A stretch of DNA of 64,000 nt, taken from an uncultured Lachnospiraceae bacterium (lineage in GTDB: Bacteria; Bacillota; Clostridia; Lachnospirales; Lachnospiraceae). The stretch lies in assembly GCA_946405625.1 (NCBI GenBank), contig CAMJHQ010000008.1:1-64000 (forward strand). Reading direction: 5' to 3'. The notes below the pieces were generated by a model. The model did no database searches and had not been told where the DNA came from. It saw only the letters and a program-made list of their open reading frames with translations. The position numbers and the translations under genes are program-made. This document shows, piece after piece, positions 1 through 64,000 of the stretch. How positions within the stretch are numbered: the first letter of the stretch is position 1; every line of letters starts with the position of its first letter.

Positions 1-89
1 TTTCAATCTCCGTTCATTATATTCATAATTCCTTAGAATCTATAATTCATCACAAGTGAACTACCCTAGTTGTAGATCTGGCAGACTTT

Positions 90-878
90 CTATACCCCAT
101 TCAACATAGTATAGAAAATCCCGTTTAATTGATTGAAATCTTTTTTCCTGTCATCTGAAATCCTATCAGATATTTCTTTTTGTTTTGGAAGCTCTGTTTT
201 AATATACTCAATAATCTCCGGTATATGTTCGTTCAGCTCCCCTTCTACTGTGACTGCCTTCCTCTCCAGCAGACTGTCAATTGCCTGTAGCAATGTTTCA
301 TTCAGATCACTTTCAGTTCCATCAAAAAGCTTTAACAAATCCTCAAACTTCATAGGTGGAATGCTATGATACCTTTCAATCCATCTGCAGCAGAGAAGGG
401 GTCTTAGCGCATATAAATACTTTTTATATTTTACTTTGTCGTCTTTCAGGAATCCATTATATGTACTATTTGCAGTTCCGTAATAATGACATAAAGCAGC
501 CTTTTCTGAGAAAAATAATCTTACCACTTTATTTATCTTTTTCCACTCCTCAGTTTCTCTATACACTATTGGAGAATTCGCCCATTCCATAAGATTGGGA
601 TTTCCTTTACCAAAAGCAAGAAGAGCCTTCCTCAGATCCCATCCGTTTATATCCAGCACCTCATCAAGCTGCCACTCTATTACATCTTTTCCCTGATCGA
701 TTCTGAGATATTCTTCCTTTTTCTGCAAATATATAAAACGCACATCATAATCGCTGTCTGGCGATGCAAAGCCCCACGCACGGCTTCCCGACTCAATGGC
801 ATACAGTATTTTCACATCATACTTAGACTCGATTGCACCTATGTTTTCCTGTATTTCTTTTTCTATATTTCTTTCCAT
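90..878 (-). CDS. RlaP-type nucleotidyltransferase (PF10127-like)
   Basis: 262 aa. The N-terminal half carries the polymerase-beta-type nucleotidyltransferase signature: GSRAWG followed by SPDSDYDVR at about residues 31-46, the GS...DxD pattern that holds the metal ions. This form (GSRxxG, then SDxDVRFIY) is typical of the RlaP/YcgL family, which is often linked to RNA repair; the substrate here is unknown. The C-terminal half is helical with many charged residues. It lies 64 bp downstream of a second gene of the same family on the same strand, so the two are probably cotranscribed. The ribosome site (AAGGGA) is about 12 nt from the ATG, which is long, so the exact start is less sure. Family is clear; role is not. 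Confidence 0.75.
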   Translation of the reverse strand: MERNIEKEIQENIGAIESKYDVKILYAIESGSRAWGFASPDSDYDVRFIYLQKKEEYLRIDQGKDVIEWQLDEVLDINGWDLRKALLAFGKGNPNLMEWANSPIVYRETEEWKKINKVVRLFFSEKAALCHYYGTANSTYNGFLKDDKVKYKKYLYALRPLLCCRWIERYHSIPPMKFEDLLKLFDGTESDLNETLLQAIDSLLERKAVTVEGELNEHIPEIIEYIKTELPKQKEISDRISDDRKKDFNQLNGIFYTMLNGV

Positions 879-942
879 ACTATGTATAATCCCTTAAACC
901 GCAAATGTTTTGACACCCTATAACATACGGACTGCTACGTTT

Positions 943-1983
943 CTAAAGAAACTCTCCCAAAACAACTCTTCTGTTAATCCTTTCCACAAATGCTTCTATC
1001 CTTGCCATATCCGGATTATCCGGTAGTTTACTACGCAGCTCAGCCTTCCTGTATTTCTCTTCAAATTCAGCTACAATATTATAGAAGTCATCATTAAGAC
1101 GACCATCAACCATATATTTCCCGTCTCTTATACTTCTGAGCAGTTTCAGTTCATCATCAGGTCTTCTTGTCCGTATAAGACCATTCTCCAGAATATCCGT
1201 ACCCATCATAAAAAGTCTGACGAGATGCATCGCATGCTTATTCAGATGATTATCATCCTTCTTCTTATTGCGCTTTCCTATCTTGTCATACTCCCTGATC
1301 ACAGTATTCATGGTATTCATCATATCATTATAAGCTCTTAGCGGAAAATGCTTCATCACTCCATCCACGAAGATTTCCTTATCCAGTCCTTCGGTTACTG
1401 CATCATCTATATAAAGATTTGTTTCTCCCTGTCCGCTTAGAGTCTGTCTTCGATTATAATCATCTAGAGCATACTGCACCGACCTAATGATATGCTCTTC
1501 CTGTTCCGGCTGAGTCATTGAACCTCTCGCGATTGCATTTTGCAGACGCCTGAGCTGTGCATCAGCATAGTGTCCAAATGAAGTCGCAGCTCTTTTGGAT
1601 AAGAACATATCTTTATTATCCAGTAACTCCTGCCCTATCTCAGACTTAATGACATACTCATCTTCATCAATCCCCAAAATCTCTATCGTGTTGGGATTAC
1701 AGTTTATAAGAAGCTTGATAATCTTATTGAAAGAGTATATTACAGTATCAGTCTTCCTATCTTCAAACTGCTCGAACTCAGTAAATCCTATCAGATCCGA
1801 TGGAAGATTCAGCGTTATTCCTCTAAAATCAACATCGCTTCCTTCTCTATTGGTTCCGTATCCATAACTTCCGGAAACTCCAAGAAGAATTATATGATTC
1901 CCCAGCCGTGAATTATCTCGAATAAAATCATATTCATTTCTTTTTATATATTCTTTGAAGTTCATTTTTATTTCGTCTCCCAT
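943..1983 (-). CDS. RlaP-type nucleotidyltransferase, second copy
   Basis: 346 aa. Near the N terminus it has GVSGSYGYGTNREGSDVDFRG, again the GS...SDxDxR nucleotidyltransferase core (metal ligands at the DVD aspartates). It is only distantly similar to its neighbour and is about 80 residues longer, with a helical C-terminal part rich in Arg and Lys that could bind RNA. The start is fixed by AAGGAGT five nt before the ATG at 1983; the downstream ATG (MNFKEY) has no better site. Tandem RlaP-like genes suggest a nucleic-acid modification or repair pair (inference). No RtcB or RNA ligase is in the window to support an RNA-repair operon. Confidence 0.75.
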   Translation of the reverse strand: MGDEIKMNFKEYIKRNEYDFIRDNSRLGNHIILLGVSGSYGYGTNREGSDVDFRGITLNLPSDLIGFTEFEQFEDRKTDTVIYSFNKIIKLLINCNPNTIEILGIDEDEYVIKSEIGQELLDNKDMFLSKRAATSFGHYADAQLRRLQNAIARGSMTQPEQEEHIIRSVQYALDDYNRRQTLSGQGETNLYIDDAVTEGLDKEIFVDGVMKHFPLRAYNDMMNTMNTVIREYDKIGKRNKKKDDNHLNKHAMHLVRLFMMGTDILENGLIRTRRPDDELKLLRSIRDGKYMVDGRLNDDFYNIVAEFEEKYRKAELRSKLPDNPDMARIEAFVERINRRVVLGEFL

Positions 1984-2055
1984 CAGGACTCCTTAAAGCT
2001 CACTTAAATCTACATAAATAACTAACCTCTTTGCTTATTCCGTTGAAATAAATGA

Positions 2056-2093
2056 AAAACGGAGTTACTCTCACTTGAGAATCACTCCGTTTT
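2056..2093 (-). terminator. Rho-independent terminator
   Basis: Inverted repeat AAAACGGAGT / ACTCCGTTTT with an 18-nt loop, read on the minus strand just past the stop of the transglutaminase-like gene. The stem begins and ends in A/T runs, so it could also work in the other direction. Confidence 0.75.
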
Positions 2094-2127
2094 GAAAAAT
2101 CTTTACAGACCACCGGAAATCTCTTTA

Positions 2128-3531
2128 TTAGTTCAGCTTTATTCTGATAACATTATAGCCATCTACAACATTATCATAATCTCGCGTTATTCTGTAAGCA
2201 TAAGAGCCATAATAACCAAGCCCTCCGACAATACTCTGTATATCATATCTGTTATATTCATAATCCATAACAGCATATTCTACATCTGCCTTATTTCCTG
2301 CGTCTACTACTTCGCCCAGATAACGTTCGAACTCAGAAATGTCCTCAAAGAGCAGTCCATTTTTATAATAATAGTTTTCTCTCATGGAATTACACTCGGG
2401 ATAAAACTCCTCATCCCATATGTGATCATCATCCATCACGTCATCACTGACATTAAAAAATGTATGCGATGTCATATCATAACCATTGCCGCCGGTATTA
2501 GACGGATCATCCCAGGTAACGTCTACATGGTGCCACGCTCCTCCGAGATTCACCATATTCCAACCATGCTGCATTCCGGAAGTTCCGGTAACAAATATAC
2601 AGTCCACACCCGCTATATTAAGTATCAGCTCAAATGCACTCGCATAACCCTGACATACAGCATTTCTGTTAACAAGTGCTCCGTATGCCGAATGAAGTAC
2701 CGGTGCATCATCCGACTTGGAATAATGGCATTTTTCAATCAGGAAATCATGCACTGCAAGTTCAATCTGATAATCGCTCATTTGAGGAGTCAGAATATCG
2801 CCCATTATCTTTTCAACAGCTTTATCCAGTTCCGCTGCCTCACTGTTTTCTTCAGGAAGAGGCACACCAAATACCCGATGTCGATATACATATGCTTCAT
2901 CATTACGATGAAGTATCAGCTTAACAGTTTGAACACCACTAGTCTCTTCACTTATCAGATACTGTTCCAGATAACCCATATTGGTTCCGATATTTTCATT
3001 GGCATTCAGTACAAACTCCTCACCCGGACCTGATGAATATATATCAAACATATCTTCATCGCTGTTCTTGATATAATAATTTACAGCCTGAATAAACTCC
3101 AGCTCAGTAGTAGCCGGGTCATCTGCAAACAAGCCATGAATATCATCCGGAACATCCTTCGGATTAAATACAGGGCCTGCATTTCCTTCAGCAAAAGCCT
3201 CCGCTGCAGCTTCTTCGGCGGGACTTGAATAGATCTGTTCCGAACCGTATAGTGCTGCGGCCTCCTCGGCAGGACTTGAGTAAAGCTGTTCCGTACTACC
3301 CATTGCCTTAGCCATTTCAGCCGGACTTGAATACTCCTGTTCAGTATCATCCGACGCTTCAGTTTCTTCGACAGTGGCCGAATCCTCCTGCTCCGCAGTA
3401 TCTTCTGCAGCTATGTAATCAGTATCTCCACTTCCTTTAACATAAACTATGACCTGATAAGCGGTAAAGATCACCATTGCCAATACAACCAGTGAAACTG
3501 CCGCTATCATTATTTTCTTCTTTAAATCCAT
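2128..3531 (-). CDS. Membrane-anchored transglutaminase-like protein
   Basis: 467 aa. Residues 6-29 form one membrane segment after MDLKKK, placing the rest outside the cell. An acidic, Ser/Glu-rich linker follows with three copies of YSSPAE (about residues 67-105). The C-terminal half has the transglutaminase/cysteine-protease-like core: Cys in NAVCQGYASAF, His in MQHGWNMV and Asp in HVDVTWDDP give the usual Cys-His-Asp triad. Such proteins are usually proteases or cross-linking enzymes on the cell surface; the substrate is unknown. AGAGGGG lies close before the ATG. A second protein with the same core is at 22945-23883, but the two have different architectures. Confidence 0.8.
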   Translation of the reverse strand: MDLKKKIMIAAVSLVVLAMVIFTAYQVIVYVKGSGDTDYIAAEDTAEQEDSATVEETEASDDTEQEYSSPAEMAKAMGSTEQLYSSPAEEAAALYGSEQIYSSPAEEAAAEAFAEGNAGPVFNPKDVPDDIHGLFADDPATTELEFIQAVNYYIKNSDEDMFDIYSSGPGEEFVLNANENIGTNMGYLEQYLISEETSGVQTVKLILHRNDEAYVYRHRVFGVPLPEENSEAAELDKAVEKIMGDILTPQMSDYQIELAVHDFLIEKCHYSKSDDAPVLHSAYGALVNRNAVCQGYASAFELILNIAGVDCIFVTGTSGMQHGWNMVNLGGAWHHVDVTWDDPSNTGGNGYDMTSHTFFNVSDDVMDDDHIWDEEFYPECNSMRENYYYKNGLLFEDISEFERYLGEVVDAGNKADVEYAVMDYEYNRYDIQSIVGGLGYYGSYAYRITRDYDNVVDGYNVIRIKLN

Positions 3532-3575
3532 ATATCCCCTCTGTAATTCATATATTTCCTTATAACCCTATCTTC

Positions 3576-4844
3576 TTATATGCTATAAAAAGCCTCCGCA
3601 AAATCTCTTAAAAACTCAAGATCTTTAATTCCCGCAGTCTCAAATGACGAATGCATAGCAAGCTGTGCAAGTCCGATATCCGCAGTATTTATAGATACAT
3701 GAGAATTTGAAATATTACCCAGTGTACTTCCACCCGGTTCATCCGAATGATTCACAAATATCTGATACGGAATGTTGCTGTCATCGCAGATCATTCTCAC
3801 AAATGCCGCCGAAACAGCATCGGTGGTATAACTCTGTCTTGCGCTGAACTTGATCACTATTCCTTCGTTCATTTTCGGACTCTGAACCGGATCATACTTA
3901 TCTGCATGTGCCGGATGAAATGCATGAGCATTATCTGCCGAAATCATAAAACTGTTTGCATATGCGGTATAGTATTCTTCCCTGCTCCTTCCGAGATTGT
4001 CATTTATCCTGTCGATCAGGCTTTCAAGAAAGCTCGAATCCGCACCCTGCTTGGTTCTCGATCCAACTTCTTCATTGTCAAATACACATAGCATCTTAAC
4101 ATATTCGGAATTCTCTGCTAACGCAAAACCTGAAAGCGTGCACCAGACGCATTCCTGATCATCCAGTCTCGAAGAGCCGATAAATTCATCATTCGTTCCC
4201 CAGATCGTACCCTTATCCCTGATATACATATAAAGGTCTTTACCGATAATACTCTTCTCTTCTACACCTGCTTTTTCTGCCACGAGAGACATGATCGATC
4301 TGTCTCCCTCAGATGTTCCAACTATCGGAAGCATGTCCTTCTGAAAACTATAGGAATATCCCTTATTCGCCTCTCTGTTCATATGAATAGCAAGTGACGG
4401 AATAACAGCTATATCCTTATCCAGATTTACCAATTCCTGTCTGATCTCATCACCGTCTCTTACAACTATCCTTCCTGCAACCGAAAGCGGACGGTCAAAC
4501 CACGGAGCCAGCAGCATTCCACCATATTTTTCTACATTAAGACGTACATAGTCTTTTCCGCGCATTTCCGGATCTTCCTTTAGCTTTGGGCACGGTGAAT
4601 CCGAATGACTTGCGATAATCCTGAATCCCTTATAGTCAGGCTTTGGAATAGTAAATGCTATTATCGACGAATCATTTCTTGTAACATAATATTTTCCGCC
4701 TGCCTCAAGCTTCCAGATTTCAGATTCCCTAAGTCCGGTAAAATCCGCCGCATCAAGAATATACTTAACATTTTCTATCACATGATATGCCGTCGGTGAC
4801 TTGTCGATAAGATTCAATACTTCTTTGGCATATTCCCTACTCAT
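3576..4844 (-). CDS. M18 family aspartyl-type aminopeptidase
   Basis: 422 aa, a normal length for cytosolic M18 dinuclear zinc aminopeptidases that remove N-terminal acidic residues from peptides. Seen in order: IIASHSDSPCPK (first zinc His), SSRLDDQE (bridging Asp region), DNEEVGSRT (catalytic Glu pair), ISADNAHAFHP, and HSDEPGGSTLG near the C terminus. The ATG at 4844 is preferred over the GTG one codon before it because AAGGAG is 7 nt from the ATG. It follows the GGDEF gene by 11 nt, with the ribosome site touching the upstream stop, so the two form an operon. Confidence 0.9.
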   Translation of the reverse strand: MSREYAKEVLNLIDKSPTAYHVIENVKYILDAADFTGLRESEIWKLEAGGKYYVTRNDSSIIAFTIPKPDYKGFRIIASHSDSPCPKLKEDPEMRGKDYVRLNVEKYGGMLLAPWFDRPLSVAGRIVVRDGDEIRQELVNLDKDIAVIPSLAIHMNREANKGYSYSFQKDMLPIVGTSEGDRSIMSLVAEKAGVEEKSIIGKDLYMYIRDKGTIWGTNDEFIGSSRLDDQECVWCTLSGFALAENSEYVKMLCVFDNEEVGSRTKQGADSSFLESLIDRINDNLGRSREEYYTAYANSFMISADNAHAFHPAHADKYDPVQSPKMNEGIVIKFSARQSYTTDAVSAAFVRMICDDSNIPYQIFVNHSDEPGGSTLGNISNSHVSINTADIGLAQLAMHSSFETAGIKDLEFLRDFAEAFYSI

Positions 4845-4855
4845 CACAATTCTCC

Positions 4856-5968
4856 TTATACAGATGAAATTACCCTGTCTCTTCCTTCACTCTTTGCTTC
4901 GTACAGACAGTCGTCAGCTTCTTTGAGAAGCGAAACTATAGTCTTATGCTTTTTACAAAGTACAAGGCCCGCACTGACAGTAAGATTAACATCCGGATAA
5001 TTCTCTATTTTAATCTGTTTAAGATCCTGTCTTATCGTATCGATCCTGCTTTCTGCTTCTTCCTTACTGTCTGCATTATACAGAAGCACGAATTCCTCTC
5101 CTCCGTATCTTGCCGCAAGTTCTACCTTCGGATCGCTGCCCTGTGCGAGTAATACATCTCCGAATCTGCTCAAAACTTCATCACCGAACAAATGACCGTA
5201 TGTATCATTTATCTTTTTAAAGTAGTCAAGATCGAACATCGCTATATATCTTTTATCCGAACCAAAAAGGTCTTCGTGTGTTTCAAGATAGTTGAACATA
5301 TATCTTCTGTTATTGATGCCTGTAAGTTCATCGGTAACTGCCATATCAGCAAGCTTATTCATCAGCTCTTCGTTATAATGCTTTTCCTTATCATAGGCAT
5401 TAAACACAAGAATAAGAGTTATTCCTATCCAAAGTCCCGCAATTATCAAAGATATTGCTGTATCATATACTTCTTCAAACTGATTATGATTGAGTTCTCC
5501 TACCAATACCGGAAGTCCGTGCTGCTCAGCCTGTCCGCTCGTAAAATAATATGAAGCAAAGATAGATACCAGATGAAATACACTGCATATACCCAGTGCC
5601 ACATATCGCCTTACTCCATGCTCCGAAAGAATGATAAGAATAAGTCCGGCTATAAGATATATAGGCATACCTGAATTAATTCCTCCGTTTATATAAAACA
5701 GGTATGTCAGGACGATCAGGTTCATAAAATATACGAATACTATTCTGACCAGACTCTTCTTTTCCTTCGCAAATGCAAGATGAAACAGAAGCAGCATAAA
5801 AATCGCAGCTCCTATATTAAAGATGACAGTCCAGAGATTGTTTCCCTCCAGCAGCATGATTGCTGCACATGTAACCACCATAACGATACATGCAAGAAGA
5901 GAAAAAAGCAGCATCTTATCTCTCAGATCTTTTTGATCATTATATATTTCTCTTAATGGCTTCCCCAT
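4856..5968 (-). CDS. Membrane GGDEF diguanylate cyclase
   Basis: 370 aa. Roughly six membrane helices fill residues 18-195. A GGDEF domain follows, starting at TDELTGINNRRYM. The active-site loop is RYGGEEF, a functional GGEEF form, so the protein should make cyclic di-GMP from two GTP molecules. The membrane part may sense a signal; it contains no PAS or Cache motif that I recognise. AAAGGAG precedes the ATG. Two inverted repeats lie upstream (5984-6001 and 6085-6126), one directly before the ribosome site, so expression is probably controlled. Confidence 0.88.
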   Translation of the reverse strand: MGKPLREIYNDQKDLRDKMLLFSLLACIVMVVTCAAIMLLEGNNLWTVIFNIGAAIFMLLLFHLAFAKEKKSLVRIVFVYFMNLIVLTYLFYINGGINSGMPIYLIAGLILIILSEHGVRRYVALGICSVFHLVSIFASYYFTSGQAEQHGLPVLVGELNHNQFEEVYDTAISLIIAGLWIGITLILVFNAYDKEKHYNEELMNKLADMAVTDELTGINNRRYMFNYLETHEDLFGSDKRYIAMFDLDYFKKINDTYGHLFGDEVLSRFGDVLLAQGSDPKVELAARYGGEEFVLLYNADSKEEAESRIDTIRQDLKQIKIENYPDVNLTVSAGLVLCKKHKTIVSLLKEADDCLYEAKSEGRDRVISSV

Positions 5969-5983
5969 GTTTCTCCTTTATAC

Positions 5984-6001
5984 AGTGATATCATTATCAC
6001 T
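5984..6001. promoter_or_regulatory. Inverted repeat before the GGDEF gene
   Basis: AGTGATA / TATCACT arms of 7 bp separated by TCAT, located just upstream of the ribosome site of the GGDEF gene. The position in the 5' untranslated region fits an operator for a repressor. The binding protein is unknown. Confidence 0.45.
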
Positions 6002-6084
6002 TAATCTTTTATAATTATATACTTCGTCAATCGGAAGTTGATTTCCTTCTTTTGTATAACGATATATGATTTTCTAAAATTAAT

Positions 6085-6126
6085 AAGTAGTATAATGTAA
6101 TTATCGTAAATTACATTATACTACTT
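6085..6126. promoter_or_regulatory. Perfect 18-bp AT-rich palindrome
   Basis: Arms AAGTAGTATAATGTAATT and its exact complement, with loop ATCGTA. It sits between the end of hisD and the start of the GGDEF gene. On the minus strand it contains TATAAT, with ATGACT 17 bp upstream, so it may overlap a promoter for the GGDEF gene. No U-run follows, so it is not a standard terminator. Its centre (AATTATCGTAA) recurs in the palindrome at 63132-63153. Confidence 0.5.
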
Positions 6127-6216
6127 CATAACATCTTAGTCATATGATAATTTGCATAAATTATACTATAAATACTGAAAAAACAGATATTTTTAATATA
6201 ATCTCAATAAACTGCC

Positions 6217-7503
6217 TTATTTTCTCACCTTGACAGCAAGTGCATGAGCTCTCATCCCTTCTGCTTCTGCAAGTTCGATTATATAATCAGCATTTTCCTT
6301 CAATGCATTTTCAGGATATTTTATAACGCTGTAACCCCTCACGAATTCATTTACTGACATACCTGATGAGAATCTTGCGGTACCGCAGGTCGGAAGGATA
6401 TGATTTGTTCCGCAGAAATAGTCGCCCACCGGTTCAGTACTGTATTCACCCACAAATACTGCTCCCGCATTTGTGATCTTCGAAAGCACTTCTTCATAGT
6501 CTTCCAGAAGGAGCTCTGCATGTTCCGGTGCAATACCGTTCACAGCTTCAACTGCTTCATTGATTGAATCTACGACAAAGATATCTCCATAGTTAGTAAA
6601 TGTCTTCTCTGTTTCTTTGACGAGATCATTCTCTGATGTAAGTCGGTTTATCTCTGCTTTTATCTTTTCAGCCTGTGTTTCAGATAATACAAATGCTGTG
6701 CTGGCTTCAAAGCCTGTTCCGTGTTCAGCCTGTGACATCATGTCTGCGGCAATGAAAGTCGGATCTGCCTTTTCATCTGCAATTATCGCAATTTCAGAAG
6801 GACCGGCAATCGAATCGATCTTAACCTCCCCGAACAGAAGCTTCTTCGCCATCTGCGTATAGTTATTTCCCGGACCAGTTATAGCATCAACCTTCTTAAC
6901 TTTTTCTGTTCCGTAAGCAACAGCGGCAAGTCCCTGCGAACCCGATATTTTATAATAATTTCTTACCCCAAGGTAATCCGCTACATAAAGAAGCCTGTCG
7001 TCTATAGTTCCGTCCTTCCTTGGCTTTGTGAGGATGTAAATGTTCGGAACACCGGCAACAACTGCCGGAACAAGATTCATACAAAGTGTTGAGATAAGTG
7101 GTGCCATATCTCCCGGAACCGTTACAGCCACACTGTTGAGCGGCGTATATTTTCTTTCAAGTACCGCTCCGTTCTCAAACTTCTCTACGAATCCTGAAGG
7201 AAGCTGTCTTCTGTGGAACCTGAAGAGATTATCACAGGCAAGCTTTACCGCATTCTTAAATTCATCCGATACTCTCTCCTTTGCTGCTTCAAATTCAGCA
7301 TCCGAAACCATAAGACCGATCTCATCGATATCGACTCCGTCAAATTTCTGCATATATTCTTTCAGGGCTTCATCGCCCTTTTCTTTTACATTTTTCAGTA
7401 CATCCTTGACTGTGATCTCAACCGCCTCCGGTATGCCGCTTTTTCTGGACAGAAGATTCTGATATCTTGTATTTTCTAAACTGAATTTACTGATTGTGAC
7501 CAT
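6217..7503 (-). CDS. hisD: Histidinol dehydrogenase
   Basis: Catalyses the last two steps of histidine synthesis, oxidising L-histidinol to histidine with two NAD. Family motifs are present: AITGPGNNYTQMAK, GPSEIAII, the zinc and catalytic region QAEHGTGFEA, and GTNHILPTCGTARF. The open frame runs 72 codons further upstream, but AAGGAGG eight nt before the ATG at 7503 gives 428 aa, the usual family length. No other his gene is in the window, so hisD stands alone here. The leader holds a promoter and a terminator hairpin (7619-7719), so it may be attenuated. Confidence 0.95.
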   Translation of the reverse strand: MVTISKFSLENTRYQNLLSRKSGIPEAVEITVKDVLKNVKEKGDEALKEYMQKFDGVDIDEIGLMVSDAEFEAAKERVSDEFKNAVKLACDNLFRFHRRQLPSGFVEKFENGAVLERKYTPLNSVAVTVPGDMAPLISTLCMNLVPAVVAGVPNIYILTKPRKDGTIDDRLLYVADYLGVRNYYKISGSQGLAAVAYGTEKVKKVDAITGPGNNYTQMAKKLLFGEVKIDSIAGPSEIAIIADEKADPTFIAADMMSQAEHGTGFEASTAFVLSETQAEKIKAEINRLTSENDLVKETEKTFTNYGDIFVVDSINEAVEAVNGIAPEHAELLLEDYEEVLSKITNAGAVFVGEYSTEPVGDYFCGTNHILPTCGTARFSSGMSVNEFVRGYSVIKYPENALKENADYIIELAEAEGMRAHALAVKVRK

Positions 7504-7618
7504 TTGTATACCTCCTTGATTAAACTGATATATAAACTGTATATTTCCCTTATCGATATACTTGTAAGCAAATATGTTCCGTAACAATTCTGCGGCCGCG
7601 GCGCCTCGGCCTGAAAAT

Positions 7619-7660
7619 GAAAAACGCCTGTCAGGGATTTTTATTTTCCCTAACAGGCGT
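7619..7660 (-). terminator. Terminator in the hisD leader (possible attenuator)
   Basis: A 14-bp stem with one mismatch (ACGCCTGTTAGGGA / TCCCTGACAGGCGT), followed on the minus strand by TTTTT. It starts about 31 nt after the -10 box of a consensus promoter (7691-7719) and ends about 115 nt before hisD. It either ends the upstream DUF2974 operon or acts as an attenuator for hisD. No run of His codons and no T-box sequence were seen, so the control signal is unknown. Confidence 0.65.
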
Positions 7661-7690
7661 GGATCAAGCATTCCGCTTACTATCATCGTC

Positions 7691-7719
7691 AGAATAACAT
7701 CTGAATATATCATTGTCAA
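7691..7719 (-). promoter_or_regulatory. Sigma-A promoter upstream of hisD
   Basis: TTGACA (7714-7719), a 17-bp spacer, and TATTCT (7691-7696) on the minus strand. It lies in the gap after the DUF2974 gene and points at hisD; the terminator hairpin lies between it and the gene. Confidence 0.7.
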
Positions 7720-7753
7720 TCATATTTTCAAAAAATATACTACAGGTATAGTT

Positions 7754-8887
7754 TTATGACTTCTTATCTATACGCTTGACCGGCTTTATCTTACTCTTCA
7801 CATTATTGATAATGATCTCATTACCGATTTTGATAAGTCTCTTTACCAGCTCTGAAAACTCCTGCTGTTTCTCAGGTTCCATACTCTTAAAAGCTTTGAT
7901 AAGATCGGATATGATCTTTATTCCGCCTTCACTTATCTCATTAAGCGTTCTGACTCCGGCCGAATCAATGATCGATGAAAAGAGTGAATCCGTAAATGAG
8001 CGTCTGTCTTCATCACTCATCGTCGAAAGCCATTTCATCATAGTCTTATCTATCAGGCGGCTGTTAGCGCTGATCTTATCTGCGCTGACAAAATCTCTTC
8101 CGTATACAAGCCATGTCATCGGATCATGCTGTGCCACAAACTTTGCACTGCTCTTTATGATATGATTCTCATATTCATTTGAGAGCATTACGCCAACTAC
8201 ACTTTCCTCCGGGATAATACTCACAATCCTCGGAAGTATTTCCTTATAGCCGGGCTTATCAAGTATCTCCTGTCTGAATCCGGGGCCATCATTGGAATAG
8301 ACATTTTTTATCCGTTCCTGAATACTCTTATCACAGAAGGCACCTGCATACACAGCAAAATTTCCGCCCTTCGAATGCCCTCCGAGGATCAGTTCATCAC
8401 TGCCCTTCAGATATTTATTTACATACTCTACAGCTCTCTTCTGTCCTGCTGTCTCAGTCATGAAAGAAAGATTGAAATCTTCTCTCCATCCTACCACTGT
8501 ATTGTCGGTTCCTCTGAATGCCGCATAGCGCATCCCTTCCGGAAATCTGAATGTGACCGCAGAATACTGCTCACCCTTCTCCGGATCAACTATATTAATA
8601 TAGTTTTCCATCAGAAGGTCCCTATATCGCGGTGCCTCTGCTGCCTTTTGTAAAATGAATGGCGATGTTTTAAAAAATGTACTTCTGCTCTTTATTTCTT
8701 CCTCCGTATGGAGTTCAAAATATGCCCTAGCAACATCTTCCATAATCATGCCTTCATCCGATTTTAATACACCTTCAAAATCTGTATATGCTATCCACGA
8801 AAGGATAAGATTATCCACAGAATTAAAGTGATCGACATCATAAGGCACATCGCCTCTCCAGTCTATGTACTCCGATATATTTGCCAT
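7754..8887 (-). CDS. DUF2974 (Mbeg1-like) lipase-fold protein
   Basis: 377 aa. The protein starts MANISEYIDWRGDV, the usual opening of the DUF2974 family. It has an alpha/beta-hydrolase core: FRGTDNTVVGWREDF, then the nucleophile elbow GGHSKGGNFAVY (Ser in GHSKG) and NDGPGF. These point to a serine lipase or esterase, often proposed as phospholipase-like. No signal peptide is seen. The ATG at 8887 is chosen because AGAGGTG lies 6 nt before it; the GTG at 8896 falls inside that site. aroK lies 17 bp upstream on the same strand, so the two genes probably share a transcript. Confidence 0.82.
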   Translation of the reverse strand: MANISEYIDWRGDVPYDVDHFNSVDNLILSWIAYTDFEGVLKSDEGMIMEDVARAYFELHTEEEIKSRSTFFKTSPFILQKAAEAPRYRDLLMENYINIVDPEKGEQYSAVTFRFPEGMRYAAFRGTDNTVVGWREDFNLSFMTETAGQKRAVEYVNKYLKGSDELILGGHSKGGNFAVYAGAFCDKSIQERIKNVYSNDGPGFRQEILDKPGYKEILPRIVSIIPEESVVGVMLSNEYENHIIKSSAKFVAQHDPMTWLVYGRDFVSADKISANSRLIDKTMMKWLSTMSDEDRRSFTDSLFSSIIDSAGVRTLNEISEGGIKIISDLIKAFKSMEPEKQQEFSELVKRLIKIGNEIIINNVKSKIKPVKRIDKKS

Positions 8888-8904
8888 AACATTCACCTCT
8901 GAAA

Positions 8905-9429
8905 TTATAACAAACCGACTATCCTGTTTACCGTTCCTTCTATATCCATTCCCTCTTCCGAGACTACTATATCCGCGTATCTCTTATAGAGTTCTATTCT
9001 TTCCTCATACAGATCCTTCTTTGTCTGTCCCGGCTTCAGAACCACACCTCTCTGCTTAACATGATGAAGTCTCTGTTCGAGTGTCTCATAATCTATCTCA
9101 AGATAAACTATTCGGCTAATCTCCTTCAGATGCCTCATAGCTTTCTCTCCGTAAACAACACTTCCGCCTGTTGCAATTACGGTATTTTCAGCATTTACAT
9201 TACAGCATACTTCTTCTTCGATTCTGAGAAAGCCATCAAGTCCATCCTCTTCGATTATTTCCGGCAGCTTACGTCCTGCCTCTTTCTGTATGAGCAGATC
9301 CGTATCCACAAAATCCTTTCCGAGAATCTTGGCAAGTATTACACCCACCGTACTTTTTCCCGACGTCGGCATACCGATCAAAACTATATTTGATTTATTA
9401 ACATCCTGACTCAATTTATTGTCTCCCAT
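8905..9429 (-). CDS. aroK: Shikimate kinase
   Basis: 174 aa, normal size. It phosphorylates shikimate with ATP in the chorismate pathway. Visible residues: Walker A GMPTSGKST (about 19-27), DTDLLI (shikimate-binding Asp), FLRIEEE (Arg), the ATGGSVV glycine pair and a lid region QRGVVLKPG. The ATG overlaps the stop of the upstream HAD gene as TAATG, so translation is coupled. aroD and tyrA, from the same and the following pathway, are elsewhere in the window and not in this operon. Confidence 0.92.
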   Translation of the reverse strand: MGDNKLSQDVNKSNIVLIGMPTSGKSTVGVILAKILGKDFVDTDLLIQKEAGRKLPEIIEEDGLDGFLRIEEEVCCNVNAENTVIATGGSVVYGEKAMRHLKEISRIVYLEIDYETLEQRLHHVKQRGVVLKPGQTKKDLYEERIELYKRYADIVVSEEGMDIEGTVNRIVGLL

Positions 9430-10259
9430 TATACTATACTTAGCCCCTTACTCGAAATGATTGCCGCAAGCCCGTCGTGATCGTTATCCAGCTTTGTAAT
9501 AATATCAGCCGAAGCCTTTACCGAATCAGGTGCATTTAACATGGCTACACCAACACCTGCTGCCTCAATCATGGAAATGTCATTATCTCCGTCACCTGCC
9601 GCAATGCTGTTTTCAACCGGAATATCAAGATATTTGCAAAGTCTCTTAAGAGCCTCTCCCTTACCGGACTCCTTGGGAATCAGCTCCAGATAATACGGAT
9701 TTGAATACATGATATCAAGCTTTCCCTTGAATTTCTCCTCAGCCGCATAGCGGAACCTCTCCTGCTGCTCATGATCATGCAGCTCAATCGATATCACCTT
9801 ACAAGGGGGAATCTTCATGAAATCAAAAAGTTTATCACCCAGAAGCTTTACCGGAGTTTTAATGACTCTCCTGTAAAATTCCAGACATTCATGTTCCTCT
9901 CTCGCAAGAATATAATCATCACTGTATGTATGAACATATATACCATACTCGTCGGCAAGCTGATATATTTCTCTGACCGTATCAAAATCAATCCCTGTTC
10001 TGTAAACGGTTTCAGTTTTATCCACATCATATATCTGTCCGCCATTATAAGCAATCACAAAGCTTCCCGGTAGAGTAAGTCCGAGGCCGCAATAAACGGA
10101 GCGGGCACTGTTAATGTCCCGCCCCGTGCATATTGCAAAATGATTTCCTTCTCCGACAAATTCTCGGAGAGCCTTTGCTGTTGCCGGAGTAACTCTCTTA
10201 TCTGTGGTAAGAAGAGTTCCGTCTAAATCTGTGATAAAAAGATACTTATCACTGTTCAT
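9429..10259 (-). CDS. Cof-type HAD-IIB family phosphatase
   Basis: 276 aa. HAD motif I is FITDLDGTLL with both Asp residues, motif II is in AICTGRD, the Lys of motif III is in KESGKGEAL, and motif IV is AAGDGDNDISMIEAAG. The layout (large C2-type cap between motifs II and III) is that of Cof/YidA phosphatases acting on sugar phosphates or flavin-type phosphates. The start at 10259 is supported by GGAG; the longer frame (from 10295) would run into a GC-rich hairpin. Coupled to aroK by TAATG. Confidence 0.88.
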   Translation of the reverse strand: MNSDKYLFITDLDGTLLTTDKRVTPATAKALREFVGEGNHFAICTGRDINSARSVYCGLGLTLPGSFVIAYNGGQIYDVDKTETVYRTGIDFDTVREIYQLADEYGIYVHTYSDDYILAREEHECLEFYRRVIKTPVKLLGDKLFDFMKIPPCKVISIELHDHEQQERFRYAAEEKFKGKLDIMYSNPYYLELIPKESGKGEALKRLCKYLDIPVENSIAAGDGDNDISMIEAAGVGVAMLNAPDSVKASADIITKLDNDHDGLAAIISSKGLSIV

Positions 10260-10273
10260 TATTGCTCCATTCC

Positions 10274-10293
10274 GCCGCCGGATCACCGGCGGC
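10274..10293. repeat. GC-rich perfect hairpin
   Basis: GCCGCCGG / CCGGCGGC with loop ATCA, ending 14 nt before the HAD gene start. Its GC content stands out from the AT-rich surroundings. It may end the transcript from the upstream lipoprotein gene or structure the HAD 5' end; no U-run follows. Confidence 0.55.
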
Positions 10294-10310
10294 ACATATG
10301 TTAAGCGGAC

Positions 10311-10344
10311 ATTCGTATTCCGCTTCGCTGCATACTCATGAATG
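10311..10344. repeat. Dispersed 33-bp repeat, copy 1
   Basis: ATTCGTATTCCGCTTCGC followed by TGCATACTCATGAATGAA. Near-identical copies lie at about 26895-26930, 48321-48353 and 48453-48485. CATTC/GAATG and GTAT/ATAC can pair around the GCTTCGC centre, so it behaves like a short REP-like hairpin element. Confidence 0.6.
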
Positions 10345-10371
10345 AATGCTGTTTCACATCACTCGTTCATG

Positions 10372-11916
10372 TTACTGAATATAATATACAAAGGATTCCG
10401 CCTCTGAAAGCAGATCTGTACTTGAAGTTGAAACAGAAAAACGTAGTACACTTCCGTCTGCAACTGCATATCCGCGGAAATCTCCACCGTCGGTCGATGA
10501 TACTCCGTTATATATTACGAATCCACCATCTTCATCTCCGTAAGCAAAAGCTGTTGCACTGGTTCCTCCAAAATTGAAATACAGATAAAAACCGCCTTTC
10601 TGAGGATCTGTCGGATTTACCATAACTGAATTTCCGTCTCCGTCATCCCAGTAACCGAGGAATACCGCATCTTCGTCTCCGAATATATCCGGATCTCTTT
10701 CATCTCTCTCATCCCAGCCTAAACCATCATCAGATAATCCGCCCGGATAGTTGTTTTCATCAGGATTAGTCGGTTCGGTCTGTGATGAAGGTTCGATAAA
10801 ATCTTCTTCGGTCGGACAGAAATAATATCCGTTTATATGATATTTAATATAATCCAACCTAACAATATCACCGTTTTCATTTGTTTTCACTCTGACAAAC
10901 GATGGACTGAATTCACCGGAATGTATAAGATTCTCTCCGTCTACAAGCCAATATTCAACCGCACTGAGCGGATAATCCTTGTTTTCGTAATTGTAGCATA
11001 AAGCCCTTTCTTCATCACCCTCATATGTTGTCCATGTCTGAAATGTATCAACATGCTGTAGAATAACCGCTCCTCCCATATCAAACCACATTATAGCATA
11101 AAATGTATCATTTCTCTTTTTCAGCTGATCATTAATATTATTGATTCTTTCCATCTTTGGCTCAACATAATCATCATCTTCCGAATATCTTCCGAAAACC
11201 CAGAATCCCTGAGTAGCATTATTATCACCCATTCCCTGATCTGCGAATAAAGAGTTTCCGTTTCCGATAGGCCTGAGCATGAGCATATCTTCATTTCGAA
11301 CATTTGCTATAACTATCTGGAACTGGTCTGTCATTCCGACAAGAGATTGTCCGGACGATATAAACGAATCAGACTCATCTGTTCCCGTAAGATTCAAGAG
11401 GTTGTTTGTTTCAGGAAATGCACCGAACAGATCATCCAGAGTAAATGAAAATTCTCCATATTGATTATCGCTGCCTCTGCTAAAAGTCATCTTTTGCTTA
11501 TTTGAATCAAATGAAAGTATATCAGGTTTCTTCTCCGGATCCATTATAGGAAATCCATGAGGAATAAGCACCCATGATCCGTCCAGATAATACTTCATCA
11601 TATCCGATGATATTGTAAATTCGTCATCTGACCGCGGTTCATCAGCAGGTTTTGGGAACGCATCAGCCTGTTCACCACCCTTTTTATTCCAGATTGGAGA
11701 CTTTCCTACTTTTGACGATATGGTTGTTTCGGTAGCTGCTTCGGTTGAAGCTTCCGTCGTCGTTTCGGTAACTGCTTCGGTAGTTGTTTCTGTAACCGCC
11801 TCGGTAGTTGCTTCAGTCTTCGTTCCGGTTGTTGTTGTATTGCCGTTGTTATTTCCGCATCCTGCAAGGAGCGCTGTAATAAGGGTGATTGATATAAATA
11901 CTCTTATTCTTCTCAT
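10372..11916 (-). CDS. Secreted lipoprotein with Thr/Glu-rich linker, paralogue A
   Basis: 514 aa. Signal peptide MRRIRVFISITLITALLAGC with lipobox LLAGC, so it is lipid-anchored on the outer face of the membrane. A linker of repeated AVTETTTEA units (residues 36-65) follows. The body shares the same order of motifs with the next gene: KSPIWN, DMMKYYLDGSW, FSFTLDDLF, GMTDQFQIV, GNGNSLF, GFWVF, YPGGLDDDG-like and VFLGYW. I do not recognise the domain. AGAGGAT precedes the ATG. The two genes are adjacent and probably arose by duplication. Confidence 0.75.
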   Translation of the reverse strand: MRRIRVFISITLITALLAGCGNNNGNTTTTGTKTEATTEAVTETTTEAVTETTTEASTEAATETTISSKVGKSPIWNKKGGEQADAFPKPADEPRSDDEFTISSDMMKYYLDGSWVLIPHGFPIMDPEKKPDILSFDSNKQKMTFSRGSDNQYGEFSFTLDDLFGAFPETNNLLNLTGTDESDSFISSGQSLVGMTDQFQIVIANVRNEDMLMLRPIGNGNSLFADQGMGDNNATQGFWVFGRYSEDDDYVEPKMERINNINDQLKKRNDTFYAIMWFDMGGAVILQHVDTFQTWTTYEGDEERALCYNYENKDYPLSAVEYWLVDGENLIHSGEFSPSFVRVKTNENGDIVRLDYIKYHINGYYFCPTEEDFIEPSSQTEPTNPDENNYPGGLSDDGLGWDERDERDPDIFGDEDAVFLGYWDDGDGNSVMVNPTDPQKGGFYLYFNFGGTSATAFAYGDEDGGFVIYNGVSSTDGGDFRGYAVADGSVLRFSVSTSSTDLLSEAESFVYYIQ

Positions 11917-11970
11917 AATATGATCCTCTGTTTTAATTTTATAAAACTATCATCCTGAACTATCTGAATT

Positions 11971-13539
11971 TTACTGACTCAGAACATAATGAAATGTACT
12001 GAATTCCGGCAAAAGCTCTGTATCTGACCAGGAAATAAATACATCCAGTGATAATCCATCCTCTGAAGTTATATATGCCTCAAAGGTTCCGTCTCCGGAC
12101 ATAGACTTTCCATTATATAAATGCATTGCATTGTCTTCATCTGTATATGCAACACCTGATGCTCCGCCTTTTCCGTAGAAGGTAAAATACAGATAATACC
12201 CTCCGACCTGTGGATCTGTCTCAGTGATGGTCACTCCGGTTCCTGCCTCATCTGGATTGGACCAGTATCCCAGATACAGTTCGTCTGTTTCTCCGAATAT
12301 TTCTTCAGGTCTTCCATCAGGTCCGTCACCGTCCATAATATCCGGTCCCTTTCCGTCATCATCCAGTCCTCCCGGATACTGTCCCTGATTATCCGGATCG
12401 ATATCCTCCTCAAAAGGAAGCTGATAATAATATCCGAAAATATCATAAGCACATTCTTCTATAAGTGTCACATCTCCCTTTGCATCAGTAGTAACTCTTA
12501 CAAGACCCGGAGCAAAACGTCCTGAATTATCCATTCCGCCTACAACCCTATATGATATCGCACTCATCGGATATTCGGTATTCTTATAAGCCGTACATAC
12601 ACATGCCTCATCCTCTCCGTACACATTAAGCTGTACTCCTGTGACACTCATATGTTCAAGGTGAACCTCACCACCCATGTCTAAAGTACGGAAGGCATAG
12701 AAAGTGCTGTTTTTTATCTTCAGCCCTTCTTCCACGTCATCAATACGGCCGCCTAATCTCATTTCAGGATTTTTATTTATATCTCCCTCATCAACTCTAT
12801 TGAATACCCAGAATCCGCAGCTTGTATTATAATCTCCCAAGCCCTCTGCTCCAAAAAGTGAATCTCCGTTTCCGATATGTCTTAAATACAGCGTATCCCG
12901 GCCTTTCACACTCGCCAGAACTATCTGAAAATGATCTGTCATTCCGATCAGCTGATCCTGGATAGGACTAAACGATTCTGAAACTCCCGTTCCGTTAATC
13001 TCAAGAAGATCACTTGTTTCTTCCAATTCCTGAAAAAGATCATCAAGGCTGAACGAAAACTCAGCATATTGGCCATCGCTGCCTCTTGTATAGATCATCG
13101 TATTATTCACATTATCAAATTTAAGTATATTGGGTTCCGCTTCCAGATCTATTATTGCCTGTCCCTTAGGAAGCATCCTCCAGGAACCACCCAGGTAATA
13201 CTTCATCATATCCTTTGATGTATGCAGATAATAATCTGACTGACTGTTTTCTGTCGGTTTCGGAGATGCATCCGCACTCCCCGTATCTTTACCCCTGTTC
13301 CATATTGGAGATTTTCCGGTCTTAATGTCACCTGCCTTCTCCGTCGTTGATTCTGTAGGAGCCTCTGTTACTACTTCCGTCGTTGTTTCGGTTGTTGCTT
13401 GCGTTGTTGTTTCCGTCACAGTTTCCGTCACAGTTTCCGTCGTGATCGGTTTCGTTGTTGTATCTCCTCCACTATTTCCGCATCCGGCAAGCAGTGCACA
13501 CGTCATTATGACAGATATAAATGTTTTTATTCTTCTCAT
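11971..13539 (-). CDS. Secreted lipoprotein with Thr/Glu-rich linker, paralogue B
   Basis: 522 aa from the ATG at 13539, which has GGGGGA seven nt upstream and starts a proper signal peptide, MRRIKTFISVIMTCALLAGC; the open frame extends 21 codons further without a ribosome site. Thr/Glu linker of TVTETTTQATTETTTE type, then a body parallel to paralogue A: KSPIWN, DMMKYYLGGSW, FSFSLDDLF, GMTDHFQIVLA, GNGDSLF, GFWVFNR, YPGGLDDDGKGPD and LYLGYW. The function is unknown. Both paralogues are divergent from the histidine kinase gene, across a 217-bp gap. Confidence 0.75.
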   Translation of the reverse strand: MRRIKTFISVIMTCALLAGCGNSGGDTTTKPITTETVTETVTETTTQATTETTTEVVTEAPTESTTEKAGDIKTGKSPIWNRGKDTGSADASPKPTENSQSDYYLHTSKDMMKYYLGGSWRMLPKGQAIIDLEAEPNILKFDNVNNTMIYTRGSDGQYAEFSFSLDDLFQELEETSDLLEINGTGVSESFSPIQDQLIGMTDHFQIVLASVKGRDTLYLRHIGNGDSLFGAEGLGDYNTSCGFWVFNRVDEGDINKNPEMRLGGRIDDVEEGLKIKNSTFYAFRTLDMGGEVHLEHMSVTGVQLNVYGEDEACVCTAYKNTEYPMSAISYRVVGGMDNSGRFAPGLVRVTTDAKGDVTLIEECAYDIFGYYYQLPFEEDIDPDNQGQYPGGLDDDGKGPDIMDGDGPDGRPEEIFGETDELYLGYWSNPDEAGTGVTITETDPQVGGYYLYFTFYGKGGASGVAYTDEDNAMHLYNGKSMSGDGTFEAYITSEDGLSLDVFISWSDTELLPEFSTFHYVLSQ

Positions 13540-13721
13540 AATCAAATCCCCCGAAATATACATTTCTCTAAAATCACTATTCTTTAAAACCACTATCAAC
13601 ACTGTCAGGCATAATTATATCTTTAATAAATGTCTCGCACATCATCTCATTTAGTGAATAATAATATTGCCAAATGACCCTTTTTACATTTTTTACTGTC
13701 TGTTTTTCTGCAAATGTATCA

Positions 13722-13750
13722 TTGATAAAACACATCCAAAGTCTTAATAT
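13722..13750 (+). promoter_or_regulatory. Promoter giving a leaderless kinase mRNA
   Basis: TTGATA (13722-13727), 17 bp, TAATAT (13745-13750). The kinase ATG begins at 13757, seven nt after the -10 box, where transcription should start. No ribosome site precedes this ATG. Confidence 0.6.
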
Positions 13751-13756
13751 ATAAGC

Positions 13757-14896
13757 ATGGGTAGAATAATTGATAAAATCTCAATAATCCTTCTGACAGT
13801 ATTCGTCATGGGTCAGCTGTTTCACGGACATTTTCTCATCATTATGGTCTATGCCTCTATTGCAGCTGCCGCGGTCAACTATTATCTTCTGACACGTGAC
13901 CGTTCGGATTTTTCCATGAAGCCCAATGATATAAAAGAACATATATCCTTCATTTTTACAATAGCCGGCTCTTTCGTTACGATACTTTTTCCTCAAACCT
14001 CGATCAGTATTCCCAATCTTCTGTATGACATTACGCGAAGCAGGAATTATATAGCTCTGATTCTGTGTGTGATCGGTATGATACTCGGTTTTTCCTATAT
14101 ACCGCTCCCACTTTATCTTCTTACGCTGCTCATATCTCTGATTTCTGTATATCTCAGTATCAGAAGTGAATCAGCATCGATCATGTCAAAGAATTTCCAT
14201 AGACTGCGAGATGACTCCAGTGAGAAGAACGAGAAACTCATCAGCCAGAACCTGAGCCTCGAAAAAGCCAAGGACAATGAAATATATACCGCACAGCTTT
14301 CGGAGAGAAATCGTATAGCCCGTGAAATTCATGACAACGTCGGCCATATGCTTTCCCGTGCTCTTCTTCAGACCGGCGCAATGCTTGCAATACACAAGGA
14401 AGAGCCTGTGCATACCGAACTCGCCGATCTCAGGTCCACTCTGGATACAGCAATGAATAACATCCGAAGCAGCGTCCATGACCTGCATGATGAGTCTATC
14501 GACTTAAGCGGCGGTATCAATCAGATGACCGAACTTCTCCGCGAAAGCGGCCGTTTCAAAGTAAATGTGGAAATTGATGCAGAAAACAATATGCCTCGAG
14601 ACGTAAAATATGCCATCCTCGGAATCGCCAAGGAGTGTATAACAAACATTTATAAACACAGTTCAAACTCGGAAGTTGATATCAAAATAATAGAACATCC
14701 ATCGATGTATCAAGTTGTAATTCACGATTACGATATAAACAGCAGCTCTTCCACAAAGGCTAAGAGCGACACTGATTTTCTGTCAAACGGAATCGGACTT
14801 GCAAATATACGTTCGAGGGTCGAATCCCTCAACGGAAAGCTCAGTATATATACCGATGACGGTTTCAAAGTTTTTGTAACGATTCCGATCAAATGA
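13757..14896 (+). CDS. NarL-system sensor histidine kinase (HisKA_3)
   Basis: 379 aa. About four to five membrane helices lie in residues 7-135, with no large extracellular sensor domain, like LiaS- or DesK-type kinases that sense the membrane or envelope. A short coiled coil leads to the HisKA_3 box RIAREIHDNVGHMLSRALLQ, with phospho-acceptor His at about 192. The ATPase domain has NIYKHSSNS (N box) and GIGLANIRSRVESLNG (G box). No Shine-Dalgarno sequence is visible; a promoter ends 7 nt before the ATG, so it is probably leaderless. The partner regulator starts 146 bp downstream. Confidence 0.9.
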   Translation: MGRIIDKISIILLTVFVMGQLFHGHFLIIMVYASIAAAAVNYYLLTRDRSDFSMKPNDIKEHISFIFTIAGSFVTILFPQTSISIPNLLYDITRSRNYIALILCVIGMILGFSYIPLPLYLLTLLISLISVYLSIRSESASIMSKNFHRLRDDSSEKNEKLISQNLSLEKAKDNEIYTAQLSERNRIAREIHDNVGHMLSRALLQTGAMLAIHKEEPVHTELADLRSTLDTAMNNIRSSVHDLHDESIDLSGGINQMTELLRESGRFKVNVEIDAENNMPRDVKYAILGIAKECITNIYKHSSNSEVDIKIIEHPSMYQVVIHDYDINSSSSTKAKSDTDFLSNGIGLANIRSRVESLNGKLSIYTDDGFKVFVTIPIK

Positions 14897-15041
14897 TTTT
14901 TTCTAAATGACCGGTTTAATCCTGAAGTCTCGGTGAAAAACATATATGATTCATCACTGACTTTGACTTAATACCATACATAGTCTCGGTGGCAAACAGA
15001 CATAATTTTCCGGCTGCTCCGGTAAAGAAGAGAGGTACTTC

Positions 15042-15680
15042 ATGAAGATAATAGTAGTTGATGACGACAGGCTCGTCGCAGTTTCACTTAAAACCATAAT
15101 AGAAGCTGAAGAAGGTATGGAGGTTCTGGCTGTTGCCGGAAGTGGCGAAGAAGCTGTTAAACTGTACAGAGAGCTCCGCCCGGATATTCTTCTCACAGAT
15201 ATACGTATGGATGGAATGACCGGTCTCGCCGCAGGCGAGGCAATCCTTTCAGAATTCCCGGATGCGAAGATTCTCTACCTTACAACCTTCAACGATGACG
15301 AGTACATCATTAAGGCCCTTTCTATGGGTGCAAAGGGTTATATTATCAAACAGGACTTTGACTCGATCGTCCCGTCTCTGAAAGCCGTATACGGCGGTCA
15401 GACAGTCTTCGGAAGTGAAGTGACAGAGAAGCTCCTCTCTCGCACAGAGCAGGGCTCATCGACCAATTCGGATGGTCAATTTGATTACGCACGCTTCGGC
15501 CTCACCGACCAGGAATTTGAAATTGTAAAATGTGTGGCTGACGGTCTCTCAAACAAAGAAATCGCGGACAAGCTCTTCCTTTCGGAAGGAACCGTCCGCA
15601 ATTATATAAGTACTGTTCTCAGCAAGCTTGATCTCCGTGACCGGACCAATCTCGCTATATTCTACTACAAGAATCTGTAA
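15042..15680 (+). CDS. NarL/LuxR-family response regulator
   Basis: 212 aa. Receiver domain: acidic pocket VVDDDR, phospho-acceptor Asp53 in LLTDIRMDG, Thr in YLTTF and Lys in GYIIKQ. The C-terminal HTH is of LuxR type (LTDQEFEIVKCVADGLSNKEIADKL, then SEGTVRNYISTVLSKL). AGAGG precedes the ATG. With the kinase it forms a two-component system. The ABC exporter genes point toward it from the other strand and have a TGTCAT/ATGACA palindrome upstream (20124-20139), a form typical of sites for this regulator class, so the exporter is the likely target (inference). Confidence 0.92.
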   Translation: MKIIVVDDDRLVAVSLKTIIEAEEGMEVLAVAGSGEEAVKLYRELRPDILLTDIRMDGMTGLAAGEAILSEFPDAKILYLTTFNDDEYIIKALSMGAKGYIIKQDFDSIVPSLKAVYGGQTVFGSEVTEKLLSRTEQGSSTNSDGQFDYARFGLTDQEFEIVKCVADGLSNKEIADKLFLSEGTVRNYISTVLSKLDLRDRTNLAIFYYKNL

Positions 15681-15716
15681 ACCAATTTTATTAAGTTATC
15701 TTGCCGCTATTTTGTT

Positions 15717-16904
15717 TTACCCTCTTGCTCTTTCCTTGAAGAAACTTGTAAATGCAAGTCCGATAGCAAGACAGGTAAATCCGAATACCAGCTGAAGTCC
15801 ATAGCATTCGATAACATCCGTTAATCCAGCACCTTCATTCCAGATACGCTTTGTTGCCTGTGAATACCAATAGTTTGGAATGAACTGTCCTATCTTTGCA
15901 ACCTTGTCGCCCATAATATCACTCTCAACAAAAGTTCCTCCGAGGAAGCTGAACGTGAGTCCTATAATATTCGTCAAAAAGGCTGATGTGTTCGGTGCTC
16001 CCCTTTTGTTGATTCCCAGAGGAAGACTTGAAACCATCGAAAGCAGCATGGTTATCGATATTGCATATACAACTACATTCAGTACCGCAAGCCACCACGT
16101 TTTTGTGAAAAGATATTTGGTTCCGTCAGCACTGGTTGCAATTGCAATGAGCAAAACAACTATGATAAGTGCGACAGTTGCAGCTCCTGCAACCAGGAAC
16201 ACATTTCTCTTGGCGAGGCTTGTTGCGGAGATAGCTGTTCTGTCTCTCTTCTCTTTTTCGTTGAAGCTGATAATAACAGGCAGCAGCTGCGAGAAGATGA
16301 TTGAAAGAATTCCGAAAGGAAGGAATAGAAATGCATTATATGATCTGATTGCCGGCTGAACATCTCGTTCCTTCATAGTTACATACTGTGAACTGTCAAG
16401 AGATGTCTCGGTTCTTTCTACAGCCTCTTCAATACTGAAGCCGGAACTCATATATCCTCTCATACCATTAAGGAAATCATTTATCTGCATATTGATAAAT
16501 ATTCCTCTCGGAAGAGATTCGTCATAGATACATTTGAGAAGAGTTGTAACGTCAACTTCATCCTTATTTTCCACCAGCCTATTGAAACTGTCTCCGAATC
16601 CCTCCGGAATCTCTATATATTCCGCTATTCGCCAGTAATACATAAGGTCCTTCACCTGATCCTCAGTATACTTCTCTTTCTTTATGTTATGAGCATTATC
16701 CAGATATGAATAGAGTGCTTTCGAAACCTCAGAATTATCATTATCTATAACGATTATCGGATATTTATCCATTGTTATCTGCTTAGGTTCGGAACTCTTG
16801 GAAAATGCAAGTGCCACAAGCATTACAAGTGTTATTGATACATACATTATGAGGCTCAGCTTATAATGTCTGAGTACTTTGAAAAATGACTTATAGACTT
16901 GCAT
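15717..16904 (-). CDS. ABC-2 type exporter permease
   Basis: 395 aa. One N-terminal membrane helix (about 15-33), a large extracytoplasmic region of about 150 residues (PIIVIDNDNSEVSKALYSYL), then five C-terminal helices from about residue 195. This is the ABC2_membrane_3 layout found in exporters of lipids, peptides or antibiotics. It overlaps the second permease gene by 14 nt, so the two are coupled. It ends 36 bp from the response regulator, which is convergent. The substrate is not evident. Confidence 0.87.
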   Translation of the reverse strand: MQVYKSFFKVLRHYKLSLIMYVSITLVMLVALAFSKSSEPKQITMDKYPIIVIDNDNSEVSKALYSYLDNAHNIKKEKYTEDQVKDLMYYWRIAEYIEIPEGFGDSFNRLVENKDEVDVTTLLKCIYDESLPRGIFINMQINDFLNGMRGYMSSGFSIEEAVERTETSLDSSQYVTMKERDVQPAIRSYNAFLFLPFGILSIIFSQLLPVIISFNEKEKRDRTAISATSLAKRNVFLVAGAATVALIIVVLLIAIATSADGTKYLFTKTWWLAVLNVVVYAISITMLLSMVSSLPLGINKRGAPNTSAFLTNIIGLTFSFLGGTFVESDIMGDKVAKIGQFIPNYWYSQATKRIWNEGAGLTDVIECYGLQLVFGFTCLAIGLAFTSFFKERARG

Positions 16905-18303
16905 ATTGCTTCCTCCTCGATAACGCTATTCCCACTGTCAAACAAACTGCTGTCATTATTCCTACAACGCCCATTGTTCTGTAATATCTCTCTCCGACAC
17001 CATAAAGATTTAGGGAAAGAAATGTATCCGTTAATACTGCAGACGGATTAATTCTGTTGAAAAGAGGGAATTTCTCTTCAATTATTGCCTTCATATCAGG
17101 ATACATAAGACCCGACATGAATCCGCCGCCTACTACGATTATCAGAAGTATGGTTTCTTTTATTTCTTCTTTTGCTGTTCCCAGATGTCCTATCATATAT
17201 CCTATCGATACGCCGAGCAGCGATGATGCTGCCGTTGTAAGATATATCATTCCCACATTTCCACCGAATCTGATATGAAGTATCTGCATATAGTAAGTCA
17301 GTGCGAGCATCAGGATACTGATCTGTGTGATCGTGACTGCAACGAACTGAGCCAACTCAAATACAACCTTATTAACCGGCGATATATCAATCCTGATTCC
17401 TTCATTTGACTGATTTGCCTGATTATGAACAACCGCACTCATAGAAGCATTTGCTCCCATCAGACATATCATCGCTATAAGATTATAGAAATATGCTACA
17501 AAAGGATCCTTGTTTTCTCCCGCAATACCCGATGACTCCACAAAGTCCGCAGAACTTAGCTTCTCATCAAGAATGCTGTCCATGCTGTCATACTCCGCTG
17601 ACATTTCATCATCATTCATTACAGCAATTACCATATCCATCTGTCTTCTGTAAGTGCTGATAATACTTGTAAGAATGCTTTCGCTCGTTCCGTTATCATA
17701 TATCAGCAGAGAAATATCATTAAGTCCGGAAACTGTTATGATTCCGCTTATGTCACCGTTCTCAAGCATCTGTTCAGCTTCTGCTCTTGAACCAACCGTA
17801 ACTCTTTCAATCATCGGTTTTCCGCCATCATACTTGAGGTCTTCCAAAACTTCAACAAACGGCATATCCTTCTCTGAAATGCTGCGAACTTCATCACTCA
17901 CATATTTTTCAGGAAAAATATCAAAACTTACCTTTCTCAGATCATCAAAGGATTCTACCGAATTAAGCGTTTCTTCGAACTCCTCACTTATGGGATTTTC
18001 CATCTCCGGAGCCTTTCCCGTCGCTTCGGCCACCGCTACAGCTTCCTGATAAGCTGCGATGTCATCCTCAAGTGAACTTTCTCCGAGTCCCGAAAAAGCC
18101 TGCATGACCTTATATTCCTCTATTGCAGCATCATCGACTATTATCGCCACCGGAATAGTCGATGTCTGCTCACTGTCATATATTGTTCTGAATGCAAATG
18201 CGAAAAGCGTTCCCAGCGCAATCGGGAAGAATAACGTCCAGAACATATACTGTTTACTTCTCAGCCCCGCTTTTAACTGCGTTAATATAACTCGTCCAAA
18301 CAT
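16891..18303 (-). CDS. ABC-2 type exporter permease
   Basis: 470 aa. Same layout as its partner: one N-terminal helix (about 19-40), a long extracytoplasmic part (to about 285) and a C-terminal bundle of five to six helices. In the long part is IIVDDAAIEEYKVMQAF, similar to the start of the partner's outer domain, so the two permeases probably form a heterodimer. AGAGGAT precedes the ATG. The ATPase gene lies upstream, across a 435-bp spacer made almost wholly of tandem repeats. Confidence 0.87.
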   Translation of the reverse strand: MFGRVILTQLKAGLRSKQYMFWTLFFPIALGTLFAFAFRTIYDSEQTSTIPVAIIVDDAAIEEYKVMQAFSGLGESSLEDDIAAYQEAVAVAEATGKAPEMENPISEEFEETLNSVESFDDLRKVSFDIFPEKYVSDEVRSISEKDMPFVEVLEDLKYDGGKPMIERVTVGSRAEAEQMLENGDISGIITVSGLNDISLLIYDNGTSESILTSIISTYRRQMDMVIAVMNDDEMSAEYDSMDSILDEKLSSADFVESSGIAGENKDPFVAYFYNLIAMICLMGANASMSAVVHNQANQSNEGIRIDISPVNKVVFELAQFVAVTITQISILMLALTYYMQILHIRFGGNVGMIYLTTAASSLLGVSIGYMIGHLGTAKEEIKETILLIIVVGGGFMSGLMYPDMKAIIEEKFPLFNRINPSAVLTDTFLSLNLYGVGERYYRTMGVVGIMTAVCLTVGIALSRRKQYASL

Positions 18304-18347
18304 ATCATTATCCTCTGTTTATTCACTGTCTCGAAGTTGCTAACTTC

Positions 18348-18542
18348 CACACTGTTGTTGTTTATTCACACTGTTGTTGTTTATTCACACTGTTGTAGTA
18401 TTTTCACACTGTTGTAGTATTTTCACACTGTAGTTATTTTTTCACACTGTAGTTATTTTTTTTACACTGTAGTTATTTTTTTTCACACTATTGTAGTATT
18501 TTCACTCTCTAGTAGTATTTCCTCACCATAGTATTATCTCCA
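18348..18542. repeat. 19-bp tandem repeat array
   Basis: About ten units beginning CACACTGTTGTAGTATTTT or close variants (starts at 18348, 18367, 18386, 18405, 18424, 18443, then slightly irregular to 18523). It fills the first half of the spacer between the exporter permease and the ATPase gene. No coding potential is evident. Confidence 0.85.
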
Positions 18543-18585
18543 CGCTGTAGTAGAGATTTTTACCCATTACCGGATTTAGATATAT

Positions 18586-18757
18586 ACTTGCTGCATCCGA
18601 GTTGCCTCACTCGCTGTCTCGAATCTTCCTAAATTCCAGCTCTGGTTATCTACTTGCTGCATACGAGTTGCCTCACTCGCTGTCTCGAATCTTCCTAAAT
18701 TCCAGCTCTGGTTATCTACTTGCTGCATACGAGTTGCCTCACTCGCTGTCTCGAAGT
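18586..18757. repeat. 66-bp tandem repeat reaching into the ATPase 3' end
   Basis: Units begin ACTTGCTGCAT at 18586, 18652 and 18718; period exactly 66 bp. The third, partial unit (GCCTCACTCGCTGTCTCGAA) contains the last codons and stop of the ATPase gene, so the array looks like tandem copies of the gene end and its downstream DNA. Confidence 0.85.
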
Positions 18758-19686
18758 TCCTTACCTGTAATTTCTAGGAATACATCATTGAGTGTAGGAA
18801 GCTCTGAATATATTCTGTCATAATCAAGATTGTTTTCTGCGAAATAATCTATGACATGTGTTATGTTGTGCTTGCCGCCGCTGCACTTAAGTGTGAGCTT
18901 TCCGTTCTGATAATTCACATCATAGATATGATTAAGCTTTCCGACTGCTTCTATATGTTCCTTAGCAAGCTTCTTAACGTCTACGATTACATTTTCCGTA
19001 TTCTTGATCTTACGTTTAAGTTCTTCCGCCGTTCCCGAAGCAACCTCTTTACCTTTATCCATTATGAGGATTCTCGAACAGATCTGCTCAACCTCTTCCA
19101 TGTAATGTGATGTGTATATGATTGTCGCTCCTTTTTCATTCAGCTGCGTAATACCCTCAAGTATCTTGTTACGTGACTGAGGATCAACCGCAACCGTTGG
19201 CTCATCAAGAATTATCAGCTCCGGCTTATGTGCAATTCCACAGGCGATATTCAGTCTTCGTAGAAGACCACCCGACAGCTTACTCGGGAAGAATTTCCTG
19301 AAGTCCCCGATATCTACAAACTCTATAGCCTCTTCAACATATTTCTGTCTGGTTGCCTTGTCCGGAATATATAATCCACAGAAATAATCTATGTTTTCCT
19401 GAACCGTCAACTCCTCAAATACCGCAACATTCTGACATACGACACCTATTTTTCTTTTCAGATTATTCTTGTTAGGTCCCATCTTCTCTCCGAAGACTTC
19501 AACGTTCCCTTTATCAAAGGAGAGCAGCGACAGTATGCAGTTGATAGTAGTTGTCTTACCTGAACCGTTCGGCCCAAGCAACCCGAATACTTCACCCTCT
19601 TTAATCTCAAGACTGAAATTATCCAGTGCTATAAGCTCCTTATATCTTTTCACCAGATTATTGATCTTTACAACTGTTTCACCCAT
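18739..19686 (-). CDS. ABC-2 exporter ATP-binding protein
   Basis: 315 aa. Walker A GPNGSGKTT (about 38-46), Q-loop in VVCQNVAVF, signature KLSGGLLRRLNIA (a variant of LSGGQ), Walker B LIILDEP and the switch His in YTSHYMEE. A C-terminal extension of about 90 residues follows, common in drug and lipid exporter ATPases. AGGAGG precedes the ATG. It should power the two downstream permeases on the same strand. Gene-poor repeat DNA lies on both sides, and its final codons lie inside the 66-bp repeat. Confidence 0.92.
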   Translation of the reverse strand: MGETVVKINNLVKRYKELIALDNFSLEIKEGEVFGLLGPNGSGKTTTINCILSLLSFDKGNVEVFGEKMGPNKNNLKRKIGVVCQNVAVFEELTVQENIDYFCGLYIPDKATRQKYVEEAIEFVDIGDFRKFFPSKLSGGLLRRLNIACGIAHKPELIILDEPTVAVDPQSRNKILEGITQLNEKGATIIYTSHYMEEVEQICSRILIMDKGKEVASGTAEELKRKIKNTENVIVDVKKLAKEHIEAVGKLNHIYDVNYQNGKLTLKCSGGKHNITHVIDYFAENNLDYDRIYSELPTLNDVFLEITGKELRDSE

Positions 19687-19742
19687 CGACAGACCTCCTG
19701 TTTATATTCTTTCTTACTTATGATTTGTTTATGGCTTTGTTT

Positions 19743-19990
19743 ATGCTCGTCTATGTAGATGCTTGCTTTGGCTTTGCTATTTCTCATCTATGAAGATGCT
19801 TGCTTTTGCTTTGCTATTTCTCATCTATGCAGATGCTTGCTTTTGCTTTGCTATTTCTCATCTATGCAGATGCTTGCTTTGACTTTGTTTTCTCATCTAT
19901 GAAGATACTTGCTTTTGCTTTGCTATTTCTCCTCTATGCAGATACTTGCTTCCTGATACTTCTTTGTAGCTACTTGCTTCATGATTTATC
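19743..19990. repeat. 37-bp tandem repeat array
   Basis: Units with GATGCTTGCTTTTGCTTTGC then TATTTCTCATCTATGCA start at 19758, 19795, 19832, 19869, 19904 and 19941 (period 37, one of 35), and decay toward 19990. The array ends about 55 bp before the ATPase start, so it would lie in that gene's 5' untranslated region. Apparent reading frames here are products of the repeat. Confidence 0.85.
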
Positions 19991-20123
19991 TATGCAGTTG
20001 TTTGCTTTGGCTACAGGAAGATGCTTATCCGAAACTCTCAAACAATCAATCTATCAGTTAGCATTCTCTTTGATGATTTGATTCTATCAATTAACGGTTT
20101 TTTCTTGTAGTGATGAATGTAAG

Positions 20124-20139
20124 ATGTCATATATGACAT
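20124..20139. promoter_or_regulatory. Perfect palindrome, likely response-regulator operator
   Basis: ATGTCATATATGACAT is a perfect 16-bp palindrome. A third half-site, TGTCATTT, follows at 20141, giving three TGTCA/TGACA half-sites in a row. TGTCAT-type dyads are typical for NarL/LuxR-family regulators. It lies about 440 bp upstream of the ABC ATPase and is the best candidate site for the regulator at 15042-15680. Confidence 0.6.
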
Positions 20140-20171
20140 TTGTCATTTTGTTCATGTGCCCTATTCACATG

Positions 20172-20475
20172 CTTCCTACTAACAATTCTGCCTTTTCTTC
20201 TTTTCTGTTAGTATCGGCATTCTTTTTTCTCCTTCGAATCTCTGCTATTTACTAATTATTTCCCCTATTCTTCTTTTCTGTTAGTACCGGCATTCTTTTT
20301 TCTCCCTCGAATCTCCGCAGTTTACTAATAATTTCCCCTATTCTTCTTTTCTGTTAGTACCGGCATTCTTTTTTCTCCCTCGAATCTCCGCAATTTACTA
20401 ATTATTTCCCCTATTCTTCTTTTCTGTTAGTACCGGCAATAATTCCCGCCTCGTCAAATCCATATTATTACTAAC
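20172..20475. repeat. 73-bp tandem repeat array with TACTAA/TTAGTA hairpins
   Basis: GTTAGTACCGGCATTC recurs at 20207, 20280, 20353 and 20426; period exactly 73 bp. Each GTTAGTA is preceded by TACTAA about 30 nt earlier, so every junction can fold as a hairpin across a pyrimidine-rich loop (CCCCTATTCTTCTTTTC). No coding potential is evident. Confidence 0.85.
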
Positions 20476-20535
20476 AATTTGGTTACTTCTGGCAAATAAT
20501 TAGTAAAAAGATAAATCAAGGTAAATATTTGAGTG

Positions 20536-20950
20536 CAGCTAACCATTCTGCGGTATCCTGAAGATTGGTTAGCCATTCTAAAGATTTAATGCCCTAATTA
20601 TTTCAGCTTCAGCTAACCATTCTGCGGTATCCTGAAGATTGGTTAGTCATTCTGATGATTTAATGCCCTAATTATTCCGGCTTCAGCTAACCATTCTGCG
20701 GTATCCTAGCGAGTGGTTAGCCATTCTGATGATTTAATGCCCTAATTATTCCGGCTTCAGCTAACCATTCTGCGGTATCCTAGCGAGTGGTTAGCCATTC
20801 TGATGATTTAACGCCCTAATTATTCCGGTTTCAGCTAACCATTCTGCAGTATTGGGGAGAGTGGTTAGCTTGGCTGAAGATTTGATGTTTAAATTTTGCT
20901 GTTTTGGGCTAACCGGATAATAGTATTTAATGAGCTGGTTAGCCCAGCTT
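20536..20950. repeat. 74-bp tandem repeat array with GCTAACCA/TGGTTAGC hairpins
   Basis: Six units start at 20536, 20610, 20684, 20758, 20832 and 20906; period exactly 74 bp. Each has GCTAACCATTCT paired with AGAGTGGTTAGC or AGATTGGTTAGC across a 12-16 nt loop. The degenerate sixth unit changes both arms together (GGGCTAACC / GGTTAGCCC), so the hairpin is kept while the sequence drifts. Confidence 0.87.
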
Positions 20951-21031
20951 CATAATCAGAGCCTGCTTCATTATTTATCAGCTCTCTGCTTCATAATCCA
21001 TCAGAACTCTGCTTCATAATCCATCGGACTA
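20946..21031. repeat. 23-bp short tandem repeat
   Basis: CTGCTTCATAATCCATCAGAA-type units at 20963, 20986 and 21009 with a partial unit at 20946. It closes the repeat-filled region upstream of the ABC ATPase. Confidence 0.75.
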
Positions 21032-21053
21032 GTTTGCTTTTCGCCAACTCAAG

Positions 21054-21090
21054 AACAAAAAAGCCGATGATATTTAAATACCATCGGCTT
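21054..21090 (-). terminator. Rho-independent terminator
   Basis: AAGCCGATGGTATTT / AAATATCATCGGCTT with one mismatch near the loop, followed by TTTTTT on the minus strand. It ends transcription of the acyl-activating enzyme gene and separates it from the repeat region. Confidence 0.85.
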
Positions 21091-21174
21091 GCTTATATAC
21101 CCTATTCAAATTGTAGCAATCCCAGCTTACTTTCTATAACCTCCATAGTCTTCCGGTGAAAAGCTTATGCTGCA

Positions 21175-22848
21175 TTATTGCTTATTCTTATCTCCTGCTT
21201 CCTTTGCAGCTTTAACTGCAGCTTCAGCTTTCTCGGCTTCGCCTGGGATATTGAGATATCTGACTATCTTCATTGTAGCATTCTTGATGAATTCCTTCTC
21301 ACGAAGCTTAATTCTTACAACCTGCTTATATGCCGGTCTTCCCTTGTTGACCTTAGTCTTGAGCTTTTCAAAATAAGTAGCATCTCCCAAATACTCTTCA
21401 GTTGGGAATATCTCAGCTATTATCTTTCCGCCTTCATCATAAACAAGAACTTCGTTAACCGCATCGTCTCTTGCAAAGTCCATCTCAAGCTCTTCAGGAG
21501 AAATGTTTTCTCCGTTGCTGAGGATGATAAGATTCTTCTTACGCCCTGTAAGGAATACGAAATTATCTTCATCTACGTAACCGAGATCACCTGTCATGTA
21601 CCATCTGTCCTGAAGTGCCTCATCAGTAGCCTTCGGGTTCTTGTAATAGCCCTTCATAACAAGCTCTCCACGGAATGCAAGTTCGCCTTCTTCTGTAGTC
21701 TTTGCTTCAATTCCCGGAACAAGCTGACCTACGCTTCCGTCTCTATGATAATGAGGTCTGTTAACTGCAGTAACCGGTGAACATTCAGTAGCACCATATC
21801 CGTTAAGAATTTCAATGCCCCATGTACGGAATTCCTTTACATACATAGGATCAAGTGCTGCACCACCGCAGATTATATATTCAAGATTTCCACCAAATGC
21901 CTTTAAGATTGATCCATAAGTCTTCTTTCTGACATCAACTCCTGCCTTGAGAAGAAGATTCGTAGACTTCATAAGTCCCTTAAATGCAGTAGTCTTACCC
22001 ATCTTATCAATCTCAGCCCAGATCTGTCTGTGGAAAAATTCAACAAACATCGGAACAAGGAACATAGTCTGTGGTCCGAAATCCTGCATATTCTTCTTTA
22101 CATACTTAAGACTCTTATTGATATAGATCGGATATCCGTAGTTGTAAACCATGATAACACCAACCACAAGACCAAATGCATGGTGGAACGGAAGTGCCGC
22201 AACAACACCACCCTCAGGTCTGTAAAGCATACTGGTATGAGTTATCTCAAATGCAATATTTCTGTTTGTCAGCATAACACCCTTGCTGACACCCGATGTA
22301 CCTGATGTAAAGAGAATCATTGCAGTATCATCAGGTTCAATCTCATAATCAAGATATTCTGTATGTCCTTCCTTCAGAAGCTGTCTTCCTTCTGCAAGAA
22401 TTGTTTCGAAATCTGAAAGATCGTAAATCTTTCTGGCAGCCTTCTTGCCAAGCTTTTCAACATATGCTTTAGTTGCAAATGCAGCATCCGCATCAGCCAT
22501 ACGTGCAAGCTCAACAACTTCCTTTTCCGGAAGTCCCTTGTCAATGGCAACCGCTACATTTCCACCATTAACTGTTGCAAAAAATGCGACCAGCCACTCA
22601 TATGAATTCTCTCCGGTAATAACAACATGCTTTCCGCCACGGATTTTCTTTGAATACATCCATGCACCGAATGCATCTACATCTTCTTTAACATCAAAAT
22701 AAGTCTTACGCATTTCACCTGTGCTGCATGGATAAACAAATGCGGTAAGCTGTGGCTGAAGCAGCGCTTTCTGTATAAGCATGTCTTTCAGGTTAACAAG
22801 TTCATAAACTTCTTCATACGGATAATTCTTATTCTTAATAATCGCCAT
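21175..22848 (-). CDS. AMP-dependent acyl-CoA/acyl-ACP synthetase
   Basis: 557 aa. Adenylate-forming enzyme that activates a carboxylic (probably fatty) acid through an acyl-AMP. Motifs: the ATP loop MILFTSGTSGVSKGVML (about 192-208), NGYGATECSPV, the hinge YMTGDLGYVDEDNFVFLTGR and NGENISPEELE near the C terminus, where a catalytic Lys should follow. The C-terminal tail (AEKAEAAVKAAKEAGDKNKQ) is an Ala/Lys-rich helix. GAGGGG lies about 10 nt before the ATG. A terminator is 85 bp downstream, so it is a single-gene unit. The chain length of the substrate cannot be told. Confidence 0.88.
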   Translation of the reverse strand: MAIIKNKNYPYEEVYELVNLKDMLIQKALLQPQLTAFVYPCSTGEMRKTYFDVKEDVDAFGAWMYSKKIRGGKHVVITGENSYEWLVAFFATVNGGNVAVAIDKGLPEKEVVELARMADADAAFATKAYVEKLGKKAARKIYDLSDFETILAEGRQLLKEGHTEYLDYEIEPDDTAMILFTSGTSGVSKGVMLTNRNIAFEITHTSMLYRPEGGVVAALPFHHAFGLVVGVIMVYNYGYPIYINKSLKYVKKNMQDFGPQTMFLVPMFVEFFHRQIWAEIDKMGKTTAFKGLMKSTNLLLKAGVDVRKKTYGSILKAFGGNLEYIICGGAALDPMYVKEFRTWGIEILNGYGATECSPVTAVNRPHYHRDGSVGQLVPGIEAKTTEEGELAFRGELVMKGYYKNPKATDEALQDRWYMTGDLGYVDEDNFVFLTGRKKNLIILSNGENISPEELEMDFARDDAVNEVLVYDEGGKIIAEIFPTEEYLGDATYFEKLKTKVNKGRPAYKQVVRIKLREKEFIKNATMKIVRYLNIPGEAEKAEAAVKAAKEAGDKNKQ

Positions 22849-22944
22849 TACCTACAATCCCCTCATATCATTTAGTTATTTCAAAAATTTATTTTAAATT
22901 TTTTAAGTATTACCATCGGATATTTTATCATATAAAAACGCTAA

Positions 22945-23883
22945 TCACAAACGCTTATCTCGTTTTAAGAAAATTATAAGAAATGTGATGCATCCGAAAA
23001 GCAATATCAGAATGAATGCCTTTATAGTTCTCGGTTCTATCGGACTCTTATAGGATTCCTTTGAAATGTATATAGGATACTCGGATTTATCATACTCTCT
23101 CGCCCTGGCATGATGATGGAAATCCTCATCGCTCTTCAGGAAATATTCGTAAGAAACATTCGATCCTCCAAGATCATCCCAGGTGATGTCCAGGTTATAC
23201 CATTTGTTATCGATCTTAACGACATTCCACATATGATCAAGCGTACCAAGTGTATCATCACCGGTTCCTATAACAGTTCTGGTCTTTACACCCGCACTGT
23301 TGAGGATATAGTATGCCGAAAGCGCATATCCGGAACATACCATAACTCCGTCTCTGAAGCCGTCAATATCTGTATGATTTCCCATATCCATACGAGAATC
23401 ATATTCGAAATTCTTGATCAGATAATCATGCACATTTACAACAGTCTCATAATCATTTTTACCCTTTAAACGAACGGCAAGGTCGTCAAGACTTGCAAAA
23501 TGTCTGTCCATTTCGCTCTTATTATATGGAAGCTCGATAAGAACCTTTGTTCCTCTCGAAGAAATGCTCATATGAAGTGTACTTGTATAATATGACAGAT
23601 AGCATCCGCTGTGGAACGGATCATCTTCTCTGTAATGAAGTTCATAATCCAGCATATCAAAGTCTCTGAACGCTTGAATTACTTTTGCATCATCGCTGGA
23701 ATAATATCTGTATGCATCCCTGTCATATATCTGCTCAGACAACTTATCAAAAAACTCACCCAGTGAATCAACCTTGATAGTTCCCGCAGCAGACGCTTTT
23801 CTGCCCGACAAGACAGTGAACATGATAGAAAAGATTATTATCAACCCCAATAATAATCTTTTAAATGATATTGTTTTTTTCAT
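22945..23883 (-). CDS. Exported transglutaminase-like protein with C-terminal anchor
   Basis: 312 aa. Signal-like N terminus MKKTISFKRLLLGLIIIFSIM, ending at about GRKASA. The transglutaminase-like core has Cys in VMVCSGYALSAYYI, His in LDHMWNVVKI and Asp in YNLDITWDD. A C-terminal helix (about 287-306) then KRDKRL anchors it to the membrane with the catalytic part outside. Probably a surface protease or cross-linking enzyme. A related core is in the gene at 2128-3531. It ends 96 bp before the start of the acyl-activating gene. Confidence 0.8.
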   Translation of the reverse strand: MKKTISFKRLLLGLIIIFSIMFTVLSGRKASAAGTIKVDSLGEFFDKLSEQIYDRDAYRYYSSDDAKVIQAFRDFDMLDYELHYREDDPFHSGCYLSYYTSTLHMSISSRGTKVLIELPYNKSEMDRHFASLDDLAVRLKGKNDYETVVNVHDYLIKNFEYDSRMDMGNHTDIDGFRDGVMVCSGYALSAYYILNSAGVKTRTVIGTGDDTLGTLDHMWNVVKIDNKWYNLDITWDDLGGSNVSYEYFLKSDEDFHHHARAREYDKSEYPIYISKESYKSPIEPRTIKAFILILLFGCITFLIIFLKRDKRL

Positions 23884-23918
23884 AATCCCTGTTTTCCCCT
23901 AAATACTTTTAAATGTGA

Positions 23919-23953
23919 AAAATACGCCAAAACAGAATAATCTGTTTTGGCGT
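23919..23953 (-). terminator. Terminator of the tRNA operon
   Basis: ACGCCAAAACAGA / TCTGTTTTGGCGT perfect 13-bp stem with loop TTAT, followed by ATTTTT on the minus strand. It lies 8 bp after tRNA-Cys. Confidence 0.85.
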
Positions 23954-23960
23954 TTTCGAG

Positions 23961-24031
23961 AGGCGACTAACGGATTCGAACCGATGATCAGGGAGTTGCA
24001 GTCCCACGCCTTACCACTTGGCTAAGTCGCC
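23961..24031 (-). tRNA. tRNA-Cys (GCA)
   Basis: 71 nt. Acceptor stem GGCGACT / AGTCGCC, D arm with GCCAAGTGGTAAGGC, anticodon loop CTGCAAC with GCA, T arm with GGTTCGAATCC. No CCA is encoded. Last gene of the tRNA operon. Confidence 0.95.
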
Positions 24032-24081
24032 GTATTAAAATTTTTTCGCATCCACACCATGTACTTCAACTATGGTGTTAG

Positions 24082-24153
24082 CTCCCCGAGTTGGGCTCGA
24101 ACCAACAACCCTTCGGTTAACAGCCGAATGCTCTACCATTGAGCTATCGAGGA
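24082..24153 (-). tRNA. tRNA-Asn (GTT)
   Basis: 72 nt. Acceptor TCCTCGA / TCGGGGA (one G-U pair), D arm AGCTCAATGGTAGAGC, anticodon loop CTGTTAA with GTT, T arm GGTTCGAGCC. It is intact; two truncated copies of its 5' half lie directly upstream on the same strand. Confidence 0.95.
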
Positions 24154-24229
24154 ATATTAGTTTTCGATAAACAAATCAACAGTAGCCTTAGGAACTCGCC
24201 GCAATACTCTACCATTGAGCTATCGAGGA
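24154..24229 (-). pseudogene. Truncated tRNA-Asn 5' half, copy 1
   Basis: From 24229 downward it repeats the first 26 nt of tRNA-Asn (TCCTCGATAGCTCAATGGTA and on to GAGTATT). It then departs into GCGGCGAGTTCCTAAGGCTA instead of an anticodon arm. No anticodon stem, T arm or 3' acceptor strand is present. Period to the next copy is exactly 76 bp. Confidence 0.8.
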
Positions 24230-24305
24230 ATGTTTGTTTTCAATCGACAAATCAACAGTAGCCTTAGGAACTCGCCGCAATGCTCTACCATTGAGCTATC
24301 GAGGA
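24230..24305 (-). pseudogene. Truncated tRNA-Asn 5' half, copy 2
   Basis: Tandem copy of the preceding unit, starting at 24305, with the same non-tRNA tail (GCGGCGAGTTCCTAAGGCTA). The two copies differ at only a few bases. Both lie inside the transcribed tRNA operon, between tRNA-Ser and the intact tRNA-Asn. Confidence 0.8.
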
Positions 24306-24324
24306 ATAATAATATTACTTTAAT

Positions 24325-24412
24325 CGGAGATGGAGGGATTTGAACCCTCGCGCCGGTCACCCGACCTACACCCTTAGCAGGGGCGCCTCTTCAGCCACTT
24401 GAGTACATCTCC
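24325..24412 (-). tRNA. tRNA-Ser (GCT)
   Basis: 88 nt, with the long variable arm of a class II tRNA. Acceptor GGAGATG / CATCTCC, anticodon loop CTGCTAA with GCT, variable arm GTAGGTCGGGTGACCGGC region, T arm GGGTTCAAATCCC. First gene of the tRNA operon. Confidence 0.95.
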
Positions 24413-24468
24413 TTGCTGAATAAGTTTTAATTATTCCCTTACCAACACATCCTTTTGGACGCTAGAAT

Positions 24469-24497
24469 ATAATATCAAATCGAGAAGTCAGTGTCAA
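24469..24497 (-). promoter_or_regulatory. tRNA operon promoter
   Basis: TTGACA (24492-24497), 17 bp, TATTAT (24469-24474) on the minus strand, 57 bp before tRNA-Ser. It overlaps the stop of the upstream gene. Confidence 0.8.
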
Positions 24498-25378
24498 GGG
24501 TGAAAAATATCACCCATTTGTTTCTTATAATAGGCATATACATCTTTTGACCAACCCCTTTTTGAAACTTCCATTCTACGTTCTGCTTCAGCAAGTAATT
24601 CCGAGACCTTGGCCACATTTCCAAGCTTATGATATGCCATAGCAAGATACATATGTCCGGATATATGATTATTCTTCACATGAAACTTATTATTTAATAC
24701 TTTTTCGGCATATTCCCTTGCTCGATTACCATCATTACATAACAGATAGTATATACTGTAGAATCCGTCAATTGTCATATCTACAGCAGAAATCTTCCCA
24801 TAATATTTTTCCATATACGGTTTTGAATCGGAAAAGATCATGTTTGCTCTGTTTAAATCATGCATATCGGCACATAGTTCCATCTGAACCGTGAAGTATG
24901 TTACGATACCCTGTCCTTTATCGAAAGTATCACCCACTATATTGATTATCTCATTTTTATCAATCTTCGTGATTAATTGCAAAGCTTTATCAATATTTCC
25001 GCTTATCATATATACTTCGGCACCAATAATTACAAAGTCTTTATAATATGAAAAGTCTGAGGTTCCGCCATCATATAAAGCCATTCCTTTATCAACCAGC
25101 TCAAATATCCTATCGGTAATACCATTATTGTTCATTTCCTCAACCATCTGCTTTCGAATTACAGCTATTGGCCTTTGGGATTCTCTCTTTTCAATAATTT
25201 TTAAAACAATAAATGTTACCGGAATCGATACTACGATTACACCCAGGATAATCTGCCATTTTTCAACTGACGCAAGCAAAGAACTGTCAATCATATTGAT
25301 AAATGTATTCAACAAAAACGCTATGGCAAACATAGCAACAAGAACAAAGGCATATATTATTCCGCACAACACTAACAT
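24494..25378 (-). CDS. Membrane protein with TPR-like helical repeats
   Basis: 294 aa. Two N-terminal membrane helices (about 2-28 and 44-62), then a cytosolic all-helical part. Helix pairs of tetratricopeptide type are suggested by YKDFVIIGAEVYMISGNIDKALQLI and the stretch around SGHMYLAMAYHKLGNVAKVSELLAEAERR. Such modules bind partner proteins. AAAGGGG lies before the ATG. It is followed on the same strand by the tRNA operon promoter, which overlaps its end. I do not recognise a named family. Confidence 0.65.
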   Translation of the reverse strand: MLVLCGIIYAFVLVAMFAIAFLLNTFINMIDSSLLASVEKWQIILGVIVVSIPVTFIVLKIIEKRESQRPIAVIRKQMVEEMNNNGITDRIFELVDKGMALYDGGTSDFSYYKDFVIIGAEVYMISGNIDKALQLITKIDKNEIINIVGDTFDKGQGIVTYFTVQMELCADMHDLNRANMIFSDSKPYMEKYYGKISAVDMTIDGFYSIYYLLCNDGNRAREYAEKVLNNKFHVKNNHISGHMYLAMAYHKLGNVAKVSELLAEAERRMEVSKRGWSKDVYAYYKKQMGDIFHP

Positions 25379-25424
25379 AACAAGGTCCCCTTTGGTATAA
25401 TTCTTTCATTACGATATTATACTA

Positions 25425-27062
25425 TTAATTATCAACCGGTTCAAAAACTTCACTTTCCAGATTCTTCAGGAGCTGCAGCGAGAATCTGTCATCATATCCG
25501 CAGACTGCATTCCGGGCAGCCATTTCATCCGTATAATCAGCTAGTTTATATGTCGTAAATCCCCCCGGCTCCGCCGAAATGTGTGTCACCAGCGTTTCAT
25601 AGCCATAATCGGATATTACAACATTTCCATCTTTATCCCTGCCGATTTTAACCTTAGCCATCAATCCAAGCATAGCATCTGCATTTGTCTGGGAAGAAAT
25701 ATAATTACCCACGGAATAATAGCAAAGCATCTTATTTCCTTCTCTTCCTTCAATCCACTCTATCGGCTCTACCACATGCGGATGAGAACCTATAACAAGA
25801 AGAACTCCTTCATCCGCAAAGAACTCAGCCCATTCCTTCTCGGATTCATCAACTTCGAAACTATACTCTGTTCCCCAATGTGGAAAAACTATAACCGCAT
25901 CCGATAACTCACGTGCCTTCCTTATATCTTCTCTGATCTTGTCCTCTGACGTTTCATCCATCAGGTCTATCATATAACTCATTTTATCCGGAAGGCTCTT
26001 TCCGTTAAGACCGTATGTATAATTCAGCATAGCTATTTTTATGCCGTTCTTCTCGTATATTGTAAAATCTCTAATTTCTCTTCTCTGTTCAGACTCTCCC
26101 GATTCGGTCATATCTGTATAACTCTTCTCTTCAGAATCCTGCTTTCCTGATTCCTCCGTATCTGTATAACTCTTCTCTTCAGATTCCTGTTTTTCTGCTT
26201 CTTCTGCCTCTGTATATCTTTCTCCTTCAGACTCTGACTTTTCTGACCCCTCTGCCTCTATATAGCTCCCACTCTCCAATCCATGAATACCCAGGATCAT
26301 CGCATCCGGATGAGACGTATTCCAGAATTCCAGGCAATTCTCAATCCCTTCTGTGCCCTGATCAAGCGCATGATTCGAAGCATGAAGGATAACATTGAAA
26401 CCTGCATCATATACGGCATCTCCTATTTCCGTTGGCACATTGAACTCCGGATAATCTCTATATCCGATATCATTTCCTCCATAGATGACCTCATTGTTGA
26501 TAACCGCAATATCTGCCTTCTTAATGTCGTCACTAACATTCGTAAACAGATGATCATAATTAAGTGTTCCGTCTTCTCTGATACCGGATTCATAAACCGC
26601 CTTATGTACCAGAAGATCTCCTACCATTATGAGACTTATTTCATCTTCTGCCGCATCTGGCACAGAGCTGCCGTCATCTTTAGCTTCCTCATTTCCAGCT
26701 ACATTGCCTTCATCTGATAATGTCTCATCTTCCGCCGAACTCCCTTCATCTGCCACAGTCTCATTCCCCGCAGTACTTTCCACTTCAATAACTGTCTCAT
26801 TTCCCGCAGCGCTTCCCGTATCCGGAGCAGATCCGCATCCGCAGAGAAACATAAACATGATCATGGTCAACGGCAGCAGCCTTGTAAAACGTGCATTCGT
26901 ATTCCGCTTCGCTACATTTCCATGAATGAAATAAAAAAGAACAAACAGTCTAAGCTTCAATATAACGCTCGCCCTGCTATATCGAAACTTATCCCACTTG
27001 TTCTTTACTATATCTTTGATAATTATATTTTCTTGCGAAAAAACGCTCTTATTTATTGTCAC
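25425..27062 (-). CDS. CapA family (PGA_cap) lipoprotein
   Basis: Up to 545 aa. The core is the CapA metallophosphatase-like fold: LIMVGDLLVHKAVYESG, NNEVIYGG, FNVILHASNHALDQGTEGI, VIVFPHWGTEY and VIGSHPHVVEPIEW. Family members act in poly-gamma-glutamate or surface polymer synthesis. A low-complexity linker (EGERYTEAEEAEKQESEEKSYTD type) interrupts the core after GIHGLESG. The start is uncertain: GTG at 27062 has AAGGA 8 nt upstream and overlaps the regulator gene by 14 nt, but the lipobox (MFLCGC) is then about 70 residues in. A dispersed repeat (26895-26930) falls in this N-terminal part, so it may have lengthened the gene. Confidence 0.8.
   Translation of the reverse strand: MTINKSVFSQENIIIKDIVKNKWDKFRYSRASVILKLRLFVLFYFIHGNVAKRNTNARFTRLLPLTMIMFMFLCGCGSAPDTGSAAGNETVIEVESTAGNETVADEGSSAEDETLSDEGNVAGNEEAKDDGSSVPDAAEDEISLIMVGDLLVHKAVYESGIREDGTLNYDHLFTNVSDDIKKADIAVINNEVIYGGNDIGYRDYPEFNVPTEIGDAVYDAGFNVILHASNHALDQGTEGIENCLEFWNTSHPDAMILGIHGLESGSYIEAEGSEKSESEGERYTEAEEAEKQESEEKSYTDTEESGKQDSEEKSYTDMTESGESEQRREIRDFTIYEKNGIKIAMLNYTYGLNGKSLPDKMSYMIDLMDETSEDKIREDIRKARELSDAVIVFPHWGTEYSFEVDESEKEWAEFFADEGVLLVIGSHPHVVEPIEWIEGREGNKMLCYYSVGNYISSQTNADAMLGLMAKVKIGRDKDGNVVISDYGYETLVTHISAEPGGFTTYKLADYTDEMAARNAVCGYDDRFSLQLLKNLESEVFEPVDN
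26895..26930. repeat. Dispersed repeat, copy 2
   Basis: ATTCGTATTCCGCTTCGC then TACATTTCCATGAATGAA; matches copy 1 at 10311-10344 closely. It lies in frame inside the N-terminal region of the CapA-like gene, where it would encode FIHGNVAKRNTN. Confidence 0.6.
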
Positions 27063-27456
27063 AACCGGAATCCTTTACCTTTTTGAGAACTCCGCAATTA
27101 TTTACAAATGTGCATAACTTCTCAAAGCTTTCCGAACTGATATCATGTTCTATCTTACAAGCATCCTCTGAAGCCACCTCTGCATCAACACCAAGCCTTA
27201 TGAAAAAGTTTGTAAGCACTTTATGTCTGTTGTAAATATCACTTGCAACCTTCATTCCCGATTCGGTAAGATTGATCATTCCATCCTCGTTAAAGAAGAT
27301 ATATCCGCTCTCGCGAAGTCTCTTTGTTGCATAGCTGACACTTGGCTTTGATACATTTAGCTGATTTGCCACATCTATCGATCTGACATAACCTTTCTTC
27401 TCTTTGATCATAAGTATTGCTTCAAGGTAATCCTCGGCTGACTGATGTAATTCCAT
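27049..27456 (-). CDS. MntR/DtxR-type metal-dependent repressor
   Basis: 135 aa, close to MntR in size. Winged-helix domain: HQSAEDYLEAILMIKE, then the recognition helix region VSKPSVSYATKRLRESG. Dimer and metal domain: the residues expected for manganese binding are present (Asp9 and Glu12, the His in NRHKVL, and Glu/Glu/His in SEDACKIEHDIS). There is no SH3-like C-terminal domain, as in MntR. AGGAG precedes the ATG. It overlaps the start of the CapA-like gene, so the two share a transcript. Upstream AACA/TGTT palindromes suggest autoregulation. Confidence 0.88.
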   Translation of the reverse strand: MELHQSAEDYLEAILMIKEKKGYVRSIDVANQLNVSKPSVSYATKRLRESGYIFFNEDGMINLTESGMKVASDIYNRHKVLTNFFIRLGVDAEVASEDACKIEHDISSESFEKLCTFVNNCGVLKKVKDSGCDNK

Positions 27457-27480
27457 TTGTATTCTCCTAAAATATGTCTA

Positions 27481-27530
27481 AACAATGTTAAACAACCTGC
27501 AATTTAATCAAACATATGTTAGCATACTTT
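27481..27530. promoter_or_regulatory. AACA-TGTT dyads in the regulator promoter
   Basis: Two related palindromes: AACA-A-TGTT (27481-27489) and AACATATGTT (27521-27530). On the minus strand a promoter-like pair TTGTAA, 17 bp, TAACAT has its -10 box inside the second palindrome. This suits binding by the MntR-type protein encoded 25 bp downstream. Confidence 0.45.
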
Positions 27531-27618
27531 AACTATTATTACAAGCAGGAAATTCTTAATAATTCCTGTATTTTATAGGGTAATCAACCGGATGCCATAC
27601 CTGTATTTATTCGACTTA

Positions 27619-29556
27619 TCATCCTGCCGCCATACCGGTATAAAGCTGATAATACTTGCCCTTTTCTTCAATAAGGTCAGCATGTGTACCCTTTTCTATA
27701 ACACGTCCGGCTTCAAGAACCATAATACAGTCGCTGTTTCTTACGGTAGAAAGTCTATGTGCTATAACAAATGTAGTCCTTCCGGCCATCAGTTTATCCA
27801 TTCCATCCTGAACCTGACGCTCGGTTCTTGTATCGATCGAGCTTGTAGCCTCATCAAGTATAAGAGCCGGAGGATTGGCAACAGCCGCACGCGCTATAGC
27901 AAGAAGCTGACGCTGTCCCTGACTGAGATTGCCTCCATCTCCTGTGAGCTTGGTATTATAGCCATCAGGAAGCTGTCTGATGAAAGTATCCGCATTTGCC
28001 AGCTTTGCAGCCTCAATGCATTCCTCATCCGTCGCATCCAGTCTTCCGTAACGTATGTTCTCCATAACAGTATCTGTAAAAAGATGCGTTTCCTGAAGTA
28101 CAAGTCCGAGAGAACGCCTGAGGTCACCCTTACTTATCTTATTAACATTTATTCCGTCAAATCTTATCTTTCCGTCCTGAATATCATAAAATCGATTGAT
28201 AAGATTTGTGATAGTTGTTTTTCCTGCACCTGTTGAACCAACGAAGGCAATCTTCTGTCCCGGCTTTGCATCGAGCGATACATTATGAAGGACCGTCTTC
28301 TCCGGAACATATCCGAAGTCAACATCATCCATTACAATAGCACCTTCAAGCGGAACATAGTCCACAGTTCCGTCTGCCTGATGCTCATGCTTCCATGCCC
28401 ATTTTCCTGTACGTGTCTTTGACTCTGTAAGCTTTCCATCCGGTCCTACTTCCGCATTTACAAGCTTTACATAGCCTTCATCATCTTCCGGCTTTTCATC
28501 GAGAAGTTTAAATACTCTGTCAGCACCGGCAAGTGCCATTACTATTGAATTAAACTGCATTGATACCTGATTTATCGGCATGTTGAAGCCCTTGTTAAGC
28601 TGAAGGAATGAGAACAGGCTTCCGACTGTAAGCGGAGCAATTCCCGCAAATGCAGCTCCCTTAACGCCAAATCCCGTCATAACGAGAATAGCTCCGATAA
28701 CAACGCATATTACATAGCTGAGGTTACCTATCTGTGCCATCGATGGCATAAGGATATTCGCATATTTATTGGCATTATAAGCACTGTCATAAAGCTGATC
28801 ATTCATCTCATCAAACTTCTTTATGCTTTCCTCTTCATGACAGAATACTTTGACAACCTTCTGTCCGGTCATCATTTCCTCGATATAACCGTTGACCTTA
28901 CCGATATTCTTCTGCTGTGCGACAAAATATGTTCCGCTCTTCTTAGAGAGACTCATCGTTACTCTCAGCATAACAAATACCATCAGAAATGTTACTATCG
29001 TGAGTGGTATGCTTCTTATGACCATACATACGATTACACCGATAATGGTTATAGTACTTTGGAACAGCGATGGAATACTCTGGCTCACCACCTGTCTCAG
29101 AGTATCTATATCATTCGTATAGATTGACATGATATCTCCACGGCTGTTGGTATCGAAGTATTTTATCGGAAGTGATTCCATGTGATTGAAGAGATCCCCT
29201 CTGAGTTTAAGAAGAGTTCCCTGCGTTACATTTACCATAATCCTGTTATATGCAAATGTAGACAAAATACCGATAAGATAAAAGCCTGCCGTCATAAGGA
29301 TTGCACCTGCAAGAGGTCCAAAGTCCTTACTTCCGCTTTCTACCATCGGTTTAATGTAATCATCAATAAGAACCTGCATAAACATCGTTCCCTGCAGATT
29401 TGCCACAACCGAAATTATAATACAGATGAAAACTATGATCATACGTCCACCGTACATATCAAATACGTATTTCATCAGTCTTTTAAATATTTTACCCGGA
29501 TTTTCAACCTGAGGTTTCATTCCTCTCGGAACTCTCCTACTGCCCGGACCTGCCAT
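27619..29556 (-). CDS. ABC exporter half-transporter (consensus ATPase site)
   Basis: 645 aa. N-terminal transmembrane domain of six helices, then a nucleotide-binding domain with Walker A GSTGAGKTT, Q-loop LVLQETHLF, signature NLSQGQRQLLAIAR, Walker B ALILDEATSS with the catalytic Glu, and switch VIAHRLSTV. An insert of about 50 residues (DEKPEDDEGYVKLVNAEVG and on) separates the two parts. It starts 16 bp after the second exporter gene and together they should form a heterodimer of the LmrCD/BmrCD type, exporting drugs, lipids or peptides. AAGGAG precedes the ATG. Confidence 0.92.
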   Translation of the reverse strand: MAGPGSRRVPRGMKPQVENPGKIFKRLMKYVFDMYGGRMIIVFICIIISVVANLQGTMFMQVLIDDYIKPMVESGSKDFGPLAGAILMTAGFYLIGILSTFAYNRIMVNVTQGTLLKLRGDLFNHMESLPIKYFDTNSRGDIMSIYTNDIDTLRQVVSQSIPSLFQSTITIIGVIVCMVIRSIPLTIVTFLMVFVMLRVTMSLSKKSGTYFVAQQKNIGKVNGYIEEMMTGQKVVKVFCHEEESIKKFDEMNDQLYDSAYNANKYANILMPSMAQIGNLSYVICVVIGAILVMTGFGVKGAAFAGIAPLTVGSLFSFLQLNKGFNMPINQVSMQFNSIVMALAGADRVFKLLDEKPEDDEGYVKLVNAEVGPDGKLTESKTRTGKWAWKHEHQADGTVDYVPLEGAIVMDDVDFGYVPEKTVLHNVSLDAKPGQKIAFVGSTGAGKTTITNLINRFYDIQDGKIRFDGINVNKISKGDLRRSLGLVLQETHLFTDTVMENIRYGRLDATDEECIEAAKLANADTFIRQLPDGYNTKLTGDGGNLSQGQRQLLAIARAAVANPPALILDEATSSIDTRTERQVQDGMDKLMAGRTTFVIAHRLSTVRNSDCIMVLEAGRVIEKGTHADLIEEKGKYYQLYTGMAAG

Positions 29557-29572
29557 AGCAATACTCCTTTTC

Positions 29573-31342
29573 CTAATTTATCTCGTCGAAGTCTCCGCTT
29601 CCGCCCTGCTGAGACTCATATACATCCTTGTAGATTTCATTTGTCTGAACAAGCTCATCATGTGTTCCGATTCCGGATATACGACCGTTATCAAGTACAA
29701 TAATCTTATCAGCATCCATGACACTTGATACTCTCTGTGCAATGATAATCTTTGTGATTTCAGGTATATATTCCTTAAATGATTGTCTGATACGTGCATC
29801 CGTTGCTGTATCTACCGCACTGGTGCTGTCATCGAGGATAAGTACCTTCGGCTTCTTAAGAAGTGCTCTGGCTATACAGATTCTCTGCTTCTGTCCACCC
29901 GATACATTTGTTCCGCCCTGAGAAATTTCTGTTTCATATTTATCAGGGAATCCCTCTATGAAGTCATCTGCACAGGCAAGCCTGCAGGCCTCCTTACACT
30001 CCTCTTCGGTTGCATCCTTATTACCCCATCTGAGGTTATCAAGAATCGTTCCCGAGAAAAGCTCATTCTTCTGAAGAACTACTGCGACATTGTTTCTGAG
30101 TGTTTCAAGATCATACTCTCTTACATCTCTTCCGCCTACAAAAACCGCACCTGAACTCACATCATACAGTCTGCTTATCAGGTTGATAAGACTGGTCTTT
30201 GAAGAACCTGTACCACCGATGATACCTATAGTCTCACCGGATTCGATCTTGATATTTATATCATCCAGAACAGGCTGTTCTGAATGCTCATCATATCTGA
30301 AGATTACATTTTCAAAACTGATGCTTCCATCAGATATTTCATAAACCGGATTTTCAGGATTCTTAAGTGTGCTCTCTTCGATAAGGACCTCATGAACACG
30401 GTTAACACTGGCTATCGACATAGTGATCATAATGATTACCATCGAAAGCATCATAAGACTCATAAGAATCTGCATACATAAAGACAGCAGTGTCGCAAGA
30501 TCTCCTGTTTCAAGCTCTCCCGGTCTTCCACCGATAATTATCTTGGCACCTACCCAGCTGACCAGAAGGATCGTCGCATATATGGTTCCCTGCATGAGCG
30601 GCATCGTACCTGACATTATAGACTCAGCTTTCACGAAAAGCTTATAGATCATACGGCTCGCCTTATCGAACCTTGCCTTCTCATGTTCCTCACGAACAAA
30701 TCCCTTTACAACTCTGATAGCTGTAATATTTTCACGAACACTCTCGTTCATTTCATCATACTTAGGAAATGCAGCCGAGAAATACTTGGTAACCTTTGAA
30801 ATAACAAAACCACCCACAGTTGCGAGGAAGATTACCGATCCGAGATAAACAAGTGCAACCTTCGGACTTATGATAAATGCTGTAACCATCGCAATGATAA
30901 GGCTGGCAGGTGACCTTGCCAGAATACGGAGCACCATCTGGTACGCATTCTGGATATTCGTTACATCTGTCGTCATTCTTGTAACCAGACTGGCCGGTGA
31001 AAACTTATCGATATTTGCAAAGGAGAAATCCTGGATCTTTCTGAACATTGTACGTCGAAGATTTCTTGCGAAACCGGCCGATGCCCTGGCTCCGTACTTA
31101 CCTCCCATAATACCCGCCCAGAGTGCACCTGCCGCAAGAAGCAGCATGATAAAGCCGTACAGCAGGATATGCCGCATTTCAGCCGCACCGATAGTATCCT
31201 CCTCTGAAATGTTAAGTATCTTTCCCATAAAAACCGGGATAAGAACCTCAAATATAACTTCAAAAATCATAAAGAGCGGAGTAAGTATAGAATCCCTTTT
31301 AAACTCCTTTACTTCTCTGCTCAAAACCTTAATCTTAGTCAT
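29573..31342 (-). CDS. ABC exporter half-transporter (degenerate ATPase site)
   Basis: 589 aa from the ATG at 31342, which has AAGGAAGG upstream and gives the normal N terminus MTKIKVLSREVKEF; the open frame starts 15 codons earlier. Six membrane helices, then the ATPase domain: Walker A GGTGSSKTS, signature NVSGGQKQRICIAR, Walker B VLILDDSTSAVD. The usual catalytic Glu after Walker B is Asp, and the switch His in the IIAQRVSSV position is Gln. This is the pattern of the non-catalytic subunit of heterodimeric exporters, supporting pairing with the next gene. Confidence 0.92.
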   Translation of the reverse strand: MTKIKVLSREVKEFKRDSILTPLFMIFEVIFEVLIPVFMGKILNISEEDTIGAAEMRHILLYGFIMLLLAAGALWAGIMGGKYGARASAGFARNLRRTMFRKIQDFSFANIDKFSPASLVTRMTTDVTNIQNAYQMVLRILARSPASLIIAMVTAFIISPKVALVYLGSVIFLATVGGFVISKVTKYFSAAFPKYDEMNESVRENITAIRVVKGFVREEHEKARFDKASRMIYKLFVKAESIMSGTMPLMQGTIYATILLVSWVGAKIIIGGRPGELETGDLATLLSLCMQILMSLMMLSMVIIMITMSIASVNRVHEVLIEESTLKNPENPVYEISDGSISFENVIFRYDEHSEQPVLDDINIKIESGETIGIIGGTGSSKTSLINLISRLYDVSSGAVFVGGRDVREYDLETLRNNVAVVLQKNELFSGTILDNLRWGNKDATEEECKEACRLACADDFIEGFPDKYETEISQGGTNVSGGQKQRICIARALLKKPKVLILDDSTSAVDTATDARIRQSFKEYIPEITKIIIAQRVSSVMDADKIIVLDNGRISGIGTHDELVQTNEIYKDVYESQQGGSGDFDEIN

Positions 31343-31584
31343 CAGACAAACCTTCCTTATAATCAGCAAATTCGCATGATTTTTCACTTAAACAAGTTTA
31401 TCACACCACATTAAAAAATCATAGTTTTTTTCATGAGAATTGTATATAATAGTGTATGTTGCATCACTGTTCACAGAACAGAATAAAACGATCATCTGCC
31501 TGCCTATAGGCAGGATCATATCTGATACTTGCATTAGATTATCTGTGGATAGAAATAATATAGAAACAGGGGAGAATATTCAAA

Positions 31585-32661
31585 ATGATTACATTCAAAG
31601 TCGGCATCCTCGGTGCCGGACACATTGCAGGAGAAGTTGCTGAATGTCTCAACAAACTCAGTGGTTTTTCTCCATATGCAGTTGCATCAAGAGATGAAGC
31701 ATCAGCTACAGCTTTTGCAGTAGCACACCAGATTGAAAAAAGCTACAGCTCATATGATGAGTTAATAGCTGATCCGGACGTTGAGCTTATATATATAGCA
31801 ACCGTCAATTCAAATCACGCAGAGCTTGCTAAGAAATGTATCGAAGCCGGCAAGCCTTGCCTTGTAGAGAAGCCTTTCTCTTACAATTTAAATACTGCAC
31901 GTGAAGTACTCGATCTCGCAAGAGAGAAACATGTTTTCTGCGGAGAGGCTCTTTGGACAAGATATATGCCTCTTACTCAGGCATTTCATAAGCTTGTAGC
32001 AGATAACGTGATCGGTACAGTACGCCACGTATCTGCAACTATCGGTTTCGATCTTCACGAAGTTGAGCGAATTACAGATCCGAATCTCGGAGGAGGTGCC
32101 CTCCTTGATCTTGGTATCTATCCGCTCTCTATGGTCCTCTGGATCATGCAGGCTATGCCTAAAAACTTCTCACCTTCCATTACAAAATGGAATTCAGGTG
32201 TTGATGCTATGGACTCTATACAGCTTAACTTCCCTCAGGGACGTACAGCTTCCGTATTCATTACAATGACTTACAAGTCAGACAACAGCCTTACAGTATA
32301 CGGAACAAGCGGACGTATCGAAGTTGATGATGTTATCTGTCCTACAAAGGTAACCTTCAGAAGTCTGAACGGTGAGCCTGTTCAGGTTATGGAGAGACCT
32401 GAAAAACAGGAAAGCGGATATGAATTCGAATTTATGTCTGCCAGAGATGCAATCATTACTGATAAGATTGAAACTCCGGAGCATGACCATAATTCAATCC
32501 TGAGAATGGCTAACCTTATGGAAGCCATCAGACTTTCAGGCGGAATCCTCTTACCTCTTCCGGGTGAACCCACACCGGATGATCTCAAGCAGAGATTTAC
32601 AAAGGTTTCGGGCAACGATCCCGCACCTTCAGCTCCAGCTTCTCCGAAAGCAAATGCTTAA
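31585..32661 (+). CDS. Gfo/Idh/MocA family oxidoreductase
   Basis: 358 aa. Rossmann fold VGILGAGHIAGEVAE binds NAD(P); the family motif VEKPFSYN carries the catalytic Lys, and GGGALLDLGIYPLSMVLWI supplies the His/Asp-type region of the C-terminal domain (here with Asp and no clear His). It is closest in layout to dihydrodiol dehydrogenase or sugar dehydrogenase-like members; the substrate is unknown. GGGGAG lies before the ATG. It is a single-gene unit with a strong terminator 16 bp after the stop. Confidence 0.87.
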   Translation: MITFKVGILGAGHIAGEVAECLNKLSGFSPYAVASRDEASATAFAVAHQIEKSYSSYDELIADPDVELIYIATVNSNHAELAKKCIEAGKPCLVEKPFSYNLNTAREVLDLAREKHVFCGEALWTRYMPLTQAFHKLVADNVIGTVRHVSATIGFDLHEVERITDPNLGGGALLDLGIYPLSMVLWIMQAMPKNFSPSITKWNSGVDAMDSIQLNFPQGRTASVFITMTYKSDNSLTVYGTSGRIEVDDVICPTKVTFRSLNGEPVQVMERPEKQESGYEFEFMSARDAIITDKIETPEHDHNSILRMANLMEAIRLSGGILLPLPGEPTPDDLKQRFTKVSGNDPAPSAPASPKANA

Positions 32662-32676
32662 TCAAATAACAACTAT

Positions 32677-32718
32677 AATAGCCTGTCTTTCACAGATGAG
32701 AAAGACAGGCTATTTTTT
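32677..32718 (+). terminator. Rho-independent terminator
   Basis: AATAGCCTGTCTTTC / GAAAGACAGGCTATT perfect 15-bp stem followed by TTTT. It lies between convergent genes and may serve both. Confidence 0.92.
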
Positions 32719-32747
32719 ACCTGATACATTTTTAAATTTGTTTATAT

Positions 32748-33524
32748 CTATTCCTCTTTAGACAGCTCTTCAAACATCTCTTCAAGCTCTATCTGACCGG
32801 GTGCAGAAGTATCTCCGACATAAGCAAATGTAAACAGGGATCCTCTGTCTCCTACCATCAGTCGTGATGATCTGCCCTTCTCGCCCATTGATATCATTAC
32901 TATAGGCTTTTTCAGATTATCCTTATCCTCTCGGAAGCCACGTGTTACGATTTTCTCCATCAGTTCCTTAACTCTCTTTACATCAAGCGCCTTAGCAGGA
33001 ACCACTGCAATCTTTAATACATCCCCTCCGAGGGTTTCCATGTTATGAAACATTTCCATCAGCTTATCATCACGAGGAGTTTCACTGAAATTATGATATG
33101 AAACAACAATCTCCATTCCCGCATCATGACACTTTGCTGCATTTCTTGCAACCCGATAATTTCCTGACATAAGCTCTACATCGATCATGTCAGCAAGTTT
33201 ACCGGATATTACCCAGTCATATATATCATCGATCATAAAACCGGCTCTGTCATGACGGAGTTCTCCTCCCTCTTCTTCACTTCTGAAGGTGAAAAGAAGC
33301 TTTCTGGTTCCGATAAGCTTTTTGATTTCCTTAAGCAGTAGAATCAGTTCGGTCTTTTCGCAGATATTCTCATAATAATCCGCACGAAATTCAAGTATCT
33401 CAACTCTGATATCCGAATCGTAATACTTATCTTCTACAGTTTCGGCTTTCTCCAAAATCTGCTTTGTATGTTCAATTATCTCATCATACGTTCTTCCCTG
33501 TATGGAAACAGCTACTCTTTTCAT
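32748..33524 (-). CDS. aroD: 3-Dehydroquinate dehydratase, type I
   Basis: 258 aa, normal size. It dehydrates 3-dehydroquinate to 3-dehydroshikimate through a Lys Schiff base. Seen: EFRADYYE, FTFRSEEEGGE, the His in VVSYHNFSETP, the Schiff-base Lys in VLKIAVVP, and SMGEKGRSSRLMVGDRGS near the C terminus. GGGAG lies before the ATG. The next upstream gene on this strand is the Gln/Pro-repeat protein, 62 bp away. It is separate from aroK and tyrA. Confidence 0.94.
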   Translation of the reverse strand: MKRVAVSIQGRTYDEIIEHTKQILEKAETVEDKYYDSDIRVEILEFRADYYENICEKTELILLLKEIKKLIGTRKLLFTFRSEEEGGELRHDRAGFMIDDIYDWVISGKLADMIDVELMSGNYRVARNAAKCHDAGMEIVVSYHNFSETPRDDKLMEMFHNMETLGGDVLKIAVVPAKALDVKRVKELMEKIVTRGFREDKDNLKKPIVMISMGEKGRSSRLMVGDRGSLFTFAYVGDTSAPGQIELEEMFEELSKEE

Positions 33525-33586
33525 TCTCGTATTCTCCCGCCAGTCCAGAGATTTCTGTTTAATCGAACTTTTAAGCCGCTTTTCGA

Positions 33587-35914
33587 CTACGGCTCTGTTA
33601 TGCCTTCAAGTTTATCAATCAAAGGCTGCATATCTTCTTTAAGTTTATCCAGATTCTTTTCATTATCCGTCATGAACTGCCTAAATTCTGCTTCCGAAAC
33701 CTCAAAAATATTAACAATTCTCTTACTTCCGTCTACCTTGCTAACATTAGGTTCGGTATTGAACTTTGCCCATAATTTCATTTTCATGAGCTCTTCTCCG
33801 CCATATTCCACGGTCAGTTCATCAATATTATATGTAAAGCTCTTTCCCTTTGTTACATCAGTTATGCTTCCGGTTCCGGCAAGAATGAGAGATTCTCCGA
33901 CTCTGGAAACAGAACCCGTAATATCAATTTTCCCGGATGAAGTATCGTAACTCTGTTTTAAATCTGCCGTCAATGCAGTTCCCGCAATTGACAGTTTTCC
34001 ATTAAAATATGTATTTATTACATTTCCATCCTTGGTACTTCCGTACTTTGCAAAAATATCTAATGCAATGCCCTGTACCGTAAGCACAAGTGATGTTTCA
34101 CCGGAAGACATGACATTCTTCTCTCCGGTATTCTTGATCATGAGATCGTAATCTATCATTGTGCCCATAAGATTGAGCTTTCCGTCTGCAGCATAAGCTA
34201 CAACATGACCTTTATTCACATAAGCCTTATAGATTATATCTTCGGTTATCATGTTACTGAAGATCATTTTCATCTGAGCCTTAAACTCATCCAGATCAAC
34301 ACCTGAATTTGTGAAGAGCTCCGATGTTTCATCATTTTCTACCAGGTCATCGATATACTTATCTATAGTATCTTCGAATATTCTCTTGAAATCATCCTTC
34401 TTGATAGTAACTACATAGGTTTTACATTTAACACTTCTTCCACCTAAGTCTATTGTCTCTTTGCTTGAAGTCTTAACTTCCGAAACTTCCCAAAGATCGT
34501 TCAGGAATTTCTCATATGAATCATTTGATAATACTCCAAACGGGTCTTCTGAGAAATAGTCTAAATCCTTTGATGAAAAGAACTCTCCTCCATAATCTTT
34601 TCCTTCCTGAAAAAGGAAACAATTCTTATATTTTTCGGCAAAATCCTTATTATCAAATGTTATATAGCCATCCAGAACATCCGGGATCGTTAAATATGTA
34701 TAGTTTTCATCTGCAAGAAACTGGCCGTCGAAAACCTGCTTTCCGTCATTTTCCAAAATGACATCCAGCGAGATCAGCTTGGCAATCCTATCAATCGAAA
34801 ATTTACCGCCGAAGCTTATTCCTTCAAATCTTGTATCACCCTCTACATGATCAAAACCGGCACGGACCTCCACGCTTCCGCCCTTTTCCCGCATAGCTTT
34901 ATTAATCTCGCCTGTTCCGAGTACTTCATCAAGCGGAGTGTTAAACTCTTTATAATCAGGAGCTTTGTTCGCCTCCATGGCCTTCTTAAGTCTCTTCTTC
35001 GGTGTATAGAATACTCCGAAGATAAGGAACAGCGCTAAGCCAACAACCAGGATACTTCCAAGAATAGAAAAGAGTATTGTCTTTCCCTTCTTGCTCAGTC
35101 CTTTCTTTACCTTTGGAGGTGTTCCAAACGCCGCACCGGCTCCGTACGGATCCTGTGGACCGCCGATACCTTTCTGCGGGTCATTGTACTGCATCCCGTT
35201 CGACTGACCATAGCCGGTATTTGCCGCACCATAGCCCGCCTGCATGTTACCCTCTGCCATTCCGTAACCGGACTGCATGTTATTATCTGTCATTCCGTAA
35301 CCGGACTGCTGATTATCGTTTGCCATGCCATAATAAGACTGCTGATTATAATCCGCTCCACCGTAACCGTTCTGAATTCCGGCATTTCCCGGCGCATACG
35401 GACCATAGTTCTGTGCAGCACCGTTCTGTGGTGCATATGGGCCATAGTTCTGCGGTACTTCGTTCTGCGGCTCGCTTGAACTATAATTATTATTCTGCGG
35501 TGCTTCTGCACTGTAGTCCTGCTGACTGTATATGTCCTGACCACTATATGAATCCTGCGGAATGTTCTGATCGGCAGACACGTACTGCTCCTGAGATGCG
35601 ATCGTATTCTGAACCGGCTCTACAGGCTGCGCATAACTCTGATCTGCAGGCTGCTCAGGTTGCTCGTAGCCCTGTTCTGCAGGCTGTTCCGGCTGCATAT
35701 AGCTCTGCTCTGCAGGCTGTTCCGGCTGCTCATAGCTCTGCTCTACAGGCTGCTCCGGCTGCACATAGCTCTGCTCTACAGGCTGCTCAGGCTGCTCATA
35801 GTTCTGATCTACAGGCTGCTCAGGCTGAATATAGCTCGGCTCTGCAGGCTGCTCCGCATTTGGGAAGCCACCCATTACCTTATCATCATTGTTAAACATT
35901 CCGTTATTATCCAT
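33587..35914 (-). CDS. Large membrane protein with PEQPxEQSY repeats
   Basis: 775 aa. The N-terminal 270 residues are low complexity: about nine PEQPVEQSYxQ units, then Asn/Gln/Gly/Tyr-rich sequence ending near TPPKVKKGLSKKGK. One membrane helix follows (about 279-305), then an extracytoplasmic domain of about 470 residues, with mixed beta structure typical of Lachnospiraceae surface proteins (DUF6583-like; from memory, low certainty). The N terminus stays in the cytosol. The ATG overlaps the buk stop as TAATG, so translation is coupled to butyrate kinase, which is a surprising partner. Confidence 0.75.
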   Translation of the reverse strand: MDNNGMFNNDDKVMGGFPNAEQPAEPSYIQPEQPVDQNYEQPEQPVEQSYVQPEQPVEQSYEQPEQPAEQSYMQPEQPAEQGYEQPEQPADQSYAQPVEPVQNTIASQEQYVSADQNIPQDSYSGQDIYSQQDYSAEAPQNNNYSSSEPQNEVPQNYGPYAPQNGAAQNYGPYAPGNAGIQNGYGGADYNQQSYYGMANDNQQSGYGMTDNNMQSGYGMAEGNMQAGYGAANTGYGQSNGMQYNDPQKGIGGPQDPYGAGAAFGTPPKVKKGLSKKGKTILFSILGSILVVGLALFLIFGVFYTPKKRLKKAMEANKAPDYKEFNTPLDEVLGTGEINKAMREKGGSVEVRAGFDHVEGDTRFEGISFGGKFSIDRIAKLISLDVILENDGKQVFDGQFLADENYTYLTIPDVLDGYITFDNKDFAEKYKNCFLFQEGKDYGGEFFSSKDLDYFSEDPFGVLSNDSYEKFLNDLWEVSEVKTSSKETIDLGGRSVKCKTYVVTIKKDDFKRIFEDTIDKYIDDLVENDETSELFTNSGVDLDEFKAQMKMIFSNMITEDIIYKAYVNKGHVVAYAADGKLNLMGTMIDYDLMIKNTGEKNVMSSGETSLVLTVQGIALDIFAKYGSTKDGNVINTYFNGKLSIAGTALTADLKQSYDTSSGKIDITGSVSRVGESLILAGTGSITDVTKGKSFTYNIDELTVEYGGEELMKMKLWAKFNTEPNVSKVDGSKRIVNIFEVSEAEFRQFMTDNEKNLDKLKEDMQPLIDKLEGITEP

Positions 35915-36978
35915 TAATACTCCTTTACTTCTTCGTCACCCTTCATAACTCTGAGTGCACCTTCAGCAAGTGCAAGAAGTTCATCCTCTCCCGGATAAAC
36001 CGTAATCGGAGCAATAAACTTAACTCTCTTCTTGATTTCTTCTACGACATATTCGCCGTATGCGATTCCACCTGTAAGGATGATCTGATCTACATTTCCC
36101 GAAAGAACCGCTGCCTGTGCTCCAATATCCTTGCTTACCTGATATATAAATGCATCAAGAACTACCTTCGCCTTTTCGTCAGTGAGCGATCTCTGATAAA
36201 CCTCTCTTGCATCATTTGTATTGAGGTAAGCATTAAATCCACCGTTACCTATAAGCATCTTCTTGATTTCTTTAACTGAATACTTTCCTGAGAAGCAAAG
36301 GTCTACAAGTGCTCCCGGAGGAACTGCACCTGCTCTCTCAGGTGAGAAAGCTCCATCACCGGAAAGTGCATTGAATACATCAACTACCTTTCCGCCTGTA
36401 TGAGCACCTACAGATACTCCGCCGCCCATATGGACAACGATCAGATTGAGAAGCTCATATCTCTTACCAACTTCCTTTGCATATCTTTTAGCTACCGCTT
36501 TCTGATTAAGTGCATGGAATATACTTACTCTCGGAAGTTCCGGAACACCTGAAAGTCTTGCAAGCTGTCCCATTTCATCTACAACCACAGGATCTACGAT
36601 ATATGAAGGAACACCTATCTCATCTGCAATCTCACGGGCAAGAATACCACCGAGATTTGAAGCATGCTCTCCTCCTACCGCATTCTTAAGATCCTCCAAA
36701 AGCTTGTCTGTTACTGCATATGTTCCGCTTGGAATAGGCTTGAGAAGTCCGCCTCTTCCGACAATAACATCAAAGCTTTTTACATCTATATCATTTTCCT
36801 TAAGGAAGTTAAGGATAACTTCTTTACGGAAATTCTTCTGACTTACAATTTTGTCAAACCGTGCTATTTCTTCTGTTGTATGACGAAGTGTTTCATCGAA
36901 GAGAAGCTTCTCATCCTCGAATACTCCAATCTTTGTAGAAGTAGAACCCGGATTTATAATAAGTGATTTAATAGCCAT
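35914..36978 (-). CDS. buk: Butyrate kinase
   Basis: 354 aa. It converts butyryl phosphate and ADP to butyrate and ATP, the last step of one butyrate route. ASKHA-family motifs are clear: [57 protein letters not shown] and [15 protein letters not shown] lies about 11 nt before the ATG. It follows ptb by 22 bp on the same strand. Length and motifs match Buk rather than acetate kinase. Confidence 0.95.
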
Positions 36979-37000
36979 CTTTAATTATGCCTTTCTATGA

Positions 37001-37921
37001 TTATTTGTTCTTCTTCATGCTGTCTGCAACAAGTGCTGCAAGTGCAAGTGAATTAACCTTTACTTCAAATGAGTCTGAACGAGATGTAAGTATAACCGGT
37101 GCTGCCGTTCCTGTTATCATATTTCCGTTCACTCCATCAACAAAATGTACATATGACTTGTAAGCTATATTTCCGGCATGGATATCCGGGAAGAGAAGAA
37201 CATCCGCATCTCCTACTATCTTACGTCCTGTAGCTCCCTTATGCTTTGCACTTTCAGGACAGGTTGCAAGGTCTAATGAAAGAGGTCCGTCAACTATACA
37301 GTTCTTGATCTTTCCTTCTTCATTCATCTTTGTAAGCTCTGCTGCCTCTAATGTTTCCGGCATCTTCGGATTAACTGTTTCAACAGCTGTAAGAGGTGCA
37401 ACCTTAGGGCAATCGATTCCGACAGCTCTGCATATCTCAACTGTATTCTCAATTATGCTGACCTTATCCTCAAGTGTAGGATATGGAACAAAAGCAACAT
37501 CTGTAAAGAACAGAAGCTTGTCATATTTCTTCAGCTCAAAGACACATACATGTGATAAAGGTCTTCCTGAACGGAGTCCTACTTCTTTATCAAGTACTGA
37601 TCTAAGAAAATCCTTCGTCTCCAAAAGCCCCTTCATGTACATGTCAGCCTTGCCGTCATGAACATACTTAACAGCTTCGTGTGCAGCTTCGATAGGATCC
37701 TTGATATCAACGATCTTGTAGTCATCAAGATTCATCCCAAGCTCATCAGCGATAGCTCTGATCTTGTCCTCATCCCCAAACAGAACAGAATCAGCAATCC
37801 CCTTTTCCTTAGCAGCCTTTACTGCCCTCAATACTTCGCTGTCCTGAGCAACCGCAACCGACACCGTCTTCTTAGGAAGTGCCTTTACCTTCTCCAGAAT
37901 TTCCTTAAAACTCTTACTCAT
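37001..37921 (-). CDS. ptb: Phosphate butyryltransferase
   Basis: 306 aa. It transfers the butyryl group from CoA to phosphate. Seen: VSVAVAQDSEVLRAVKAA, a PTA_PTB core with KGLLETKDFLRSVLDKE, VAPLTAVETVNPKMPET, and VDGPLSLDLATCPESAKHKG, a stretch typical of Ptb. The ATG at 37921 (MSKSFKEIL) is chosen; the frame extends to a TTG at 37942, which itself overlaps the AAAGGA ribosome site. It is in operon order ptb-buk. Together they mark a butyrate producer using the kinase route. Confidence 0.94.
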   Translation of the reverse strand: MSKSFKEILEKVKALPKKTVSVAVAQDSEVLRAVKAAKEKGIADSVLFGDEDKIRAIADELGMNLDDYKIVDIKDPIEAAHEAVKYVHDGKADMYMKGLLETKDFLRSVLDKEVGLRSGRPLSHVCVFELKKYDKLLFFTDVAFVPYPTLEDKVSIIENTVEICRAVGIDCPKVAPLTAVETVNPKMPETLEAAELTKMNEEGKIKNCIVDGPLSLDLATCPESAKHKGATGRKIVGDADVLLFPDIHAGNIAYKSYVHFVDGVNGNMITGTAAPVILTSRSDSFEVKVNSLALAALVADSMKKNK

Positions 37922-37968
37922 TTTACCAATAGTTCCTTTCAAAAATGTTTAAATATATTTCAAGGCAA

Positions 37969-38244
37969 TTACTTAACCTTGTCACCTTTATCAATGAAGA
38001 ATACCTGAAGGATAACCGACACAAATGTGAGCAGCACGGCAATTATAGAAAGAGCTCTTTCAGGACTTTCCTTTCTGAGCGCCTTTGTATAAGCCTTCTT
38101 CATCAGCTTCATGTCACGCTTTGCAGCCTTTTTCTCCAGTTTCTTATTCTTCTTTTCTTCTTTAAAATTTGCATTAACTGCCGCAACAGCCTGTTTTACA
38201 GACTTTGTCTTCTTGGCACTGCCAACAGAATTCTTCTTCATCAT
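37969..38244 (-). CDS. Small basic protein with C-terminal membrane helix
   Basis: 91 aa from the ATG at 38244, nine nt after a strong GGAGGGG; the frame can start earlier at a TTG, but that codon is part of the ribosome site. Residues 5-65 are very rich in Lys and form a likely coiled coil (NFKEEKKNKKLEKKAAKRD), followed by one membrane helix (ALSIIAVLLTFVSVILQVFF). It sits between ptb and a DUF3592-like membrane protein on the same strand. I do not recognise the family. Confidence 0.65.
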   Translation of the reverse strand: MMKKNSVGSAKKTKSVKQAVAAVNANFKEEKKNKKLEKKAAKRDMKLMKKAYTKALRKESPERALSIIAVLLTFVSVILQVFFIDKGDKVK

Positions 38245-38265
38245 TACTTTGTACCCCTCCAATAC

Positions 38266-38667
38266 TTAATATAATATGCTGAGTATCATCGCTATAACAA
38301 TTATTCCCAGCATAGGAAGTGTGCCGAGGAGAAGCTCCTGCTTTCCCTTCTTATCCACACGTTCATTTCCTCTGAATCTATGTACCCCGTCAAGCTCCAT
38401 CAGATCAACCTCTTCTCCGACTTCATATATGCAGAGATTTCCAACTTTAGCATATACTGTTCTGTCCCCCGGTGCATCTATCGTAAGTTCCACATAGTTT
38501 TTACGTGATATCAGATCTTCCTTTTTCTCAATCTCTCTGATAGTACCCTTAACCGGTTTCCAGTTCTTGATCAGTTTCTTTCTCCTATGCTGGCTCGAAG
38601 CAGTACATAGGTATAGTTCAACCAGCAGTATCAGCATAACGATCACTGCCGTTAGGTTTTTGATCAT
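38266..38667 (-). CDS. Small membrane protein, DUF3592-like layout
   Basis: 133 aa. An N-terminal membrane helix (about 4-22), a soluble stretch of about 80 residues with a beta-rich pattern (VKGTIREIEKKEDL, then YVELTIDAPGD), and a C-terminal helix (about 112-131). This is the arrangement of DUF3592-type envelope proteins, though I cannot confirm the family. GGGGAG lies about 10 nt before the ATG. It ends 21 bp before the following small gene, so they may be cotranscribed with ptb-buk. Confidence 0.65.
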   Translation of the reverse strand: MIKNLTAVIVMLILLVELYLCTASSQHRRKKLIKNWKPVKGTIREIEKKEDLISRKNYVELTIDAPGDRTVYAKVGNLCIYEVGEEVDLMELDGVHRFRGNERVDKKGKQELLLGTLPMLGIIVIAMILSILY

Positions 38668-38803
38668 TTGATAATTTCTCCCCGTCTTGACTTTAGCGCA
38701 TTAAAGTGATATAGTCTTCTTGTTGTTGCTCCGGTAACACGCCTAAAAAGCTACAACTTTGATTATACTTCAAAAAATAATAACATTTCAAGAGGAAGAA
38801 TAC

Positions 38804-39652
38804 ATGATTAAGGTAACTACAGTAGGAATAGCCGGCCTCGGTCTTATCGGAGGCTCATTTGCAAAAGCATACAAGGAAAACTCAGATGTAAAGGTACTCG
38901 GATTTGATCTGAACAAATCCATCTGCCACCTTGCGGCAGTAGAAGGTGCTATAGACGATATCCTCACCGAGGATAATATTGGTGAATGTGATATTATCAT
39001 TCCCGCTCTCTATCCCGATGCAGTAATTACTTACGTTAAGGAAATGGCTCCTCACATCCGTAAGGGTGCCATAGTTCTTGATACTGCCGGTCTTAAGCGT
39101 GAGATCTGCAGCGAATGCTTTAAGCTTGCCAAAGAATACGGTTTCATTTTCGTCGGCGGACATCCTATGGCAGGAAAGAGATATTCCGGATTCAAGTACA
39201 GCTCAGGAAAGCTCTTCAGAGATTCATCCATGATCGTAGTTCCTGAGGATCCTGAAGATCAGACACTTCTGTCAAATGTACGAGTTGCCCTTGCACCTTG
39301 CGATTTCGGACGTATTACTGTATGTTCGGCAGAAAAGCACGATGAGATGATCGCATTTACTTCAGAGCTTGCACATATCGTTTCAAATGCATATATCAAG
39401 AGCCCGACAGCCATGGAACATCGTGGTTATTCGGCCGGAAGTTACAGGGATCTCACCCGCGTTGCCTGGCTGAATGAGGATATGTGGACAGAAATATTTA
39501 TGAAGAACAGAGATAACCTTATCAAGGAGCTCGATTATATAACCGGCTATCTTAAGGAGTACCGTGATGCCCTCGACAAAGAGGACAGTGATACCCTCTG
39601 GAAGCTTCTCCATGACGGAAAAATGGCAAAGGAGAATGTCGACGGCAGATAA
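38804..39652 (+). CDS. tyrA: Prephenate dehydrogenase
   Basis: 282 aa. It oxidises and decarboxylates prephenate to 4-hydroxyphenylpyruvate for tyrosine. Rossmann motif GIAGLGLIGGSFAKAY with the Asp of VLGFD binds NAD; the His in FVGGHPMAGKRYSGF and SAEKHDEMIAFTSELAHIV (His) match the family catalytic core. There is no ACT domain. The start at 38804 is chosen for AGAGG upstream; an earlier ATG at 38759 lacks a ribosome site. It is a lone gene facing away from the ptb-buk group. Confidence 0.93.
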   Translation: MIKVTTVGIAGLGLIGGSFAKAYKENSDVKVLGFDLNKSICHLAAVEGAIDDILTEDNIGECDIIIPALYPDAVITYVKEMAPHIRKGAIVLDTAGLKREICSECFKLAKEYGFIFVGGHPMAGKRYSGFKYSSGKLFRDSSMIVVPEDPEDQTLLSNVRVALAPCDFGRITVCSAEKHDEMIAFTSELAHIVSNAYIKSPTAMEHRGYSAGSYRDLTRVAWLNEDMWTEIFMKNRDNLIKELDYITGYLKEYRDALDKEDSDTLWKLLHDGKMAKENVDGR

Positions 39653-39733
39653 GCCGTTATTCCCTTTGCCATATAATCTACATTATTATCCTGTCATTAA
39701 TCTGTTATCAGTTACTGCTTTATTATTCCGGAC

Positions 39734-40435
39734 TTACTGCTCTTCATTCAAAGTATCAAGAATGAAATTGAAGCATATTGCTCCGATATAAAGTATAATG
39801 CCGACAAACAAAAGTATCTTTCCGATACCTATATACGAAGATGCTTTCATAGTGCCTGTCGATACTCCGGCAATCTCATACTGATTAATGATAGCCTTAT
39901 AGTTCTCAACGATTGCCATATTGTTTTTGTATACATTACTATATGCCTGTGTCTTATACAAACATATAAATCCGAGTATCGAAACAACAATCGGTATGAA
40001 TCTTGAAAGATATTTATGATTTACCACAAAATTATAAAGACGATTATTGCCGAATCTTTCCGACGGGTTGGATTCGGTCTTTTCATTTTCTGATTCCGCT
40101 TTTCCTGTTTCTGCCCCATGCTTCAGCATTTTGTAATGTTCATTACAGAAATTATCCCTGATTGCAAATACAAACAGAATAATCGCTGAAAGAATGATTA
40201 TTATAACCAGCAGAAGCGGAATAATATCTTTGAGTGAAAAACCATATTTGAGATCCGACAGTCCGTATAATACCGAATCAAACAGTGACGCGCCGTCAAC
40301 TGTCTTTGCTTCGGAAACTATCACAGTTGTCATGCTGTTCAGAAAAATAGCCGCAACAAAACACATTGCCCCTATGATTCCGGCCAATCCACATAAAACA
40401 TACGATTTACTGTTTTTGTAAAAAGGTTCTTTCAT
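39734..40435 (-). CDS. Membrane protein with four helices
   Basis: 233 aa. Helices at about residues 12-34, 69-91, 146-162 and 203-226, with a charged cytosolic or outer loop (GAETGKAESENEKTESNPSE) between the second and third. I do not recognise the family. It starts 4 bp after the nucleotidyltransferase gene, with GAGGAG about 10 nt before the ATG, so it is the last gene of an operon with that gene and the LCP gene. Confidence 0.6.
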   Translation of the reverse strand: MKEPFYKNSKSYVLCGLAGIIGAMCFVAAIFLNSMTTVIVSEAKTVDGASLFDSVLYGLSDLKYGFSLKDIIPLLLVIIIILSAIILFVFAIRDNFCNEHYKMLKHGAETGKAESENEKTESNPSERFGNNRLYNFVVNHKYLSRFIPIVVSILGFICLYKTQAYSNVYKNNMAIVENYKAIINQYEIAGVSTGTMKASSYIGIGKILLFVGIILYIGAICFNFILDTLNEEQ

Positions 40436-40439
40436 AAAC

Positions 40440-41363
40440 CTACCACTCCTCAGACGGATAGCATCCTTCCTTCGTCAGCTGTGCAAGCTTATTCTTCACA
40501 TCTTCAAGATCTTCGATATATGTCATACCGAACCACTCAGCATCTGTAGGTACTACCTTAACACTGCATCCGTTTCTCTCAAGTATATTCTGAACCGCAT
40601 CCGATAAAGTTTCTTCGAACTTCAAAGGATTCTCCGATATTCCCTTCTTAAGTCTTTCAGGGAATGTTACTTCAATATCATCTATAAACTGTGGATTAAA
40701 TACCCACATATTCATGGAAGCCGCAGCCTCTTCAGGAATCAGGGTAAATGTAGCACCGCCATCAAGTGTAAAATAACCCTTGTTATCTTCAAGCTTGATT
40801 TCCTTACGCTCATCGATTCTTATAAGATTGCCCTCTCCGTCAACCTTGCAGATTCCTCTGCTGACATAACCTGCCGGTGACAGGGTCTTTACAACATTAT
40901 AGCCTATACACGCATGCTCATTGTCAGCTTCACTTGCCATTATAAAATCATATGCAAGCTTGAATGCACTGTATCCGTAGAAATCATCTGCATTGATCGT
41001 TATAAAACTCTTACCCTTAAGCTCTTTTCTCGCCGACCAGATTGCATGTGTAGTTCCCCAAGGCTTCTCTCTTCCTTCAGGAATACTGCATCCTTCAGGT
41101 ATCTCATCAAGTGCCTGATATACATATGAAACAGGAACCCTTGCGGCAACTCTGTTTCCTACTGCCTCTTTAAACTCTTCGGCAAAGCTCTCTCGGATGA
41201 TAAATACCACTTCCTTGAAACCTGCCTTGATCGCATCATAAATTGCATAATCCATAAGTGAATGGCCCTGAGCATCCACCTGCTTTATCTGCTTAAGTCC
41301 GCCGAATCTGCTTCCCATTCCTGCAGCCATAACTACAAGAACCGGCGTTTTCTTATTATCCAT
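40440..41363 (-). CDS. Sugar nucleotidyltransferase family protein
   Basis: 307 aa. NTP_transferase fold: VLVVMAAGMGSRFGGLKQIK near the N terminus (the nucleotide-binding GxGSR...K pattern), ITINADDFYG (metal-binding DD) and GATFTLIPEE. It resembles UTP-glucose-1-phosphate uridylyltransferase-like and mannose-1-phosphate guanylyltransferase-like enzymes but has its own subfamily features, including KPWGTTHAIWSAR. It should make a sugar nucleotide for cell-surface polymers. AAAGGGAG lies before the ATG. The LCP gene is 26 bp upstream on the same strand, which fits a wall or capsule role. Confidence 0.82.
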   Translation of the reverse strand: MDNKKTPVLVVMAAGMGSRFGGLKQIKQVDAQGHSLMDYAIYDAIKAGFKEVVFIIRESFAEEFKEAVGNRVAARVPVSYVYQALDEIPEGCSIPEGREKPWGTTHAIWSARKELKGKSFITINADDFYGYSAFKLAYDFIMASEADNEHACIGYNVVKTLSPAGYVSRGICKVDGEGNLIRIDERKEIKLEDNKGYFTLDGGATFTLIPEEAAASMNMWVFNPQFIDDIEVTFPERLKKGISENPLKFEETLSDAVQNILERNGCSVKVVPTDAEWFGMTYIEDLEDVKNKLAQLTKEGCYPSEEW

Positions 41364-41389
41364 ACTATCTCCCTTTAACCCTTTACCTA

Positions 41390-42862
41390 TTAATCATTTC
41401 TCGTCATGAATTCATTTATTTCATCCTGATCGAGTGTTCCGTCTCCGAGTACCTTGTTGATAAGTTCCTTACCATATTCAACGTCCTCTTCATAAGGATA
41501 CATTACATAGGCTTCTGCTCCGACCGAACTACAGATATCTGTTCCGTCCGAACCGCTTACACTATATGAATAGATATTCCAGCCCTTCATATCAGAAAGT
41601 TGTTTCTGAACGATTTCACCAACCTCATCCTTTGTCATATCCGTCTGGAATGTTCCTGAAAGAGAGTCGATGATAGTTGCATAATTCGAAAGAATTTCAG
41701 CTGACTGCATTTTCTCGAAAACAGCCTTGATAACAGTCATCTGATTGTTACCTCTCATTCTGTCTCCTTCGAGGAATGCCATTCTTTCTCTGGCGAAAGC
41801 AAGTGCTCTGTCACCGTCGAGATGATTCATACCTTCCTCAAATACATCGCCGTCAATACCTGTAAATCCATATTCACAGTATACATCAATTCCGCCTAAT
41901 TCATCAATGATAGCCTTGAATCCTGTGAAATTCATTCTTACATAGTAACTCAGGTCAATTCCGTAAAGATGTTCAAGAGTACCCATAGATGTCTCTATAC
42001 CGAATACTCCGGCATGAGTAAGCTTATCTTTCCTGTTTCCGAGATTAGGGAATTCTACATAATAATCTCTTGGCGTTGATACAAGAAGCATAGTTCTTGT
42101 TTCTGTATTAATAACCGCAATAATATTAACGTCCGAACGGCTCTTGATATTAACCGAACCGAAGGTATCGATTCCGCTTATATACATGCAGAAACGATTC
42201 TTATCAAATGGTGCCTTATCCTCAACCTGCTCAACAATCTGTGACTCAACTTCCTTCTCCATTATTATCTTAAGCTTTGAAGAATAATTCTCATATCCTT
42301 CCGAGCTTTCAAGAAGTCCGAGCATTCCGGAATTGATGATAAATGACTGAATCTGCTTGTTATCAAATGCAATCGCAAGATCATTTACAGATTCAAACTC
42401 AGCAATCGTTATATTCATTCCGAGATCACTGTTAATCTGTGATATTACATCGTTAACACCCTCGGAATCATCACTCTTTATAACTCCAAACGCATAGCCT
42501 GCAGCCGCTGCAGCATTGATCGAATCAATCGGATCATCAACAGCTACATATACATTAACCTGCTCAACCTCTGTCTTATTACCTGTAACATCATCAAGAG
42601 CTTTGTTGGTTGAACCTATAAAATATATACCATAGCAAAGGACTCCACTCATTATGACCGATAGAAGCATTCCGACCAGCGCACTCTTCTTACCCTTCAT
42701 CATTATAACTACTATAATAGGAAGAAGTGCGAGAACGACCGCCACTATAACCATAATTTTAAATGGTACCAGTTTAGTCACATATAGCATATAAACCAAA
42801 AATACCGATATTAAAAATTGAAGAGCTGCAAGTATACAGCCTACCACTCTGATTGCCTTCAT
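41390..42862 (-). CDS. LytR-CpsA-Psr (LCP) family protein
   Basis: 490 aa. Three membrane helices at the N terminus (about 5-27, 33-53 and 61-81), then an accessory region resembling a periplasmic domain (VNVYVAVDDPIDSINAAAAA). The LCP domain starts at FCMYISGIDTFG. Seen: SRSDVNIIAVINTETRTMLLVSTPRDYYVEFP (with the Asp and Arg residues that bind polyprenyl pyrophosphate), HAGVFGIETSM, and FARERMAFLEGDRMRGNNQM. LCP enzymes attach glycopolymers to peptidoglycan. GAGGGG lies before the ATG. The neighbouring nucleotidyltransferase probably serves the same polymer. Confidence 0.92.
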   Translation of the reverse strand: MKAIRVVGCILAALQFLISVFLVYMLYVTKLVPFKIMVIVAVVLALLPIIVVIMMKGKKSALVGMLLSVIMSGVLCYGIYFIGSTNKALDDVTGNKTEVEQVNVYVAVDDPIDSINAAAAAGYAFGVIKSDDSEGVNDVISQINSDLGMNITIAEFESVNDLAIAFDNKQIQSFIINSGMLGLLESSEGYENYSSKLKIIMEKEVESQIVEQVEDKAPFDKNRFCMYISGIDTFGSVNIKSRSDVNIIAVINTETRTMLLVSTPRDYYVEFPNLGNRKDKLTHAGVFGIETSMGTLEHLYGIDLSYYVRMNFTGFKAIIDELGGIDVYCEYGFTGIDGDVFEEGMNHLDGDRALAFARERMAFLEGDRMRGNNQMTVIKAVFEKMQSAEILSNYATIIDSLSGTFQTDMTKDEVGEIVQKQLSDMKGWNIYSYSVSGSDGTDICSSVGAEAYVMYPYEEDVEYGKELINKVLGDGTLDQDEINEFMTRND

Positions 42863-43001
42863 CCGATGAGTCCCCTCTTAATTTTTTCTTTTTGAGCATA
42901 ATAAACCACAATAAAGAGATAATAACACTTTGATTTTTTTTGTCAAACCATTTTTATAATTTGAAATACTATATTCATCAATAATTAATCTTTTATTCCT
43001 G

Positions 43002-43030
43002 TTGTAAATGAAAGCCTGTTATTTTATAAT
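43002..43030 (+). promoter_or_regulatory. Promoter giving a leaderless rsmG mRNA
   Basis: TTGTAA (43002-43007), 17 bp, TATAAT (43025-43030). The ATG at 43038 lies seven nt past the -10 box. An upstream ATG at 43008 falls inside the promoter spacer, so it cannot be the start for this transcript. Confidence 0.65.
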
Positions 43031-43037
43031 GTTTGAC

Positions 43038-43763
43038 ATGAAAAAACTGAAAGAATATCTGTCAGCCCTGTCTGTCACCATTGACGAGGCCGGCTTTGAA
43101 CAACTGAATACCTACTACGAAATGGTGGTTGAAAAGAACAAGGTTATGAATCTGACGGCTATAACAGATGAAGAGGAGTTTGCCCTGAAGCATTTTGCCG
43201 ACAGTATATCTCTTGCCTCTGCATATCCAAAGTTCACAGAGGATGCTCTGTCAGAAAAATGCAGTCTCATAGATGTAGGCACCGGCGCAGGCTTTCCCGG
43301 AATCCCTCTGAAGATAGTTTTCCCGAAGCTGAATGTTACTCTGCTGGATTCACTTCAGAAGAGAGTCAGATTCCTTGATGAAGTGATTACTGAGCTCGGG
43401 CTTACCGGCATTACAGCTATACACAGCCGTGCAGAGGATGGGGCACGCGACAGTTCCCTTCGTGAAGGCTTTGATTATGCTGTTTCCAGAGCGGTTGCCA
43501 ATCTCTCGGTTCTTACCGAATATACTCTTCCTTTTGTAAAGAAGGGCGGCAGCTTTATAGCTTATAAATCCTCTGACATTTCAGAAGAACTGAATGCCGC
43601 ATCCGGAGCAATTAAAAAACTCGGAGGAGAACTAAGCGAATGTCCTTCTCTCACTCTTCCGGATTCGGATATCGGACGAAGCTTCGTTATAATAAAGAAG
43701 ACTTCCGTTACATCCAAACGCTATCCGCGTAAAGCCGGAGTCATAAAAAAAGAGCCCCTCTAG
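43038..43763 (+). CDS. rsmG: 16S rRNA (guanine-N7) methyltransferase
   Basis: 241 aa. It methylates G527 of 16S rRNA with S-adenosylmethionine. Motifs: NKVMNLTAITDEEEFALKHFADS, the SAM loop LIDVGTGAGFPGIPLKI, DSLQKRVRFLDEV, and YAVSRAVANLSVL. The start at 43038 is chosen from the promoter position; no ribosome site is visible. The stop codon TAG sits in the loop of the terminator hairpin. rsmG normally lies directly downstream of mnmG in the same direction; here it points toward it, with an exonuclease gene between them. Confidence 0.93.
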   Translation: MKKLKEYLSALSVTIDEAGFEQLNTYYEMVVEKNKVMNLTAITDEEEFALKHFADSISLASAYPKFTEDALSEKCSLIDVGTGAGFPGIPLKIVFPKLNVTLLDSLQKRVRFLDEVITELGLTGITAIHSRAEDGARDSSLREGFDYAVSRAVANLSVLTEYTLPFVKKGGSFIAYKSSDISEELNAASGAIKKLGGELSECPSLTLPDSDIGRSFVIIKKTSVTSKRYPRKAGVIKKEPL

Positions 43764-43772
43764 GGCTCTTTT
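43744..43772. terminator. Bidirectional terminator
   Basis: AGAGCCC / GGGCTCT stem with loop CTCTA, flanked by A-run and T-run, so it works for rsmG and for the convergent exonuclease gene. The rsmG stop lies within it. Confidence 0.9.
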
Positions 43773-43777
43773 TTTAA

Positions 43778-44782
43778 TCACTGCTTCTTCGCTTTTGCGG
43801 CAGCGGCTGCTTCTCTTGCAGCTTCACGTCTCTGACGCTCCTTTTCTCTTTTTTTCTCGTATACCTGCAATTCCTTTTTCTTTATATTTTCATATTCTTT
43901 TCTTGAAATAGGAATCGTCTTCTTGAGGATAAATACATTGTCTGTACTGTCTCCTACGGACTTACATTTGATCACACCCTCCATAAATCCGTGGTACAGA
44001 CATTTTCCGACGGCCACATCGGTTGTGGCTGAGGCAGCAAACCATTTGATCTTCCTGCTGGTCTTCCGCTTGCATTTTACACATCGTATCATCGACAGCT
44101 CTTTGTCGGACATCGCCGCACGCTTCGATGTGAACTCTTCGGAAATCTCATCCAGTCTTCCGTCATGAAAGGCTTCAACTCGATCTTCGTATTTCTTCGG
44201 ATGCCTGTATATATCAAAGGTATATTTATCGGTTATATCTCCGAGCTTCGCGGCTTCAAGTACCCTTGCGGTATATCTTGCATCATTCACGGCCGTATGG
44301 AAAGGTTCTTCTTCACTTAGTCCCAACTCTTCGACCGCTTTCTCCAGTTTCCATATATTTCCGTCAGGATCAAACTTATCGGCAAATATCTGCTGGATAT
44401 TATAATACTTGAGTGGGAACTGAAGCTTATCCATATAGTAGAAATCCATATTATTCTGCAGATAGAAAAGATCTGATGACCCCCATGTACAGAACACCGA
44501 ATCCTCCCCGCTCCATTTCAGGAACTCCGCACAGGCCTGTTTGAAAGGAACTCCTTCCTTTTTCAGATCCTTCTCATCATAGCTCAGCATCTGTTTGATG
44601 ATTTTATGAAGTTTTGTGTAAATCTTCGGTTTTACAAGTCTGGAGAATTCATCTATAACATTGTAGTTTTCATCCAGCTTAACTGCACCGATTTCAATTA
44701 TCTCGAACGGCATTCTCGGGTGTTCTCCCGCCTGCCCGATAGGGCTCTGATTCCACTCAAGATCAAATACAATATAATTCAT
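43778..44782 (-). CDS. DEDDh 3'-5' exonuclease with zinc-ribbon-like tail
   Basis: 334 aa. The exonuclease domain of the DnaQ/KapD type covers residues 1-185: MNYIVFDLEW (DxE), the second Asp in the GSSDLFYL region, and HTAVNDARYT (His and the last Asp). The C-terminal part has CVKCKRKTSRKIKWF followed by KCLYHGFMEGVIKC, a set of Cys/His that could hold zinc, and ends in an Ala/Lys/Arg-rich helix. It likely trims RNA or DNA. mnmG lies 26 bp upstream, so it is in the mnmE-mnmG operon. Confidence 0.87.
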   Translation of the reverse strand: MNYIVFDLEWNQSPIGQAGEHPRMPFEIIEIGAVKLDENYNVIDEFSRLVKPKIYTKLHKIIKQMLSYDEKDLKKEGVPFKQACAEFLKWSGEDSVFCTWGSSDLFYLQNNMDFYYMDKLQFPLKYYNIQQIFADKFDPDGNIWKLEKAVEELGLSEEEPFHTAVNDARYTARVLEAAKLGDITDKYTFDIYRHPKKYEDRVEAFHDGRLDEISEEFTSKRAAMSDKELSMIRCVKCKRKTSRKIKWFAASATTDVAVGKCLYHGFMEGVIKCKSVGDSTDNVFILKKTIPISRKEYENIKKKELQVYEKKREKERQRREAAREAAAAAKAKKQ

Positions 44783-44808
44783 ATTGAAGTTGTTCCTCTG
44801 GTTGTTTA

Positions 44809-46830
44809 TTAATTCTTCAGATAAAGCATCAGCATTGAAATGTCCGCCGGCGATACTCCCGATATACGGGACGCCTGACCGATCGACTCCGGTCTGATCT
44901 TCTCAAGCTTCTGTCTGGCTTCTATTCGCAGATTTCGCACTTCGCTGTAATCGATATCCTGAGGTATCTTCTTCTCCTCAAGTTTTCTCATATGTTCAAC
45001 CTGTGCATGCTGCCTGTCTATATAGCCCTCATACTTGATCTGTATTTCTATCTGTCTTACTATCTCATTTCGGTCAAGCTCTTCCGGAATCTCTATTTCT
45101 CCTCCGAAGCCGCCTTCACAAGACTCACCCTCTTCTGCCTGTCCGTTATTCTTTCCATAAACCTGATCGGCCAGTTTTCCGAGGCTAACTATATCATTAT
45201 AACTCATTTCCGGTCTTTTTAAAATATCCGCAAGTGAAACTCTTGTCGCAATCGGCATAGATCCCTTCTCTTCAAGGAATTCCTGCAGATGTTTATTTGC
45301 ACCGACAAATGTATTCTTCAGTCTCTCAATCTCTGAAGTGATGATCTCACGTTTCTTTGAGAACAGCTCATATCTTGCATCATCTATGAGTCCGATCTCA
45401 TGTCCTATATCCGTAAGCCTGAGATCTGCATTGTCCTGACGAAGAAGAAGTCTATACTCCGCACGGCTGGTCATCATTCTGTATGGTTCGGCAGTCTCCT
45501 TGGTTACGAGATCGTCTATCAATACTCCGATGTATCCATCCGCTCTTGAAAGAACTACCGGTTCTTTACCCGAAAGAAGTCTTGCGGCATTGATTCCCGC
45601 GATGAGTCCCTGTGCTCCTGCCTCTTCATAACCGCTGCTTCCGTTCATCTGTCCCGCAGAAAACAGGCCGTCAACAACCTTCGATTCCAGCGACGGTTTA
45701 AGCGACGTTGCGGATATGCAGTCATACTCTATCGCATAAGCAGGTCTCACTATCTTAGCATGTTCAAGTCCCGGTACCGAATGGACCATTCTGTACTGAA
45801 CATCCTCCGGCATGGATGATGACATTCCGTCCAGATACATTTCATCGGTAAACTCTCCTTCAGGTTCAAGGAAGAGCTGATGTCTGTCCTTATCCGGGAA
45901 TTTCATTATCTTATCCTCGATCGACGGGCAGTATCTTGGTCCCGTTCCATGGATAACTCCCGAATAAAGCGGCGACCTATCTATATTATCCTTAATAACC
46001 TGATGAGTCTCCTCATTTGTATATGTAAGCCAGCAGGATATCTGTTCTCTCCAGATGTCCTCCTCCTTGTTGGTAAAAGAGAACGGCTGTATATGCTCAT
46101 CACCCTTCTGCTCCGCCATCTTTGAGAAGTCAACAGACTTCTTATCTATCCTCGGAGGTGTTCCTGTCTTGAATCTTCTTAAATGTACTCCCGACGCTTC
46201 AAGTGATGCCGAAAGTCCGGTTGCTGCCATAAGACCGTTCGGTCCGGTTTCATATATGGTATCACCGTAAATACATCTTGCCTTCAGATATACTCCCGTA
46301 CAGAGAACTACTGCCTTTGCATGATATACAGCACCCGAGTAGGTTTTTACGCCTGTAACTCTTCTATGGATCTCTCCGTTTGAACTGCTGCTTTTCTCTG
46401 TATCGTTATTTCCGGCAGAACCACCTACAACCTCTTCGGTAAGAAGTTCGGTAACCTCTGCCTGTCTGAGCGTCAGATGAGGTTCCCTCATCAGGGTCAG
46501 TCTCATCTGCTTCGTATATTCAACCTTATCAGCCTGAGCTCTAAGTGAATGAACAGCAGGTCCCTTCGATACATTCAGCATCTTGGACTGAATATATGTC
46601 TTATCTATATTCTTTCCCATTTCTCCGCCGAGAGCATCTATCTCTCTAACCAGATGTCCCTTCGAACTTCCGCCGATGTTAGGATTACATGGCATAAGTG
46701 CCACGCTGTCCATGCTTACCGTAAACATGATAGTCTCGAAGCCAAGTCTTGCCGCAGCAAGAGCAGCTTCGCAGCCCGCATGTCCCGCACCGATTATTAC
46801 AATGTCATAGGTTTCTTCTACGTTCATCAC
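44809..46830 (-). CDS. mnmG: tRNA uridine-5-carboxymethylaminomethyl modification FAD enzyme
   Basis: 673 aa, slightly longer than the usual 620-640. The FAD-binding motif [22 protein letters not shown] opens the protein; also [40 protein letters not shown] (Cys region), FLEPEG and [17 protein letters not shown]. The extra length comes from two insertions: a Ser/Gly-rich stretch ([21 protein letters not shown], near residue 130) and an acidic stretch ([19 protein letters not shown]) before [10 protein letters not shown]. It forms a complex with MnmE to modify tRNA U34. Confidence 0.96.
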
Positions 46831-46866
46831 TTCATCTCTTTTGTTACTTTTTTACTTTCCGGTACT

Positions 46867-46892
46867 AACAAACTTCGCTTCGCTCGTTTGTT
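46867..46892. repeat. Hairpin between mnmG and mnmE
   Basis: AACAAAC / GTTTGTT arms around TTCGCTTCGCTC, spanning the mnmE stop. Its loop resembles the CCGCTTCGCT core of the dispersed repeat. No U-run is seen. Confidence 0.45.
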
Positions 46893-48261
46893 ACTTGCCC
46901 ATACAAAACTCGCTGAAAATTTTGTCTGCGAGGTCATCTTCGAGCGTTTCTCCGATTATTTCTCCAAGTGATTCATATGCAGCCATCAGATCTATAGTAT
47001 AGAAGTCTTCTCCCATTCCGTCTTCGATACTTGCCTTTACTCTGTCGAGGCTTTCCTTCGCTCTGATAAGCGAAGCCTTATGCCGCACATTTGTTATATA
47101 TATCTGATTATTAAAATCTATCTCTGCGCTGAAGAACATTTCTCTGATCTTGTCTCTCAGGAGGTCAAAGCCTTCACCGCTTTTTGCAGATATCTGAATA
47201 ATTCTGTCCTTATCAAGTCCGCTGAGATCTCCATCTCCGAGAACAGATTCCATATCGCTCTTGTTTACAAGAACTATATACTTTCTGTCCCTTATCATCT
47301 CGATAAGTCGAATATCATTTTCGTTCAGAGACTCCGAACTGTCAAGTACTAACATTACAAGATCTGCTTTTTCCATAGATTCGATAGCTCTGTCGACACC
47401 GATTTTCTCTACTGCATCATCTGTATCTCTGATTCCGGCAGTATCGATCAGCTTAAGCGTAATGCCACCGAAGCTTATATACTCTTCAAGAGTATCTCTC
47501 GTCGTTCCTTCAATATCGGTAACGATCGCTCTGTCGGTTCCCGTAAGCATATTCATAATAGAGGATTTACCGACATTAGGTCTTCCGACTATTGCCGTAC
47601 GGATTCCTTCTTTAATGATACGTCCTTCATCTCCGGTCTCAATGAGTTTATCTATCGATGCCGCAACATCATTAATAACCCCATCAAGCTTCTCACTGTA
47701 GCCGTCCAGGCTGTAATTCTCGGGATCGTCAATCGCCGATTCAATGAATGCAGTCTCGTAGAGGATCTTATCTCTCAGTTCCGTGATTGCCTTCCTGAGA
47801 CTTCCCGAAAGCTGATCGAGCGATGACTGAAGCGCCATATCATTCTCTGCATTTATCACGTCCATCACGGCCTCTGCTCCGGTCATATCGATTCTTCCGC
47901 CAAGATACGCTCTCTTTGTGAATTCTCCCGGTTCTGCGGGACGGATTCCTTCCTTTACAAGAAGTTCCATGATCCTTCTCATGACAAGCGGACCGCCGTG
48001 GCAGTCCAACTCAACCGTATCCTCGGTAGTATAGGTATGAGGTCCCTTCATCACAAGAGCTATAACCTCATCCATTTTTTTATCGCCGTCATAAATGTGA
48101 CCGAATGCAGCCGTAAAGCTCGGTAACTCGGATAATCTCCTGCGTCCTCTGAACAATCTATCGGAAACTTCTATTGCCTCAGGTCCGCTTATCCTGATAA
48201 TACCTATGGCCGACTGTCCCATTCCCGTAGCAACAGCACATATCGTATCATTCTTATACAT
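46891..48261 (-). CDS. mnmE: tRNA modification GTPase
   Basis: 456 aa, normal length. N-terminal folate-binding domain (TICAVATGMGQSAIGIIRISG), helical domain with GEFTKRAYLGGRIDMTGAEAV, the G domain with GRPNVGKSS (G1), GTTRDTLEE (switch I), DTAG (G3) and NKSD (G4), then the C-terminal CMGK that carries the catalytic Cys. Partner of MnmG. The upstream gap holds only repeats, not the yidC/jag genes that often precede mnmE. Confidence 0.96.
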   Translation of the reverse strand: MYKNDTICAVATGMGQSAIGIIRISGPEAIEVSDRLFRGRRRLSELPSFTAAFGHIYDGDKKMDEVIALVMKGPHTYTTEDTVELDCHGGPLVMRRIMELLVKEGIRPAEPGEFTKRAYLGGRIDMTGAEAVMDVINAENDMALQSSLDQLSGSLRKAITELRDKILYETAFIESAIDDPENYSLDGYSEKLDGVINDVAASIDKLIETGDEGRIIKEGIRTAIVGRPNVGKSSIMNMLTGTDRAIVTDIEGTTRDTLEEYISFGGITLKLIDTAGIRDTDDAVEKIGVDRAIESMEKADLVMLVLDSSESLNENDIRLIEMIRDRKYIVLVNKSDMESVLGDGDLSGLDKDRIIQISAKSGEGFDLLRDKIREMFFSAEIDFNNQIYITNVRHKASLIRAKESLDRVKASIEDGMGEDFYTIDLMAAYESLGEIIGETLEDDLADKIFSEFCMGK

Positions 48262-48287
48262 AGACGCACATTCCTTTTATTCTACGT

Positions 48288-48537
48288 CATTCATATTCTG
48301 CGCCATTCGTATTCTGTGCCATTCGTATTCCGCTTCGCTCCATACTCATGACGCGGTCTCGCCAAAGTCTCATATCTGCTTTCAGCAGATATATATGTGA
48401 TATGCATTTGCTCACACAAGCAAGCTTGTTCGCATATCTCATACATACGCGCATTCGTATTCCACTTCGCTCCATACTCATGACGCGGTCTCGCCAAAGT
48501 CTCATATCTGCTTTCAGCAGATATATATGTGATATGC
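48288..48537. repeat. Direct repeats upstream of mnmE
   Basis: First, three 16-bp units of CATTCGTATTCTGTGC type (48288, 48304, 48320). Then two 85-bp direct copies (48321-48405 and 48453-48537) which begin with the dispersed repeat ATTCGTATTCCGCTTCGC and contain the perfect hairpin ATATCTGCT-TTC-AGCAGATAT. Small reading frames here are repeat artefacts. Confidence 0.8.
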
Positions 48538-48569
48538 TTCGCATATGTGACTTTGTCTCAACTTCGCGC

Positions 48570-48602
48570 AAAAGCGCCATACCCTATTCAGGGCATGGCG
48601 CT
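48570..48602 (-). terminator. Rho-independent terminator
   Basis: AGCGCCATGCCCT / AGGGTATGGCGCT stem on the minus strand followed by TTTT, 28 bp after the zinc-ribbon gene. Confidence 0.85.
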
Positions 48603-48629
48603 GTATTGTCTTATAATGTCCAAAATATC

Positions 48630-49352
48630 TTATAAATAATAATCCTGCTTCTTAACAAACTGAAGAACAGCATCAACTGTAATTCCTGCAAGTCCGAGAA
48701 GTGCAAAGAACCATCCAACAGTATACTTTACGCTTCCAAATCCACCAACTTCTCCCATTGCACTACTTATAAAAATAGTAGTAAGCAGGAACAATACAAG
48801 CATTAATCCAGGAACATAGAAAAAGCTGTATGGAAGCTGCTTTAAATTCTCTAAGAACGGAAGATTGAGTACTCTGAACTTAAGAGCAACAACGCAAAGT
48901 GAACCAAGGATTAAAATTAAAGCTGTAAATATATAAAATCCACCAAACTGCCAGAGATTACCTGATTGCGAAAATCCAAATACAGACACTTTAACCCATG
49001 GTAAAAATGCTGATAAAAGAGTAAGAACAGCTCCGATAATAGGAAGAAGCATCAGAGGATTCTTAATATTCTCCACTAAAACGCTCATATCAAATGGAGC
49101 ACCTGTTCCGGCTGCCTTAGGAGCCTGAGCCTGTCCAAACTGTTGTGGCTGACCAGCCTGCGGATTAAACTGTGGCTGTGGTGCTGTAGGCTGACCTGCC
49201 TGTGGGTTAAACTGCGGCTGTGGTGCTGTAGGCTGACTATTCTGCGGATTAAACTGCGGTGCCTGCGGCTGTGCTGACTGTAATGAAGTTCCACATACAT
49301 TACATGATACTGAACCATCTGGTAACTGATTTCCACACACTGGACAAATCAT
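48630..49352 (-). CDS. Zinc-ribbon membrane protein with QPQFNPQ repeats
   Basis: 240 aa from the ATG at 49352, which has AAAGGAGG upstream. The open frame extends further only because it reads through tRNA-Lys. Residues 1-25 form a zinc ribbon (CPVC...CNVC). A linker has three copies of QPQFNPQAGQPTA-like sequence. Four membrane helices follow (from about residue 120). Zinc-ribbon plus linker plus membrane domain is a common Firmicutes layout of unknown function. tRNA-Lys lies 90 bp upstream. Confidence 0.75.
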   Translation of the reverse strand: MICPVCGNQLPDGSVSCNVCGTSLQSAQPQAPQFNPQNSQPTAPQPQFNPQAGQPTAPQPQFNPQAGQPQQFGQAQAPKAAGTGAPFDMSVLVENIKNPLMLLPIIGAVLTLLSAFLPWVKVSVFGFSQSGNLWQFGGFYIFTALILILGSLCVVALKFRVLNLPFLENLKQLPYSFFYVPGLMLVLFLLTTIFISSAMGEVGGFGSVKYTVGWFFALLGLAGITVDAVLQFVKKQDYYL

Positions 49353-49401
49353 TTCAAATACCTCCTTTGAAATAAATACTTTTTTAAAAAAAATAAAGAG
49401 C

Positions 49402-49423
49402 CAAAAACCTTGTCTACACAAAG
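49402..49423 (-). terminator. Possible terminator of tRNA-Lys
   Basis: Short stem CTTTGT-GTAG-ACAAGG followed by TTTTT on the minus strand, about 20 bp after tRNA-Lys and before the ribosome site of the zinc-ribbon gene. Confidence 0.5.
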
Positions 49424-49441
49424 TCCTCAGCCCTCCTGGAG

Positions 49442-49514
49442 TGGGCCGCCGGGGGCTCGAACCCCGCACACCCTGATTAAGAGTCAGGTGCTCTACCAAA
49501 TGAGCTAGCGGCCC
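49442..49514 (-). tRNA. tRNA-Lys (CTT)
   Basis: 73 nt. Acceptor GGGCCGC / GCGGCCC, D arm GCTCATTTGGTAGAGC, anticodon loop CTCTTAA with CTT, T arm GGGGTTCGAGCCCC. No CCA is encoded. Confidence 0.95.
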
Positions 49515-49550
49515 GTATTCATACGAGATGCTTATCAAAAGCACTTTGTT

Positions 49551-49579
49551 AGTATATTACAAGCTCTTAATAATTTCAA
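49551..49579 (-). promoter_or_regulatory. tRNA-Lys promoter
   Basis: TTGAAA (49574-49579), 17 bp, TATACT (49551-49556) on the minus strand, 37 bp before the tRNA. Confidence 0.75.
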
Positions 49580-49655
49580 CCACTTTTTTTAAGAATTTAT
49601 TATTTTGGAATATTTCACAAAAAATCGACGGTTGATTAAGCTTTTTTGTAACGAT

Positions 49656-49883
49656 TTACTTACCGAATATGGTATTCAGCAGTTCCACATCTTCAGAAGT
49701 AAGTCTCAGATTGGTTACATAGTCCTGTCCTTCTGTCGATGTCACTTTAACTTCCAGCACTGCGCCCTCGGCTATAGCTTCCTTACCTACCTTCTTTACA
49801 AATGCAGGAAACTTCGGATGCTGTTCTTTAAATGTCTGTATCTTTGATCCCAATGTCACAAGATCAACGGGATTTAATGCCAT
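49656..49883 (-). CDS. Small conserved-looking protein, 75 aa
   Basis: 75 aa, starting MALNPVDLVTLGSKIQTFKEQHPKF, with no signal peptide or membrane helix. AGGAGGG lies before the ATG, and directly after the larC stop (22 bp), so it is translated from the larC transcript. Composition (balanced charges, helix then two strands, then LTSEDVELLNTIF) looks like a real compact domain. I do not recognise the family. It may have nothing to do with nickel. Confidence 0.65.
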   Translation of the reverse strand: MALNPVDLVTLGSKIQTFKEQHPKFPAFVKKVGKEAIAEGAVLEVKVTSTEGQDYVTNLRLTSEDVELLNTIFGK

Positions 49884-49905
49884 TACTCTGTCCCTCCTTA
49901 TCCGG

Positions 49906-50889
49906 TCAGCCTTCTATTATCAAAGCTCTTACCATGCCCGGAATATCATAATCTCTCTTGCCTGCACCGATTCCGACTTTCAGAACACTGAAGCTCTCAG
50001 GCAGTTTATCATCTGTTTTAACCGCTGCTGCAAATGCCACTCCCGTCGGAGTTACATATTCGCCTTGTCTTTCTGTTATCGCTATCTTCACACCGGTCTG
50101 CTCAGCTATCTTCATAACTGCCGGTACCGGAACCGGAATCACACCATGCTGGCATCTTATTGTTCCGCATCCGTCAACAAGACGTGTTACGATACATTTC
50201 TGAATATCATTCTTCTTTATAAGATCATCAAAGCAGACAGCCGCCGAAAGAATATCAACTATAGAATCCACGGCTCCGACCTCATGGAAATGTACCTCAT
50301 CCACCGGTCTGTCATGTACCGCTCCTTCTGCCTCTGCCACAATGCCGAATATCTTAAGAGCAAGGCTTCTTGCGCCTTCACTCATTTCAGTCTTCTCTAT
50401 AATCGCCTTTACATCATGGAAACTTCTATGCTCATGATGATGGTGGCCATGTCCGTCTTCATGGTGGTGATGGCCATGTTCATCGTGGTGATGATGATCG
50501 TGCTCATCCTCATGATGGTGATGACCGTGCTCATCTTCATGGTGATGATCGTGCTCATCCTCATGATGATGATGACCGTGCTCATCTTCGTCGTGGTGAT
50601 GATGGTGATGATCATGTTCATTATGGTGGCCGTCATTATGATTATGACCGTACAGATAATCCATATCATGATCATGATTGTCATTATCCAGAATTACATC
50701 AAAATCACAAGCTCCTATCCCGGCCTTTGCAACCCTTGATATCTTTACATCAAAGCCGCCGACAACCGTCTTCAGGCTGGCAAGCATTTTATCCAGCACT
50801 TCTCTGTCTGCCCCCAGATCAAGAAGTGCGGCAACGGACATATCTCCGCTTATACCTGTATTACATTCTATATAAATCGATCTGCTCAT
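49906..50889 (-). CDS. larC: Nickel-pincer cofactor protein LarC, N-terminal part only
   Basis: 327 aa. LarC inserts nickel into the pyridinium cofactor of lactate racemase and related enzymes. The start MSRSIYIECNTGISGDMSVAALLDLGAD, HFHEVGAVDSIVDI and VTPTGVAFAAAV are typical. Residues 80-155 form a very long His/Asp/Glu run (about eight HGHHHHEDE-type units), the metal-storage loop of the family. The protein ends at VGIGAGKRDYDIPGMVRALI, where full LarC continues with a C-terminal (LarC2) domain of about 130-150 residues. That domain is missing: the ribosome site of the next gene follows the stop at once. Confidence 0.85.
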   Translation of the reverse strand: MSRSIYIECNTGISGDMSVAALLDLGADREVLDKMLASLKTVVGGFDVKISRVAKAGIGACDFDVILDNDNHDHDMDYLYGHNHNDGHHNEHDHHHHHHDEDEHGHHHHEDEHDHHHEDEHGHHHHEDEHDHHHHDEHGHHHHEDGHGHHHHEHRSFHDVKAIIEKTEMSEGARSLALKIFGIVAEAEGAVHDRPVDEVHFHEVGAVDSIVDILSAAVCFDDLIKKNDIQKCIVTRLVDGCGTIRCQHGVIPVPVPAVMKIAEQTGVKIAITERQGEYVTPTGVAFAAAVKTDDKLPESFSVLKVGIGAGKRDYDIPGMVRALIIEG

Positions 50890-50988
50890 CTTACCCCTGA
50901 TCCATATGACAACATATTGTAAAAAGTTGCTTAAAAAATCATTTCACCCACATGTTATAGTATAAAGAATATTAAGCCTTATTGCAAA

Positions 50989-51014
50989 TATAATATATTG
51001 AAGCAATATATTTA
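50989..51014. promoter_or_regulatory. AT-rich inverted repeat between larC and the zinc-ribbon gene
   Basis: AATATATTG-AAG-CAATATATT, 9-bp perfect arms, in the 222-bp divergent gap. It could be an operator for either gene. Nothing else is recognisable in the gap except AT-rich promoter-like sequence. Confidence 0.4.
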
Positions 51015-51111
51015 ATTCTGATATAATATGAAATGGCTATTACAATATATAAACTGCGTAGCAACAGCTATCGCATTAAAATAAATCTTTCTTGGGGAAG
51101 GAGATTTGTAA

Positions 51112-51540
51112 ATGAAGGTTATCTGTCAACATTGCGGAAACAAATTCGATTATCATATGTATGTCGGACTCTGTCCGAAGTGCGGAAAAATATACAGAAC
51201 ACGCTCTGAGACCGTTGAACACAACTCGGGAATTGTGCTGAATGCCACATATTCTACGGAGGATATCCATCCGGAACTTCAGGAATACTGGAACAGAAGT
51301 TTCGGTTCCACGTCTCATAATCATGGATATCAGACGCCTCCGACACATTTGCAGAATGCATATCCTGATAAAATGTACCAGAAGACTCAGCTGAATCAGG
51401 CTTATCGCCCGCCTCAGTCTATTATTCGAACAAGCAGACCACAGAATCAAAAGAATCCGATGACCGGTGTTGCTTCATTTCTTTTTGTCATAATAATGAT
51501 CATTGTATTTTTCATTCTTTATACATTATCAGCTTTTTAA
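51112..51540 (+). CDS. Zinc-ribbon protein with C-terminal membrane helix
   Basis: 142 aa. N-terminal zinc ribbon CQHCGNKFDY...CPKCGKIY (two CxxC pairs), a polar linker of about 85 residues (YQTPPTHLQNAYPDK and similar), and one membrane helix near the C terminus (FLFVIIMIIVFFILYTL). GGAAGGAG lies before the ATG. Its stop overlaps the larB stop on the other strand (shared TTAA). Function unknown. Confidence 0.72.
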   Translation: MKVICQHCGNKFDYHMYVGLCPKCGKIYRTRSETVEHNSGIVLNATYSTEDIHPELQEYWNRSFGSTSHNHGYQTPPTHLQNAYPDKMYQKTQLNQAYRPPQSIIRTSRPQNQKNPMTGVASFLFVIIMIIVFFILYTLSAF

Positions 51541-52259
51541 CAATTTCTTTCAGCAAGTCTGTTAATCTGGGTTGCAACATACCCTGCACCATAACCGTTG
51601 TCAATATTGACAACGGTTATTCCATTTGCACAGGAATTGATCATCGTAAGAAGTGCCGAAAGCCCACCGAGGCTTGCACCATAGCCGACCGAAGTCGGCA
51701 CCGCAATTACGGGATTCTCCACGAGGCCGCCTATAACACTGGCAAGTGCACCCTCCATTCCCGCAATTACAATTACAACATTTGCTTCTCTTATCTCGTC
51801 AGCCTTGGAAAGGACTCTGTGAATGCCGCTGACTCCGACATCATATATTCTCCTGACCTTTCCGCCGAAATATTCCGCTGTTTCTGCAGCTTCCTCGGCA
51901 ACCGGAATATCCGCAGTACCACCTGTACATACCGCAATAAGGCCGATGCCCTCTGACTCCGCTCCTTTTCCCGATCTGTCATCCGACTCATCGCGGGCTG
52001 CTTTTCTGAGCGGATCATACTTCAGAATTCTCGATACCTTATTATATTCTATTTCCGGAATAACCTCTCTGATCACCTCGTACTGATGCTCAGATGCCCT
52101 CGTACCGAAGACTCTTCCGTCATGCTCGATCAGCCTCTTATATATACCTATCAGATATTCATCCGGCTTTCCCTCACAGAAAACAACCTCCGGAAATCCG
52201 GTCCTTGTTTCCCTGTCCGTATCAAGCTTTGCATATTTCAGATCATCGTATTTATCCAT
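51537..52259 (-). CDS. larB: Nickel-pincer cofactor synthase LarB
   Basis: 240 aa. LarB carboxylates and hydrolyses nicotinic acid adenine dinucleotide to the pyridinium biscarboxylate mononucleotide, the first step of the cofactor. It is PurE-like: VCTGGTADIPVAEEAAETAE, DVGVSGIHRVL, AGMEGALASVIGGLV and PTSVGYGASLGGLSALLTMINSCA with the catalytic Cys. The upstream gene on this strand is pncB, 162 bp away. larA and larE are not in the window. Confidence 0.92.
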   Translation of the reverse strand: MDKYDDLKYAKLDTDRETRTGFPEVVFCEGKPDEYLIGIYKRLIEHDGRVFGTRASEHQYEVIREVIPEIEYNKVSRILKYDPLRKAARDESDDRSGKGAESEGIGLIAVCTGGTADIPVAEEAAETAEYFGGKVRRIYDVGVSGIHRVLSKADEIREANVVIVIAGMEGALASVIGGLVENPVIAVPTSVGYGASLGGLSALLTMINSCANGITVVNIDNGYGAGYVATQINRLAERNC

Positions 52260-52368
52260 ATGTCCCCCATTTTATATCTTATTCCACCTCAAGCTATCTG
52301 CCGCAGGTCCATACCATCATATATATCTCACAGTATATACTATAATTAATTTGCCTATAATGCAAATT

Positions 52369-52410
52369 AAGCGTCCCACGTACAAAAGCACCTCTGAACG
52401 TGAAACGCTT
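52369..52410 (-). terminator. Hairpin after pncB
   Basis: AAGCGTTTCACGT / ACGTGGGACGCTT, 13 bp with two G-U pairs, read on the minus strand after the pncB stop. The T-run after it is poor, so termination efficiency is doubtful. Confidence 0.6.
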
Positions 52411-52421
52411 ATTATAATCAA

Positions 52422-53633
52422 TTATTTAACAACATGATTCATCTTCGATCTTGTAAGTCTGTATTCTACAGAACGTCTCAGATAATCTAAGAACTCCTCG
52501 TTTCTGCACATTGACTTTCCGGGTGAATCGGAAAGCTTAGCAACCGGACGACCGTTTACATACTGAAGCTTGATAACGATGTTAAGTGCCTCCTCATATG
52601 TATCGTTTGAAACGAAGGTTCCGATACCGAAGGATACCTTTGCCTTATCCTTGAAGTAATCATAAAGCTGCTGAGCCTTGTCGAAATCCAGGCTGTCGCT
52701 GAAGAGAAGAAGCTTTGTCTTCGGATCAACGCCGTAGCTCTTGTAATGATTGATGATCTTCTCGCCCCACTCATACGGGTCGCCGCTGTCGTGACGAACA
52801 CCCGAATAGTTGTTGACCATTGAACGATCAAAATCGAGAAGGAACAGGTCTGTGGTAACTGTATCTGTCAGAGCAGTTCCGTTATCACCCTGATACTCAT
52901 TGTACCAGTCACGCATAGCATGATGATTTGTATATGCGAGAGGGATCGAATCAATTCCCTGATACATCTGTACGAACTCATGTGCGTATGTTCCGATAGG
53001 AGTTACATTGTACTTCATGGCAAGGTACACATTTGATGTACCAACACAGTTCTGTGTCTCCTGACAGAATCTTCTTACAACTACATCCTCCCACTCACGT
53101 GAAAGTCTTCTTCTGCATCCGAACTCCGCAAACTTAAATGTGTAAGTTCCGTCGTTCATAGCCTTGATCTTCTCGTCAAGACGCTTCTCTGCATCGGCTC
53201 TGAGCTTCTCATAATCAAATGCCATACGGAAATATACTTCATTGATGATCTCAAGAAGATAAATCTCAAACTGCATTGCCGAGAAGAGAGGTCCGTCAAC
53301 GATAACAGTAAGTCCGCCGTCTTCCTTAGCTCTTATAGTCACATAATCTCTGATCGGATGCCAAAGTCTGAGGAATTCTACGTAGTCATCCTTGATGAAT
53401 CGGATAGAACGAAGATAATCAAGTTCTTCATTCTTAAATGTCAGTGAGCACAGATGATCAACCTGCTCTGTAATCTCCTGAATCATCTCAGGTGTAAATA
53501 CTATTCCTTCATTTCTGCATTTAAAATAATACTGTCCGCAAAGATCGGTGTGCTTATGGAAAATAACCTGATCCATATTGAACTTGTACAGATCTGTATC
53601 CAGAAGCGACTGAACGATTGGTTCTAACTTCAT
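52422..53633 (-). CDS. pncB: Nicotinate phosphoribosyltransferase
   Basis: 403 aa, the enterobacterial-type length. It makes nicotinate mononucleotide from nicotinate and PRPP. Seen: LLDTDLYKFNMDQVIFHKH at the N terminus, FKFAEFGCRRRLSRE, VGTSNVYLA, GTYAHEFVQMYQ (His phosphorylation loop), SGVRHDSGDPYEWGEK and GIGTFVSNDTYEEAL. It lies downstream of nrtR and upstream of larB, which uses the NaAD made from its product. A promoter (TTGAAT, 18 bp, TATTAT) lies in the gap to nrtR. Confidence 0.94.
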   Translation of the reverse strand: MKLEPIVQSLLDTDLYKFNMDQVIFHKHTDLCGQYYFKCRNEGIVFTPEMIQEITEQVDHLCSLTFKNEELDYLRSIRFIKDDYVEFLRLWHPIRDYVTIRAKEDGGLTVIVDGPLFSAMQFEIYLLEIINEVYFRMAFDYEKLRADAEKRLDEKIKAMNDGTYTFKFAEFGCRRRLSREWEDVVVRRFCQETQNCVGTSNVYLAMKYNVTPIGTYAHEFVQMYQGIDSIPLAYTNHHAMRDWYNEYQGDNGTALTDTVTTDLFLLDFDRSMVNNYSGVRHDSGDPYEWGEKIINHYKSYGVDPKTKLLLFSDSLDFDKAQQLYDYFKDKAKVSFGIGTFVSNDTYEEALNIVIKLQYVNGRPVAKLSDSPGKSMCRNEEFLDYLRRSVEYRLTRSKMNHVVK

Positions 53634-53662
53634 AATCCTTTACCTCTTAACTTTCAACGAAT

Positions 53663-53714
53663 TTGAATAAGAAATCTATCTCTCATAATACATCATTTCA
53701 AGCCTTTTATTCAA
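53663..53714 (-). promoter_or_regulatory. pncB promoter flanked by TTGAATAA half-sites
   Basis: TTGAAT (53709-53714), 18 bp, TATTAT (53685-53690) on the minus strand. TTGAATAA, which includes the -35 box, recurs inverted at 53663-53670. These could be half-sites for NrtR, though the spacing (36 bp) is wide. Confidence 0.4.
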
Positions 53715-53758
53715 GGATTATTATCTAAACCCTATTCCAGCCCCGTCTTATCTATCGT

Positions 53759-54664
53759 CTAGTTGTAGAACGCTTCCAGATTTCTCTTAAAAAGCTTTGC
53801 AGGTCTGTGGCCCGCTCCGCCGAGCATTTCACTTGTTTCTATTACAAACGGAGCAATCTTTCTTCTGAAGTTTGGTGTGAGAAGCTTCTCTCCGAGAACG
53901 ATCTCATATGCTTCCTGAAGGCTGTAAAGCGTAAACTTCTCAGGCATAAGGTCAAAGATTATTCTGCCCGCGTCATCTGCCTTCTCATGAAGTGACTTGA
54001 ACGCTCTGGTTATGATCTCTGCATGATCAAATGCGAGTCTTCCGCCTTCTATTATTTCATAATTTACTGTCTCATGATGATCGGAGAAAGTTCTCGTCTC
54101 TTCAACGATCGATTCAATCCTTTCACCAAGTGATTTATTCTCGAAAACCAGTTCATATCTGGTATTTATCTCTGCAGAGTTAGCCTTAACATGCTTCTTC
54201 ATCTCACTCATGTTTATATCGATCGTGAACCAGGCAGCTTCACCCGCATCGGTTCCTGAAGCGACATTACATTTTGATGCATCAACAAGAGCAAGATAAG
54301 CCTGTGAAGTAATCCATCCTCTCGGATCTCTGTCCGGAGCACTGAAAAAGCCGAACGGCTCAAGAAATGCACTGTCAACTGATGTTTCCTCTCTCAGCTC
54401 ACGAAGTGCTGTATCGCGAAGTTCTTCACCCTTCTGTGCAAATCCACCCGGAAGTGCCCAGTAATCCTTATACGGAAAGCCTCCTCTTTTGATAAGAAGA
54501 ACGCCCAGTTTCTGCACCGGATCTTTTCTATATTCTTCACTCTCTTCTTCCTTCAGAATAGCAAACACTGCTATATCTGCCGTAAGAGACGGGCGCTCAA
54601 ATGCTGAAATATCATATGACTTCAGAAATTCCTTTTCCTCTTTTGACATCTTATATTCTCTCAC
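53759..54664 (-). CDS. NrtR-type Nudix transcription regulator of NAD metabolism
   Basis: 301 aa. N-terminal Nudix domain with the box GGFAQKGEELRDTALRELRE and then ETSV: the core Glu residues are kept but the final Gly is Ser, so hydrolase activity may be lost. The C-terminal part has a winged-helix stretch, FTLYSLQEAYEIVLGEKLL then TPNFRRKI, as in NrtR. NrtR binds ADP-ribose or NAD-related ligands and represses NAD salvage genes; pncB directly downstream fits. The GTG start is supported by GGAGGAG. It could also be a Nudix enzyme only, but the tail makes regulation likely. Confidence 0.85.
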   Translation of the reverse strand: MREYKMSKEEKEFLKSYDISAFERPSLTADIAVFAILKEEESEEYRKDPVQKLGVLLIKRGGFPYKDYWALPGGFAQKGEELRDTALRELREETSVDSAFLEPFGFFSAPDRDPRGWITSQAYLALVDASKCNVASGTDAGEAAWFTIDINMSEMKKHVKANSAEINTRYELVFENKSLGERIESIVEETRTFSDHHETVNYEIIEGGRLAFDHAEIITRAFKSLHEKADDAGRIIFDLMPEKFTLYSLQEAYEIVLGEKLLTPNFRRKIAPFVIETSEMLGGAGHRPAKLFKRNLEAFYN

Positions 54665-54738
54665 TTCGATCTCTCCTCCGTTCTGGTTTGTATATAGTTA
54701 ATAATATATCCTTTTTTATTTACAAAAACAATCTATTT

Positions 54739-54753
54739 TTATTATTTTGATAA
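54739..54753. promoter_or_regulatory. TTATCAT-type site upstream of nrtR
   Basis: TTATTATTTTGATAA differs by one base from the site at 55812-55826. It lies upstream of a promoter-like pair for nrtR (TTGTTT, 17 bp, TATATT). Confidence 0.4.
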
Positions 54754-54835
54754 TATCATTTTTGAAAAAATAAGATAATTACAGGTTCAGCTTAAGATCA
54801 TCCCTAAAATGATCCTGAAATTATCCTAAATTCAT

Positions 54836-54939
54836 TACTTACTTTCAGGCATAAAATGTAATATTCCGCTACTTACCTTCAGGTACAAAATAGTAATATT
54901 CCGCTACTTGCCCTCAGGTACAAAATAGTAATATTCCGC
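54836..54939. repeat. Tandem copies of a gene 3' end
   Basis: Three copies with period 34-35 bp (54836, 54870, 54905) of TACTTGCCCTCAGGTACAAA and following. The last copy is the end of the gene at 54904-55677 (encoding EYYYFVPEGK and stop); the other two lie beyond its stop codon. Confidence 0.85.
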
Positions 54940-55677
54940 CTGATTCATATTGGTAATATCAAGAGCGATACTTCCGCCATCCTGAATATAAAAACCATAG
55001 TATGGTGTGATCACCGTGCCCGAATCACTATATAAATCATTTCCGTCAATAACGCATTTCTCATTTTCCAGAATGAGACATATTAAATTTGACTTATCAT
55101 ATTTATCATATAATGCAAACTTTTCGTCCAGCTCTTCTTTAGTCACACCGTATCTGCCAAGATCCTCTGTTAAATACTTATAAGCATCTTCGCCCTTCAG
55201 GAACTTATAATGACCTTCATAATAATAATTATCATAAACGCCTTTATCCTTGTAGTACCTGAATTTATTTCCCGGTTCAGGAACCAGATATGAATTGCTG
55301 TATGTTTCAACCCAGTTATTTTCTGCCAGCAGATCTACTTTTGTCGAAGCGGAACTGTCCGTTCCCAGAATTCCGTGACTCTTTATCACTGCACCGATTA
55401 TCCCAAGAATAATGAAAAAACCTATCGCCAAAACAATTCCAACAATCAGTCCTGTATTATTCTTTTGGGCAGAATACGGATTCCCCTGCGGCATCAGTGG
55501 CTGCGGATATCCCTGCTGCGGATATCCCTGCTGACCATATCCCTGCATCACTCCCTGCTGCGGATATCCCTGCCGGCCGTAGCCCTGCTGTGGATATCCC
55601 GGCTGACCATATCCCTGCATCAATCCGGGCTGTGAATAATTCTGACTCTGCGAATTATAATACAGATTGTTGTCCAT
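54904..55677 (-). CDS. Membrane protein with QGYPQQGYG repeats, paralogue A
   Basis: 257 aa. N-terminal 65 residues are Gln/Gly/Tyr/Pro repeats ([10 protein letters not shown] units), then one membrane helix (about 76-98), then a domain of about 155 residues outside: [47 protein letters not shown], and a final PYYGFYI...NMNQAEYYYFVPEGK. The repeats resemble disordered phase-separating segments. The next gene is a close paralogue. It is controlled by the promoter and palindromes at 55754-55826. I do not recognise the domain. Confidence 0.75.
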   Translation of the reverse strand: MDNNLYYNSQSQNYSQPGLMQGYGQPGYPQQGYGRQGYPQQGVMQGYGQQGYPQQGYPQPLMPQGNPYSAQKNNTGLIVGIVLAIGFFIILGIIGAVIKSHGILGTDSSASTKVDLLAENNWVETYSNSYLVPEPGNKFRYYKDKGVYDNYYYEGHYKFLKGEDAYKYLTEDLGRYGVTKEELDEKFALYDKYDKSNLICLILENEKCVIDGNDLYSDSGTVITPYYGFYIQDGGSIALDITNMNQAEYYYFVPEGK

Positions 55678-55753
55678 GATTTCTTATCTCCCCTACACAT
55701 TTTTTACTTTATAACCCTAAATTATCCGGATTTAAAACCTTCCTTATCCGAAC

Positions 55754-55804
55754 ATATTATCATGATGATAATATGATTATAAATCCCTAAAAACTGTATG
55801 TCAA
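55754..55804 (-). promoter_or_regulatory. Consensus promoter with 21-bp palindrome
   Basis: TTGACA (55799-55804), 17 bp, TATAAT (55776-55781): a full consensus sigma-A promoter on the minus strand. A perfect palindrome, ATATTATCAT-G-ATGATAATAT (55754-55774), starts right after the -10 box, where a repressor would block the start. A second site lies upstream at 55812-55826. Confidence 0.8.
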
Positions 55805-55811
55805 GGAGAAA

Positions 55812-55826
55812 TTATCATTTTGATAA
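55812..55826. promoter_or_regulatory. Second TTATCA/TGATAA site
   Basis: TTATCA-TTT-TGATAA, 8 bp upstream of the -35 box of the promoter at 55754-55804. Same half-site as in the downstream palindrome. Confidence 0.6.
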
Positions 55827-55843
55827 AATGTATTTTATTTAGC

Positions 55844-56824
55844 TCATTTACTTTCCGGAGTAAAGAAATAATACTCAGCCATATTCATATTTGCCACATC
55901 AAGGCCTTGTCCTTCTATATAACAGCCATAATATGGTGAAGTCACAGTACCTTGTCCCTCTAATGTATTTTCTCCGTCAATCCAGCACTTTTCATTATAA
56001 AGAACAAAGCACACCAGGTTTTCCTTGGTATACTGCGGATTCATTGCAATTATCTGATCAAGCTCTTCTTTAGTCACTCCGTAACTGCTGAGATTCTCGG
56101 TAACATACCTATAAGCCTCTTCTCCACTATAATATTCATAATGTCCTTCATAATAGTAATTATCATAAACACCCTTATCCTTATAATACTTAAATGTACC
56201 ATCTGATTCCGGTACAAGATAAGAGTTTCCATGTATCTCATTCCAGTTATTCTTTATAAAATATTCTCGTCCACCCGGCTTATTGCCGCCCTTGGCCTTC
56301 CATAATATAGCCACTACTCCGATAACAAGAATCACTCCCACAACCATGATGATGCCGGCAACCAGTCCGAACTTCCTTGGCGGATTTCCATATGGTCTGC
56401 CCTGTTGACCGTTCCCCTGCGGTGCTCCCTGCTGCGGATAGCCCTGCGGTGCTCCCTGCTGCGGATATCCCTGTGGCACTCCCTGCTGCGGATGCCCCTG
56501 CGGTGCTCCCTGCTGCGGATATCCCTGTGGCACTCCCTGCTGCGGATATCCCTGTGGTGCTCCCTGCTGCGGATACCCCTGCGGTGCTCCCTGCTGCGGA
56601 TAGCCCTGCTGACCGTACCCCTGCGGTGTTCCCTGCTGCGGATAGCCCTGCTGACCGTACCCCTGCGGTGTTCCCTGCTGCGGATACCCCTGCTGACCGT
56701 ACCCCTGCGGTGTTCCCTGCTGCGGATATCCCTGCTGACCGTACCCCTGCGGTGTTCCCTGCTGCGGATATCCCTGCTGGCCATATCCCTGCGGCTGCGA
56801 ATTGTAATTCTGATTATTATCCAT
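55844..56824 (-). CDS. Membrane protein with QGYPQQGTP repeats, paralogue B
   Basis: 326 aa from the ATG at 56824 (AAAGGA 8 nt upstream). Residues 8-130 are about fourteen repeats of GYPQQGAPQ or [15 protein letters not shown] membrane helix (about 150-170) and an outer domain follow, homologous to paralogue [58 protein letters not shown] and [15 protein letters not shown]. The repeat array is longer than in paralogue A and is near-perfect at DNA level, so length variation between strains is likely. It is 66 bp downstream of the next gene and may share its promoter. Confidence 0.77.
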
Positions 56825-56890
56825 ACTTCCTATCCTTTCCATATAATCCTCAACACATATATAAATCCGACCGTTTCAGATCATTAACTA

Positions 56891-57358
56891 TCACAAAGTA
56901 ACTTCTTCCTGCTTTCTGATCATATCCGTCTTTTGTCTGAAGCGTTTATCTATCATCGGATTGACCACTACCAGATTTATAAACCATCCGATCACTCCGA
57001 CAATCACTGCTCCCCCTCCAAACATGAGCGCAAATTCTATAGATCCGACAAATGGTACAAACATCCATGGAAGCATACATACCACATAAGCAATAAGCGC
57101 TTTCTTAATATCTCCCGTAACTATCGTATAAAGTAAGATTGTCACCGCAAGACCTAACGGAACATAGAAGAAGAAAAGGCCCATAGCCGTTTCTCCCGAA
57201 TCCCATCCTTTTTGATTACCATACAAAAATGAAAATCCCGGAAAAGCCCAGCTCACGATTACAAGCATAGCTATATAAACAATAAGCCAGATTTTCTTAA
57301 AATGTTTTTCTTTATTTACATTTTCTTCATAAACATCATCAGATTTTATATCACCCAT
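56891..57358 (-). CDS. Membrane protein, four helices
   Basis: 155 aa from the ATG at 57358, chosen because AAGGGG is 7 nt upstream; the frame begins two codons earlier at a TTG. Helices at about residues 24-45, 55-75, 84-105 and 114-138. The loop before the second helix contains GNQKGWDSGETAMG. I do not recognise the family. It lies first after a perfect consensus promoter (57405-57433) and may be cotranscribed with paralogue B. Confidence 0.62.
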   Translation of the reverse strand: MGDIKSDDVYEENVNKEKHFKKIWLIVYIAMLVIVSWAFPGFSFLYGNQKGWDSGETAMGLFFFYVPLGLAVTILLYTIVTGDIKKALIAYVVCMLPWMFVPFVGSIEFALMFGGGAVIVGVIGWFINLVVVNPMIDKRFRQKTDMIRKQEEVTL

Positions 57359-57383
57359 AATCAAGCCCCTTCCCTTCTTTCCT

Positions 57384-57433
57384 TATTATCATTATGATAA
57401 TATCATTATAGATAAGGCTTATCATAATGTCAA
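57384..57433 (-). promoter_or_regulatory. Consensus promoter with two palindromes
   Basis: TTGACA (57428-57433), 17 bp, TATAAT (57405-57410) on the minus strand. The spacer holds GATAAG-G-CTTATC (57411-57423). Just after the -10 box lies TTATCAT-T-ATGATAA (57386-57400). This matches the arrangement upstream of paralogue A. Confidence 0.82.
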
Positions 57434-57474
57434 GCATTTATTTTGGGTATATTACTATGAATAGTAACAATCCA

Positions 57475-58038
57475 TCACATATTCTGGGCCAGGTCTATTC
57501 TCTGTCCTGCTTTTCGAGCCTCCGTAACCAGTTTTTCATATGTTTCCATATCGGATATAAATACGCAGTAGCTGTCACTATCTATATCCATATCGGCCAG
57601 AACATATCCTGAGGCAGCCCATTTCTCATTTAGTATTGTCGCCCACTGAGTAAATTCTTCCTCTTCATCAAACCATGTTTCCTCTATAGGAAGGGACTTA
57701 TCTCCCAAAATACCTTTAATGCAGTAAACAAAATCATCCCGTTCCACTTTCCAATCCATTTCAACCAAAAGATCGTTATCCTGAAAAGCATCTACCATTC
57801 CGATCCAGATGATCGTATCGTTATCTTCATCTTCTTCCATACATCTGTCATCATAATTATCCCGATACTCATTAAAATACGCCTTCGGATCATCAAAACA
57901 CTTATTCAGCCTCTCGGAAACCACGCCGTTCGTATCTATCAGCTTTACAATATTTCTGTATACTTCAATCTTATCTATATCATTATTAGTATTATCCTTA
58001 TCGTTATTCCGTCTGCCAAACATATTGAAAAGGCCCAT
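57475..58038 (-). CDS. Acidic cytosolic protein (DUF6630-like?)
   Basis: 187 aa from the ATG at 58038, eight nt after GGGAG; an earlier in-frame ATG at 58056 has its ribosome site too close. Acidic, with no membrane segment. The pattern WIGMVDAFQDNDLLVEMDWK, DDFVYCIKG, WATILNEKWAASGYVL and MDIDSDSYCVFI recalls small DUF6630 proteins (from memory, low certainty). It ends 42 bp before a promoter and starts 28 bp after the propeller-like membrane protein, so it is the second gene of that unit. Confidence 0.6.
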   Translation of the reverse strand: MGLFNMFGRRNNDKDNTNNDIDKIEVYRNIVKLIDTNGVVSERLNKCFDDPKAYFNEYRDNYDDRCMEEDEDNDTIIWIGMVDAFQDNDLLVEMDWKVERDDFVYCIKGILGDKSLPIEETWFDEEEEFTQWATILNEKWAASGYVLADMDIDSDSYCVFISDMETYEKLVTEARKAGQRIDLAQNM

Positions 58039-58066
58039 TTTTGTTACTCCCTTCATCCTTATAATA

Positions 58067-59734
58067 CTATTTCAGATCAACAACATACTCAACACTGTCT
58101 ATCCATTCCATATCATTTGTTTCATCATCTGTGGCATAAGCCGGAGTTGAATAAACAAGTATTTTATTATCGGATATTGCCATTCTGAAAGCCTCAATAT
58201 CGATATCTCTATAATCGATTCCGTCAGTGCATGTATCGATCACTTCCGAACCTGTTCCGTCCATGCCACATTTACAGATTTCAAATCCATCTTCCAAAAG
58301 ATGAATATAATATATCGCACCATTATGAACATTGAAAGATCCCACATCAGGAATATCAGCAATCGGAATATCTCGTTCAGATATCGAAAGATGGTTTTCT
58401 GACCCCTGAGGAGAAAGCGGTTTCTTGTCCATAATATACTTATACTGTCCGAAAGACTGCCTCCTTAAATTATAATATCCATGATAATCACTACCGTACA
58501 CCAGATAATAACTCAGGATTTCTCCATCAAAATGTGAGTCATATCTATCAATAACATCACTGAGATATAAAACCGGATCCGACAATGTATCGCCTTTAAT
58601 CTCGAAATATACTATCTTATTCTCTATTTTATCCGGATCATAATGTAATTTTTTCATCTCTTCATATGAAGTTGTACTTTGAACATATAATCTGTCATCA
58701 ATTATACAAAAGTCCTGAATCTGCTGTTTATTTTCCGGTACTATTATCTGCTCCGATTCACCTGTATCGACATCTACTTTTATAATTTCATATTCATTCG
58801 CCAGATAGATATATCCCTCATGATATCCTATGGAATAATGATTTCCCTCGCTTCTATATACTTCGGTTACATTTCCGTCACTATCCATTTTCTTTACAAT
58901 TTTATAATCGCCTTCTTTACCTTTCCCTTTCTCGGAGGACGCTATAAAGAAAAGTCCCTTTTCCGTACTTACGGCCTTATTCTGATAATTTCCGAGATAA
59001 GCCTCTTCCAGATCAGTTCTTCTCGCATGATCTTCCTTCTCATAGCTTCCGTAATTTTTCCTATAATCCATGCAGATTTTAAACGGCCTGAACCAATAAA
59101 TAAGAGTAATCTCAAAAAGAATAATTCCGACAATACCGACCTTCTTTAAAGTCTTTATTCTCTTTTCATCTTCTAACAGTTCATCTTCTTTTTTCTCACT
59201 GTCCGGATGAACCAGATTATTATACGCCGTAGATTTCTTATAGCTGAAATGGCATACCAATAACATTGTAATACAGTAAGAAATGAACAATAAACATACT
59301 ATTCCCGGCTTTGATACAAAGAAATATTTTAAACTATATTTTGCAAAAAGAACCGGGGTGAGAATATATATAACCACTCCCTCAAGAACACCTGCATATA
59401 TAAAAATGTCTGCTTTATACTCCGGAATTCTTTTCTTGATGATCAGTATTCTGTTGACTATCAGTGCAGCGATTGCCAGTATAATAACCAGCATCATCCA
59501 TCTGTTTAAATATACCCAGAATTCTCCTGACTTAACACTTATCTTTCCGAAAAGCACATCAAACAAATTCGAGGATCCATATAATTGCTTTTTTACTGAT
59601 TGCGGATAACTGAAAAATGGATCTCTGTTCAATAGCCTGTCATATTTCGAATAAAGATCCGGATTTAAAAAACATCCTAAAAAATTTATAAAATATAGAA
59701 ATATAATTATCGAAATAGCTGTAAGAATAATCAT
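58067..59734 (-). CDS. Membrane protein with beta-propeller-like domain
   Basis: 555 aa. About six membrane helices in residues 1-230 (first helix 2-22, others from about 78, 108, 140 and 200). The C-terminal 320 residues look like a DUF5050-type propeller outside the membrane, with repeated strands such as KGLFFIASSEKGKG, HEGYIYLANEYEIIKVD, DDRLYVQS and NGAIYYIHLLEDGFEICK. No catalytic motif is seen. The promoter upstream has TTGACA, 17 bp, TAGTAT and a related palindrome after the -10 box. Role unknown; perhaps a sensor. Confidence 0.65.
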   Translation of the reverse strand: MIILTAISIIIFLYFINFLGCFLNPDLYSKYDRLLNRDPFFSYPQSVKKQLYGSSNLFDVLFGKISVKSGEFWVYLNRWMMLVIILAIAALIVNRILIIKKRIPEYKADIFIYAGVLEGVVIYILTPVLFAKYSLKYFFVSKPGIVCLLFISYCITMLLVCHFSYKKSTAYNNLVHPDSEKKEDELLEDEKRIKTLKKVGIVGIILFEITLIYWFRPFKICMDYRKNYGSYEKEDHARRTDLEEAYLGNYQNKAVSTEKGLFFIASSEKGKGKEGDYKIVKKMDSDGNVTEVYRSEGNHYSIGYHEGYIYLANEYEIIKVDVDTGESEQIIVPENKQQIQDFCIIDDRLYVQSTTSYEEMKKLHYDPDKIENKIVYFEIKGDTLSDPVLYLSDVIDRYDSHFDGEILSYYLVYGSDYHGYYNLRRQSFGQYKYIMDKKPLSPQGSENHLSISERDIPIADIPDVGSFNVHNGAIYYIHLLEDGFEICKCGMDGTGSEVIDTCTDGIDYRDIDIEAFRMAISDNKILVYSTPAYATDDETNDMEWIDSVEYVVDLK

Positions 59735-59747
59735 TGTATCCTTCTTT

Positions 59748-59799
59748 CTTATTCTCGAAATGATAATAAGATACTACCACATTAATTTTGCCCTGTCAA
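59748..59799 (-). promoter_or_regulatory. Promoter with related palindrome
   Basis: TTGACA (59794-59799), 17 bp, TAGTAT (59771-59776) on the minus strand. Right after the -10 box lies CTTATTATCATTTCGAGAAT and AAG (59748-59770), an imperfect dyad with the same TTATCAT half-site as at 55754 and 57386. Confidence 0.65.
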
Positions 59800-59824
59800 C
59801 CATTTATCATCTGGCTGACAGGGC
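59790..59824 (-). terminator. Hairpin after the PurA-like gene
   Basis: GCCCTGTCAGCCA / TGGTTGACAGGGC, 13 bp with one G-U pair. No U-run follows; instead its 3' arm carries the TTGACA of the next promoter. It may end the upstream transcript weakly or separate the two units. Confidence 0.6.
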
Positions 59825-59854
59825 TGTGTGTGAGGATAAAAAACATGCACTGAA

Positions 59855-61069
59855 TTATGCAGTTTTTCTGGCGTAATTAACTCTACCATCTGTTCGGTAG
59901 ATTCTTTCTCGGGTTTCCCCATCCGATATATAATCAGCTTCTTCGCTGAACGGACTGTCATATTCATTTAAATGTGTAAGCGCTATACTCATATGTGCTT
60001 CACATTCGACCGGAAACCTTTCACTGTCGAAGTCTTCTCTTATTCTTTTCTTTAGAGCCTTAATATCCAGTTTTCCGTATCTTATTGTTCCCTGATAAGG
60101 ATTCGGTACATTTGTCAGGTCTGACATGGCTGCATTTATCTCAGCCTTATCACACTCTCCTTCAAATCTGCCTGCACCGTGTCTTGTCACATAAGATCTT
60201 GTCACATAACAGACTTCAACATCTATTTTTTCATGATGCCTGCTGCTCCTATTATGAGCTGCTGCATCTTTTCTCATATGCATATATTCTCGGATCAGCT
60301 CCGCCGGATTGCGAAGTCCTGTACTACTTGGGGTTGTATTACATCCATACTCTTTTCTGCATCTGTCGAGCAGGAGTCCCTGACCATTCTCGAATATTAC
60401 CGTATCATAGTCAGCCAATATATCGGCTTCCCGGAGCTCCGTCAGACTGCACATAAGTCTGAAATCCAAGATATAATTATCTATAAGTCCTTTATCAGAT
60501 AGTATTCTATTCCATTCATCAGAAATCTCTTCAACACCGAGTTCCTTGAGACGATATGTCATATACTCTCTGCAATCCCTCGTAAGATAACTTCTCAGTT
60601 CATCATCACTCATTTCGATCATGTCCCCGAGTCGAATTCCCTGTCTTACAAGAGTCTCCCATATACCGACGCCACAGCTTCCGTGCCTTGCAGCACCTCT
60701 ATGCTGTTCTATGATCTGATTGATTATCATATCGTATGGTGTCGTTACCGGACTATCCGGATTCAGATATATTTTACCCATATCTTTCAGAAGCTCTTCA
60801 TATTCATTCATGAAGATCATCGGATTAAGGATGAAATATCCGGGAAGCCATGTATCAGCTCCCGCAAATGTTCCGGATCCGAAATGATGAAAGACATGTC
60901 TCATTCCAGAAGGAGATTTGACGGTATGCCCTCTCTGTGCGCCTCCGTTACTACAAATAACCAAAACCTTTTCGTCCTTCAATTCAGCTTCCGCTGCGAA
61001 AAAATCTGTAATCATACCTTTACCTTCATCGCCGAAGTTCGCACCTATCACAACTTTTACTTTTTGCAT
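59855..61069 (-). CDS. Divergent adenylosuccinate synthetase (PurA) paralogue
   Basis: 404 aa from the ATG at 61069, which has a perfect AAAGGAGGTGA site. The P-loop VVIGANFGDEGKGMITDFFA keeps the PurA catalytic Asp and the GDEGKG signature; the next motif is NGGAQRGHTV instead of GGNNAGHTV, but keeps the His. The IMP-site region reads RHGSCGVGIWETLVRQG, and the aspartate loop (usually VTGR...R) reads CYVTRSYVTRHGAGRFEGE. So it is a PurA-fold GTP enzyme that ligates an unknown amine to an unknown base, and not simply housekeeping PurA. It follows the vWA gene in one operon. Confidence 0.82.
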   Translation of the reverse strand: MQKVKVVIGANFGDEGKGMITDFFAAEAELKDEKVLVICSNGGAQRGHTVKSPSGMRHVFHHFGSGTFAGADTWLPGYFILNPMIFMNEYEELLKDMGKIYLNPDSPVTTPYDMIINQIIEQHRGAARHGSCGVGIWETLVRQGIRLGDMIEMSDDELRSYLTRDCREYMTYRLKELGVEEISDEWNRILSDKGLIDNYILDFRLMCSLTELREADILADYDTVIFENGQGLLLDRCRKEYGCNTTPSSTGLRNPAELIREYMHMRKDAAAHNRSSRHHEKIDVEVCYVTRSYVTRHGAGRFEGECDKAEINAAMSDLTNVPNPYQGTIRYGKLDIKALKKRIREDFDSERFPVECEAHMSIALTHLNEYDSPFSEEADYISDGETRERIYRTDGRVNYARKTA

Positions 61070-61190
61070 ACCGTCACCTCCTTTCACATCCCCGTGTGCT
61101 CCCCCTGTAGAGCTGCGGTTCCTAATTAACTTTTTATTATTCGAAGCTCACAGTTATCACCATGGTCTTCTTGATCAAAACTTCCCATTC

Positions 61191-62060
61191 TTACCAGGCA
61201 ATTCCTGATGCCATAGGAAGTTCAACCTGTCCTCTCCTGAGTGAGTTGTTTCCTGCTTCATAGGTAACAATTTTAATAATCTCACCTGTTAAATCTTTCA
61301 GTCTTACAACCTTGAAATGATCTTTATCCATAATCTTCTCCCAGGTTTTGATAAAGCTGCCATTATTTACGTAAATGCGATGATTTACAAACAGATGATA
61401 TACTTCATATTTTTCCTGAACGCTTTCGAACAAAGCCTCTGTTTCAACATCTTCACCTATTTCACGGCCTGTAATATCATAAATCCTTTCTGCCGAAAGA
61501 TATGGATTTACTCCTTCATCACCCATTGTGATGATTATTCCTTTTCGGTCTCTTTCCCATGCATCAAGCTTCACATGATTAAGTCCGAAATACCATGCGG
61601 CGGTATAAGATTCATACGCATTCCCGCCTCCGCCAAACTCGAAATATATTTTATCCAGCTGTTCAGCTATCCTTATATCCGATTCAAACTGAGAAACCTG
61701 TAACGGGTATCTGTCATATGCGAAATCTCCGATGCCCATTACCATGAACTCAACATCCTTTACTTTCTCATAAAGCTTCGTCATTATGATATTGAGCTGC
61801 TTGGCAACTTCTACAGCTGCCTGACCCATAGATCCGGTAACATCAAGCGCCAGGATTACCGGTATTGTTTCCGGATGTTCTTCTGTATCGCAGCACTCTC
61901 TCATTACATCCTTCGGATCAAGCATCGGGTCTAAAGTTCTTGCGCCAAACATTTCCTGATTACTCAGATTTCCGGCTATGCATCCCTTTTTATCTACTGT
62001 TCTTCCTGCTCTTCTTGAATACTGTATGAATGTATCTTCTCGCCATATTCCGCTACCCAT
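61191..62060 (-). CDS. von Willebrand A domain protein
   Basis: 289 aa from the ATG at 62060 (GGAGG five nt upstream). The metal-dependent adhesion site of the vWA fold is clear: ALDVTGSMGQAA (DxTGSMG; Thr in place of the first Ser), later Thr in the ESYTAAWYF region, and the Asp in IITMGDEGV. No signal peptide or membrane helix, so it is cytosolic and likely part of a complex, as with TerY-like or MoxR-associated vWA proteins. It starts with GSGIWREDTFIQYSRRAGRT and reaches a conserved-looking QVELPMASGIAW end. It stands between the unknown 195-aa protein and the PurA paralogue on the same strand. Confidence 0.8.
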   Translation of the reverse strand: MGSGIWREDTFIQYSRRAGRTVDKKGCIAGNLSNQEMFGARTLDPMLDPKDVMRECCDTEEHPETIPVILALDVTGSMGQAAVEVAKQLNIIMTKLYEKVKDVEFMVMGIGDFAYDRYPLQVSQFESDIRIAEQLDKIYFEFGGGGNAYESYTAAWYFGLNHVKLDAWERDRKGIIITMGDEGVNPYLSAERIYDITGREIGEDVETEALFESVQEKYEVYHLFVNHRIYVNNGSFIKTWEKIMDKDHFKVVRLKDLTGEIIKIVTYEAGNNSLRRGQVELPMASGIAW

Positions 62061-62141
62061 ATGTTCCTCCTTTCCGACCATTCGGTCTTATCTGATCTTT
62101 TCCTCCATTTTTTTGCAAATCACCTGATCGGGCATTTCCAA

Positions 62142-62270
62142 CCTTCACTAATTTATTCACCCGACCAGGCATTGCATCCCTTCACTATTTGACGATTCCT
62201 GTTTGACCGATTGACATTTACCTTCACTAAAATATATATCGTCAGACGATCATTAAAACCTTCACTAATT
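62142..62270. repeat. Degenerate ~38-bp repeat between vWA and the 195-aa gene
   Basis: CCTTCACTA recurs at 62142, 62179, 62221 and 62259 (spacings 37, 42, 38), each followed by A/T-rich DNA and a GACC- or GATC-containing segment. ATCGTC-T-GACGAT and GACC-GAAT-GGTC dyads also occur in this gap. Confidence 0.6.
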
Positions 62271-62284
62271 ACTCATCAATCCGA

Positions 62285-62872
62285 TCAAACATCATCGTCA
62301 TCTTCAAAAGCATCCCCTGCTCCGTCATCCTCATCCATATCGAAGAGTCCTTCGAAAAGTCCGTCACTCTGTTTACCGAGCAACATAAGCGGAAGTATTC
62401 CGTTCAGATTGTTATTTGCATTTCCGTTTCCCTTCATCATTTCGGAAAGCATCATGTACTTCATTATCTTTCCAGGTCCCTTGCCCTTAGCAAGTCCACC
62501 TCCGAACATTGAAACGATCTTACCGTAGAAATATGTGTTCCCCATGAAAATGTGTCTTTCCGGAAGGATCTGTTCAACAGTAGAATCCTCATAATTGATT
62601 GCTGTTATTTTGTCCTTAGTTGCCTCAATGACACATTTCGGTTTTCCGTTAGCCAGGATAATGTCTCCCGCCTTTACCTTATTTGTCGGTATAACGAAGA
62701 AGAATTCTTCACCGACATTGAATACGAAACTGTCACAGTTCGTAAGCCGTCCGGAGGTAACTTCGTAGGTCTTGTAGCCGTTGGATGTCTTGATGGCCGT
62801 TCCTCCGTTCATTGATAACCTGCACATACCCGGTGCTATCTTTCCGAAAATCCCGTTAAACATGTTATTCAT
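62285..62872 (-). CDS. Unknown 195-aa protein with acidic tail
   Basis: 195 aa. AAGGAGG lies 7 nt before the ATG. The N-terminal 120 residues look like a beta-rich domain (GYKTYEVTSGRLTNCDSFVF, VGEEFFFVIPTNKVKAGDII, NGKPKCVI). A Gly/Met/Lys-rich segment (GGGLAKGKGPGKIMKYMML) and an extreme acidic end (DMDEDDGAGDAFEDDDDV) follow. No membrane helix. I do not recognise the family. It is the first gene of the unit with the vWA and PurA-like genes and has its own promoter with a palindromic spacer (62960-62988). Confidence 0.68.
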   Translation of the reverse strand: MNNMFNGIFGKIAPGMCRLSMNGGTAIKTSNGYKTYEVTSGRLTNCDSFVFNVGEEFFFVIPTNKVKAGDIILANGKPKCVIEATKDKITAINYEDSTVEQILPERHIFMGNTYFYGKIVSMFGGGLAKGKGPGKIMKYMMLSEMMKGNGNANNNLNGILPLMLLGKQSDGLFEGLFDMDEDDGAGDAFEDDDDV

Positions 62873-62959
62873 TTCAGTACCTCCTTCTCTTTTATATTCA
62901 ACAGGTTTCTTTTTATCATTCTGTTATTATCTGAATGTTTATATCTCTGTTGTGGGTAT

Positions 62960-62988
62960 ATCTTATAATCTTTTTGATAATATGTCAA
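62960..62988 (-). promoter_or_regulatory. Promoter with palindromic spacer
   Basis: TTGACA (62983-62988), 17 bp, TAAGAT (62960-62965) on the minus strand. The spacer is filled by a TATTATC-AAAAA-GATTATA dyad, a relaxed version of the TTATCAT-N-ATGATAA palindrome. It drives the 195-aa, vWA and PurA-like genes. Confidence 0.65.
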
Positions 62989-63092
62989 GTACTTTTTTCA
63001 AAAATTTTTTTCACATCCAAAATGCCTGTTTCTTATACGCTAAAATCAGTCTATTGTTATTTATTACTATTGTATTTATACAAAGTGTACAA

Positions 63093-63153
63093 TTGATATA
63101 TACCATTCGCTTTGATATACTTAACGTGTCATATAATTATCGTAATAATTATA
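63093..63153 (+). promoter_or_regulatory. Promoter and palindrome upstream of the alpha/beta hydrolase
   Basis: TTGATA (63093-63098), 17 bp, TATACT (63116-63121). TATAATTAT-CGTA-ATAATTATA (63132-63153), a perfect 9-bp dyad, begins at about +4. The leader before the gene is about 140 nt. Confidence 0.65.
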
Positions 63154-63221
63154 TAAATTATTTTGATTTATATTACACCACACACCAACACTATTAATCT
63201 AATTAAGGAGGGAATCAAGAA

Positions 63222-63284
63222 TTGAAGAAAAGTATTTATCCATTTTCAGCATTTGGGGAGGGCACAAGCGATGAAAGCATCTAG
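63222..63284 (+). CDS. Possible 20-codon leader peptide
   Basis: AGGAGG lies 11 nt before a TTG codon that opens a 20-codon frame (LKKSIYPFSAFGEGTSDESI). Its TAG stop (63282-63284) lies just inside the hydrolase gene, overlapping its start by 14 nt in another frame. This could couple translation of the two, or the TTG may be a chance match; the hydrolase has its own GGAGGG site. Confidence 0.35.
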   Translation: MKKSIYPFSAFGEGTSDESI

Positions 63285-64000
63285 AAGAATTATGTCGTTT
63301 ATCTTAGCTTTAGGGCTTTTGTTATCCTCTCTATATATCAGCGACGCAAAAACAAAAGTTCATGCATCATCAGTATCATATGAAGCAATCCAGTACGGCA
63401 ATAAGACAAACGGAAACTGGGGATATATCCTTGTTCCTAAGGGTGTTTCCGGGAAGCTTCAGACCGGAGTAGTAGTACATGGACTTTCTGGTGAAAACAA
63501 AGCCGTGTCACATGTCACAGACGCTTTAACGAGGTGGGGAAACGCAGGATACGATACACCTATGATTTTAATACTTCCAATGATCACATATTATAAAAGT
63601 GATATGGATACTGTTTATAAGTTCAGAGATTACGTAAAAAACAATCTTCCGTCTGTTATCGATCAGATGGATAACGGAGCATTTAATAAGCTTATAAAAG
63701 ATAACGGTTACGACTGCAGTATTGATACATCCAAGGGATATTTTATTACCGGATGGTCACTGGGAGGATCTGTTGCAGCATATGCGGGAAGTAAATACAA
63801 AGATAAGTTCCCATATGTTGGAAGTCTCAGTCCTGCTCCTTCAACACATGAAGTATTTTTACAGGCTGATCCCGATACTCAAAAATACAATTATTCAAAA
63901 GAATCCGGCCATATTCTGATGATGGCAGGCAGCATTCCTGAAATGAATGAGCAGGCTTATCACGTTATGAAAGGTTTCAATCAGATGCGTAACGGAAACT
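63271..64000 (+). CDS. Exported alpha/beta hydrolase, partial
   Basis: At least 243 aa; the 3' end is beyond the window. Signal peptide MKASRRIMSFILALGLLLSS, likely cleaved near KVHASS. Alpha/beta-hydrolase features: VVVHGLSGENKA (oxyanion region) and the nucleophile elbow GWSLGGSVAAY (Ser in GWSLG), then PYVGSLSPAPS. It is probably an esterase or lipase-like enzyme acting outside the cell. GGAGGG lies 8 nt before the ATG. The Asp and His of the triad would be in the missing or distal part. Confidence 0.85.
   Translation, partial: MKASRRIMSFILALGLLLSSLYISDAKTKVHASSVSYEAIQYGNKTNGNWGYILVPKGVSGKLQTGVVVHGLSGENKAVSHVTDALTRWGNAGYDTPMILILPMITYYKSDMDTVYKFRDYVKNNLPSVIDQMDNGAFNKLIKDNGYDCSIDTSKGYFITGWSLGGSVAAYAGSKYKDKFPYVGSLSPAPSTHEVFLQADPDTQKYNYSKESGHILMMAGSIPEMNEQAYHVMKGFNQMRNGN

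Follow-up and report, generated by a model that had tools for sequence, protein, structure and literature searches.

A palindromic sequence at strong promoters of a Lachnospiraceae genome and its probable role as an NrtR operator

Genes, promoters, and candidate operators of the locus

The window, i.e. the whole stretch of 64,000 nt from an uncultured Lachnospiraceae bacterium that was analyzed, carries a series of minus-strand genes between positions 53759 and 62872 (gene starts are ORF-caller predictions). The core operon begins with p195 (62285-62872), which encodes a protein of 195 aa and occurred in 16 of 61 genomes of the genus, all of them with NrtR. It continues with genes encoding a vWA-like protein (61191-62063; labeled from the first-pass annotation and the sequence, with no Pfam match but a match to PHROG 2971, 8.2e-67) and a PurA-like protein of the adenylosuccinate synthetase family (59855-61072; Pfam Adenylsucc_synt, 1.5e-28). 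The following genes encode (i) a DUF5050-like membrane protein of 555 aa (58067-59734; slightly below the Pfam cut-off), whose orthologues in three other species also have the sites described below; (ii) a DUF6630 protein on the same strand (57475-58056; Pfam, 6.7e-38); (iii) a small membrane protein with four predicted segments (56891-57361); (iv) 49 bp after it, a membrane protein rich in YPQQG repeats (55844-56842); (v) a paralogue of the latter (54904-55677), with site-bearing counterparts in three other species; and (vi) NrtR (53759-54664), a Nudix domain protein with a C-terminal winged helix, which is the proposed repressor. A NAPRT gene neighbors nrtR and could share its transcript; no site scoring at least 12 was found for it. 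NCBIfam returned no family for p195 or for the YPQ, DUF6630, and DUF5050-like proteins, and only matches below the cut-off for the vWA and PurA-like proteins. PADLOC likewise yielded weak matches only.

Four minus-strand promoters with 17-bp spacers had been proposed for this region in the first-pass annotation, and all were present: TTGACA-17-TATAAT at 55776-55804 and at 57405-57433, TTGACA-17-TAGTAT at 59771-59799, and TTGACA-17-TAAGAT at 62960-62988, from which the p195-vWA-PurA-like genes would be transcribed. Related palindromes lie at each of them, either covering the start region or filling the spacer between the -35 and -10 boxes, a placement as for repressor operators. Putative operators in the start region were found at 55753-55775 (score 31.6), at 57382-57404 (score 33.5), and at 59748-59770 (score 21.7). 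The first two contain the dyads of 21 bp (55754-55774) and 19 bp (57384-57402) that had been described as perfect, and indeed are; for the third, described as imperfect, corresponding sites precede the orthologue in G273, G280, and G257. The putative operator in the spacer of the p195 promoter (62962-62984, score 23.5), noted earlier as a relaxed dyad, has three mismatches in the window and four in G273, and matches the first p195-promoter dyad of 14 genomes, where its position is conserved, as well as that of G160. Of the extra sites suggested earlier, the one upstream of the -35 box of the 55776-55804 promoter (55808-55830, score 24.4) is found in the same register in G280, whereas the site before nrtR (54735-54757) is weak (score 15.5; 12.9 for its G273 counterpart). 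A further weak dyad lies downstream of the p195 promoter (62909-62931, score 14.6), where relatives have a clear second dyad that is degenerate here. Two dyads were present at several targets, 22 or 38-40 bp apart or with one of them upstream of the -35 box.

Motif counts and extent of the predicted regulon

In the window, ATTATCATNATGATAAT had nine matches with at most three mismatches versus 1.74 expected, and none of 100 shuffled windows reached nine. The own genome contained 5 perfect, 8 one-mismatch, and 27 two-mismatch sites, compared with 0, 0, and 17, respectively, for a control palindrome of the same composition. Nearly all sites with no or one mismatch (12 of 13) fell outside genes of at least 100 aa, while 17 of the 27 two-mismatch sites were inside genes, which is about the number expected by chance. 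Occurrence at random density across the genome, named beforehand as one outcome that would speak against a regulon, was not seen (13 sites versus 0 for the control). Scores were derived from a weight matrix built on 39 training sites, three of them from the window; the training sites for both the matrix and the model came from G000, G280, G253, G277, and G160. All eight places in the 64 kb that scored at least 12 lay within 54735-62984. Of 86 sites, 82 lay at promoters, a tally that is no enrichment test since the loci were preselected: it used 16 of 34 own-genome loci plus L279 and the window, leaving out 18 loci with matches inside or far from a gene (L016, L018-L022, L025, L027, L029-L034, L038-L040, and L045).

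An origin of the palindromes by chance in AT-rich sequence, or as copies of a mobile repeat, can be dismissed as exceedingly improbable: the motif is AT-rich and its in-gene two-mismatch sites are near chance level, but the shuffled windows and the genome-wide control palindrome argue against chance, pairwise comparison of the flanks of 19 sites (171 pairs) gave only two matches of 14 nt, registers relative to the promoters are fixed, and sites are conserved at orthologous promoters. Judged from the sequences, these strong promoters carry a genuine DNA switch site in the form of the palindrome. In a Fur-type box, the half-sites are oriented the opposite way to those of the palindrome here.

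The set of four promoters recognized in the first-pass annotation proved to be part of a larger one, with 20 distinct places in the own genome at E ≤ 0.01. The predicted regulon comprised 12 to 20 sites per genome in four related species. Predicted targets are mostly genes for membrane proteins and lipoproteins, and also include genes for TIR, MoxR, and TPR proteins.

NrtR as the proposed binding protein

The protein encoded at 53759-54664 matched the Pfam families NUDIX (57.2 versus a cut-off of 21.1 bits) and NrtR_WHD (63.8 versus 27 bits), and its fold match to 3gz5/3gz6 spans both domains. Its score against the NCBIfam equivalog for the ADP-ribose responsive repressor was far below the cut-off (145.6 versus 400 bits), so that it is a member of the NrtR family by its domains and may share the function of that repressor.

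Linkage and co-occurrence point to this protein. In ten related genomes, p195, the vWA gene, and the PurA-like gene are followed by nrtR on one strand with the operator at the p195 promoter, and palindromic sequences are present at the promoters of nrtR's own operon and of the targets; in G306 and G272, nrtR was not beside p195 within the stretch seen. Among the 61 genus genomes, the motif was present in 17 of 17 with NrtR versus 6 of 44 without, the latter six having one weak place each. An exact-match profile gave only a modest separation (3.6 sites in NrtR-positive versus 1.25 in NrtR-negative genomes, p = 0.007).

The same operator was also found outside the genus. An exact promoter-operator scan of 84,980 species genomes recovered 20 stretches. 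Of these, 18 precede p195, and the other 2 lie in front of NAD-salvage genes, where nrtR was in view in one case. In three other genera, the operator precedes NAD genes plus nrtR; NAD-metabolism genes lie behind it in L210, L223, G131, G056, and G009. In other Lachnospiraceae, these are pncA, in some followed by prs, nadV, and nadE, together with nrtR. Since such operons are preceded by it as well, the motif does not stand alone and appears to be the operator of a known regulator family. At NrtR loci outside the genus, 8 of 18 had no operator (at G089, the upstream DNA ends at the contig end). The recognition stretch was present with no site in view in G092 and G089, the site was present with a diverged recognition stretch in G033 and G054, and in L210 and G009 the site occurs at the operon front only, with none directly before nrtR.

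Another transcription factor, e.g. a TetR-type repressor, might bind the dyad instead, with NrtR as a linked passenger or fellow target. We consider this improbable. At C2:20256, a perfect site has a divergently oriented TetR gene beside it, but the best relative of this TetR in the genus has 32% identity, and it was rejected as the shared regulator. A second lies just downstream of nrtR in G256, G277, and G253, with orthologues in 11 of the 14 genomes that carry the operator, among them the own genome; it was rejected because it is missing from G264 (100% complete) and G274 (97%), both with the operator at p195, and from G282 (79%). These two candidates represent part of the regulators of these genomes. 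Moreover, what the operator-bearing NAD operons of five genomes share is nrtR or NAD genes, and no TetR gene was seen in view. The hesitant pointer to NrtR in the first-pass annotation remains the best fit to operon linkage, co-occurrence, and the NAD-salvage operons with nrtR: the binding protein is very probably NrtR. Control of a set of strong promoters by one repressor, likewise suggested there, is well supported by sequence.

Proposed regulation and relation to known systems

The usual role of NrtR is oversight of NAD metabolism. We regard it as probable that the ATATTATCA-N3-TGATAATAT palindrome is the operator of the NrtR encoded at 53759-54664, that NrtR blocks transcription until released by a NAD-derived ligand, and that the operator has spread in one group of species of the genus. 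An NrtR dimer on the dyad, whether this lies over the start region or between the -35 and -10 boxes, would block RNA polymerase, and cooperative binding is plausible at the targets with two dyads. By analogy with studied NrtR proteins, the Nudix domain would bind a NAD-derived ligand, most likely ADP-ribose, releasing the repressor so that all members of the set are induced jointly. The same promoter-operator precedes units of NAD-salvage genes and nrtR in other Lachnospiraceae. In the genus, p195-vWA-PurA-like appears to have taken the place of the NAD genes of such a unit, with nrtR mostly keeping its downstream position; in one species group, the operator would have spread to many more promoters.

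It is possible, though somewhat unlikely, that NrtR binds these operators but responds to a ligand other than ADP-ribose, e.g. a sugar, as its relative AraR does, or a compound made by the PurA-like enzyme. In most of the genus genomes seen, the core operon is something other than a NAD operon, and the window NrtR also matches Pfam AraR_C above the cut-off (28.6 versus 23.8 bits), with AraR among its best solved folds. Five genomes outside this genus type, however, have the same operator in front of NAD-salvage genes, which fits a NAD-linked signal. In Bacteroides, NrtR-family repressors of the AraR/XylR branch have the same fold and exemplify a regulon outside NAD metabolism (PMC4666351); they control pentose use and respond to arabinose, whereas no pentose genes were identified among the named targets here. 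Arabinose genes were absent from the recognized target families, many targets being without a family.

With the NrtR repressors of NAD metabolism from Shewanella, Synechocystis, Streptococcus, and Mycobacterium, the window protein has domain plan and fold in common; a further likeness is that in other Lachnospiraceae the operator precedes NAD-salvage genes accompanied by nrtR. Known NrtR operators are palindromes of about 21-23 bp that vary between clades (PMC6800001, PMC4666351); the length is like that found here, and the operator differs from the two sequences given in PMC6800001. The system also differs in its 12-20 sites per genome, mostly before non-NAD genes. The literature matches listed included no report naming the operator or an NrtR regulon in Lachnospiraceae (the motif list of the founding NrtR paper, Rodionov 2008, was outside this comparison). 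The "undescribed regulon" of the first-pass annotation thus very probably belongs to a known regulator family, while the operator of these Lachnospiraceae and the enlargement of the regulon in four related species look new.

A further parallel is offered by predicted conflict systems centered on ADP-ribosylglycohydrolase, for which section 3.8 of PMC9503650 describes Nudix-type repressors and vWA genes, with ADP-ribose as proposed inducer. As here, the NrtR-like repressor adjoins a vWA gene; in contrast, no ADP-ribosylglycohydrolase was recognized in the core operon, nor among the ten window proteins (Pfam), with neighboring genes of relatives scanned in part. The terms "PurA" and "adenylosuccinate" are absent from the main text of that paper. 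A more far-reaching reading, which we hold to be doubtful, is that NrtR acts as a global alarm regulator serving a NAD-damage stress or defense response rather than NAD homeostasis. ADP-ribose from cleavage of NAD by phage, toxin, or TIR-type enzymes would then lift repression at about 20 sites, and the output would comprise the p195-vWA-PurA-like set (which phages carry too), MoxR and TPR proteins, a TIR protein, and many lipoproteins and membrane proteins.

For this gut and rumen lineage, the analysis names a likely regulator and operator for an otherwise uncharacterized set of membrane protein and lipoprotein genes. Within one bacterial family, it may offer steps from a NAD-salvage repressor to a many-promoter regulator, with recognition residues open to comparison. 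The vWA and PurA-like genes, which occur together in large phages without known function, would be tied to a NAD-linked switch, providing a testable lead on both.

Palindromes at strong promoters

The first-pass annotation had described four minus-strand promoters with 17-bp spacers (55776-55804, 57405-57433, 59771-59799 and 62960-62988) and two perfect dyads (55754-55774 and 57384-57402); all four promoters are present as described, and both dyads are exact. The palindrome ATTATCATNATGATAAT had nine matches in the window at up to three mismatches (1.74 expected; none of 100 shuffles reached nine). With a weight matrix of 39 sites, eight places across the 64 kb scored at least 12, every one within the cluster. 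Elsewhere in the window, a 327-aa frame (49906-50889) contains a long His/Asp/Glu-rich stretch.

In the genome of origin (3.32 Mb, 70 contigs), the palindrome occurs 5 times without a mismatch, 8 times with one, and 27 times with two, against 0, 0, and 17 for a control palindrome of the same composition. Thus, sites with at most one mismatch (13 in all) clearly exceed the chance expectation, and those with two form a mixed class. Using gene starts from our own ORF caller, 12 of these 13 sites were located outside genes, and 17 of the 27 two-mismatch sites inside genes.

Dyads hold a few fixed registers relative to TTGACA-N17-TATAAT-like boxes. Most commonly, the dyad starts immediately 3′ of, or overlaps the end of, the -10 box; it fills the spacer at the p195 promoter and at that of a TIR protein (locus L036), and some promoters carry an extra dyad, located either upstream of the -35 element or at a distance of 22 bp. 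Exact TTGACA occurred in 13 of 16 upstream regions with a site versus 10 of 170 without (own genome). Judged from sequence, this layout is that expected for repressor operators at strong promoters. The sites are not a copied repeat, since the flanks of 19 sites were unrelated (a 14-nt match in 2 of 171 pairs).

Linkage to NrtR and the p195 operon

Genes for p195 (62285..62872), a vWA protein (61191..62063), a PurA-like protein (59855..61072), and NrtR (53759..54664), all on the minus strand here, share one orientation in 10 related genomes. The interval separating the PurA-like gene from nrtR contains additional genes in G257 and G253 and an 88-aa frame in G282; the vWA gene is present in G264. 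In G308 (L201), p195 is interrupted by stops.

Many of the genomes compared are metagenome assemblies. Among 61 genomes of the genus, 16 encode p195, and all 16 belong to the 17 with NrtR at at least 64% identity. A sequence model of the site (E ≤ 0.005) matched 17/17 genomes with this NrtR versus 6/44 without (p = 1.9 × 10−10), or 12/12 versus 6/44 after removal of the five training genomes; the six gave a single weak match each. Five more genomes have only a more distant NrtR (38-47% identity); in the four of them that were examined, it adjoins NAPRT and other NAD-like genes, with no operator detected. In G285, nrtR (L181:6392-7351) lies in two pieces in different frames, adjoining a NAPRT gene.

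In the 14 genomes with available DNA upstream of p195, TTGACAT and the spacer dyad were kept amid otherwise unalignable sequence. A second dyad follows 38-39 bp further on in 12 of the 14, and G273 and the own genome have a degenerate one; in G160, the dyad pair is 40 bp apart.

When 84,980 species genomes were scanned, the exact promoter-operator turned up in 20 stretches, including those of Eubacterium ruminantium FB3002 and isolates NE2001 and AC2031. Eighteen lie directly upstream of p195 and two (L210 and L223) upstream of pncA. In L210, pncA is followed by prs, nadV, and an nrtR sharing 49% identity with the window's copy (Pfam matches: Isochorismatase, Pribosyltran, NAMPT_N/NAPRTase, and NrtR_WHD); L223 ends early, within a prs-like gene downstream of pncA. 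vWA-PurA genes also occur near nrtR in more distant genera (G054 and G242).

Two other genera (L302:5729-8705 and L303:3554-6630) show the operator, an SPFH-domain gene, a weakly NAD-kinase-like gene, and then nrtR, by gene order a third kind of putative NrtR-linked operon. In G047 (L310:5397-7610), an NrtR match lies inside a 737-aa frame starting just past the operator, possibly NrtR fused to another domain.

Relatives of the vWA and PurA-like proteins were found in 207 and 224 phage records, respectively, mostly of Mycobacterium, also of Rhizobium and Vibrio. Human-gut phage scaffold MT835469 (L204) carries p195, vWA, and PurA-like genes adjacently (66, 61, and 42% identity); its examined 16.8 kb contained neither an operator match at up to two mismatches nor NrtR.

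Predicted regulon

At E ≤ 0.01, distinct sites numbered 20 in the own genome, 15 in G280, 12 each in G273 and G257 (the latter two outside the training set), one each in G306 and G279, and none in G263 and G294. In the four species with 12 or more sites, the nearest target genes, nrtR included, number 62 in 31 groups, 19 of which occur in at least two of the four; 44 of the 62 products have a predicted hydrophobic segment and, by a simple rule, nine a lipobox. Predicted targets include p195-vWA-PurA-like, YPQ-repeat proteins, a DUF5050-like protein, a TIR_2/ThsB_TIR protein (L036), a TPR protein whose DnaJ-like start scores under the Pfam cut-off (L037), a MoxR-type AAA protein (L046), an RHS-repeat lipoprotein (L028), an LRR protein (L017), and a solute-binding lipoprotein (L026). 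In G280 (L135:1638-2312), a site lies between divergent genes, either being equally likely as target; one presumably resembles RNA 2′-phosphotransferase, an NAD-using enzyme.

Known systems, likely history, and proposed mechanism

The window's protein belongs to the NrtR family by its domains, but at 145.6 bits it falls far under the cut-off (400) of the NCBIfam equivalog for the ADP-ribose responsive repressor. NrtR motifs are described as differing strongly from clade to clade (PMC4666351, PMC6800001). Conflict systems of a class predicted in PMC9503650 likewise pair NrtR-like repressors with vWA genes; they centre on an ADP-ribosylglycohydrolase, of which none was recognized among the ten window proteins scanned with Pfam.

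An ancestral NAD-salvage operon with nrtR likely had its NAD genes swapped for p195-vWA-PurA-like, the operator spreading later in one species group, although the order may have been the reverse. From layout and family, NrtR would repress the target promoters until released by an NAD-derived ligand, most likely ADP-ribose, the NrtR ligand reported for Shewanella and Synechocystis (PMC4666351) and for Streptococcus sobrinus (PMC12735969).
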